Shown piece after piece: positions 1-39,108 of a stretch of DNA of 39,108 nt; the first letter of the stretch is position 1, and every line of letters starts with the position of its first letter. This stretch comes from Pseudolabrys sp. (GTDB lineage: Bacteria > Pseudomonadota > Alphaproteobacteria > Rhizobiales > Xanthobacteraceae). Below the pieces are notes generated by a model. The model made no database searches and had not been told where the DNA came from. It saw nothing but the letters and a program-made list of their open reading frames with translations. The position numbers were made by a program, and so were the translations under genes. The DNA lies in the NCBI GenBank assembly GCA_026125895.1, contig JAHCKG010000036.1, positions 1 through 39,108 on the forward strand, in the 5' to 3' direction.

Positions 1-1
1 C

Positions 2-220
2 GTGGTCGATTACGGCGTGCCGGTGAACATCCACGGCATGGCGGTCCGTTCGAACGATCTTATTCACGCGGACCAGCACGGCGCCGTTGTCGTGCCGATC
101 GAGATCATCGACGCCATGCAGGAGGCTCTGCCCGGCCTCAGCGCCAAGGAAGCCAAGATCATCAACGCCGCCAAATCCGGGGCCGGGCTGGCGGCCATCA
201 AGGCGGCGATGAAGGGTTAG
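2..220 (+). CDS. RraA-family protein, C-terminal fragment (cut by window start)
   Basis: Only the last 72 residues are present, because the gene begins upstream of the window. The segment DLIHADQHGAVVVP followed by an acidic helix and a Lys/Ala-rich tail is typical of the C-terminus of the RraA / demethylmenaquinone methyltransferase-like family, which includes HMG/CHA-type aldolases and RNase E inhibitors. The exact activity cannot be assigned because the metal- and substrate-binding part is missing. The first codon is GTG but is probably internal. It ends in TAG at 218-220, 34 bp before the EamA gene on the same strand. The family call is fairly sure; the function is open. Confidence 0.7.
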   Translation: MVDYGVPVNIHGMAVRSNDLIHADQHGAVVVPIEIIDAMQEALPGLSAKEAKIINAAKSGAGLAAIKAAMKG

Positions 221-254
221 GCTGCGCGGCGTCTGCCGCTCTTCCGCCATCACC

Positions 255-1136
255 ATGACCATCAAGGACAGCGCTTCCTACGTCTTCCTGGCGGTGGTCT
301 GGGGATCGTCGTTTCTCGCCATGCTGCGCGGCGTCGAGGCCTTCGGCTGGGTTGGCGTGGTAACCTTCCGCTGCTTCATCGCCGCCGCGACCCTGATCGC
401 GGTGGCGCTGGCCACCGGCCGGCGACTCAAGCTGCGCGCCGGCTGGCGCGCCTTCGCCGTGGTCGGCGCCACCACGGTGGCCGGCCAGCTCATCGGCCTG
501 TCATTCGGGCTGCCGCTGATCGGCACGGCGATGTCGGCGATCCTGGTCGCCACCATTCCCCTGTTCTCGATGCTGATCGCGCGGCTGTGGGGCATCGAGA
601 TGCTGACCCGCCGCCACATGGCCGGGCTGGTGCTCGGCTTTGCCGGCATGATCGTGCTGGTCGGCTTCCCGGCGGTGCCGTTCACCGCGCCCTTCGCGCT
701 CGGCTGCATCGCCACCATCGGCGCCTGTCTGTGTGCGGCCTTCGGCAGTTGCTATGCGAGCTACAAGCTCAAAGGCGTGAGTTCGTGGGACATCACGGCC
801 GGCGCCTTCCTCGCCGGCGGCGTCATCACGCTGCCGCTATTGGCCTTCGTGCCGGTGCCGGGCACGCCGCAACCCATCGACTATCTCTACCTGCTGATGC
901 TCGGCGCGGTCATGAGCGCGACGACCTATGTGCTGTACTTCCGCCTCGTCGGCACCATCGGCGCCACCAAGGCGATCAGCGTCGAATTCGCCGTCACCGT
1001 GGTCGCGGTGCTGGTCGGCGCGCTGATCCTGCACGAGCCGCTGTCGACGATTCAGATTTTCGGCGCCGGCACCATCATCGTCGGCTGCGCGCTGGTGACC
1101 GGGCTCATTCCGTCCTTCGCGCGTCAGCCGGCGTAA
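255..1136 (+). CDS. EamA/DMT-family inner-membrane transporter
   Basis: This 293-residue protein is almost entirely hydrophobic, with about ten predicted membrane segments arranged as two EamA repeats (about residues 8-140 and 155-285). The N-terminus has the family pattern AVVWGSSFLAM, followed by a short cytosolic stretch and repeated small-residue helices. EamA proteins export amino acids or other small metabolites; the substrate cannot be read from the sequence. The ATG at 255 is used because the hydrophobic first helix starts directly after it, although no clear Shine-Dalgarno precedes it. Its 3' end overlaps the 3' end of the convergent hypothetical gene by 13 bp. Confidence 0.85.
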   Translation: MTIKDSASYVFLAVVWGSSFLAMLRGVEAFGWVGVVTFRCFIAAATLIAVALATGRRLKLRAGWRAFAVVGATTVAGQLIGLSFGLPLIGTAMSAILVATIPLFSMLIARLWGIEMLTRRHMAGLVLGFAGMIVLVGFPAVPFTAPFALGCIATIGACLCAAFGSCYASYKLKGVSSWDITAGAFLAGGVITLPLLAFVPVPGTPQPIDYLYLLMLGAVMSATTYVLYFRLVGTIGATKAISVEFAVTVVAVLVGALILHEPLSTIQIFGAGTIIVGCALVTGLIPSFARQPA

Positions 1137-1852
1137 GCCTGCGCGCTCGGATGCCATTGCGGCGCATAGCCTTGCGCCAGCACCTTGACGATCGAAGGCG
1201 GCGTCAACACGTCGGCGTCGATGCCGCGCGGCCGCTTGTGAGCCGCGTCGTAACCGCTCGGCGTCCAGTGCAACAGACGTGCGCCGCGTAGTGCAAAGGC
1301 TTCGCCGTCGCGGGTGATCATCGCGCCGTCGGAGAGCGTATCGATCGCCGCGCGATAGGTGCGCTTCGATTTGCCGTCGAGCCGTTCGGCATGGAGGACG
1401 TCGTCCATGAAAGTTGCTGAAGCACGCTCACCTATCCGCTCACCCCCGCGCATAGCAGTCCGAAGGACGGCGTTCTTCGAACGCCTATGGCGGGGGTCCA
1501 GAGCTGGATTCCCGCTTACGCGGGAATGAGCGGAGATTGGAGGAGCGCTTGCAAACAGTTCGGCAAATCGCTGCGCATCCTTGCGCCGGCATTCGAAGCA
1601 CGGCCGATGACCGGCGGCGAAGGCTGTCACTTCGTCGAGGAAGAACAGTTCGGTGTAATAGCGCCCCCAGACGTCACGCTGCCGGCCCTTGAAATCGAGG
1701 ACGCAGCAAATCCACTGCCGCGACGCCCATCGGCGAGCGCCCAGCGTGCGATCGTCGCGGTGAAACTTGCCGCCGCGATTGCCGAACAACGTGCCCCGCG
1801 CCGGATCGGCGATCAGATCGGCAAACGGCGTGACGCGGTTTTGCAGGGGCAT
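1124..1852 (-). CDS. Conserved hypothetical protein carrying an in-frame palindromic repeat
   Basis: This 242-residue protein has no assigned function. The N-terminal part (ARGTLFGNRGG, WICCVLDFKGR, GRYYTELFFLDE, GHRPCFECRR) resembles a conserved uncharacterised family I have seen in Rhizobiales. The CxxC in CFECRR could bind metal, but this is a guess. Residues about 107-140 are encoded by a 100-bp inverted-repeat element (1435-1534) and look foreign: Arg/Ser-rich, including the repeat-derived peptide HSRVSGNPA. The family sequence appears to resume at MDDVLHAERLDGKSKRTY. The frame is kept through the element, so the gene may still make a product. The ATG at 1852 lies 33 bp downstream of azlD, so it may be the third gene of that transcript. 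Confidence 0.65.
   Translation of the reverse strand: MPLQNRVTPFADLIADPARGTLFGNRGGKFHRDDRTLGARRWASRQWICCVLDFKGRQRDVWGRYYTELFFLDEVTAFAAGHRPCFECRRKDAQRFAELFASAPPISAHSRVSGNPALDPRHRRSKNAVLRTAMRGGERIGERASATFMDDVLHAERLDGKSKRTYRAAIDTLSDGAMITRDGEAFALRGARLLHWTPSGYDAAHKRPRGIDADVLTPPSIVKVLAQGYAPQWHPSAQAYAG
1435..1534. repeat. Palindromic repeat element, family A copy 1 (inside a gene)
   Basis: The ends are perfect 8-bp inverted repeats, TCCGCTCA and TGAGCGGA. Inside are two further hairpin arms, CCCCCGCGCATAG with CTATGGCGGGGG and ATTCCCGCTTACGCGGGAAT. The same sequence with small changes occurs at 10857-10986, and a shorter relative at 24070-24165. The doublet-of-hairpins layout is that of REP/BIME-like non-autonomous elements. 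It lies within the coding sequence at 1124-1852 and is translated in frame. Confidence 0.85.
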
Positions 1853-1885
1853 GACGGCGGCATCTTACGCGCGGTCTGCCGCGCT

Positions 1886-2197
1886 TCACAGCCCGTAAGC
1901 GAAAGCCGCCGCCGCGACCGCGACACCCGCGAGCACGGCGGGGAAATCCTTGCGCACGACGATCATCACCACCAGCGTCGCCGCCAGCGCCAGCACGGCG
2001 CGCAGGCCGCCCTGCACCAGAGCCGGCGCCACGGTCGCGGCGATGATGGCGCCGGGCAGCGCGTTGAGCATGCGGCTCAGGCGCGGCCCGATCACCAGCC
2101 GTCCGATCAGCCAATAGCCGGCGATCCGGGTCAGGTAGACCATCAGCATCATCAGGCCGAGCGTGACGAAAAAGCCGAAGGCGTCCTTCTCAATCAT
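1886..2197 (-). CDS. azlD: AzlD-type branched-chain amino acid export subunit
   Basis: This is a 103-residue, three- to four-helix membrane protein. The motif LMMLMVYLTRIAGYWL near the start and the RMLNALPGAIIAATVAP segment are typical of the AzlD family, the small partner of AzlC. Together they export branched-chain amino acids or analogues. The ATG at 2197 was chosen because it overlaps the azlC stop by 8 bp, which suggests translational coupling, and because residues upstream in the open frame are a shadow of azlC. The length is normal for the family. Confidence 0.88.
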   Translation of the reverse strand: MIEKDAFGFFVTLGLMMLMVYLTRIAGYWLIGRLVIGPRLSRMLNALPGAIIAATVAPALVQGGLRAVLALAATLVVMIVVRKDFPAVLAGVAVAAAAFAYGL

Positions 2198-2903
2198 CGT
2201 TGAGCACTCCGGCAACGCAGCCGGCCATGGCGCCGACGATGAGATACCAGAAGCCGCCGAATACATATTCGGTGAGCGCCGCGGCGAGCGCGCCGACAAC
2301 CAGGCCCCAGGAGCGCCGCGGGCCGCGCCACAGCGACACCATCATGGCAACGAAGAACGCCGGCACCAGGAGATCGATGCCGAATTGCTTCGGATTGCCG
2401 ATCGCCGCGCCGGCGAGATAACCGGGGATCGCCGTCGTCACCCAGACGACATACATGGCGACACCGCCGCCGAGCAGATAGGCGGGATCGCGGCCGCCAT
2501 TCGAGTAATAGCGCAGCGACATCAGCCAGGGCGGCTCGACCAGGAAGAACAGCGCCGGATAAGCCTTGCGCGCCGGCTGGCCGCCGAGCAGCGGCCGCAA
2601 CGTCGCGCCGATCATGAGATAGCGAGCATTGACCAGCGCGGTGAGCGCGACGATGCCGGCGATGGCGCCGGCGGTGAGCACCTCCGGCCAGCTGTCGAGC
2701 ACCACCATCTGCACCACGCCGGCGAAGACGGTGCCGCTCATCAGCAGCGTTTCGAACAAGGTCATGCCCTTGCGGGCAGCGACGGTGCCATAGGCCATGG
2801 CGAAACCTGCAAGCCCGGGCACGAAGGGCATGACATCGATGGCGCCATGCCAGAAAGCGGCAAAGGTCCAGCGGGCGTCGGGAGATGCGGGCGGCGCGGT
2901 CAT
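2190..2903 (-). CDS. azlC: AzlC-type branched-chain amino acid exporter
   Basis: The 237-residue inner-membrane protein has the AzlC signature: PFVPGLAGFAMAYGTVAARKG in the first membrane segment, then GTVFAGVVQMV and NARYLMIGATLRP. About seven membrane helices follow. AzlC with AzlD forms an efflux carrier for leucine/isoleucine/valine or related compounds. The ATG at 2903 is preferred over an in-frame GTG nine bases upstream; neither has a strong ribosome site. The stop overlaps the azlD start. No regulator gene is adjacent, so control is unknown. Confidence 0.88.
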   Translation of the reverse strand: MTAPPASPDARWTFAAFWHGAIDVMPFVPGLAGFAMAYGTVAARKGMTLFETLLMSGTVFAGVVQMVVLDSWPEVLTAGAIAGIVALTALVNARYLMIGATLRPLLGGQPARKAYPALFFLVEPPWLMSLRYYSNGGRDPAYLLGGGVAMYVVWVTTAIPGYLAGAAIGNPKQFGIDLLVPAFFVAMMVSLWRGPRRSWGLVVGALAAALTEYVFGGFWYLIVGAMAGCVAGVLNDD

Positions 2904-2994
2904 TGTCGTCACCAGCGCTATCGCAACCGCAACCAGCCGTGAAGCCTGAATTGCGACCGGCGGTTATGCGGCGCGCCGTTTCTCCACAAAAGCA

Positions 2995-3020
2995 AATGGC
3001 CGGGGCGAACCCCGGCCATT
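2995..3020 (-). terminator. Rho-independent terminator after ftsH
   Basis: A perfect 11-bp stem (AATGGCCGGGG with CCCCGGCCATT) closes a four-base loop. On the minus strand it is followed by TTTGCTTTTG. It lies 23 bp beyond the ftsH stop, so it probably ends the leftward transcript. Confidence 0.8.
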
Positions 3021-3042
3021 GCCGTGTTTATGGGCGGAAGCC

Positions 3043-4965
<1,923 letters not shown>

Positions 4966-5105
4966 CGGACGTTCCTACCCGCGCGCAAGGCTCAAAGGCG
5001 GCGCGGCTTGTCGGTTACACGAACGGCGGGACGACCGTGCCCCACGTTCTTCAGGCAATGTAGGCACCCTGTCCCTGCATGGAAAGGGCTCGATTCTCAC
5101 ATATC

Positions 5106-6359
5106 TTAGCGCGATTTTGCCGCTGCCGCGCCTTTGGGTCGGCCCTTGGTTAAGGCATTTCGGCGCCCGCCGCCATTCCCCGATCGGCGGGGCGGCGCGG
5201 TTTCGACGGTCACGTTGTCGCGCTGCAGCGTTACCAGAGCACCGGCCAGACTGCGGCGCCAGCGGATACCGCCGTTGAGAGCCTCGCCAAGGACCTCATC
5301 AAGGGCCTCATCGAGGGCCTCGACCAGGGCCTCGAGCTTGCCCAGCTCGACCGGTCCTTCCGTGCCGAGGCGATCCAGCGCCCGGCCGATCAGCCGCAAC
5401 CGAATCTCGCCGGGAAGCCGCGCCAGATCGGCGGCATTGAAGGTCAGCGGCCCGCGCGCCGGACCGGCGGCGAGACCGTGCCAGACGACGTCCAGGACGG
5501 CTTCAAGGGCGGCTTCGGCTCGCCGCAGCCGTCCGGCGAGTACGGCAAGCCGCGCCGCGCCCAGGCCTTCGGCGGCCAATTGCGGCATCAGGTTCCGCAG
5601 CCGCGCCCGGGTGAAGGCGGCGTCGCGATTGGTCGGATCGTCGGCGAAACCGACGCCGGCGGCCTCGAGGGTGGCGATCAGGCGGGCTTTGGGAACTTCG
5701 AGCAGCGGGCGGAGGAGGATAATGGCCGCAGCGCCGTCCTTTCTTTCACCTCCCCCCTTGAGGGGGAGGTCGCCGCGCGCAGCGCGGCGGGAGGGGGGTG
5801 AGTTATTGAATCCTCTATTCGAAACATACCCCCCTCCCCGACCCTCCCCCTCAAGGGGGGAGGGAGAAGAAAGAGGCAGCGAAGCCTCTCTCCGCATCCC
5901 CGCCAGTCCGCTCAGCCCGCTGCCGCGGGCGAGCCGCATCACCACGGTTTCGGCCTGATCGTCGCGGGTGTGCGCGGTGAGGACATGAGTGGCGCCGGCT
6001 TTGCGCGCCGCCTGCGCCAGCAGACGATAGCGCGCCTGCCGCGCCGCCTGTGGAATGCCGGTCTTCGGCTTGAGACCGGTCCAGCGGACGATGCGGTGCG
6101 TGAGGCCGAGTTCTTTGGCGAGCCTGGCGACGTCGCGGGCCTCGCGCTTCGACGCGGCGCGCAGGCCATGATCGACGGTCACGGCGATGAGGTCAGGGCC
6201 GCGCTTGAGCGCCTTGCGCCAGCGCGCCATCAGCACCATCAGCGCCGTCGAGTCGGGCCCGCCGGACACGGCGAGCACCAGCGCCTTCGCCGCGCGCAGG
6301 TCGGCGAATAAAGCCCTGGCTTCCGATGCTGAAATGGCTGTGGCGGCGCCGCGCGGCAT
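5106..6359 (-). CDS. tilS: tRNA(Ile)-lysidine synthetase TilS with an in-frame repeat insertion
   Basis: TilS converts the wobble C of tRNA-Ile(CAU) to lysidine using ATP and lysine, so that the tRNA reads AUA; the gene is normally essential. The N-terminal PP-loop SGGPDSTAL (32-40) and the following HGLR, TAHTRDDQAETVVMRLARGSG and GLSGLAGMR segments are canonical. Residues about 163-206 are encoded by a family-B repeat (5743-5872) and give a foreign low-complexity stretch (PSPLEGEGRGGG, LPLKGGGE). The conserved sequence resumes at LLRPLLEVPK. The frame is kept and the catalytic motifs are intact, so the protein is probably functional. Its ATG lies 39 bp after the cpoB stop. Confidence 0.93.
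   Translation of the reverse strand: MPRGAATAISASEARALFADLRAAKALVLAVSGGPDSTALMVLMARWRKALKRGPDLIAVTVDHGLRAASKREARDVARLAKELGLTHRIVRWTGLKPKTGIPQAARQARYRLLAQAARKAGATHVLTAHTRDDQAETVVMRLARGSGLSGLAGMRREASLPLSSPSPLEGEGRGGGYVSNRGFNNSPPSRRAARGDLPLKGGGERKDGAAAIILLRPLLEVPKARLIATLEAAGVGFADDPTNRDAAFTRARLRNLMPQLAAEGLGAARLAVLAGRLRRAEAALEAVLDVVWHGLAAGPARGPLTFNAADLARLPGEIRLRLIGRALDRLGTEGPVELGKLEALVEALDEALDEVLGEALNGGIRWRRSLAGALVTLQRDNVTVETAPPRRSGNGGGRRNALTKGRPKGAAAAKSR
5743..5872. repeat. Palindromic repeat element, family B copy 1 (inside tilS)
   Basis: The two ends are inverted copies of a C-run/G-run hairpin (CTCCCCCCTTGAGGGGGAGG and CCTCCCCCTCAAGGGGGGAG), separated by a GC-rich and then an AT-rich centre. 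Related hairpins are at 17597-17739 and 28732-28757. The element is read through in frame in tilS. Confidence 0.85.
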
Positions 6360-6398
6360 GACGTCCGAAACCTGCGTCGAGGTTAAGCGGCGCCTAGA

Positions 6399-7589
6399 CT
6401 AGCAGTGAACGCGCTTGATTTCCTGCTCGACGCCGCGCTTCACATTGGCGGGCGCCTTGGGATATTTGCGGCCGACCTCGTTGAGGGTCGCGCAGGCCGC
6501 TTCCTTCTGCTTCATCGCCGCCAGCGACTGGCCGAGACGGAGCAAGGAGTTCGGCGCTTTCTCGGATTTCTCGTGCTTGGTCGAGACGGCGAGGAAGGAC
6601 TCGGCCGCGTCGCGATAACGCTGGCGCTGATAGAGGCTTTCGCCGAGCCAGTATTGCGCGTCCGGGACCAAAGCCTCGTTCGGATATTTCTTCAGGAAGT
6701 CGCGGAAGGCCTGCTCGGCCAGCCCGTAATCCTTGTGCAGCACATAGCCGTAAGCGAGGTCGTATTCGTCCTGCGGCTTGGCGGTCGGCGGCAAAGTGGC
6801 GAGCCGCGTGCCGACATTGCGCGGCGGATTAGATGACGCCGCCGGAATGCCGAGCGCCGGATTGGTGCTGGCGACCTGCCCCGCTGCGGGACCGGCATCG
6901 ACCACCGGCGAGGCCGGCGGCGGCTGGGTGCCGGATAGCGTTTGCAGATCGAGCGGCGCGCCGGCCTGACGGCCGCCCGGAGCGCCGATGGGCTCCTCGG
7001 TGGCGATCTGCGGCGTGCCTTCGGAGATCGAGCCCAAGGTGCGCGGGGCGCCCGGCGCCGCCGGATTGCGCGACGGGTCGAAGGCGTCCGAGCGCTTGCC
7101 CGGCTGCACCGGCGTCGAGGGCTGCAACGCGCCCGGCACGCCGGGGCGGACCACCGGCTGCTGGCCCGGCGGCACGACCGGATTCTGGTTGTTCGGCACC
7201 ACGGTGGCCGGCGGCATTCCGCCGCCGACGGCGCCGCCGCCGCCCTGGAGCGCGCGCACCTGCTGCTCGAGCTGCTGGTTGCGGTATTGCAACTGCTCGA
7301 GCGTGCCGGTGATCTGGCGCAGGGCGTTTTCCATACGGTCCATGCGCGAGACCAGGTCGCCAGTGCCACCGCCCTGCCCCTGACCGGGGTCGTAGCCGCC
7401 CTGCTGCTGCTGCTGCTGGCCTTCGCCGCGGTTGAAAAGGTTGTCGAGGAAGTTGCCGCCGCGGTCCTGCGCATGCGCGGAATAAACCGCCGTCAGCACC
7501 AGTGCGGCACCCACGGCGAGCGCCAGACTGAAGCGGAAGAGCGTGCCGGGCGTGAGCGAGGCGGGCTTAGTCGGAGTTTTTGTGTTCAT
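6399..7589 (-). CDS. cpoB: Cell division coordinator CpoB (YbgF) with a long linker
   Basis: This 396-residue periplasmic protein links Tol-Pal function to septal peptidoglycan synthesis. A signal peptide (FSLALAVGAALVLTAVYSAHA) is followed by a Gln/Gly-rich stretch. Next come a trimerising coiled coil (RMENALRQITGTLEQLQ and following), a long Pro/Gly/Val-rich linker of over 150 residues, and C-terminal TPR repeats starting near YDLAYGYVLHKDYGLAEQAF. The ATG at 7589 was chosen because the signal peptide starts there; the frame stays open far upstream only as a shadow of the RND gene. The linker is longer than in E. coli. It lies downstream of the RND pump rather than directly after pal. Confidence 0.93.
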   Translation of the reverse strand: MNTKTPTKPASLTPGTLFRFSLALAVGAALVLTAVYSAHAQDRGGNFLDNLFNRGEGQQQQQQGGYDPGQGQGGGTGDLVSRMDRMENALRQITGTLEQLQYRNQQLEQQVRALQGGGGAVGGGMPPATVVPNNQNPVVPPGQQPVVRPGVPGALQPSTPVQPGKRSDAFDPSRNPAAPGAPRTLGSISEGTPQIATEEPIGAPGGRQAGAPLDLQTLSGTQPPPASPVVDAGPAAGQVASTNPALGIPAASSNPPRNVGTRLATLPPTAKPQDEYDLAYGYVLHKDYGLAEQAFRDFLKKYPNEALVPDAQYWLGESLYQRQRYRDAAESFLAVSTKHEKSEKAPNSLLRLGQSLAAMKQKEAACATLNEVGRKYPKAPANVKRGVEQEIKRVHC

Positions 7590-7705
7590 CGGCTCATTCG
7601 TCGGCCATAGGCCGGTAACGGGGCCCACAGCGAGGGGCCGGGGGATTTGAGGGCCGTCCCCTAGCATAGCCTTTTGAGTGCGACCAGATTGTGGCCCGGC
7701 GGGGC

Positions 7706-10700
7706 TTATTCCGCCGGAGCCGGGTGCGGGACGGTCTTGCCGCGCTTCATCCATTCCTCGAAACCGCGGATGACGACGAAGAACGACGGCACGAACAGCA
7801 CCGCGAGGCAGGTCGAGGCCAGCATGCCGGTGAAGACGGTGATGCCGATCGAGGCCCGCGCATTGGCGCCGGCGCCGGTTGACAGGACCAGCGGCAGCAC
7901 GCCGAGGATGAAGGCGAACGACGTCATGAGAATCGGGCGGAACCGCGCCCGCGACGCTTCGACCGCGGATTCCAGCAAGCCCTTGCCGCTCTCGCGCAAC
8001 TCGCGGCCGAACTCGACGATGAGAATCGCATTCTTCGCCGACAGCGCAATCAGCAGCACGATGCCGATCTGCGTGTAGAGATTGTTCTCGATGCCGAGGA
8101 ACAGCAGCGTCAGCACCGGGCCGACCAGCGAGATCGGCACCGCCAGGATGACGGCCGCCGGCTGGTACCAGCTCTCGTATTGTCCGGCGAGCACGAGATA
8201 GACGAGCAGCAGCGCCATGGCGAAGACGAAGTACATCTGATTGCCGACCAGCTTCTCCTGGTACGACAGCCCGGTCCATTCCATCACCGTGTTCGGCGGG
8301 AATGATTGTTTGGCGATCTGCTCCATCAGGCTCATGGTCTCGCCCGACGAATGGCCGCGCGCCGGCAGCGTGATCACCGTTGCCGACGGATAGAGATTGT
8401 AGAGGCTGACCAGCGACGGCCCGCTTACCGGCTTGATGTCGATCAGCGTCGACAGCGGGATCATGTTGCCGGCGCTGTTACGCACCGAGATGTTGTCGAG
8501 GTCCTGCGTGCGCAGACGGAATTGTGCATCCGCCTGCACCACGACCTGGAAGGTGCGGCCGAACTGGGTGAACTGGTTGACGTAGGCCGAGCCGAGATAG
8601 CCGCCGAGCGCCGAGAACACCTGATCGACCGACACGCCGACCGCCTGAGCCTTCACGCGATCGACGTCAACGAGATATTGCGGCACGTTGGCGCGGAACG
8701 ACGAGATCACCGCCTGGATGTTCGACTGCGACGAGGCATTGGCCATCAGCGCATCGACGATGCTCTGTAGCTTGACGTAGTCGGTCGAGGAATCGCGCAG
8801 TTCGATCTGCGCCGTGGTGCCGGCCGCGTTGCCGATGCCCTGGATCGGCGGCGGCGGCAAGACGCGCACCGTCGCCTCTTCGATGGCCGCGACGTCGCGC
8901 GACAGCGACTGATACATCGGCAACAGGCTCAGCTTCTTGCCGCGCACCGCCCAATCCTTGAGGATGATGTAGGCGACGCCGGCCGACGACAGGTTCGACG
9001 AGTTGTCGAGCGCCGAAATGCCGGCGATAGTCACGACCTTGTCGACGCCGGGATTCTTGCGGGCAATGGCGTCGAGCTTTTCCATCACCGCCTGGGTGCG
9101 CGGCAGCGAGGCGCCGTCCGGCAACTGTACGGTCGCCAGCATGTAACCCTGGTCCTCGACCGGGATGAAGCCGGTCGGGATGCGCGAGAAGCCGTACATC
9201 GTGAAGCCGATGGCGACGAGCGCCAATACCGTGACGACGCCGGCATGATTGACGAGGCGCTTCATCAGCCGCTCATAGGCGGCCTCCGACTTGTCGTAGA
9301 CCTTGTTGAAGCCGCGATAGAAGATGTTGCGCTTTTCCATCGGCACGGTCGGCCGCAGCCATAGCGCGCATTGCGTCGGCTTCAGCGTCACCGCGTTGAC
9401 CGCCGAGATCAGCGCGGTGGCGGCGATGACCAGCGCGAATTGCGCGTACATCTGTCCGGTCAGGCCGGGCAGGAATGCCGCCGGCAGGAACACCGACAGC
9501 AGCACCAAGGTGATGCCGATGATCGGCCCGAGCAGCAGCCGCATCGCCTCGATCGCGGCGTCGTGGCCGTTCATGCCGCGGTCGATGTTATGGGCGGCGC
9601 CTTCAACGACGATGATGGCGTCGTCGACGACGATACCGATGGCCAGCACGATGGCGAACAGAGTGGCAAAGTTCACCGTGAAGCCCATCGCCGCCATCGC
9701 GGCGAATGCGCCGATGATCGTCACCGGCACCGTCGTCGCCGGCACCAGCATGGCGCGCCAGTCCTGCAGGAAGACGAGAATGACGATCAGCACCAGGATC
9801 GCCGCCTCGATCAGCGTCTTGTAGACCTCGTGGATCGACGCATCGACGAACACCGTGACGTCGAACGGCACGTCGTACTGCATGCCTTGCGGGAAGCTCT
9901 TCGACAGCTCGGCGAGGCGCGTCTTGACCTCTTCGGCGACGCTGAGCGCATTGGCGCCGGGCGACAGCGAAATGCCGAGACCGGCGGAAGCCTTGTTATC
10001 GACCTTGAAGATGGCGCCGTAGGTCTGCGCGCCGAGCTCGACGGTGCCGACGTCGCGCACGCGCGTAATCTGGCCCGTCGGCCCGGTCTTGACGATGACG
10101 TCGGCGAATTCGCTCACATCGTTGAGACGGCCAACGACGTTGAGGGTGTACTGGAACGGCACCGTGTCGGGCCCGGGCGGTGCGCCGATCTGGCCGGCGG
10201 TGACCTGGCTGTTCTGCGACTGCAGCGCATTGACGACGTCGTTGACGTTGAGGCCCCTCGCCTTCATCTTCAGCGGATCGAGCCAGATACGCATGGCATA
10301 GCTGCCGGCGCCGAACACCGTGACGCTGCCGACGCCGGGCAGACGCGACAATTCATCCTTGAGGCTGATGGTGGCGTAATTCGACAGGAACAGACTGTCG
10401 TGCTTCGGATTGGTCGAGGTCAGCGTCGCGATCTGCAACATCGACGTCGACTTCTTCTGCACCACCACGCCCTGCGCCTGCACCGCCGAGGGCAATTGCG
10501 CTTCCGCGGTCGCCACCCGGTTCTGCACCAGCACCTGCGCGAAGTTGAGATCGGTGCCGATCTTGAAGGTGACGGTCAGATTGTAGGAGCCGTCGGAGGC
10601 GGCGTAGGACTGCATGTAGATCATGCCTTCCACGCCGTTGACCTGCTGCTCGATCGGCAGCGCCACGGTGTCGATCACCGTGCGCGCGCTGGCGCCGGGG

Positions 10701-10849
10701 TAGCGCGTCGTCACCGACACGGTCGGCGGCACGACGTCCGGATATTGCGCGACCGGCAAGGTGTACAGCGCGACGGCGCCGATGACGATCATCATAATGG
10801 CGATGACGTTGGCGAGAACCGGACGCTCGATGAAGAATTTGGAGATCAT
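7706..10849 (-). CDS. RND efflux permease, HAE1 (AcrB/MexB-like) family
   Basis: The 1047-residue inner-membrane proton antiporter is full-length. It begins FFIERPVLANVIAIMMIVIG and has the family pattern PIEQQVNGVEGMIYMQS. The paired proton-relay aspartates lie in the fourth membrane helix (GIVVDDAIIVVEGAAHNIDRG, the last part differing from the usual VVENVER). LSAKNAILIVEFG is in the C-terminal half. Such pumps work as trimers with a lipoprotein adaptor and an outer-membrane channel. The adaptor is the gene just upstream; no outer-membrane channel gene is in the window, so a TolC-like protein elsewhere must be used. Substrates are probably hydrophobic drugs or solvents, by family only. Confidence 0.95.
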   Translation of the reverse strand: MISKFFIERPVLANVIAIMMIVIGAVALYTLPVAQYPDVVPPTVSVTTRYPGASARTVIDTVALPIEQQVNGVEGMIYMQSYAASDGSYNLTVTFKIGTDLNFAQVLVQNRVATAEAQLPSAVQAQGVVVQKKSTSMLQIATLTSTNPKHDSLFLSNYATISLKDELSRLPGVGSVTVFGAGSYAMRIWLDPLKMKARGLNVNDVVNALQSQNSQVTAGQIGAPPGPDTVPFQYTLNVVGRLNDVSEFADVIVKTGPTGQITRVRDVGTVELGAQTYGAIFKVDNKASAGLGISLSPGANALSVAEEVKTRLAELSKSFPQGMQYDVPFDVTVFVDASIHEVYKTLIEAAILVLIVILVFLQDWRAMLVPATTVPVTIIGAFAAMAAMGFTVNFATLFAIVLAIGIVVDDAIIVVEGAAHNIDRGMNGHDAAIEAMRLLLGPIIGITLVLLSVFLPAAFLPGLTGQMYAQFALVIAATALISAVNAVTLKPTQCALWLRPTVPMEKRNIFYRGFNKVYDKSEAAYERLMKRLVNHAGVVTVLALVAIGFTMYGFSRIPTGFIPVEDQGYMLATVQLPDGASLPRTQAVMEKLDAIARKNPGVDKVVTIAGISALDNSSNLSSAGVAYIILKDWAVRGKKLSLLPMYQSLSRDVAAIEEATVRVLPPPPIQGIGNAAGTTAQIELRDSSTDYVKLQSIVDALMANASSQSNIQAVISSFRANVPQYLVDVDRVKAQAVGVSVDQVFSALGGYLGSAYVNQFTQFGRTFQVVVQADAQFRLRTQDLDNISVRNSAGNMIPLSTLIDIKPVSGPSLVSLYNLYPSATVITLPARGHSSGETMSLMEQIAKQSFPPNTVMEWTGLSYQEKLVGNQMYFVFAMALLLVYLVLAGQYESWYQPAAVILAVPISLVGPVLTLLFLGIENNLYTQIGIVLLIALSAKNAILIVEFGRELRESGKGLLESAVEASRARFRPILMTSFAFILGVLPLVLSTGAGANARASIGITVFTGMLASTCLAVLFVPSFFVVIRGFEEWMKRGKTVPHPAPAE

Positions 10850-10856
10850 GTCAACA

Positions 10857-10986
10857 CCCGCTCATCCCCGCGCATAGCCGTCCAAAGGACGGCGTTCTTC
10901 GACCGCCTATGGCGGGGATCCAGGGCCAAGAAGGCCAGGCTTTCCGATGCTGCTCTGGATTCCCGCTCGCGCGGGAATGAGCGGAG
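10857..10986. repeat. Palindromic repeat element, family A copy 2 (between adaptor and permease genes)
   Basis: The left half (GGACGGCGTTCTTCGA and GCCTATGGCGGGGATCCAG) matches the element inside the gene at 1124-1852 almost base for base. The right end (CTGGATTCCCGCTCGCGCGG, then GAATGAGCGGAG) also matches. The middle holds an extra insert of about 30 bp. It fills most of the adaptor-permease gap and lies just upstream of the permease start codon. Confidence 0.85.
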
Positions 10987-11011
10987 TGAGTGGCGACGGC
11001 CTGTCACGATG

Positions 11012-12166
11012 CTAACTCTTCGCCGCCGGCGCGGCCGCCGTCTGCGGATCGACCTTCTGACCCGGCACGGCGCGCAGCATGCCATTGACGATGATGCGGT
11101 CGTCCTTGCCGACGCCCTTGTCGATCACCTGCAAGGTGCCGTCGAGCGGCCCGAGTTCGACGCGGCGCTGCTCGACGACGTTGTCCTTGTTGACGACGAG
11201 CAGATAGCGTCCGGCCTGGTCGGTGCCGAGCGCGGTGTCCGGCACCAGCAGCGCATCCTTCGGCGGGCCGAGCGGCACGCGCACGCGCACGAACAGGCCG
11301 GGCAACAGCACGTTGTTCGGATTATTGAGGAGGGCGCGGCCGGCCAGCGTGCCGGTCGAGGCATCGACCGTCGGCGCCGCGTAATCGAGCGTGCCCTTGT
11401 GCGGATAGCCGGTGTCGGTCTGCAGCGCGACTTCCACCGGCACCTTCTTGAGGTCTTCCGGCGTCAGGCCGCGCTCGGCGATCATGGCGCGGATGCCGAT
11501 CAGCTCGCGCTCGCCGACGCTGAAATTCACGTAAACCGGATCGGTCGAGACGATGCTGGCGAGCGGATTGCCGGTGCCCGACACGAAGGCGCCGACCGAC
11601 ACCTTGCGCGCGCTGACGACGCCGTCGAACGGCGCCGTGACCTGCGTGTAGTCGAGGTCGTTCTGCGCCAGCTTCGTCGCAGCGATCGCCTGATCGAGCG
11701 CGGCCTGGGCGCTGTCGCGGCTGGCGACGGCGTTGTCGAGGGTCGCCTTGGAGGCCGAACCGCTCGGCACCAGGTCGGCCTGGCGCTGGTAGTTTGCCTG
11801 CGCCGAGACCAGGCTGGCCCGGGCGTTGTCCTCGTTAGCCTTTGCCTGCTGGACTTTCAGCTCGTAGGGCTTCTGCTCGATGACGAACAGCACCTGCCCC
11901 TTCTTCACCGCGTCGCCGTCGTTGTATTTGATGGCCTGGACGAAGCCTGAGACGCGGGCGACCAGGTCGGCCGTGTTGACGGCGGCGACGTTGCCGGTCG
12001 ATTCCAGATAGCGGGTCACGGGCTTGGTGACCGGCGTAGCGACCGTCACCTTGGGTGGCGGCGGCGCGACATAGGCGTTTTTTTCGCCGCAGGCCGCCAG
12101 CAGCGTCGCCGTTGCCAGCACAGCGCCAACGGTAAGCCGACGCGGCCGCGTCCACCGAACAGTCAT
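11012..12166 (-). CDS. RND efflux periplasmic adaptor (membrane fusion lipoprotein)
   Basis: The 384-residue protein has a lipoprotein signal (LATATLLAAC, lipid-modified Cys at about 26). The biotinyl-lipoyl half (VAAVNTADLVARVSGFVQAI) is followed by an alpha-helical hairpin (about 100-175), the second lipoyl strand set (LDYTQVTAPFDGVVSARKV) and beta-barrel/membrane-proximal domains. It is AcrA/MexA-like and bridges the permease to the outer-membrane channel. The ATG at 12166 is chosen because it gives a compact lipoprotein signal; an in-frame GTG lies 42 bases upstream. It is followed by its permease after a 162-bp gap that holds a repeat. Confidence 0.93.
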   Translation of the reverse strand: MTVRWTRPRRLTVGAVLATATLLAACGEKNAYVAPPPPKVTVATPVTKPVTRYLESTGNVAAVNTADLVARVSGFVQAIKYNDGDAVKKGQVLFVIEQKPYELKVQQAKANEDNARASLVSAQANYQRQADLVPSGSASKATLDNAVASRDSAQAALDQAIAATKLAQNDLDYTQVTAPFDGVVSARKVSVGAFVSGTGNPLASIVSTDPVYVNFSVGERELIGIRAMIAERGLTPEDLKKVPVEVALQTDTGYPHKGTLDYAAPTVDASTGTLAGRALLNNPNNVLLPGLFVRVRVPLGPPKDALLVPDTALGTDQAGRYLLVVNKDNVVEQRRVELGPLDGTLQVIDKGVGKDDRIIVNGMLRAVPGQKVDPQTAAAPAAKS

Positions 12167-12335
12167 CACCAGCCCCCACAAAGGATAGCGGGGCCGGTGG
12201 TCGCCCACGTCAGCCCCTCAGCCGCATGAGGATCGCCCAGCGCGGCAGGGCTGACAAGGTGGAAAAATTTGGCTGTATTTTATCGAGGCGTCACACGCCG
12301 GCGCATTACATCGCGCCGGCGCTATGTGAGGCGGA

Positions 12336-12836
12336 TCACGATCCGGCGTTGAGCACCGTCACCGCGCGCCGGTTCTGGGACCAGCACGAGATGTCGTTAC
12401 AAACCGCAACCGGGCGCTCCTTGCCGTAGGAGATGGTGCGCATGCGGTTGGCGGCGATGCCATGCTGGATCAGATAATCGCGGACGTTCTGGGCGCGGCG
12501 GGCGCCGAGCGCGATGTTGTATTCGCGGGTGCCGCGCTCGTCGGCATGGCCCTCGATGGTGAAGCTGTACTGGCTGTAGCGGTTCAGCCACTGCACCTGC
12601 TTGTCGAGCGTCTCGCGCGCGGTCGGCGACAGGTCGGTCTGGTCGGTGTCGAAGAACACCCGATCGCCGACATTGACCACGAAGTCCTGCTGGCTGCCGG
12701 GCGTCGAAGCCGAGCCGGCTCCACCGTTGGCGCCGCCGTCGGTGGCGTTCTGGTTGGCGCAAGCCGAAATGGCGAGGCCCAGCGCCAGAACGGCGGCAAG
12801 GCGCGCACCACGAAGCAATTTCCCGATCTCAGTCAT
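12336..12836 (-). CDS. pal: Peptidoglycan-associated lipoprotein Pal
   Basis: The 166-residue outer-membrane lipoprotein has a lipobox (LAISAC, Cys 26), a short linker and an OmpA-like domain. The domain contains the peptidoglycan-binding pattern HADERGTREYNIALGARRA and ends SYGKERPVAV. It anchors the outer membrane to the cell wall and binds TolB. The ATG at 12836 is preferred to one six bases upstream because AGGGAG then lies at a normal distance. It is 258 bp downstream of tolB, a wide gap for this operon and a possible site for an internal promoter. The next gene on the strand is the efflux adaptor instead of cpoB. Confidence 0.97.
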   Translation of the reverse strand: MTEIGKLLRGARLAAVLALGLAISACANQNATDGGANGGAGSASTPGSQQDFVVNVGDRVFFDTDQTDLSPTARETLDKQVQWLNRYSQYSFTIEGHADERGTREYNIALGARRAQNVRDYLIQHGIAANRMRTISYGKERPVAVCNDISCWSQNRRAVTVLNAGS

Positions 12837-13094
12837 ACCCATACTCCCTACGCGCAATGCGCGGTGCGCGGCAGTCCCGATGGTTCACGAGGGAGCGCGC
12901 GCGTTCAGCCATTTTCTACCAGCCTGTTGGTTAAGCGAACCTTCCATCAACCTTGATGGAACATTGCCAGGGTCGCTAAAACCCGCCGGACCGGCTTAAA
13001 CCAGCGGTTATGGTTAAGACCCGGTGAATATGGCGGACTGACGGCCAGCGCCCCAATGGGACGCCGATTCCCGGCTCTGTCCCCTCCCGGACGT

Positions 13095-14438
13095 TTACGA
13101 CAGCAGCGGCGACCAGGCCGGATCGGACGCCAGTGACGGCGTCGGCTCTTTCAGTTCGTTGCGCCCGGTGATGTCGATGGTGAAGAGATTCGGTCCCTGG
13201 CCGAGGTCGCGGAAGAACATGATGACGCGGCCGTTCGGCGCGAAGGTCGGGCCTTCGTTGTGGAAGCCCGCGGTCAGCACGCGTTCGCCCTGGCCGTCCG
13301 GCTTGATGATGCCGATGGAGAACTGGCCGCGGGCCTGGCCGGTGAAGGCGATGAAGTCGCCGCGCGGCGACCACACCGGCGTCGAATGGCTGCCTTCGCC
13401 GAAGGAAATGCGCTGCGCCTGACCGCCGGACGCAGCCATGACGTAGATTTGCGGCGAGCCGCCGCGATCGCTCTCGAAGCAGATGTAGCGGCCGTCGGGC
13501 GAATAGCACGGCGCGGTGTCGATCGCCGGCGTGTCGGTGAGCCGCGTCGTCTGCTTTGAGCGCAGGTCCATGGTGAACAGGTTGGCGTTGGCGCCCTGCT
13601 GCAAGCTCATGATGACGCGCTGGCCGTCGGGCGAGAAGCGCGGCGCGAAGGTCATGCCGGGGAAGTTGCCGACGATCTCGCGCTGCCCGGTCTCGATGTT
13701 GAGCAGATAGACGCGCGGATCCGACTGCCCGTAGGACATGTAGGTGATCTCTTGCGTCGTCGGGTTGAAGCGCGGTGTCAGCACCAGATCGTCGCCGCGC
13801 GTCAGATAGCGCACGCCCGCGCCGTCCTGATCCATGATGGCGAGACGTTTGACGCGGCGGTCCTTGGGCCCGGTCTCGTCGACGAAGACGATGCGACTGT
13901 CGAAATAGCCCTTCTCGCCAGTCAGGCGCTCATAGATCGCGTCCGAGATGATGTGGGCGATGCGCCGCCAGTTGTCCGGCGTGGTGAAATACTGTTTGCC
14001 GTCGAGCTGCTGGCCGGCGAACACGTCCCAGAGACGGAATTCGGCCTTGAGGCGGCCGTCGCCCTGGCGGGTAATGCGGCCGGTGACCAGCGCCTGCGCG
14101 TTGATGACCCGCCAGTCGGCAAAGCGCGGCACGGCATCCGAGTTGGTGATCTTCTCGGTGAAGGCGGCCGGATTGATCGGCGCGAAGAGGCCGGAGCGCT
14201 GCAGGTTGTTCGAGATGATGCCGGTGACGTTGCGCGCGGTCTCGGCCTCGGCCGGCGATCCGGCGAGGAAGTCCGGCAGCGCGATCGGCATCGGCTGCAC
14301 ATTGCCGGAGGTGATCTCGAGCCGCAGCACAGCGCCGGCCTGCCGCGGCGTCAGCGCCGCCAGCGCGCCGATGCCGGCCCCGGCCATCAGGGTCCGCCGC
14401 GTCAAGCTCGAGGAATTAGAAACATCGGGTCGGTTCAT
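13095..14438 (-). CDS. tolB: Tol-Pal system beta-propeller TolB
   Basis: This 447-residue periplasmic protein has an N-terminal domain (about 40-165) and a six-bladed propeller marked by repeated [25 protein letters not shown] and [11 protein letters not shown] segments. It cycles between Pal and TolA. The N-terminus contains a twin arginine followed by a hydrophobic stretch ([18 protein letters not shown]), suggesting Tat rather than Sec export. The ATG at 14438 is chosen because the frame upstream lacks an ATG and overlaps the operon junction. It lies 54 bp after tolA. Confidence 0.96.
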
Positions 14439-14492
14439 TGCAATCGCTTTCGAATCGGGCGGCGCGTTGCACCGGATGATCAATCAAGAGAA

Positions 14493-15392
14493 TTACTGGA
14501 ACATGTCGCGCGGCGTAAAGCCGATCTCGATGTCTTTCCAGCTGTCATAGTGTTCGGGTCTCAGCATCGTATAAGGCTGGCATTGCAGAATGGCGCGGCG
14601 GCCGCTTTCGGCGAAAGCCGGGCCGAACGGCGACGCCGACCCCTCGACCGGATCGGGTCCACGTTCGACGGTACCATCGCGCCGGAACAGAACGCGGAAC
14701 ACCACCTTCAGGTTCTCCGCGCCCTCCGCGCCGACGGGAATCGACCAGCAGGAGGCGACGCGGCGGCGGAAGGCGTCGATCTCGGACTGCGTCAATTTGG
14801 CCGCGGCGCCGACGGCGGTGCCGAGATTGGGGTCCTTGTTGAGCTCGGCGCCGGTCAGCGACGCGCGCGTCGGATCGCGCTTGTCGAGCAGCGCCGCGAT
14901 CTTGTTCGGATCGAATTTCTCTTCCGGCTTCTTCGGCACAGGCGGCCGCTTCGGCGGCATCGGCTGCGGCTTGGTCTCCGGCTTCGGCTTGTCGTCCTTG
15001 AGCTTGTCGGCGATCTGGTCGGGCTTCGGCGGCGTCGGCTTGGGCTCGACCTTCTTCTCCGGGGGCTTCGGCTCGGGCTGCGGAGGCGGCGCGGCCGCTT
15101 CCTTGTTGTTCTCGACCGTGCGCTTGTCGTTGATCGTCGGCTTGATCTCGTCGGGCGGCTTGGGCGGCGGCTCGGCGACCTTCTCGACGATCGGCTTCGG
15201 CTTCTCGGCCGGCTTGGGCGCGTCCTTGACGCCCTTGGTGATCTCGGAGAATTCCTTGTCGGAAATGATGTCCACCGGCAGCGAGTCAGGCGGGGTGACT
15301 TCGAAGGCTTTGCTGTTGAGAGACAGCGTCGCCCAGCCCAGCACGGCAACGTGCAGGACCGTCGAGATCACCGATGCCGTCTTCATCTGCAT
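14493..15392 (-). CDS. tolA: TolA energy-transducing envelope protein
   Basis: The 299-residue protein has one N-terminal membrane helix (VISTVLHVAVLGWATLSL). A long Pro/Lys/Glu-rich periplasmic spacer follows (about 55-165, repeated KPKP, PEPKPPEKK). The C-terminal domain (about 190-299) contains the conserved CWSIPVGAE. It links the TolQR proton motor to TolB-Pal and outer-membrane proteins. The ATG at 15392 lies 3 bp after the tolR stop. The proline-rich rather than Ala/Lys-helical spacer is usual for rhizobial TolA. Confidence 0.93.
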   Translation of the reverse strand: MQMKTASVISTVLHVAVLGWATLSLNSKAFEVTPPDSLPVDIISDKEFSEITKGVKDAPKPAEKPKPIVEKVAEPPPKPPDEIKPTINDKRTVENNKEAAAPPPQPEPKPPEKKVEPKPTPPKPDQIADKLKDDKPKPETKPQPMPPKRPPVPKKPEEKFDPNKIAALLDKRDPTRASLTGAELNKDPNLGTAVGAAAKLTQSEIDAFRRRVASCWSIPVGAEGAENLKVVFRVLFRRDGTVERGPDPVEGSASPFGPAFAESGRRAILQCQPYTMLRPEHYDSWKDIEIGFTPRDMFQ

Positions 15393-15395
15393 CGT

Positions 15396-15851
15396 TTATT
15401 TGCCGCCACCCTGTTCGAATTCGGTGACCAGCGCGACGCGGTGGAAGCCGGCGGCCGACAGGCGGCCCATGACCGACATCATCGACCCGTAACTGACGTT
15501 TTTGTCGCCGCGCACATAGACGCGTGCTTCCTTGCCGCCGCGCGCCTGCGCGACCGCGTCAAGTTTCGGCACCAGCTTGTCGAGCTCGATTTCCTCGTTC
15601 TGCAAATAGACCTTGCCCTTGTCGTTGATCGACAGGGTCAGCGGCTCCTTGTCCTGGTCGAGGCTCTTGGCCTGGGTCTGCGGCAAGTCGATCGGCACGC
15701 CGACGGTGAGCAGCGGCGCCGACACCATGAAGATGATGAGCAGCACCAGCATCACGTCGACCATCGGCGTGACGTTGATTTCGGCCATCACCGCGCGGCG
15801 GCGATGACGTCCCCGGCCAACGGTCGGCGTTGCGGCATTCGAAGCTGCCAT
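15396..15851 (-). CDS. tolR: TolR proton-channel subunit (ExbD/TolR family)
   Basis: The 151-residue protein has a basic cytosolic N-terminus, one membrane helix (about 30-50, VDVMLVLLIIFMVSAPLLTV) with the conserved proton-path aspartate at residue 32, and a periplasmic domain with RVYVRGDKNVSYGSMMSVMG. With TolQ it converts proton flow to motion of TolA. It is tightly spaced with tolA. Confidence 0.96.
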   Translation of the reverse strand: MAASNAATPTVGRGRHRRRAVMAEINVTPMVDVMLVLLIIFMVSAPLLTVGVPIDLPQTQAKSLDQDKEPLTLSINDKGKVYLQNEEIELDKLVPKLDAVAQARGGKEARVYVRGDKNVSYGSMMSVMGRLSAAGFHRVALVTEFEQGGGK

Positions 15852-15924
15852 AGCTTAGGTCCCCTGCGGCGCGTTACAGGCCGTAAGCCCCCGGATGGCC
15901 CGCGATCCGCGCCTGTCGCTCGTG

Positions 15925-16641
15925 TTAGTTGCCGCCACGCTCGTCGATCTGACGCGACAGAATGGCCGAGAATTCGTCGGCGAAGCCCTCGAGGCGCTGG
16001 GCCTGTTTGTTCACTTCGCTGGCGAACTTGTTATAGAAAATCGTCGCCGGTATGGCGGCGATGAGGCCGATTGCGGTCGCCATCAGCGCCTCGGCGATGC
16101 CGGGCGCTACCACCGCGAGCGAGGTATTCTTCGACGCCGCGATCGACTGGAAGCTGGTCATGATGCCGACCACGGTGCCGAACAGTCCGATGAACGGGCC
16201 GGCCGAGCCGATGGTCGCCAGCACCAGGAGGCGCTTTTCCAGGCGCTCGATCTCGCGCGCGATAGTGACCTGCATCACCTTGTCGATGCGCATCTGCAGG
16301 CCGGCAAAGGAGCGCGGCGCGCCTTCGAAGCTGCGCTTCCACTCGCGCATCGCGGCGACGAACAAAGCCCCCATCGAATGGTTCGGCTTCGACGACAGCG
16401 TGCGGTAGAGCTCTTCCAGCGACTGGCCCGACCAGAACGCCGCTTCGAAACTATCCATGGCGCGGCGCGTGCGCGCATACAGAACGGTCTTGTCGATGAC
16501 GATGGCCCAGAGCCAGATCGAGCTGGCGGTGAGCCCAACCATCACCAGCTTGACGAGCCAGCTGGCGTGCCAGAACAAGGTCCAGAGCGATAGATCGGAA
16601 CTGATCGAGGGCAGCGACTGTGCCACATCGGCAGGATTCAT
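15925..16641 (-). CDS. tolQ: TolQ proton-channel subunit (MotA/TolQ/ExbB family)
   Basis: The 238-residue inner-membrane protein has three helices: about 27-50, then GSAGPFIGLFGTVVGIMTSF (second), and IAEALMATAIGLIAAIPATI (third). These are the family signatures. It forms the pentameric ring around TolR. It is the first gene of the tol operon here; ybgC, normally directly upstream, lies about 9.5 kb away. The ATG at 16641 fits the family start (MNPADVAQSLP). Confidence 0.96.
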   Translation of the reverse strand: MNPADVAQSLPSISSDLSLWTLFWHASWLVKLVMVGLTASSIWLWAIVIDKTVLYARTRRAMDSFEAAFWSGQSLEELYRTLSSKPNHSMGALFVAAMREWKRSFEGAPRSFAGLQMRIDKVMQVTIAREIERLEKRLLVLATIGSAGPFIGLFGTVVGIMTSFQSIAASKNTSLAVVAPGIAEALMATAIGLIAAIPATIFYNKFASEVNKQAQRLEGFADEFSAILSRQIDERGGN

Positions 16642-16880
16642 GAGGCACGTCCTTCAGGTGTCGCGAACCTTCCGCGAGGTCCGGCCCGGTGCATTGTTAA
16701 CCAATGGCGCGGTTTAACAGGCGGAATCCCTGCCAAACTTGACCAAATAAGGGCATTCGCGGCCGGAAATGCGAGATCCCGGACGTTATCTGGGCCCTCT
16801 AAACAGCGCTGATTATGGTTAAGGATTGGTTAGGAGAAGCTTGCGGCAGCAAAGAGCCCGCCCGGCAAAATCAGCCAATG
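16642..16880. other. Upstream region of the tol operon, no gene seen
   Basis: These 239 bp hold no credible ORF. I see several TTAA-type motifs on the plus strand: an inverted GTTAACC/GGTTTAAC pair near 16696-16719, and TTAA-N7-TTAG at 16819-16833, one base short of the CtrA consensus. The tolQ promoter must lie here, but no clear -35/-10 pair could be placed. Confidence 0.4.
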
Positions 16881-16917
16881 AAAAAGCCGCCCGCCTCGGG
16901 GAGAGAGCGGACGGCTT
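16881..16917 (-). terminator. Rho-independent terminator after the DUF2852 gene
   Basis: The stem AAGCCGTCCGC / GCGGGCGGCTT (minus strand, one mismatch) is followed by TTTTTC. It lies about 80 bp beyond the DUF2852 stop on the minus strand. Confidence 0.75.
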
Positions 16918-16951
16918 GGCTCACGCAGTGTGAGTTGGGGGACTTTACCTA

Positions 16952-16999
16952 GCGCATGATCTGACCCGAAAACCGGAATCCACTTTTCGGGATCATGCG
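16952..16999. repeat. Palindromic repeat, family C copy 1 (RIME/Bru-RS-like)
   Basis: The element runs from GCGCATGATC to GATCATGCG with inner arms CCGAAAA / CTTTTCGG. It abuts the DUF2852 stop codon. An inverted near-identical copy is at 30152-30200. Such CGCATGATC...GATCATGCG palindromes are widespread in Rhizobiales; the family name is by recall, not by search. Confidence 0.85.
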
Positions 17000-17452
17000 T
17001 TAGTTCTGCGTGGGGCTTTCGTCGGACGGGCGGTTGCGCCGCTCGGCCATGAAGGCATCGAACTCGGTCTTGTCCTTGGCGAAGCGCAGGCGCTCCAGGA
17101 ACGACTTGAACTCACGCTGCTCGTCCTCGAGGCGCTTCAGCGTCTCGTTGCGGTACTCATCGAAGGCGGCGTTGCCGCTCGACGGCTGGCCGCCGCCGAA
17201 GCCGAAGCCGAAGCCGCCGTTAGAACCGTTGCCGCCGGCCATCTTGCCGCGCATCCAGTCCATCTTGTGCTGCAGGCGATCCATCTTGTGCTGCCAGCGA
17301 TCGTGGCCGCGATAACCGCATCCCATTCTTCCGCTCCCGATTGTGAAGGCCAGAACTGCAAGACCGAGGGGCCACCAGGCCATGAACCCCAATACGACCA
17401 GGGCAATCCAGGCGGGTTTGCCGAATTCGTCGAGCTTCGCGGTGATTGGCAT
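17000..17452 (-). CDS. DUF2852 small membrane protein
   Basis: The 150-residue protein has one N-terminal hydrophobic segment (PAWIALVVLGFMAWWPLGLAVLAF). A His/Met/Lys-rich juxtamembrane stretch (HDRWQHKMDRLQHKMDWM) follows, then a Gly/Phe-rich linker and a charged C-terminal helix (EYRNETLKRLEDEQREFKSFL). This is the DUF2852 family, of unknown function. The ATG at 17452 gives the typical MPITAKLDEFGKPAW start and has AAGG upstream. Two 19-bp dyads lie 30-90 bp upstream of the start, so it is probably repressor-controlled. The His/Met-rich stretch could bind metal; that is a guess. Confidence 0.88.
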   Translation of the reverse strand: MPITAKLDEFGKPAWIALVVLGFMAWWPLGLAVLAFTIGSGRMGCGYRGHDRWQHKMDRLQHKMDWMRGKMAGGNGSNGGFGFGFGGGQPSSGNAAFDEYRNETLKRLEDEQREFKSFLERLRFAKDKTEFDAFMAERRNRPSDESPTQN

Positions 17453-17480
17453 TTGGCCTTGTCCTCTGCTCCGCGTGTGA

Positions 17481-17499
17481 ATGTAAATAACATTTACAT
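17481..17499. promoter_or_regulatory. 19-bp operator-like dyad upstream of the DUF2852 gene (site 1)
   Basis: ATGTAAATAACATTTACAT has perfect 8-bp arms. It matches the consensus ATGTNAA-N5-TTTACAT that recurs at 17521-17539 and, 4 kb away, at 21466-21484 between a TetR gene and doxX. Confidence 0.65.
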
Positions 17500-17520
17500 G
17501 GATAAGGGCGCTCAAGCGGA

Positions 17521-17539
17521 ATGTCAACACCCTTTACAT
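17521..17539. promoter_or_regulatory. 19-bp operator-like dyad upstream of the DUF2852 gene (site 2)
   Basis: ATGTCAACACCCTTTACAT is a degenerate copy of the same consensus. Its centre is exactly 40 bp from site 1, close to four helical turns, so two dimers could bind on the same face. Confidence 0.55.
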
Positions 17540-17596
17540 CGAGAATTTGAGGTAGGGCCGCCGGGCCGGATTGCGAGGGGGTGCGGCGCAATTACC

Positions 17597-17739
17597 CTTT
17601 CACCCTCCCCTGGAGGGGGAGGGTCGACAGCATGAGCGCAGCGAATGCTGTCGGGGTGGGGTGACGTGCAGCACGGATGGTTTCACCCCACCCCGCTCGC
17701 TAACGCTCGCGACCCTCCCCCTCCAGGGGAGGGTGAAAG
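17597..17739. repeat. Palindromic repeat element, family B copy 2
   Basis: The two ends (17597-17626 and 17710-17739) are perfect 30-bp inverted copies, each itself a hairpin (CCCTCCCCTGGAGGGGGAGG). The centre has GACAGCATGAGCG / CGAATGCTGTC. It occupies most of the 329-bp gap between the DUF2852 and HxlR genes. It shares its core with the element inside tilS. Confidence 0.9.
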
Positions 17740-17781
17740 AGTTTCTGGTCGATGCAGGCGAACGTGCCGCAACTGCGATTG

Positions 17782-18231
17782 TCAGAGCACGCGGCCGTCC
17801 TGAGCTCTACCCTGCTCGGTCCGCGAGGTTCCGGTTCTTTCCCAATACTGCGCGATGCGCGGCAGGCTGAGTTCGATCCAGTCGGCCAACACCCTCACCT
17901 TCTCCGCGGCCTCGCGGCCGAGGGGCGTGAGACTGTATTCGACGTGCGGCGGCACGACCTGATACGCGACGCGCGACACCATGCCGTCGGCTTCGAGTTG
18001 CTGCAGCGTCTGCGCCAGCATGCGTTCGCTGACCCCGCCGATCGTGCGCCGCAGTTCGCTGAAGCGGTGCATGCGCCGTTCCAGAACGATCAGCACCAGC
18101 ACGCCCCAGCGGCTGGTCAGGTGCTTGAGCACATCGCGGGACGGGCAGTTCGCCGCCAGAACGTCGCCGCGCAGCAACTGTTCGGACAGCGGCACGCCGG
18201 CCTCCGGATCGAGATTGTCGTCGCCTGCCAT
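17782..18231 (-). CDS. HxlR-family (QorR-like) transcription regulator
   Basis: This 149-residue winged-helix protein has the HxlR layout: a conserved Cys in NCPSRDVLKHLTSRWGVLVL (Cys 29), then RFSELRRTIGGVSERMLAQTLQQLEADGMVSR (recognition helix and wing) and YSLTPLGRE. The conserved cysteine is the redox/electrophile sensor in studied members such as QorR and HypR. It is divergent from the quinone-reductase-like gene, with a 119-bp gap holding ACTAA/TTAGT repeats. By this layout it probably represses that gene and itself. It starts at the ATG at 18231. Confidence 0.9.
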   Translation of the reverse strand: MAGDDNLDPEAGVPLSEQLLRGDVLAANCPSRDVLKHLTSRWGVLVLIVLERRMHRFSELRRTIGGVSERMLAQTLQQLEADGMVSRVAYQVVPPHVEYSLTPLGREAAEKVRVLADWIELSLPRIAQYWERTGTSRTEQGRAQDGRVL

Positions 18232-18270
18232 GACTTTGATCTCTCACTCCCGGCTCAGGGACTTCTTCAA

Positions 18271-18297
18271 ACTAACATTAGTGTATGTACTTACTAA
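18271..18297. promoter_or_regulatory. Candidate HxlR operator
   Basis: The pentamers ACTAA, TTAGT and ACTAA are arranged as two overlapping dyads: ACTAA-CA-TTAGT (18271-18282) and TTAGT-N10-ACTAA (18278-18297). They lie between the divergent regulator and reductase genes. Confidence 0.5.
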
Positions 18298-18350
18298 AAA
18301 TAATCAAGCTGGTTATGTGGAGGCGACCGACAAACCAGGAGACCTTCCCC

Positions 18351-19199
18351 ATGACCATCGGAATCACCGGCGCCACCGGCCAGCTCGGCCGCCTCATCGT
18401 CAGCCAGCTCAAGGCCAAGGTACCCGCGGCCGACCTCGCCGCCCTCGTTCGCTCCCCCGCCAAGGCGGCCGATCTCGGCACCGCCGCGCGCGAAGCCGAC
18501 TACGCCAAACCGGCAACGCTCGACACCGCGCTCAAGGGCATCGATACGCTGCTGCTGATTTCGTCGAGCGAGGTCGGCCAGCGCGAGGCGCAGCACAAGG
18601 CCGTCATCGCCGCGGCAAAGAAAGCCGGCGTCAAGAGCATCGTCTACACCAGCATCCTGCATGCAGATGCCTCCGCCATCGATCTCGCCGCCGAACATCG
18701 CGCCACGGAGGCCGCCATCAAGGCGTCGGGCCTTGCTTTCACCTTCTTGCGCAACGGCTGGTACGTCGAGAACTACGCCGCCGGCATTCAGGGTGCCGTG
18801 GCAGGCGGCACGCTCTATGGCGCCGCCGGCGACGGCAAGATCTCGGCGGCAGCGCGCGCCGATTATGCCGCCGCGGCGGTGGCGGTGCTGACCACGTCCG
18901 GCCACGACAACAAGACCTACGAACTCGCCGCCGACACGCCGTTCACGCTTGCCGCGCTCGCTGCGGAAGTCTCCCGGCAGACCGGCAAGTCGATCCCCTA
19001 CACCAACCTCAGCGTCGCCGACTATGCGAAGGGCCTCGCCAGCCATGGCGTGCCCGAAGGCTTCGCCAAGATGATCGCCGGCTGGGAAGTGCCGATTGCG
19101 CAAGGCGCGCTGTTCGACGACAGCCGCACTTTGTCGAAGCTGATCGGACGGCCGACCACGCCGCTGGCGGAATCGATCAAGCGCATCCTGAAAAGCTGA
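18351..19199 (+). CDS. NAD(P)H-binding atypical SDR, QorB-like quinone oxidoreductase
   Basis: The 282-residue Rossmann protein starts MTIGITGATGQLGRLIVSQL, with the nucleotide-binding GxTGxLG pattern at residues 6-12. It continues TLLLISSSEVGQREAQHKAVIAAAKKAGVKSIVYTS and FTFLRNGWYVENY, as in the NmrA/QorB family. QorB reduces quinones with NADPH. The ATG at 18351 has AGGAG upstream. It is divergent from an HxlR regulator, the same pairing as the known qorR systems. A strong terminator follows. Confidence 0.9.
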   Translation: MTIGITGATGQLGRLIVSQLKAKVPAADLAALVRSPAKAADLGTAAREADYAKPATLDTALKGIDTLLLISSSEVGQREAQHKAVIAAAKKAGVKSIVYTSILHADASAIDLAAEHRATEAAIKASGLAFTFLRNGWYVENYAAGIQGAVAGGTLYGAAGDGKISAAARADYAAAAVAVLTTSGHDNKTYELAADTPFTLAALAAEVSRQTGKSIPYTNLSVADYAKGLASHGVPEGFAKMIAGWEVPIAQGALFDDSRTLSKLIGRPTTPLAESIKRILKS

Positions 19200-19210
19200 A
19201 TGCTCGCGAC

Positions 19211-19241
19211 GAGCCCCTGCCGGTCTGACCGGCAGGGGCTC
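19211..19241 (+). terminator. Terminator between convergent genes
   Basis: A 13- to 14-bp stem (GAGCCCCTGCCGG / CCGGCAGGGGCTC) is followed by ATTTATAT on the plus strand, 12 bp after the QorB-like stop. It may also stop the opposing AhpD-like transcript, though no T-run follows on that side. Confidence 0.85.
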
Positions 19242-19252
19242 ATTTATATCGT

Positions 19253-19717
19253 TCAGCCTTTCCAGGCGCCGACCACCTGACGCACCGCGACATTGAGCCG
19301 ATTCCAGACATTGATCTGGCCGATCGCGAACAGCAAAGCGGCCATCGCCTGCTCGTCGTAATGCCGCGCCGCCTCGTCCCAGGTCGCATCGTCGATCGGA
19401 TCGGCGCGGTCCGCGCACCGCGTCGCCGCTTCGGTGAGCGCCAGCGCCGCACGCTCGGCGTCGGTGAAATACGGCGTGTCGCGCCAGGCCGCCACGGCAA
19501 AGATGCGCTCGTCGCTCTCGCCGAATTTCTTCAGCGCCCGCGCATGCATATCGACGCAGACGCTGCAGCCATTGATCTGGCTGGCGCGCAGATACACCAT
19601 TTCCAATTGCGCCGGGGACAGACCCTTGTCCTCGGTCGCTTTGCCGAGCGCATGCATGGCACGCATGGCGTCCTCGAGAACGAAAGCGGGATGTTTCATA
19701 CGGGCTTGCATCGTCAT
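19253..19717 (-). CDS. AhpD-like carboxymuconolactone decarboxylase-family protein
   Basis: The 154-residue protein has the peroxidase-type AhpD core with the redox motif CSVC in SQINGCSVCVDMHARAL. Such proteins act in alkylhydroperoxide detoxification or related thiol chemistry. The ATG at 19717 has AAGGAG seven bases upstream. It is divergent from a SnoaL-fused ECF sigma factor, the classic partner of this family in ECF41 loci. A matching CGTCACA-N16-CGTC promoter is visible upstream on its strand. It is therefore probably a direct target of that sigma factor. Confidence 0.93.
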   Translation of the reverse strand: MTMQARMKHPAFVLEDAMRAMHALGKATEDKGLSPAQLEMVYLRASQINGCSVCVDMHARALKKFGESDERIFAVAAWRDTPYFTDAERAALALTEAATRCADRADPIDDATWDEAARHYDEQAMAALLFAIGQINVWNRLNVAVRQVVGAWKG

Positions 19718-19768
19718 TCGTCGTCTCCTTGTTTGCGCCCGCGATGCGGGGCGGGTTGTCATGCCCAT

Positions 19769-19795
19769 GACGAAGCCCGAGCCGGCGATGTGACG
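19769..19795 (-). promoter_or_regulatory. Candidate ECF41-type promoter of the AhpD-like gene
   Basis: On the minus strand CGTCACA (19795-19789) is followed by exactly 16 bases and then CGTC (19772-19769). The published ECF41 promoter is TGTCACA-N16-CGTC by recall, so only the first base differs. The -10 lies about 50 bp before the start codon. Confidence 0.72.
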
Positions 19796-19860
19796 GCCGG
19801 GGTGAAAAAATTTCGGATGGAACCCGGCGGTCCGGCTTTCGACAAAAATTTTGCGTTCGC

Positions 19861-19887
19861 TGTCACGTCCGGCGCTGCCCGAACGTC
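19861..19887 (+). promoter_or_regulatory. Candidate ECF41-type autoregulatory promoter
   Basis: TGTCACG (19861-19867), a 16-base spacer and CGTC (19884-19887) lie 36 bp upstream of the sigma-factor start on its own strand. Six of seven -35 bases and all four -10 bases match the ECF41 pattern. Confidence 0.75.
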
Positions 19888-19923
19888 ATGCCATTGAGTG
19901 CCGACACACCTGGATCGTGACCG

Positions 19924-20784
19924 ATGACCGAAACCGCCATTTTCGCCGAACGTTTTGAGGCCGCCCGCCCGCGCCTGCGCGCGGTCGCCTATCGCATGCT
20001 GGGCTCAAGCGCGGAGGCCGAGGATGCCGTGCAGGAAGCCTGGCTGCGGCTGAGCCGCGCCGGCGGCGACAGCGTCGATAACCTGCCGGCCTGGCTGACA
20101 ACCGTGGTCAGCCGCGTCTGCCTCGACATGCTGCGCGCCCGCAAAGCGCGGCGCGAGGAGCCGATCAGCCCCGGCGTGCCGGAGCCGTCGACCGGCAGCG
20201 CCGAGGACGACGCCCTGCTCGCCGACTCGGTCGGCATGGCGCTGCTCATCGTGCTCGACAAACTGACGCCGGGCGAGCGCGTGGCCTTCGTGCTGCACGA
20301 CATGTTCGACCTGCCGTTCGACGCCATCGCGCCGATCGTCAATCGCTCGCCGGAGGCAGCGCGCCAACTCGCCAGCCGCGCGCGGCGCCGCGTGCAGGGC
20401 GTCACCGATGTCACGGCGGGCGACCTCGACCGCCAGAGCGAGATGGTCGGCGCCTTCATCGCCGCGTCGCGCGACGGCAATTTCGAGGCGCTGCTGACGA
20501 TGCTCGATCCCGATGTGGTGATGCGAGCCGACGACGCTGCCTTCGCCATCGGCGGCATCCGCGAACTGCGCGGCGCCAAGGCGGTGGCAACGAGCTTCAA
20601 CGGCCGCGCCCGCGCCGCGCGCCCGGCGCTGGTCGATGGCCTGCCCGCCTTCGTCGTGTTCCTGGGCGGCTATTTGCGCATCGTCGTGATGCTGAGCTTC
20701 ACCGGCGGCCGGATCGCCGGCATCGACGCCGTTGCCGATCGCGCGCGGCTCGGCAATTTCGATATCGAACTGCTCGATGAGTAA
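19924..20784 (+). CDS. ECF sigma factor with fused SnoaL-like domain (ECF41/SigJ type)
   Basis: The 286-residue protein has sigma region 2 (about 8-77, RLRAVAYRMLGSSAEAEDAVQEAWLR), a linker with GVPEP (84-88, a variant of the conserved WLPEP) and region 4 (about 108-155, LTPGERVAFVLHDMFDLPFDAIAPIV). A C-terminal SnoaL-like domain (about 165-286) controls activity in this class in place of an anti-sigma factor. The usual DGGGR motif seems degenerate here (RADDAAFA), so signal sensing may differ. It is divergent from an AhpD-like gene, with ECF41-type promoters on both strands between them. The ATG at 19924 matches the family start. Confidence 0.93.
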   Translation: MTETAIFAERFEAARPRLRAVAYRMLGSSAEAEDAVQEAWLRLSRAGGDSVDNLPAWLTTVVSRVCLDMLRARKARREEPISPGVPEPSTGSAEDDALLADSVGMALLIVLDKLTPGERVAFVLHDMFDLPFDAIAPIVNRSPEAARQLASRARRRVQGVTDVTAGDLDRQSEMVGAFIAASRDGNFEALLTMLDPDVVMRADDAAFAIGGIRELRGAKAVATSFNGRARAARPALVDGLPAFVVFLGGYLRIVVMLSFTGGRIAGIDAVADRARLGNFDIELLDE

Positions 20785-20790
20785 GGGAAG

Positions 20791-21450
20791 TCAGCGAGTC
20801 AGTCCGAGGCCGCGCAGATAGATCAGCACCTCGGCCTCGAGCAGTTCATCCGGTGCCATGGGTAATGTGCGTCGCGCCCGGTCGCCCCGCCCGAACAGCG
20901 AGGCAATGCCGTGCGTCATCGACCAGATATGCAGCGCCACCATCAGCGCCGGAGGCCGCTCGCCAGCCGGCAACGTCACGACCAGCCGCTCCGCCGCGGC
21001 GCGCAGCACGGCGAAGGCGTTGTCGGCGGCGCTGCGCAGTTGTGGATCGGTGTCGGGTGCGACGCCGGCTTCGAACATCGCCGAGTAATAAGCCGGCTTG
21101 TCGCGGGCGAATTCGAGATAGGCCTTGCCGAGCCGGTTGAGCGCGGCCATCGCGTCCGGCCGGCCCTCGTCCCAGGCTTTCGCCAGTGCATCCGCGAATA
21201 ATTCGAAGCCGCGCCGGGCGACGTCTGCGATCAACTCCTCACGGCTCTTGAAGTGGCGATACGGCGCCGCCGGCGACACGCCAGCCCAGCGCGCGGCATC
21301 GGCGAAGGTGAAACCAGCCGGGCCTTTCTCGGCGATGAGTTCCAGCGCCGCGCGGACCAGCGCCTCTTTCAGGTTACCGTGGTGATAGCCGCGCGGGCCG
21401 CCGTCGCCCCCGCCCGGGGGGCCGTCACGGTCGTGTTTGGTCCACCTCAT
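20791..21450 (-). CDS. TetR/AcrR regulator with WHG-type C-terminal domain
   Basis: This 219-residue repressor has a Gly/Asp-rich N-terminal tail, then GYHHGNLKEALVRAALELIAEKGPAGFTFADAARWAGVSPAAPYRHF, the TetR helix-turn-helix of the YHHGNLR type. The C-terminal ligand domain has the LHIWSMTHGIASL pattern typical of the WHG group. It is divergent from doxX. A dyad at 21466-21484 lies just upstream of its start and matches two sites upstream of the DUF2852 gene, so it may control all three genes. The ATG at 21450 has only a weak ribosome site. Confidence 0.9.
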   Translation of the reverse strand: MRWTKHDRDGPPGGGDGGPRGYHHGNLKEALVRAALELIAEKGPAGFTFADAARWAGVSPAAPYRHFKSREELIADVARRGFELFADALAKAWDEGRPDAMAALNRLGKAYLEFARDKPAYYSAMFEAGVAPDTDPQLRSAADNAFAVLRAAAERLVVTLPAGERPPALMVALHIWSMTHGIASLFGRGDRARRTLPMAPDELLEAEVLIYLRGLGLTR

Positions 21451-21465
21451 GCGCGGCTCGCCCTC

Positions 21466-21484
21466 ATGTGAAGGGCCTTTACAT
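21466..21484. promoter_or_regulatory. 19-bp operator-like dyad between tetR and doxX (site 3)
   Basis: ATGTGAAGGGCCTTTACAT, with C and G flanking to extend the dyad, pairs at nine of ten positions per arm. It fits the same ATGTNAA-N5-TTTACAT consensus as 17481-17499 and 17521-17539. It lies 15 bp upstream of the TetR start codon. Confidence 0.68.
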
Positions 21485-21568
21485 GAATCGGGTGGGCCCG
21501 TCGATGGCCGATGAGGTATGTCGGTATGGCCTACCGCTCAACGCGGCGGCACACTGGAGGGACGTCCG

Positions 21569-21973
21569 ATGGCTGTCACAATTTCAATCCTGGTCGCGCG
21601 GCTGATCTTCGGCGCGGTTTTCGTCATGGCCTTCGTCTTCAAGTTCGCCGATATGCCGGCGACGGCCAATTTCATCGCTGCAGCCGGATTTCCGATGCCG
21701 ATGGTGCTCGCCTGGCTCGCCGCGTTCTTCGAAGTCGCGCTCGCCGCCGCGTTCCTCACCGGCGCGTTCTTCTCCTACGCGTCTTATCTTGCCGCGGCCT
21801 ACGTGATCTTCCTCGGCTTCGCCTTTCACGGCCCCTCGCACTGGGCCGGCAATCAGGCGGAGTTCGGGTTCTTCGTCGATCACTTCACGTTCATGGCCGG
21901 ATTGCTGTTCGCCGCCGCCTATGGTCCGGGCGACAAACTGGTCTGGCGGATCGGCCAGACGCGCGCTGGCTAG
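21569..21973 (+). CDS. DoxX-family membrane protein
   Basis: The 134-residue protein has four hydrophobic helices. It starts ISILVARLIFGAVFVMAFVFKF and has the DoxX pattern AAAGFPMPMVLAWLAAFFEVALA. It ends with a short cytosolic tail. DoxX proteins are small inner-membrane proteins linked to redox or oxidative-stress complexes; the exact role is unknown. The ATG at 21569 has GGAGG eight bases upstream. It is divergent from a TetR gene. Its TAG stop overlaps the TAG of the convergent ogt gene in the four bases CTAG. Confidence 0.88.
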   Translation: MAVTISILVARLIFGAVFVMAFVFKFADMPATANFIAAAGFPMPMVLAWLAAFFEVALAAAFLTGAFFSYASYLAAAYVIFLGFAFHGPSHWAGNQAEFGFFVDHFTFMAGLLFAAAYGPGDKLVWRIGQTRAG

Positions 21974-22545
21974 CGGCGCAGTTCGAGCGGCAAAGCGTCG
22001 AACAAGGTCGGCCCGCCCGGCTGCGCGCCTTCGATGGTGAGCAGCTTGAGCTTGGTCACCACCCCGCCCGGCGCGGAGAAGCCACCGGTTTTCGCGCCGC
22101 TGCGGTCGCTCGCGGCCATGACGCGATGGCACGGCATGACGACGGGGCACGGGTTCTGGCCCATGGCCTGACCGACGGCGCGGGCCAGGGTCTTGTCGCC
22201 GAGCCGCGCGGCGACTTCGCCATAGGTCAACGTCTCGCCGGGTGGAATCTGCCGCACGATTTTATAAACACGGGCGTTGAATTCCGGCGTTTGGCTGTCG
22301 TCGATGGCGATGTCGCGAAGGTCGCGCTTCTCGCCATTGAGCAAGGCGACGATGCCCTGGATCGCCTGCTGCACCGGCGGCGGCGGCACAGCCTCACCGG
22401 CCTGCGGAAAACGTTTCATCAGGCGGCGGCGCGTCGCTGCGGTATCAATCTCCGGCAACTGCACACCGATGAGGCCGCGCTCGTTCCAGGCAACGCCGCA
22501 GGCGCCGATGGCCGTGTCGAAAAGGGTGAAGGCTTGCTCGCTCAT
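21970..22545 (-). CDS. ogt: Methylated-DNA--protein-cysteine methyltransferase
   Basis: This 191-residue suicide enzyme removes alkyl groups from O6 of guanine. The active-site segment NPCPVVMPCHRV has the acceptor Cys at 139. The DNA-binding helix-turn-helix precedes it (FNARVYKIVRQIPPGETLTYGEVAARLGD). The N-terminal ferredoxin-like part (1-85) is short, with no AdaA domain, so this is an Ogt-type stand-alone enzyme. The ATG at 22545 has AAGG just upstream; another in-frame ATG 12 bases earlier has none. It is convergent with doxX. Confidence 0.93.
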   Translation of the reverse strand: MSEQAFTLFDTAIGACGVAWNERGLIGVQLPEIDTAATRRRLMKRFPQAGEAVPPPPVQQAIQGIVALLNGEKRDLRDIAIDDSQTPEFNARVYKIVRQIPPGETLTYGEVAARLGDKTLARAVGQAMGQNPCPVVMPCHRVMAASDRSGAKTGGFSAPGGVVTKLKLLTIEGAQPGGPTLFDALPLELRR

Positions 22546-22614
22546 GAGCCTTAACATGGCGCCGTCGCGATCAATCCGCCACCCGCTTTCTGGGGCCATC
22601 CTCAGGCGCCATTC

Positions 22615-22941
22615 TCAGGCACAGGCGCCGTAGTTGGCGATGTCGGCGGTGACGCCCAGGCGCGCGATGAATTCCTGCGGATTGAAATTCATGTCCTTGT
22701 AGCGCGCGGTTACGGCGGCCTTCGCATTCTCAAGCGCCTCGGCGTCCTTCCACTCGACGAAAGTGACGACGTTGAACGCCCCCGGCCCGGCCACCTGCTG
22801 GAGCACCAGATTCTGCCGGCAGCCCGGCATCGCCTGTAGCATGTCCCTGATCACACCGACGCGGGACATGAATTCATCACGCGCCGCAACGGGAACGATG
22901 AACTTGTCGATCTTGTAAACCGGCGACGATGGCGATGGCAT
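22615..22941 (-). CDS. Antibiotic biosynthesis monooxygenase (ABM)-fold protein
   Basis: This 108-residue protein has the dimeric ferredoxin-like ABM fold: KFIVPVAARDEFMSRV, MPGCRQNLVLQ, FNVVTFVEWKDAEALENAK. The family covers quinol monooxygenases and small heme or polyketide enzymes; no substrate can be assigned. The ATG at 22941 has AAGGAG six bases upstream. It is divergent from a MarR regulator with a 64-bp gap that holds two dyads, so the MarR protein is the likely repressor. Confidence 0.85.
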   Translation of the reverse strand: MPSPSSPVYKIDKFIVPVAARDEFMSRVGVIRDMLQAMPGCRQNLVLQQVAGPGAFNVVTFVEWKDAEALENAKAAVTARYKDMNFNPQEFIARLGVTADIANYGACA

Positions 22942-22966
22942 TCGGAACTCCTTCACGGTCACTTAT

Positions 22967-22996
22967 ATATTGACAATATGTAGTCATTTCGACTAC
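22967..22996. promoter_or_regulatory. Candidate MarR operators between the ABM and marR genes
   Basis: There are two adjacent dyads: ATATTGACAATAT (22967-22979, perfect arms round one base) and GTAGTC-N5-GACTAC (22980-22996). They fill the centre of the divergent promoter region. Confidence 0.55.
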
Positions 22997-23005
22997 TCCT
23001 TGTCA

Positions 23006-23476
23006 ATGACCGACCGACCCCGCAATGCCGCCGGCACCGCATTAAGCCTGCTCATCCTCGACGTATTTCGTCTCAATGGCCGGCTGCTCGCCGAAGGCGA
23101 CCGGCTGGTCGGCGATCTCGGTCTGACCAGCGCGCGCTGGCAAGTGCTCGGCGCCATTGCGCTGGCGCCCGCGCCGCAGCCGGTCGCCTGGATCGCGCGC
23201 AGCATGGGGCTCTATCGCCAGGGCGTGCAGCGCATCGTCAATGAAATGGTGCAAGAGGGTTTCGTCGTCTTCGCCGACAATCCGCATCACCGGCGCGCCA
23301 AGCTCGTCACGCTGACGGCCAAGGGGCGCACTGCCTTTGCAGCAGCCGACCAACGGCAGAAGCCCTGGGTCAACGCCTTGGCGAAAGGTCTCAATGCCGG
23401 CGATCTGGCAACCACGCAGCGCGTGTTGATGACTCTGCGCGACAGGTTGGACGAGAATGCGCAATCCGACGCGTGA
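23006..23476 (+). CDS. MarR-family transcription regulator
   Basis: The 156-residue winged-helix protein has the MarR core: LTSARWQVLGAIALAPAPQPVAWIARSMGLYRQGVQRIVNEMVQEGFVVFADNPHHRRAKLVTLTAKGR, with the conserved DNxxHRRAK wing. The ATG at 23006 is preferred to a TTG 36 bases upstream, because that extension would cross the operator region. Divergence from the ABM gene suggests control of that gene. MarR proteins often respond to phenolics or oxidants. Confidence 0.9.
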   Translation: MTDRPRNAAGTALSLLILDVFRLNGRLLAEGDRLVGDLGLTSARWQVLGAIALAPAPQPVAWIARSMGLYRQGVQRIVNEMVQEGFVVFADNPHHRRAKLVTLTAKGRTAFAAADQRQKPWVNALAKGLNAGDLATTQRVLMTLRDRLDENAQSDA

Positions 23477-23486
23477 CGGCGGCGCG

Positions 23487-24059
23487 TTACTTTAAGGCCA
23501 CCCGCTTCGCCAGTCGCTTCAGCGCGCGCGAGAAGATCGCGTGATCGTCGGCGGCACGCGCCAGCACCAGCGCGCCCTGGATGCCGGCGAGGATATCCTC
23601 AGACAACTCCGCTGCCTCGCCGCGCGCATGCCCTGCCCGCCGCAGCGCTGCCGCGAGCGCCGCACGCCAGCGCTCGAAATAGCCATGCACCGCCTCGGCG
23701 AACTCGTCGCGCGCGGCGCCGAGGGCAAAGACGCCGACCAGACAGACGCGCCGGCCGGAGCGGAAGTAGGCGTCGGTAGCCTCGAACATCTGAGCGATCC
23801 CGGCCTTGCCATCGCCCTCGCGCAACGGCACGAACACTTCACGCTCGAACCAGCCATCGATCTCGGCCAGCACCTGCTTCGCCATCTGCGGTTTGCCGCC
23901 GGGGAACAGGTGATAGAGGCTGCCCTTGCCGAGTCCCGTGGCCGCGGTGATGAGCGACAGGCTCGCGCCTTCATAGCCATGCGCGCGAAACACCTCGCCG
24001 AGTTGCGGCAGCACCGCGGCGCGCGGCGACGGTTCGGCGTTGCTTTTCCGTCTGCTCAA
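23487..24059 (-). CDS. TetR/AcrR regulator (start set beside a repeat)
   Basis: This protein of about 190 residues has an N-terminal helix-turn-helix, LPQLGEVFRAHGYEGASLSLITAATGLGKGSLYHLFPGGK, in which GLGKGSLYHLF is typical TetR. The C-terminal domain resembles LmrA/YxaF-type regulators (RRVCLVGVFALGAARDEFAEAV). No ATG precedes the domain. I place the start at a TTG (24057-24059), with GGAG nine bases upstream contributed by the end of a family-A repeat; other TTG or CTG starts inside the repeat are possible. It has no divergent partner gene in the window, so the target is unknown. Confidence 0.82.
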   Translation of the reverse strand: MSRRKSNAEPSPRAAVLPQLGEVFRAHGYEGASLSLITAATGLGKGSLYHLFPGGKPQMAKQVLAEIDGWFEREVFVPLREGDGKAGIAQMFEATDAYFRSGRRVCLVGVFALGAARDEFAEAVHGYFERWRAALAAALRRAGHARGEAAELSEDILAGIQGALVLARAADDHAIFSRALKRLAKRVALK

Positions 24060-24069
24060 ACGAAACAAA

Positions 24070-24165
24070 CTCCGCTCATTCCCGCGAAAGCGGGAATCCA
24101 GTGACAAGGTCGCAAGCGCCCGTTGCTAAGCTCCTGGGTCCCCGCCTTCGCGGGGACGAGCGGAG
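24070..24165. repeat. Palindromic repeat element, family A copy 3
   Basis: The ends are perfect 8-bp inverted repeats CTCCGCTC / GAGCGGAG. Each side is a hairpin (ATTCCCGCGAAAGCGGGAAT and GTCCCCGCCTTCGCGGGGAC), in opposite orientation around a unique centre. It lies directly upstream of the TetR gene at 23487-24059 and seems to supply its ribosome-binding site. Confidence 0.88.
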
Positions 24166-24180
24166 TGATAACTGCAACGC

Positions 24181-24648
24181 TCAGAACGGCTCTCCCGTCA
24201 GGCCCGGCACATCGGCCGGGCGCGGCCCCGGCGCCGGCCAGCGGAAACGGCGCTCGCTCTCGGTGATATCGATGTCGTTGATGCTCGCCTCGCGGCGCTG
24301 CATCAGGCCTTCGGTATCGAACTCCCACTGCTCGTTGCCGTAGGAGCGATGCCAACCGCCATCGGCATCGCGCCATTCGTACTGGAAGCGCACGGCAATG
24401 TGATTGCCGTCAAAGGCCCACAGATCCTTGATCAGGCGATAGTCGGTTTCTTTCGTCCATTTGCGCTTGAGGAATTCGATGATGGCGGGGCGGCCCGAGA
24501 AGAATTCGCCGCGGTTGCGCCAGGTCGAGCTCTCCGTATAGGCGAGCGACACACGCTCCGGATCGCGGCTGTTCCAGGCGTCTTCCGCCATACGCACTTT
24601 CTGGCGGGCGGTTTCCAGGGTGAACGGGGGAAAGGGAGGACGCGACAT
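24181..24648 (-). CDS. DUF1348 (NTF2/SnoaL-like) protein
   Basis: This 155-residue protein matches the DUF1348 family: [85 protein letters not shown]. The fold is an NTF2-like cone; function is unknown, though members sit in redox or detoxification loci. The ATG at 24648 has GGAG eight bases upstream. It is downstream of a TetR gene on the same strand, with a perfect 16-bp palindrome between them, so it is probably that repressor's target. Confidence 0.9.
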
Positions 24649-24685
24649 GACAAAAGCTCCGTGAGAGGCACCCAACCTCTCCCGC

Positions 24686-24701
24686 TGTACCGATCGGTAC
24701 A
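24686..24701. promoter_or_regulatory. Perfect 16-bp palindrome, candidate TetR operator
   Basis: TGTACCGATCGGTACA is fully self-complementary. It lies between the TetR gene (stop at 24722) and the DUF1348 gene (start at 24648). Its size and ACCGATCGGT core are usual for TetR-family operators. Half-sites TTGTAC and GTACAA recur near 25379-25384 and 25429-25434, in the gap upstream of the TetR gene. Confidence 0.7.
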
Positions 24702-24721
24702 ACGAGCTGTCAAGTCGACTT

Positions 24722-25345
24722 TCAGCCCGGCCCGCAGATCGTATTGAGGGTGGCGGCGGCCAGCGCTTCGAGTTCCTTGCGCGGGATGCCGGCGCGGGCG
24801 CGCACGGCGAGCGTATGCAGCGTGCCGCAGGCGAGCTGCGCCAGCGCATGCGGATCGGCGTTGCGCGGCAGTTCGCCCTTGCCGCGCGCCTTTGCGATGA
24901 CGCCGGTCAGGAGTTCGTCAGTGCCGCGGATACTCTCGGCGAGAAAGGCCCGCACCTTGGGATCGGCCACGGCTTGCGTCGCCGCGGTGCCGACGGTGTA
25001 GCAACCGCGCGCATTGCCATCGCGCGTGATGTAAAGATTGAGCGCCCCCTTATAGAAGCGCTCGAGAAAGACGCGCAGCGGCGGATCGCCCTCGAGGAGC
25101 TTCGTCGAGGCGGCCCGCGCCTCCTCTCGATAGCGCGCCAGCGTTTTCAGATAGAGGGTCTGCTTGTCGCCGAAGGCTGCATAAAGGCTCGGCCGGTTCA
25201 TGCCGGTCGCGGCGGCGAGATCGTCAAGCGACGTGCCATCGTAACCCTTCTTCCAGAACACCTCGGCGGCGGCGGTGAGCGCCATCTCCGGATCGTAGGC
25301 GCGCGGCCGGCCGCGCCGGCGCGGCTCCACTGCCGATTCCCGCAT
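24722..25345 (-). CDS. TetR/AcrR-family regulator
   Basis: This protein of 207 residues starts with a basic tail ([20 protein letters not shown]). The helix-turn-helix is [33 protein letters not shown], the common [18 protein letters not shown] type. The C-terminal part has [13 protein letters not shown] and [19 protein letters not shown]. The ATG at 25345 has AAGG eight bases upstream; another ATG at 25387 (AGGA upstream) would add 14 residues. It is divergent from a GST gene and upstream of DUF1348 on the same strand, so it may control both. Confidence 0.9.
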
Positions 25346-25455
25346 GTGTTCGGCCTTGTCGCGGCCTTTCGGCGTTTTTTGTACCATTTCGCAAATAATC
25401 CTTGACGCCCCTAATTTAGTGCGAGACAGTACAAATATCAAACCGGGAGACGCTC

Positions 25456-26103
25456 ATGAACGGTCAACTGCAACTGTACTTCTCGCCACTGGCCTGCTCG
25501 CTCGCCAGCCGCATCGCCCTTTATGAAGCCAAGGCCGATGCTCAATTCACCGAAGTCGATCCCGAGACCAAGAAGACGACCGATGGCGTCGATTTCCTGT
25601 CGATCTATCCGCTCGGCATGGTGCCGCTGGTCCGACTCGAAGACGGCTCGATCCTCACCGAGAACGCCGCCGTCCTGCAATACATTGCCGCGCGTTATCC
25701 GGACGCGCAGATGGCGGCGCGCGACGACCTGGAACGCGCGAAGTTGCAGCAATGGCTGTGCTTCATCGGCACCGAGCTGCACAAAGCGCTGTTCATTCCG
25801 CTGTTCGACAAGGGACTGAACGACGACACCAAACAGCGGGCGCTGGCCAAGGGCAAATCACGGCTCGCTTATCTCAATAATTATCTGACCGGCCGCGAAT
25901 TCCTGCTCGATCGCTTCACGGTCGCCGACGCCTATCTCTACACCGTATTGAACTGGAGCATGGCGACCCCAGTCGATCTTGCACCGTGGCCGGCGATCGC
26001 GGCCTATCACACGCGACTGCAGAACCGTCCGAGCATCGCCAAGGCTTTCAAGGAAGAGCTTGCGCTCTACAAGGCCGAGCAGGCGCGCCACAAGGCGGCT
26101 TGA
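25456..26103 (+). CDS. Glutathione S-transferase
   Basis: This 215-residue protein has an N-terminal thioredoxin-like domain (LYFSPLACSLASRIALYEA, with the SPxACSLA pattern of beta-class bacterial GSTs). The cis-Pro/Ser segment is GMVPLVRLEDGSILTENAAVLQYIA. The helical C-terminal domain has the N-capping motif (FTVADAYLYTVLNW). It probably conjugates glutathione to electrophiles. GGGAG lies eight bases before the ATG. It is divergent from a TetR gene and ends 24 bp from the convergent ybgC. Confidence 0.93.
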   Translation: MNGQLQLYFSPLACSLASRIALYEAKADAQFTEVDPETKKTTDGVDFLSIYPLGMVPLVRLEDGSILTENAAVLQYIAARYPDAQMAARDDLERAKLQQWLCFIGTELHKALFIPLFDKGLNDDTKQRALAKGKSRLAYLNNYLTGREFLLDRFTVADAYLYTVLNWSMATPVDLAPWPAIAAYHTRLQNRPSIAKAFKEELALYKAEQARHKAA

Positions 26104-26127
26104 CGCGTAGCGCTTGAGCCGGCCGCG

Positions 26128-26604
26128 TCACGACGCGGTCGGCGTTCCCGCGTCCTGATCGGCCTTCATGGCGATGCGCAGCGGCTTCGGGATCGGCTTG
26201 GCGCGCCCGCCGGAGACGAAGGCAACTTGAACATCGGCCTCGACCAGCAATTCGTCGCCGCGCTTGACCTGCTGATGCAGCGTGATCGAGGCGCCCTTCA
26301 CTTCCTTGGGCCGCGTATAGAGATCGAGCAGGTCGTCCATCTTGGCGGGCCGCTTGAAGTCGATCTTCATCTGTCGCACCACGAAGGCGAAGCCCGGCGC
26401 TTCCTTCTCGGTCTCTTCGAACAGCGCGCGATGATCGGCCCCGAGCAGCCGTAGATAATTGGTGCGGCCGCGCTCCATGAAGCGCAGGTAGCTGGCGTGA
26501 TAGACGACACCGGAGAAATCCGTGTCCTCGTAGTACACGCGGATCTGCTGATGATGCAGGCCGTCGGTGACGGTGCCGTCGATGGGGTGCATGGCGCTAC
26601 TCAT
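26128..26604 (-). CDS. ybgC: YbgC-type acyl-CoA thioesterase (Tol-Pal associated)
   Basis: This 158-residue hotdog-fold enzyme has the active-site aspartate in [26 protein letters not shown]. YbgC hydrolyses acyl-CoA or acyl-ACP and is normally the first gene of the tol-pal cluster. Here it stays attached to ruvB but is separated from tolQ by about 9.5 kb. The ATG at 26604 overlaps the ruvB stop by 8 bp; later ATGs (26592) are possible. Confidence 0.93.
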
Positions 26605-27643
26605 CCTCATCCCCGGCAAATAACCCGAACTGGCTCGGGTCGCGCTTGGGCTCGTTCATCCCCAGATGCTTGAACGCCGCGCCGGTGAGCAGGCGGCCGC
26701 GCGGCGTGCGCTGGATGAAGCCTTTCTGGATGAGATAGGGCTCGATGATGTCCTCGATGGCATCGCGCGGCTCCGACAGAGCCGCGGCGATGGTCTCGAT
26801 GCCCACCGGCCCGCCCGCATAGTTCTCGGCGATCATCTTGAGGTAACGCCGGTCCATGGCGTCGAGGCCCGATCCATCGACCTCGAGCGCCGACAGCGCC
26901 TTGTCGGCGATAGCGCGATCAACCGCTTTATCGCCGTCAACATGCGCGAAGTCGCGAACGCGGCGGAGGAGCCGCCCGGCAATGCGCGGCGTGCCGCGCG
27001 AGCGCTTGGCGATCTCGTTGGCGCCCTCCGGCGTCATCGGCAGGCCGAGCACGCGGGCGCCGCGCGCCACGATGAGCTCGAGTTCGGCCTCGGTATAGAA
27101 ATTCAGGCGGATCGGAATGCCGAAGCGGTCGCGCAGCGGATTGGTCAAGAGGCCAGCGCGCGTCGTGGCGCCGACCAAAGTGAACGGCGCGAGATCGATC
27201 TTCACCGAGCGCGCCGCCGGTCCCTCGCCGATGATGAGGTCGAGCTGGAAGTCCTCCATCGCCGGATAGAGGATTTCCTCGACATGCGGATTGAGGCGAT
27301 GGATCTCGTCGATGAACAGCACGTCGCGCGGCTCGAGATTGGTGAGCAGCGCCGCAAGATCGCCAGCCTTGGCGATCACCGGGCCGGAGGTGGAGCGGAA
27401 GTTGACACCCATCTCGCGCGCCACGATCTGCGCCAGCGTCGTCTTGCCGAGTCCGGGCGGCCCGACGAACAGCACGTGATCGAGCGCCTCGCCGCGCGCC
27501 TTGGCTGCTTCGATGAACACCGAGAGATTGGCGCGTGCCTTCTCCTGGCCGACGAATTCGGCGAGCTTCTGCGGCCGGATCGACGCATCGAAATCGTCGT
27601 CGCGTTTGTCGGCGGAGACAAGGCGTTTAGGCGGCGTGGTCAT
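26597..27643 (-). CDS. ruvB: Holliday junction branch-migration helicase RuvB
   Basis: The 348-residue AAA+ ATPase has Walker A GPPGLGKT (61-68), Walker B FIDEIHR (110-116), sensor GATTRAG and the C-terminal winged helix ([12 protein letters not shown]). It drives branch migration with RuvA. The ATG at 27643 overlaps the cytidine deaminase stop by 4 bp (ATGA), and its end overlaps ybgC, so the three are probably cotranscribed and translationally coupled. Confidence 0.98.
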
Positions 27644-28062
27644 AGTAGTCCTCGCCGGTACTTGTTCGGCAGCAATTCGCCGATCGTCGTCACCTCAGGA
27701 CCTTGACGGCCGTTCGGCACGATCACGCGCGCCTTTGCGTCGTAATCGTGGATCAGTTCGCGGCAGGCGCCGCAGGGCGAAACCACCGCGATGTCGCCCT
27801 CCTCGCCCGGCTTGGGATGACGGACGGCGACGATGGTGTCGATGCCCTGGTCGCCCTTGGCCGTGAGCGCGGTGCCGATCGCGACGGCCTCGGCGCAGAC
27901 CGCGCCGCGCCCGACATAGGCATCGAGATTGACGCCGACGACCACGCGGCCGTCGCGCGTAAGCAGCGCCGCGCCGACTTCCTGCCAGTCGTTGCGGTAG
28001 CGCGCCTTGATCGCCTGGGCAGCGGCGGCGATCAGTTCTTTGTCTTTTTCGGTCAGCTTCAT
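27640..28062 (-). CDS. Cytidine deaminase-family protein in the ruv operon
   Basis: This 140-residue single-domain zinc deaminase has CAEAVAIG (Cys 56, Glu 58) and PCGACRE (Cys 97, Cys 100), the metal and catalytic residues of the tetrameric Cdd/blasticidin-S deaminase group. It should deaminate cytidine or deoxycytidine to uridine for pyrimidine salvage; a nucleoside-antibiotic substrate cannot be ruled out. It lies between ruvA (12-bp gap) and ruvB (4-bp overlap), an unusual place, so its expression is tied to the recombination genes. Confidence 0.92.
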
Positions 28063-28074
28063 CTCACCATCATA

Positions 28075-28692
28075 TCATTTGGCGAGCTCTTTAAGGCCCT
28101 GCCGGATCAGCGCCGCCGTGTCGGCGCCCTCGCCCAGCGCCCGCGATGCCGCGGCAATCGCCGTCGCCGCCTGCGGCTGGCCGTAGCCGAGATTGACCAA
28201 GGCCGACACCGCGTCGAGCACCGGCTTGGGCGCGCGCCGCTCGTCCACCGCGCCCGCCACCTGCGCCGCGCCGAAATCGACATCGGCGAAGGCCGGCACC
28301 TTGTCCTTCAGTTCCGACACGATGCGCTCGGCCACCTTGCTGCCGACGCCCGGCGTGCGCGCCACCGAGGCCTTGTCGCGCATGGCGATGGCGTTGGCGA
28401 GCTCGTTGACCTTCAGCGTCGACAGCACCGACAGCGCCACCTTGGCGCCGACGCCCTGCACCGTCTGCAGCAGGCGGAACCATTCGCGCTCGGCATCGGT
28501 CGAAAAACCGAAGAGCTTGATCTGGTCCTCGCGCACATAGGTTTCAATGGCGAGCGTCGCGGCCTCGCCCGGCGCCGGCAGCGCGGTCAGCGTGCGCGCG
28601 GCGCAATGCACCTGATAGCCGACGCCGTTGACATCGAGGATGACGTAATCCTCGCCGTAGGAGTCGATGATGCCTTTGAGTTTGCCGATCAT
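28075..28692 (-). CDS. ruvA: Holliday junction-binding protein RuvA
   Basis: The 205-residue protein starts [30 protein letters not shown] (OB-fold domain I). The helix-hairpin-helix pair follows ([17 protein letters not shown] and [18 protein letters not shown]). The flexible linker and C-terminal RuvB-contact domain (about 155-205) complete it. It binds the four-way junction as a tetramer. AAAGG lies eight bases before the ATG. The spacer to ruvC (100 bp) holds half of a family-B repeat. Confidence 0.97.
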
Positions 28693-28731
28693 CGCAAATG
28701 CCTTTCGCGCAGGCGCGCGCGACTCCAGCGT

Positions 28732-28757
28732 CCTCTCCCCCCTTGAGGGGGAGGGAG
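28732..28757. repeat. Single family-B hairpin between ruvA and ruvC
   Basis: CTCCCCCCTTGAGGGGGAGG is the same hairpin that forms the left arm of the tilS element. Only one arm is present, so this is either a decayed or a solo copy. Confidence 0.75.
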
Positions 28758-28792
28758 TATTCCGAATGCGCCGCTAACGGTAGCAACGACAG

Positions 28793-29308
28793 TCATCTTG
28801 CCGCGACTTTCATCTTCATGACGATGCTGGCGCGGTGATGCGCGTGGCAAATCGCAATCGCCAAAGCGTCGGCAGCGTCCTCGCTCTGCGGCGCTGCCTT
28901 CGGCAGCAGCACGCCGATCATCAAGCGGATCTGCGCCTTCTCGGCATGGCCGGCGCCGACCACGGTCTTCTTGATCAAGTTCGGCGCATATTCGGCGACG
29001 GTGAGGCCGGCGCGCGCCGGCACCAGCATGGCGATGCCGCGCGCCTGGCCGAGTTTCAGGGTCGAGGCGCCGTTGGCGTTGACGAAAGTCTGCTCGACCG
29101 CCGCTTCCTGCGGCAGGTAGCGTTCGATGACCTCGGATAGACCATCATGCAGCGCCACCAGCCGGGCGCCGAGGTCGGCGCGCTCGGAGGTCTCCACCGA
29201 ACCGCAGGCGACATGGATCAGCCGGTTGCCGGCGCTTTCGATCAGCCCCCAGCCGGTGCGGCGGAGGCCGGGGTCGATGCCGAGGATGCGAATCGCCTGG
29301 GTGGCCAT
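28793..29308 (-). CDS. ruvC: Holliday junction resolvase RuvC
   Basis: The 171-residue RNase H-fold endonuclease has the acidic catalytic residues Asp 12 ([13 protein letters not shown]), Glu 72 ([11 protein letters not shown]) and Glu 143/Asp 144/Asp 147 ([14 protein letters not shown]). It cuts Holliday junctions. The ATG at 29308 ([14 protein letters not shown]) is the family start; the frame stays open for 750 bp upstream only as a GC-rich shadow of the opposite gene. Confidence 0.97.
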
Positions 29309-29371
29309 GCCCCGTTGATAGCCCCGGCGGCCCGGGCCTGCTAGACAGGCCGTCCTGCCGGGAATGCCCTC

Positions 29372-30148
29372 ATGTCCGACCTGTCCTTCTGGCCGGCTGT
29401 CGCCGCCGCGACCGCCGAACCACGCTTCCTCATCGCGCTCGCCGTCGCCTTGCTCGCCGGACTGGTGCGCGGCTTTACCGGTTTCGGCTCGGCGCTGATC
29501 TACATGCCGCTGATGTCGGCGGTGTACAGCCCGCAGGTGGCGGCGCCGACGCTGCTCTTGTTCGACACGATCTGCAGCCTGCCCTTCGCGCTCAAGGTAT
29601 GGACGCAGGCGACGCGGCGCGAGATCGTGCCGGCGGCGTTCGGCGGCGCGGTATTCGTGCCGCTCGGCGTCGCGGCGCTCATTTATGTCGATGTCCTGGT
29701 CCTGCGCTGGTTCATCGCCGCGCTGGTGCTGGTCGCGCTGGCGGTGCTGATCTCGGGCTGGCGCTATCATGCTCGGCCGACGCCGGCCATTTCGTTCGGC
29801 GTCGGCGCCATGGCCGGCTTCGGCGCCGGCTCGGTGCAGATCGCGGCGCCGCCGCTTCTGGTGTTCTGGCTCGGCGGCCAGAACAGCGCCGCCACCGTAC
29901 GCGCCAACATCATGGTCTATTTCATCATCGAGGGCACGCTGTCGATCCTCGCCTATTTGTTCACCGGCCTGTTCGACGGCCAGGTGGTGACGCTCGCCCT
30001 TCTGCTCGGCGTGCCCTTCGCGGCAGCGATGGCGGTCGGCGCCTATTTTTTCCACGGCACCAGCGACCGTCTGTACCGCCGCCTCGCTTACATCATCATC
30101 GCCATTTCAGGGCTGGTCAGCCTGCCGCTGTTCGACGCCTTGCGCTAG
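29372..30148 (+). CDS. TauE/SafE (TSUP) family membrane exporter
   Basis: This 258-residue protein has about eight membrane helices in two repeats, each with the TSUP pattern: [30 protein letters not shown] and [24 protein letters not shown]. The family exports sulfite, sulfoacetate or other organic anions; the substrate is unknown. It is divergent from ruvC (63-bp gap) and convergent with mgtE, with a family-C palindrome between. It interrupts the usual yebC-ruvC linkage. Confidence 0.88.
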
Positions 30149-30151
30149 TCC

Positions 30152-30200
30152 GCGCATGATCCCGAAAAGTGGGAACCGGTTTTCGGATCAGATCATGCGC
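30152..30200. repeat. Palindromic repeat, family C copy 2
   Basis: This is an inverted copy of 16952-16999, with only a few differing bases in about 49. It fills the 56-bp gap between the convergent TauE/SafE and mgtE genes. Its long GATCATGCG-ended hairpin could end both transcripts, but there is no T-run. Confidence 0.85.
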
Positions 30201-30204
30201 CAAG

Positions 30205-31578
30205 TTAAAGCAGCGTGCCGCGCAGGATCACCAGCGCCACGCTGAAGTAGATGACGAGGCCGGTGACATCGACCAAAGTCGCGACGAACGGCGCCGACGC
30301 GCTCGCCGGATCGAAGCCGAGCCGCTTGAGAATGAACGGCAGCATCGAGCCCGCCATCGAGCCGAAGGTGACGATGCCGACCAGCGCGGCGCCGACGGTC
30401 GCCGCCACCAGTTGCCAATGCTGGCCGTAATCGTAGAGGCCGAGCTGCTGCCACAGCGTGATGCGCACCATGCCGATGAGGCCGAGGATGGCGCCCAGCA
30501 CCATTCCGGTCGGCAGTTCGCGCACCGCCACGCGCCACCAGTCGCGCAGCCGCAGTTCCTGCAAGGCCAGCGAGCGGATGAGCAGCGAGGTCGCTTGCGA
30601 GCCGGAATTGCCGCCGGAGCTCATGATCAGCGGTACGAACAAGGTCAGCACGATCGCCTTTTCCAGTTCCGCCTCGAAGGACTGCATGGCGCTGGCGGTC
30701 AGCATCTCGCTGAGGAACAGGACGCACAGCCAGCCGGCGCGCTTCCGGATCATGGCGCCGAAGCCCATCTGCAGATACGGCTTGTCGATCGCCTCCATGC
30801 CGCCGAAGCGCTGCACGTCTTCGTTGCTCTCCTGCAGGATGGCGTCGATGGCGTCGTCCACCGTGACGATGCCGAGGACGTGGCCGAAGTGATCGACCAC
30901 CGGCACCGCCAGCAGGTCGTATTTGCGGAACAGCCGGCCGACCTCCTCGCGATCGGTCTGCGGCGTCACCGTGATCGGCTTGCTCTCGCGCGCCGCCGAC
31001 AGGATCGGCGCCGCCGGATCGGCCGAGATCAGCCGGCGCAGCGATACCATCTGCACGAGCCGTTTGCTGACCGGCTCGAGCACATAGATCGCATAGATGG
31101 TCTCGCGGGTGCGTTCGACGTTGCGGATGTGCTCCAGCGTCCGGCCCACGGTGAAATTCGACGTGACGCTGACGAACTCGGTCGTCATCAGACTGCCGGC
31201 GGTGTCTTCCGGATAGACCAGCAAGCGCTCGATCGCGAGCCGGGTCTCCTCATCCAGCACCGACAGCACCAGCGGCCTGGCGTCGTCCGGCAGCAACCGG
31301 ACGATGTCGGCGGCGCGGTCGGCCGACATGGCGTTGAGCAGCGCGGCGGCGCTCGGCGCCGGCAGCGAGCCGATGATGTCGGCAGCGGCGACGAATTCCG
31401 GCTGGTCGAGCATCTCGACCGCCCGCTCGACCGGCAGCGCCGCCAGCACCTGCGAGGCGCGCTCGAGCTCGAGATTGTTCAGCGTCTCGACGTTGTCGGC
31501 CACATGCTGCTTGAGCATGGCCTGCGCGAGCGCCGCCGGCGCGAGATCGGTCTCGTGGAGAAGAGTGTTGGTTTCCAT
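30205..31578 (-). CDS. mgtE: Magnesium transporter MgtE
   Basis: The 457-residue protein has the MgtE_N superhelix (about 25-130), a CBS pair (about 135-255, SLMTTEFVSVTSNFTVGRTL and FRKYDLLAVPVVDHFGHVLGIVTVDD) and five membrane helices (about 285-457). The membrane part carries SSGGNSGSQATSL and the ion-path segment DPASASAPFVATLVDVTGL. The cytosolic part gates the Mg2+ channel. A hairpin just before the start pairs with the ribosome site. It lies downstream of yebC. Confidence 0.95.
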   Translation of the reverse strand: METNTLLHETDLAPAALAQAMLKQHVADNVETLNNLELERASQVLAALPVERAVEMLDQPEFVAAADIIGSLPAPSAAALLNAMSADRAADIVRLLPDDARPLVLSVLDEETRLAIERLLVYPEDTAGSLMTTEFVSVTSNFTVGRTLEHIRNVERTRETIYAIYVLEPVSKRLVQMVSLRRLISADPAAPILSAARESKPITVTPQTDREEVGRLFRKYDLLAVPVVDHFGHVLGIVTVDDAIDAILQESNEDVQRFGGMEAIDKPYLQMGFGAMIRKRAGWLCVLFLSEMLTASAMQSFEAELEKAIVLTLFVPLIMSSGGNSGSQATSLLIRSLALQELRLRDWWRVAVRELPTGMVLGAILGLIGMVRITLWQQLGLYDYGQHWQLVAATVGAALVGIVTFGSMAGSMLPFILKRLGFDPASASAPFVATLVDVTGLVIYFSVALVILRGTLL

Positions 31579-31581
31579 AGC

Positions 31582-31620
31582 GCACCTTCAAGGACGGCCA
31601 TCACCGGCCGGCCGAGGTGC
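31582..31620 (-). promoter_or_regulatory. Leader hairpin that sequesters the mgtE ribosome site
   Basis: On the minus strand GCACCT (31620-31615) pairs with AGGTGC (31587-31582), and CGGCC with GGCCG inside it. The AAGG that serves as Shine-Dalgarno, six bases before the ATG, lies in the 3' arm. The fold could turn translation off. No known Mg2+ riboswitch consensus was recognised. Confidence 0.45.
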
Positions 31621-31807
31621 GTCACGCCAAAAGCGCTACAGCCTCGAACGCCGAGTAACGGCCGATACTAGGGCCATCGTTGGGCATGGGGATCGGGATC
31701 TCTGCGATTGACGATTTGGACGCACGCCAGCGGCGCGCGCCCTTCCATTGGACGAGCGCCATAACAGCGTCAAGGAAAATTCGGCGTAAAAGCGAAGATG
31801 CGCCCCG

Positions 31808-32557
31808 TCAGGCGGCGCTCATCTTCTGCATCAGCGCTTCGGACAGTTCGAAGTTGGCATAGACGTTCTGCACGTCGTCGCTTTCCTCGAGCGCCTCGAC
31901 CAGCTTGACGATCTTCTCGCCGGCCTCATCGTCGACCGAAACCGTGTTCTGCGGCTTCCACACCATGCCGGACTTGCGCGGCTCGCCGAACTTGGCCTCC
32001 AGCGCCTTGGTCACCTCGTTGAGGGTGTCGATCTGGGTCACGATCTGGTGGCCGCCCTCGTCCGAGACGACGTCCTCGGCGCCGGCCTCGATGGCCGCTT
32101 CCAGCATGGCGTCGGCCGAGGCCTTGTCGGCGTCGTATTCGACGACCCCGATATGGTCGAACATGAAGGACACCGCGCCGGTGGTGGCGAGGTTGCCGCC
32201 GGCCTTGGTGAAGATCGAGCGCACGTCGCCGGCGGTGCGATTGGTGTTGTCGGTCAGGGTCTCGACGATGACGGCGACGCCGCCGGGGGCATAGCCCTCA
32301 TAGCGGATCTCCGAGTAATTCTCCTGATCGGCGCCCGAAGCCTTCTTGATGGCGCGCTCGATATTGTCCTTCGGCATGTTCTCGGCCCGCGCCGCGAGCA
32401 CGGCCAGCCGCAGCCGCGGGTTGAACGCCGGATCCGGCATGCCCAATTTGGCAGCGACCGTTATTTCCCGCGCGAGCTTGCCGAACACCTTGGAGCGGAC
32501 TTTGTCCTGCTTCCCCTTGCGGTGCATGATGTTCTTGAATTGCGAATGACCAGCCAT
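31808..32557 (-). CDS. yebC: YebC/TACO1-family protein
   Basis: The 249-residue protein starts [23 protein letters not shown] and contains the family segments [34 protein letters not shown] and [19 protein letters not shown]. Members help ribosomes pass difficult (polyproline-like) sequences and have also been described as transcription regulators. The usual neighbour ruvC lies downstream, with mgtE and the exporter in between. The start is well set by the conserved N-terminus. Confidence 0.96.
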
Positions 32558-32653
32558 GGCTCTTTATCTTGCGCGTTCTGAAAGGGTTGGATTGGTGGGC
32601 GCTATATAGTCCGGCGCGCGGGGAAAATAAACGGGGTCGGGCGGCAGCATCCA

Positions 32654-32797
32654 ACCCGTCATCCTGAGGTGGCCGGCCGCCAGCGCGTTAACGCGCGTCT
32701 TCGACGCGCTATGGCCGGCCCTCGAAGGATGAACGGCCCCGGCCGTCGCCCTTCGAGGCTCGCGACCTCCGGTCGCTCGCACCTCAGGGTGACGGGT
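32654..32797. repeat. Palindromic repeat element, family D
   Basis: The terminal arms ACCCGTCATCCTGAGGT (32654-32670) and ACCTCAGGGTGACGGGT (32781-32797) pair at 16 of 17 bases. Inside are nested arms (GGCCGGCCGCCAGCGCGT with ACGCGCTATGGCCGGCC) and CCTCGAAGGATG. It fills the 252-bp gap between yebC and the methyltransferase-like gene. Confidence 0.88.
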
Positions 32798-32809
32798 CAG
32801 GTGTGGCGG

Positions 32810-34174
32810 CTATCCGGCCACCGCCACATTGCGCAGCATCGCCCCCACCTGCTCCCGCATCGCCGCGACGTTGCGATGGACGCGGGTTTTGTAGCGGGCC
32901 ACCGCGTCGCGATCGACCATGAAGAACTGCTGCTCCGGATAGGTCCGGCCGAAGATATCGATCAGCATCGAACGGAACTTGCCGGACACGATGCCGGGCA
33001 TGCGGTTCGACGGCTCCTCGCTGTAGGCGGCGTATTCGGCCGCCGTCAGCGCGCACAGCAGCGGGTGCAGCCGTGCCGAGTGCACCCTCCTGTGGCGCTG
33101 GATGGTGGCGATGGTCCGGTCGAGCGCAAGCTCCGGGCCGATGTCGGCGCCGATCTGCAAGGGCTGGTCGAGGTGCGCCTCGGTCAGCGGAAACTGCTCG
33201 ATCAGCCAATCGCCGAGATGCACGGCGTTGGAGCGGCCGCGGCCGTAGATGCGGATGTCGTCTTCATAGGGCGCGTACCAGAGGTCGAGCCGGTCGATGA
33301 CCCGCTCGATCATCGCCCGGGGGATCAGTTCGCGATAGGCGGTGCCGAAGATGCCGATGGCCGATTTCGCCTTCGCCAGGATGCGGACGATGTCGTCGCT
33401 CAGCAGCGGCTGGAACATGGCGTTGCCGACGCCGATGACGACGAGGTCATAGTCGGCCCTCGCCTCGTCCATGCGCTCGCGCAAGGTGCGGAAGGTCATG
33501 TGATCGACCTGCGCCTCGCCCGGCAGCAACGCATTGATCATCGACAGGCCGAGACGGTCGCCGAAGTTGCCGGCATCGCTGTCCGACACCACCGCGACGT
33601 GACACGGCACCACCGGCGCGACGCGGCCCGATGGCGTCAGCCGCATCAGCATCTCGGAGTCGCCGACCGGGGCCATGGCTTCGATGCGGAAGCTATAGCG
33701 GTCGAACAAGGTAATGAGATCGATGTAGCTCAGATGATTGGCGAAGCCCTGCGCCGCACGGACCTCGCCGCCGACGAGATCCGCCGGGTGATAGCTGAGG
33801 ATGACGTCGCGGCCGCAGAAGCGCAGATGCGTGAACAGCGCTTCGAGATCGGCGATCTTTTCGACGACGCCGAGCAAGACGACGACGTCGCATTCGGTCG
33901 CGGCCCTGGTCGGAAACTCGGCGCCGGTCAGATCGTGGATCAGCGAACCCTTGTCGTGGGCGAGCCGGTCGGCCGCTTCATAGGAGCAGCCGAACGGCAC
34001 CAGATCGCGCAAGGTCTCGCCGCCGCCACCGCCGATATCGAGAATGCGGGCGCCGGCCGGAATGAACTGCGCGGCAAGCTGTGCGCGCGGATCGTGCCGC
34101 GACGGCGCATCCGGCCGGCGCGCTTCGTCATGCACGAGCTTGAGCGCGAGATTTGCGTTGACCTGAAGCGCCAT
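32810..34174 (-). CDS. Two-domain protein: SAM methyltransferase-like plus polysaccharide pyruvyl-transferase-like
   Basis: This 454-residue protein joins two enzyme-like domains. Residues about 30-180 look like a class I methyltransferase: motif I is ARILDIGGGGGETLRDLVP (42-60), with later CDVVVLLGVVEKIADLEALF. Residues about 190-430 resemble polysaccharide pyruvyl transferases: HVAVVSDSDAGNFGDRLGL (NxGD at 203-206), a GVGNAM loop, GIFGTAYREL, SARLHPLLCAL (366-376) and a C-terminal YPEQQFFMVDRDAV. The pairing suggests a role in cap or surface-glycan modification, but I know no characterised member. A perfect TTAA-N7-TTAA site lies 26-40 bp upstream. It is separated from ymdB by 36 bp. Confidence 0.75.
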   Translation of the reverse strand: MALQVNANLALKLVHDEARRPDAPSRHDPRAQLAAQFIPAGARILDIGGGGGETLRDLVPFGCSYEAADRLAHDKGSLIHDLTGAEFPTRAATECDVVVLLGVVEKIADLEALFTHLRFCGRDVILSYHPADLVGGEVRAAQGFANHLSYIDLITLFDRYSFRIEAMAPVGDSEMLMRLTPSGRVAPVVPCHVAVVSDSDAGNFGDRLGLSMINALLPGEAQVDHMTFRTLRERMDEARADYDLVVIGVGNAMFQPLLSDDIVRILAKAKSAIGIFGTAYRELIPRAMIERVIDRLDLWYAPYEDDIRIYGRGRSNAVHLGDWLIEQFPLTEAHLDQPLQIGADIGPELALDRTIATIQRHRRVHSARLHPLLCALTAAEYAAYSEEPSNRMPGIVSGKFRSMLIDIFGRTYPEQQFFMVDRDAVARYKTRVHRNVAAMREQVGAMLRNVAVAG

Positions 34175-34199
34175 GATGTCCGAGAGGACATCAACGTGG

Positions 34200-34214
34200 T
34201 TAACGGAAGGTTAA
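34200..34214. promoter_or_regulatory. Perfect CtrA-type box (TTAA-N7-TTAA)
   Basis: TTAACGGAAGGTTAA matches the CtrA binding consensus exactly. It also forms a dyad GGTTAAC-N5-GTTAACC. It spans the end of the ymdB-like gene and lies 26 bp before the start of the methyltransferase/pyruvyl-transferase-like gene. Confidence 0.5.
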
Positions 34215-35029
34215 CCCCACTGCGGCGCAGTCTGCTCCAGCGAACCGCCGATGCGCACCGGCGACACGCTCAGCGCCAGTCCGGTCTTGTCATCGGTTTC
34301 CACGGCGATGCCGGACAAGGTCGCCGGTCCGGCGCCGGGCTCGAACTTCGCCGTCGGAATCTTGCGCAGGAATCGGTTGAGCGGCTCATCTTTCACCATG
34401 CCGATGACGGTGTCGTAATCGCCGGTCATGCCGGCGTCGGTCATGTAGGCGGTGCCGCCGGGCAGCACGCGGTGATCCGCGGTCGGCACATGCGTGTGCG
34501 TGCCGACGACGAGCGAGGCGCGGCCGTCGCAGAAATAGCCCATCGCCTGCTTCTCGCTCGACGCCTCGCAATGCATATCGACGATCACGGCGTCGGCGCC
34601 CTCACGCAGCGGACAGGCGGCGAGCTCGCGCTCGACCGCCGCGAAGGGATCGTCGAGCGGGTCCATGAAGATGCGGCCCATGGCGTTGATGACCAGCGCG
34701 TGGCTGCCGTTCTTGGCTTCGACCAAAGCCGCGCCGCGGCCCGGCGTACCCTTGGGGTAATTCACGGGGCGAACGAGGCGCGGCGCACGCTCGATGAAGA
34801 CCAGGGCCTCGCGTTGATCCCACGAATGGTTGCCGAGCGTCACGGCGTCGGCGCCGGCGTCGATCAGTTCGTTGTAGATCGTCTCGGTGATGCCGAAGCC
34901 GCCGGCGGCGTTCTCGCCATTGATGACGACGAGGTCGAGCTTCCAGTTTTTGACCAGTCCCGGAAGCTTGTCGAGCACGACCGCGCGCCCGGACCGTCCG
35001 ACGATGTCACCAATAAACAGAATACGCAT
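34211..35029 (-). CDS. YmdB-type metallophosphoesterase (TIGR00282-like)
   Basis: This 272-residue protein has the calcineurin-like metal motifs of the YmdB group: GDIVGRSGR (8-16), NGENAAGGFG, GNHSWDQRE, VDMHCEASSEKQAMG and GTHTHVPTADHRVLPGGTAY. YmdB hydrolyses cyclic nucleotides such as 2',3'-cNMPs and affects development in Bacillus; the role here is unproven. Its ATG overlaps the 5-FCL TGA by one base (TGATG), so the two are translationally coupled. Confidence 0.92.
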   Translation of the reverse strand: MRILFIGDIVGRSGRAVVLDKLPGLVKNWKLDLVVINGENAAGGFGITETIYNELIDAGADAVTLGNHSWDQREALVFIERAPRLVRPVNYPKGTPGRGAALVEAKNGSHALVINAMGRIFMDPLDDPFAAVERELAACPLREGADAVIVDMHCEASSEKQAMGYFCDGRASLVVGTHTHVPTADHRVLPGGTAYMTDAGMTGDYDTVIGMVKDEPLNRFLRKIPTAKFEPGAGPATLSGIAVETDDKTGLALSVSPVRIGGSLEQTAPQWG

Positions 35030-35628
35030 CAGCCTGCTTTCGAAAACGCGATCGTTTCTTTTTCCGTTAGCACGAAATCGAGCCGCTGGTCGTGCTTGGT
35101 CGCCGGCACCTGCGGTATTTCCTGAACCGCGAAGGCGATGCCGATCGTGGTGATTGTCTTGACCGCGCGCAATTCCGCAATGGTGCGATCGTAGTATCCG
35201 GCGCCGTAGCCGATGCGGTGGCCGGCGCGGTCGAAACAGGCGAGCGGCACGAGCAGGATGTCGGGTTTCACTTCGGCGGCGGTGGGCATCGGCTCGCGAA
35301 TGCCCCATTGGCCCGACTTGAATTGATCGCCGAAGGCGTAGGCGCGCATGATCAGCGGCTTGCCGCGCCCGTCGATGCAGGGCAGCGCCAGTTGCGCGCC
35401 GGCGGCCGCGAGTTGGCGCATCAGCGGCAGCGGATTGATCTCGGTCTTCATCGGCATGAAGCCGGAGACGATCTGGCCGGGCCTGACCGCCACCGGCAGT
35501 CCGCGCGCCGCGAGCGCTTCGGCGCCGGCCTGGCGTTCGGCCGCCGGCATGGCGTCGCGCCTGGCCAGCGTGGCGGCGCGGAGGGTGGATTTATCGTCCG
35601 GTGTCTTGGAAGCGGATGGCGTTGACAC
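35029..35628 (-). CDS. 5-formyltetrahydrofolate cyclo-ligase
   Basis: This 199-residue enzyme converts 5-formyl-THF to 5,10-methenyl-THF with ATP. Signatures are STLRAATLARRDAMPAAER, GFMPMKTEINPLPLM, LACFDRAGHRIGYGAGYYDRTI (binding loop) and the C-terminal DQRLDFVLTE. The GTG at 35628 is chosen: it gives a family-like N-terminus, and all sequence upstream is repeat or 6S RNA. Its GGGACAAG ribosome region is the end of a repeat. The position downstream of the 6S RNA gene is the conserved ssrS-ygfA (fau) arrangement. Confidence 0.92.
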   Translation of the reverse strand: MSTPSASKTPDDKSTLRAATLARRDAMPAAERQAGAEALAARGLPVAVRPGQIVSGFMPMKTEINPLPLMRQLAAAGAQLALPCIDGRGKPLIMRAYAFGDQFKSGQWGIREPMPTAAEVKPDILLVPLACFDRAGHRIGYGAGYYDRTIAELRAVKTITTIGIAFAVQEIPQVPATKHDQRLDFVLTEKETIAFSKAG

Positions 35629-35631
35629 AGT

Positions 35632-35748
35632 CTTGTCCCGGATGCGGTGCAGCGCGCAGCGGTGCACCGCTGAGCCGGGACCGCCATGATCTGGAACGGT
35701 CCCGGTTCTGCATCGCATCGCTACGCGCTGCGATGCGCCCGGGACAAG
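35632..35748. repeat. Palindromic repeat element, family E, against the 5-FCL start
   Basis: The ends CTTGTCCCGG (35632-35641) and CCGGGACAAG (35739-35748) are perfect inverted copies. Inside are GGGACCG / CGGTCCC and GATGCGGTGCAG / CTGCATCGCATC arms. It lies between the 6S RNA region and the 5-FCL start codon. Confidence 0.85.
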
Positions 35749-35779
35749 GGGAAAGTGCGGAGCCGCAATGGCCGTGGGA

Positions 35780-35938
35780 GTGTGATCCCGGGAACCTACA
35801 TAAGTAGGTGGGCGCCATGTGACCAAGCCCACGGGCCTGGCCAGGGACAGCTCCCTTGAGGATCGTAAGGCCCCGGGGAATGTGTCCCCCACGCACCTCG
35901 CAGCCCCGCCGGGTCAATGTAGTGGCTTGGGTGGGCCG
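35780..35938 (-). ncRNA. ssrS: 6S RNA (approximate ends)
   Basis: 6S RNA binds sigma70 RNA polymerase and mimics an open promoter. The minus strand here has no credible ORF but is rich in structure: a closing stem CCAAGCC / GGCTTGG around a long, interrupted helix with an inner hairpin GGGGGACACATTCCCC. The segment TACGATCCTCAAGGGAGCTG is familiar from rhizobial 6S RNAs. The position downstream of zapA and upstream of 5-FCL is the conserved zapA-ssrS-fau order. Ends are estimated to within about 20 bases. Confidence 0.82.
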
Positions 35939-35941
35939 GAG

Positions 35942-36169
35942 CTAGCGGCCGAAACTCGCGCACAGACAGCGCTTGACTATGGCTTCGCCATCGGCGTCCG
36001 CGACGGTCACCCGGGCCGGCCGGCCCGCCCGGCGCAGCGCCAGGCATTCGGAAACGGCCACCTGCAGGGCGAGATCGCGGGAGTGATAGGGACCCATGTC
36101 GCGGCGCCCGTCCTCGATCAGCCAGCCATCATTGTGGCCGGGTCGGACGAGAAAGCGGGTGCATTCCAT
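35942..36169 (-). CDS. Small hypothetical protein between zapA and 6S RNA
   Basis: The 75-residue ORF codes for a plausible compact protein: MECTRFLVRPGHNDGWLIEDG, then HSRDLALQVAVSECLALRRAG and RVTVADADGEAIVKR. The beta-alpha-beta look and the HNDGW...A...A pattern recall DUF2188-like small proteins. Its stop abuts the 6S RNA 5' end, so both may come from related transcription. The ribosome site is weak. It could be a chance ORF, but its ordered amino-acid pattern argues for a gene. Confidence 0.6.
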   Translation of the reverse strand: MECTRFLVRPGHNDGWLIEDGRRDMGPYHSRDLALQVAVSECLALRRAGRPARVTVADADGEAIVKRCLCASFGR

Positions 36170-36274
36170 GGCGCGGCAGCTCTCAAACCAGGAGGGGACC
36201 TGATGACCGGCGCAACCTAGAAAGAAAAACCTTATCCGAGATTAACAGTTTCAAATGAACAAGTATTTTGGCGG

Positions 36275-36664
36275 TTAGCCGATACCGACGCCGTGTCCCG
36301 CCGGCAAGGTCTGGTTGAGCTTGCGCGTAATGCCCTCCAGCCGTTCGGCGGCCGAGTTGAAGGCGCCGACCACGGCATCGGACGCCGCCTTGGCACGGTC
36401 GGCGGCGACGACGCGTGCATCCTTGAGCGCCGTGATCTCCTCTTCGAGTCGGCGCATCCTGCGCGTCATCTCGTTCATCTCGTCGGCCACCATCAGCGCC
36501 GCCATCACCGTCAGCCGCGTGTCGCCGATTTCGCCGAAGCGGGCGCGCAGGTCGATGATGCGCTGGTCGATATCATGTGCGAGCGCTTCGAGGTGCTGCT
36601 CCTGGCCATCCTCGCAGGCGAGGCGAAATTGCCGGCCTGCAATGGTGGCGTTCACCGTGCCCAT
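36275..36664 (-). CDS. zapA: Cell division protein ZapA
   Basis: This 129-residue protein has the ZapA head (GTVNATIAGRQFRLACEDGQEQHLEALAHDIDQRIIDLRARFG) and a long coiled coil (RLTVMAALMVADEMNEMTRRMRRLEEEITALKD). It bundles FtsZ filaments at mid-cell. The C-terminal 35 residues beyond the coil are an alphaproteobacterial extension. The ATG at 36664 lies 4 bp after the DUF4164 stop, so the two are probably cotranscribed. Confidence 0.93.
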   Translation of the reverse strand: MGTVNATIAGRQFRLACEDGQEQHLEALAHDIDQRIIDLRARFGEIGDTRLTVMAALMVADEMNEMTRRMRRLEEEITALKDARVVAADRAKAASDAVVGAFNSAAERLEGITRKLNQTLPAGHGVGIG

Positions 36665-36668
36665 GGCG

Positions 36669-37028
36669 TCACGCCTCCGGCTCGAGCAGCGACTGGATCT
36701 CGCCGATCGCCTTGTCGAGGCGTTCGGCGACGTCGCGATTGACGTCGCGAAGCTGCCGCGCCAGCGCCGCCTCGCCGTCGAGCTGATCGGCCAGCCGCGC
36801 GCGGTCGACACCGAGCATCTGCACCTGCGCCGCCAACGTATCTTCGTTGCGATCGGCCTCACGGCGCCGTTCGACGGCGGCATCGAGCGCGTCGAGCGCG
36901 CGCGCCAGCCGCTTGACCGCTGTGTCGAGCGTGCCATCGCCCGTCACGCGCGGGCCTGCCGATGCCGGCGCCGCCGGCTCATTGTCGTCCTGCGCCCTGA
37001 AGTCACGCGACCCCATCGCTGCCGTCAT
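36669..37028 (-). CDS. DUF4164-family coiled-coil protein
   Basis: This protein of about 119 residues has a disordered Ala/Pro-rich N-terminus. A long coiled coil follows (TAVKRLARALDALDAAVERR... to LEPEA). DUF4164 proteins are found next to zapA in Rhizobiales and probably act with it in division (inference from position). The start is unsure: ATG at 37028, a later ATG at 37016, or a GTG 9 bases earlier with GGA upstream. Confidence 0.8.
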   Translation of the reverse strand: MTAAMGSRDFRAQDDNEPAAPASAGPRVTGDGTLDTAVKRLARALDALDAAVERRREADRNEDTLAAQVQMLGVDRARLADQLDGEAALARQLRDVNRDVAERLDKAIGEIQSLLEPEA

Positions 37029-37177
37029 GTCCAGCACCGCCTGAAAATCCTTGCGGAGCAATTGTTTAGAAGGGGAAGCTTACGGGCTGGGCGAGCGCTG
37101 CGTCAACGTTCCCCGCCCGATATGCCCCGGAGTTTTAGCGGTCCTGTGTACGGCGCAATCCGGCCCGTCCCGTCACA

Positions 37178-37228
37178 TTGACTCAAGGGCCGTGCGTGCT
37201 ATGCGAACCACGCAAAACGGGCCGTTTT
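37178..37228 (+). promoter_or_regulatory. Candidate tkt promoter and start-proximal palindrome
   Basis: TTGACT (37178-37183), a 16-base spacer and TATGCG (37200-37205, with a TG extension) form a possible sigma70-type promoter. Downstream, AAAACGGGCCGTTTT (37214-37228) is a perfect dyad around one base. It ends two bases before the chosen start codon. Confidence 0.4.
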
Positions 37229-37230
37229 TC

Positions 37231-39108
37231 ATGTCAGCACCTACTGCTTCCGCCGCCGCGACGCATCCAGATCGTCCGGTGCATGCCGTTGGCGTCACCT
37301 CGCCGATGGCCAACGCCATCCGGGCCCTGGCGATGGACGCCGTCCAGCAGGCCAATTCCGGCCATCCCGGCTTGCCGATGGGCGCTGCGGACATAGCGAC
37401 CGTGCTGTTCACGCAGTTCCTGAAATTCGATCCGGCGGCGCCGCACTGGGCCGACCGCGACCGGTTCGTGCTGTCGGCCGGCCACGGCTCGATGCTGATG
37501 TATGCCCTGCTCTATCTCACCGGCTATTCGTCGGTGTCGATCGACGACATCAAGCGCTTCCGCCAGCTCGGCTCGAAGACGCCGGGACATCCTGAAAACT
37601 TCATCACCGAAGGCGTCGAGACCACCACCGGCCCGCTCGGCCAGGGGCTCGCCACGGCCGTCGGCATGGCGATGGCCGAGCGCCACATGGCGGCCGCCTT
37701 CGGCGACGATATCGTCGATCACAAGACCTACGTGCTCGCCTCCGACGGCGACCTGATGGAAGGCATCAGCCACGAAGCCATCGCGCTCGCCGGCCATCTC
37801 AAGCTGAGCAAGCTGATCGTGCTGTTCGACGACAACGGCATCTCGATCGACGGGCCGCTGTCGCTTGCCGACTCGGTCGATCAGGTGAAGCGCTTCGAAG
37901 CCTGCGGCTGGAATTCGTGGCGCATCGACGGCCACGACCACAAGCAGATCGCAGATGCGCTGACCAGGGCGCAGAAGTCCGACAGACCGGTGATGATCGC
38001 CTGCCGCACCACGATCGGCTTCGGCTCGCCGTCCAAGGCCGGCAAGTCGTCCTCGCACGGCTCGCCGCTCGGCGCCGACGACATCAAGGGCACGCGCGAG
38101 GCGCTGAAGTGGACGGCGCCGGCGTTCGAAGTGCCCGCCGACATTCTGAAAGACTGGCGCAAGGCCGGCGAGCGCTCGAAAGCGGCGCACGCCGATTGGG
38201 ACAAGCGCCTCGCCGCGCTCGACGGCGCCAAACGCGCCGACTTCGAGGCGCGCATGAAGGGCGAACTGCCCAAGGCCGCGCTCGAAGCCGCGGTGAAGGC
38301 GGTCAAGGACAGCCTCGCCGCCACGCCGAAGGAAATCGCGACGCGCTCGGCCTCCGAATTCGCGCTCGAAACGCTGGTGCCCGCTGTGCCGGCCATGGTC
38401 GGCGGCTCGGCCGATCTCACCGGCTCGAACAACACCCGCACCAAGTCGATGAAGGCGATGAACGCGGCGGACTTCTCCGGCCGCTTCGTCAACTACGGAA
38501 TCCGCGAGCACGGCATGGCCGCGGCGATGAACGGCATGACGCTGCATGGCGGCATCATCCCCTACTCCGGCACGTTCCTGGTGTTCTCCGATTACGCCCG
38601 CCCGGCGATGCGCCTCGCGGCGCTGATGGGCACGCGCGCCATCCACGTCATGACGCACGACTCGATCGGCCTCGGCGAGGACGGCCCGACGCATCAGCCG
38701 GTCGAGCATCTCGCCGCGCTGCGCGCCATCCCGAACATGCACGTGTTTCGCCCGGCCGACGCGGTCGAGACTGTCGAATGCTGGCAGCTCGCGCTCGAGA
38801 ACGCCAAGGGCCCGAGCGTGCTGGCGCTGACCCGCCAGAACCTCCCGCAGCTCTCCAAGGATTTCCTCGGCGCCAACCGCTGCGCCGCCGGCGCCTACGA
38901 GATCCACGCCGCGAGCGGCAAGGCTCAGGTGTCGATCTTCGCCACCGGCTCGGAAGTGTCGATCGCCGTCGAGGGCGCCAAGCTGCTCGCCGAGAAGGGC
39001 GTCGCCGCCCGCGTCGTCTCGGTGCCGTGCTTCGAACTCTTCGCCGCGCAGCCCGAGGCCAAGCGCCGCGCCATCCTTGGCGACGCGCCGGTCCGCATCG
39101 GCGTCGAA
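37231..39108 (+). CDS. tkt: Transketolase (3' end beyond the window)
   Basis: The first 626 residues are present; about 35 are probably missing. Transketolase moves two-carbon units in the pentose phosphate and Calvin cycles with thiamine diphosphate. Signatures are [38 protein letters not shown] and the ThDP/metal motif [13 protein letters not shown] (171-183, Ser replacing the usual Gly). The second domain has [25 protein letters not shown] and [13 protein letters not shown]. The ATG at 37231 is chosen; one at 37201 coincides with a possible -10 box. Confidence 0.96.

Follow-up and report, generated by a model that had tools for sequence, protein, structure and literature searches.

How does a sigma factor share control with its likely target when the two genes are transcribed away from each other, and are the promoters that lie between them two separate switches or the remains of a single one? 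The question is raised by a contig of Pseudolabrys sp. (assembly GCA_026125895.1, contig JAHCKG010000036.1, positions 1 to 39,108; we refer to this whole stretch of 39,108 bases as the window), where a gene for a SnoaL-fused sigma factor stands divergent from a gene for an AhpD-like protein. An earlier note on this DNA described a 206-bp gap between the two genes that holds a facing pair of ECF41-type promoters, one per gene and both with 16-base spacers. The gap is as described, running from the start codon of the AhpD-like gene (ATG 19717) to that of the sigma gene (ATG 19924), and so is the presence of the pair: exact matches to YGTCACR-N16-CGTC occur twice in the window, where 0.16 are expected and none of 100 shuffles reaches two.

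The two promoters do not face each other, however. The partner-gene promoter, CGTCACA-N16-CGTC at 19769..19795, lies on the minus strand and the sigma-gene promoter, TGTCACG-N16-CGTC at 19861..19887, on the plus strand, 63 bp before the start codon. Each is aimed at its own gene, with the -35 elements inside, 65 bp apart, and the -10 elements outside, so that the pair is back to back; it is in relatives of the window that such pairs do face. Experimentally supported ECF41 promoters include TGTCACA with CGTC in R. sphaeroides and with TGTT in B. licheniformis (PMC3426412, in the part consulted), and one of like form for S. meliloti RpoE9 (PMC6180224, likewise). Measured against TGTCACA-N16-CGTC, each -35 in the window is one base off. 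To call both sites near-perfect, as the note did, is justified for the partner promoter (25.1 bits, near the consensus of the relatives) but not for the sigma promoter, which scores a weak 8.9 bits and is exceeded by two window sites without known role, at 34103 and 32036, although the scoring matrix was built on relatives' sites with GTCACA and hence penalises the GTCACG found here.

The partner gene (19253..19717, minus strand) was correctly assigned to the carboxymuconolactone decarboxylase (CMD) family: both Pfam PF02627 (E 9.8e-22) and NCBIfam ahpD_dom (E 1.1e-16) detect an AhpD-like domain, and the sequence keeps the CxxCxxxH of AhpD-like proteins. We set its start at ATG 19717 because GGAG precedes this codon and because of its position downstream of the promoter; the start listed for the open reading frame, 19768, is upstream of the predicted transcript start and fits less well. 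An adjacent CMD, oxidoreductase or epimerase gene is a feature of ECF41 loci that the divergent CMD gene reproduces, as is the lack of an anti-sigma factor nearby, none being detected by Pfam or NCBIfam among seven proteins scanned at 17782-22599. Further along, at 17782-19199, genes for an HxlR-type regulator and an NmrA/NAD(P)-binding protein are transcribed away from each other, and the DNA between them contains no exact ECF41 motif. The NmrA gene (18285-19199) was considered as a second target and rejected, since no exact motif precedes it and it pairs with the HxlR gene.

The sigma factor itself (19924..20784, plus strand, 286 aa) consists of sigma2, a linker with GVPEP, sigma4 and a C-terminal SnoaL/NTF2-like domain. 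Regions 2 and 4 are detected by Pfam and the protein passes the general ECF model of NCBIfam (TIGR02937, 67.3 versus 42.9 bits), falling short of the nearest subfamily models (SigJ, 235 of 271; SigX4, 215 of 323; SigI, 173 of 317). Among proteins of known structure, SigJ of M. tuberculosis is the nearest in sequence (146.4 bits). A structure model, for which 61 of 72 eligible related sequences were used alongside the window protein, has a mean pLDDT of 89.9 and a pTM of 0.58, and its C-terminal domain matches NTF2/ketosteroid-isomerase-like folds; Foldseek places SigJ (5xe7) first, with an E-value of 6.5e-13 and a TM of only 0.33 over the whole chain, and SigG1 next. Given the low pTM and the TM of 0.33 to SigJ, the arrangement of the domains is unsure. 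The matches to SigJ and to NTF2-like proteins nonetheless point to the C-terminal extension of ECF41 factors and, by the model, bear out the SnoaL fusion described earlier; at an E of 0.01, 52 of the 62 members scanned match Pfam SnoaL_2, the window protein itself being without a match.

Other hallmarks of ECF41 are absent from the window protein: in place of the linker WLPEP it has GVPEP, and it contains neither DGGG, for the DGGGR/K of the extension, nor NPxKL, for the NPDKL near the C-terminus (the latter named for ECF41 in PMC7730460, in the part consulted). The changed linker and the missing DGGGR had been read as peculiarities of this protein; both are real, but they mark a whole clade. 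W-x-P-[ED]-P, DGGG (as DGGG[KVR]) and NP[DE]KL are all present in 22 of 22 canonical relatives (L019-L040, the set in which canonical motifs were checked), whereas DGGG or NPxKL occurs in 0 of 8 window-clade proteins and, among the matches listed, in 0 of 73 full-length sigma factors from the scan described below, three of which have a WLPEP-like linker. (Four short proteins and L072, on account of a length limit, are left out of the 73; at the loci of four of the 73 the gap is not 8.) When 150 kin genomes were searched, eight sigma factors including the window's stood apart, the lowest at 284.9 bits and the next match at 158.7. In a tree of 117 sigma factors (without L202 and without L199, which was too short) the 23 canonical rows form one clade with an SH-aLRT of 100; the tree is a quick search with many weak forks and long end branches for L033, L038, L105 and L088. 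The window sigma factor belongs to a clade apart from canonical ECF41, and we call it ECF41-like because its motifs fail part of the ECF41 definition. In ECF41 the linker and C-terminal motifs are described as making contact (PMC7730460, in the part consulted); their absence here suggests that another contact takes the place of this one.

All eight clade members from the kin genomes carry two promoters, facing or back to back, upstream of the sigma gene. In six (L013-L018) the promoters face each other and interlock, the -10 elements forming CGTC-N8-GACG; in the other two, the window and L012, they are back to back. Seven of the eight have a matched CMD gene next to the sigma gene. The exception is L018, which has the module but no CMD match alongside; one can make out the beginning of a CMD-like frame in its sequence, so the partner gene has perhaps been broken or replaced.

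How widespread is this arrangement? We scanned one genome per species for a facing pair, with a query that fixes the consensus letters, allows a gap of 0-20 bp and leaves gap length and neighbouring gene free. The scan returned at least 119 stretches and at least 80 readable loci, from at least five phyla (Pseudomonadota, Actinomycetota, Chloroflexota, Acidobacteriota and Myxococcota). Among the matches listed, the two -10 elements are separated by exactly 8 bp at 75 of 80 loci (the other gaps being 5, 9, 10, 11 and 11), and 78 of the 80 have a window-like sigma gene, in some cases partial; those without, again among the matches listed, are L085, with a gap of 5, and L093, where the module sits at the end of the stretch. 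Most positions inside the gap vary and its length is constant, and the module is nearly symmetric over 62 bp, with core letters fixed by the query. Modules with a gap of 8 share descent, so the 75 are not 75 independent events.

Starting from the protein instead, searches of 150, 385 and 397 genomes, partly overlapping, yielded 23 distinct clade members above 200 bits. The module is present in 18 of these, always with a gap of 8 and spacers of 16/16 where gaps of 5-11 and spacers of 15-17 were allowed; the 18 include L198, whose partner -10 reads CGTT, and L199, with a stop in the sigma frame. The remaining five comprise the two back-to-back loci, L160 with the partner promoter only, and L200 and L201 with neither promoter: in the roughly 300 bases examined before their sigma genes there is no ECF41 motif, and the promoter may have changed. 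At L160 the intact partner promoter is faced by CGTT in the 8-bp register with no sigma -35, possibly a second route of decay. The system is rare, the module (at most one mismatch) being found in 1 of 385 genomes of the class and a clade sigma factor above 200 bits in 3 of 385.

The interlocking reaches into the sigma leader. At L016, for example, the sigma gene's Shine-Dalgarno-like GGAGG sits inside the spacer of the opposing promoter, which makes sigma leader and partner promoter the same DNA. At L015, to take another case, the partner -35 reads ATGTGAC on the sigma strand, in which a stop comes directly after a start codon, nine bases ahead of where the sigma gene starts; this may be incidental or may affect translation of the sigma factor.

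On the other side of the module the gene is less constant. We considered 80 module loci, namely 74 scan loci with a gap of 8 and a sigma gene, among the matches listed, together with L013-L018. In 50 of the 80, again among the matches listed, the gene on the far side of the module is CMD-like. For 7 of the other 30 the flank, at 313 bases or less, is too short to judge. Pfam matched 15 of 20 candidate reading frames from non-CMD loci (one per locus, chosen by length and position), to MFS, glyoxalase, PNPOx, NmrA/NAD-binding, ABC ATPase, MMPL, TrmO_N, DUF1059 and GH16 families. The partner changes while the module is kept. Transporter genes lie behind the module at L046 and L069 (both MFS), L084 (MMPL) and L095 (ABC ATPase), and the switch seems to have been attached there to efflux-type genes.

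Where would transcription begin? In 44 relatives' promoters (one per locus, from 44 of 49 loci, taking the last match within 1.5 kb upstream of the sigma gene) a YR initiator signature stands at a fixed distance, with a pyrimidine at the eighth base after CGTC in 40 of 44 and a purine at the ninth in 39 of 44, and we infer that the +1 is nine bases after CGTC. The RpoE9 promoter of S. meliloti, as printed in the part of PMC6180224 consulted, ends at just that base, which may well be its start. The consulted part of PMC3426412 gives leaders of 22 and 23 bases from the mapped G in the text, as against 31 and 32 in its Table 5, a 9-base difference that would fit a table counting from the -10. In the window the predicted starts are 19760 on the minus strand for the partner gene and 19896 on the plus strand for the sigma gene, the latter giving a 28-nt leader; the base at the predicted +1 is G at both promoters, in the window as in L012. 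In the module, the ninth base after CGTC is the G of the opposing GACG, that is, the first base of the opposing -10. The predicted opposed starts are 9 bp apart and the transcripts would not overlap. A gap of exactly 8 bp would follow, because any other length shifts the initiator off the G of GACG.

If the window descends from such a module, traces of it might be found around its two promoters. The sigma promoter has kept the offset of 63 bp that is commonest in module loci (50 of 80, among the matches listed), and opposite it, at 19896..19922 on the minus strand, lies a decayed mirror half, with the -35 kept as GGTCAC and the -10 reading ACTC rather than CGTC. Its score is reached or exceeded by 8.3e-4 of the 78,092 window positions (2.5e-3 in L012). 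The partner promoter sits 127 bp upstream of the module's ancestral spot. A weaker trace accompanies it at 19757..19772, a mirrored -10 pair TGTC-N8-GACG in the ancestral 8-bp register with no sigma-side -35; of the 705 GACG in the window, 7 have a TGTC so spaced, and the absent sigma half has a score at the 2.6% level (for L012, 8.7%). Two module-like sites 127 bp apart might have arisen by tandem duplication of the whole module, which we rejected: outside the elements the window copies are identical at 15 of 49 positions (shuffle p 0.36) and those of L012 at 11 of 49 (p 0.84). Flanking identity being at chance, we claim only that the partner promoter was relocated. L012 is the window's sister sigma factor (92% identical), and in the tree the two are nested among module rows, with the forks that place the window there below the 95 level. 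Judged by these sequence traces, the window pair most likely descends from a face-to-face, interlocked promoter. That the halves came apart here suggests that each is a working promoter, and by promoter score the balance in the window appears tilted towards the enzyme.

Does the sigma factor have targets elsewhere? The genome holds 34 sites of the form GTCACR-N16-CGTC, against 16 for the reversed pattern, and 8 exact TGTCAC-N17-CGTC sites against 2; in the sister genome G028 the former pattern gives 43 against 21. For all this excess, the regulon scan that the earlier note had suggested produced no convincing further target among the 30 of 34 sites that were scored, bearing in mind that the matrix penalises GTCACG and that a target of that form could be missed. 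Only one of these sites outside the window, L229 (21.2 bits), falls within the module score range; it lies inside a histidine-kinase gene and was set aside. The runners-up, L220 (12.6 bits) and L207 (11.9), score less than any module site, the minimum there being 13.4 bits. The sites L220 and L223 are covered by no long reading frame, or by none at all.

The reading we prefer, at a probability of about 0.7, is that of a self-activating ECF41-like sigma factor with one divergent AhpD-like target, whose ancestral two-way, interlocked promoter has been undone in the window lineage. The sigma factor would activate itself and its AhpD-like neighbour, most likely as canonical ECF41 factors activate the COE gene or operon (PMC3426412, in the part consulted); both activations, already proposed in the note, are made probable by an exact site before each gene. 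In most sampled clade members the two genes would be driven by one palindromic, bidirectional, sigma-specific promoter built of two facing TGTCACA-N16-CGTC elements, such that either transcript would begin at the opposing -10, on its first base. Polymerase carrying the sigma factor could then occupy the module in one direction at a time, yielding one message or the other, which would tie synthesis of target and sigma factor to one shared site and cap self-amplification. In the window lineage, with the sigma half still at the ancestral place, its mirror decayed and the enzyme promoter moved, the two promoters would fire independently and the competition would be gone. From the motifs, their geometry and spread in the sample, the clade and its nesting, all of which are observed, we infer that the window sigma factor recognises the sites, where transcription starts, that the two directions exclude one another, and what purpose the coupling serves. 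A bolder version, to which we would give somewhat less than even odds, is that a clade spanning at least five phyla is run by a purpose-built interlocked promoter, each firing of which makes sigma factor or target and never both, as a brake on self-activation from which the window is a natural escape.

Imagine instead that this were an ordinary ECF41 locus, with two independent divergent promoters whose fixed geometry is simply inherited and without consequence in itself. The modules are indeed homologous within one clade, the window promoters are themselves separate, and promoters before both genes have been tabulated for such loci, 36 sigma and 41 partner promoters having been counted in 55 divergent ECF41 loci in 2012 (Table 4 of PMC3426412, in the part consulted). 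Shared ancestry does not readily explain, however, why the length of 8 is kept across at least five phyla though most bases of the gap vary, or why the module stays when partner genes differ, and we consider this account unlikely. A point against the preferred reading comes from E. coli. Exclusion of one polymerase by another at symmetric promoters is known there (PMC12825309, in the part consulted), but basal activity at the five bidirectional promoters tested was too low for polymerases to compete, so that exclusion may matter only under induction.

The near symmetry over 62 bp (its core letters set by the query) would also suit an operator for a dimeric regulator, perhaps a dimer of the sigma factor itself through its NTF2-like domain, with only one half serving as a promoter; those who described ECF41 raised such a dimer as hypothetical (PMC3426412, in the part consulted). 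Yet each half matches a known ECF41 promoter including the spacer, and in the window and L012 the halves stand apart, each before its own gene, with the mirror of the sigma half decayed, which leaves this idea very improbable. Nor do we put much weight on the order of events being the reverse, with the back-to-back arrangement ancestral and interlocking acquired later: only two back-to-back loci were seen and the forks near them are modestly supported, but both lie inside module rows and a decayed mirror occupies the module's place, so we regard a reversed order as highly unlikely.

If the interlocked promoter works as we propose, what would it mean? In the part of the literature consulted, accounts of bidirectional promoters deal with E. 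coli polymerase generally; the module seems tied to one alternative sigma factor and fixed to the base pair across phyla, the sigma factor being at once its only input and one of the two products it would give. Through it one could test cleanly how positive feedback is affected when polymerases compete, with the window as a naturally uncoupled version. In addition, many SnoaL sigma factors that do not have the known regulatory motifs are set apart, as one large clade, from canonical ECF41. We found no description of the interlocked geometry in the consulted parts of the ECF41 literature, including PMC3426412, PMC7730460, PMC8999054, PMC6180224 and PMC9205884; a word search of PMC3426412, within the same bounds, returned no statement of overlapping or facing geometry.

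Among known systems, the locus most resembles ECF41 factors with their COE partners (Ecf41Bli, Ecf41Rsp and S. meliloti RpoE9), with which it has in common a SnoaL-like extension, a CMD partner, TGTCACA-N16-CGTC promoters, no anti-sigma gene seen nearby and apparently a single target. It differs in that the window sigma factor lacks WLPEP, DGGG and NPxKL and is divergent from its partner, and in that nearly all canonical relatives whose upstream DNA was read carry just one motif, at a distance of several hundred bases before the sigma gene, whereas descent from an interlocked two-way promoter is most likely for the window. ECF56, represented by SigG1 of Streptomyces tsukubaensis, likewise has a SnoaL-type C-terminal domain without NPDKL (PMC7730460, in the part consulted), and its fold match (7qh5) comes next after two SigJ chains, but SigG1 has a co-transcribed antagonist, RsfG (same source), and its sequence match to the window sigma factor is far weaker than that of SigJ (42.5 versus 146.4 bits). 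The prokaryotic bidirectional promoters of Warman et al. (PMC12825309, in the part consulted) share with those of the window's relatives a pseudo-symmetric build, opposed starts and one polymerase at a time, and the start separation of 9 bp predicted for the relatives is close to their 10-bp class. Opposed -10 elements that would exclude two polymerases are found, by sequence, in 18 of 23 relatives and no longer in the window, whose two promoters stand apart. Unlike those promoters, the relatives' module would rely on an alternative sigma factor that has its own transcript begin at the site, and each of its strands has a full set of -35 and -10 elements; it occurs in at least five phyla and goes with one sigma clade.
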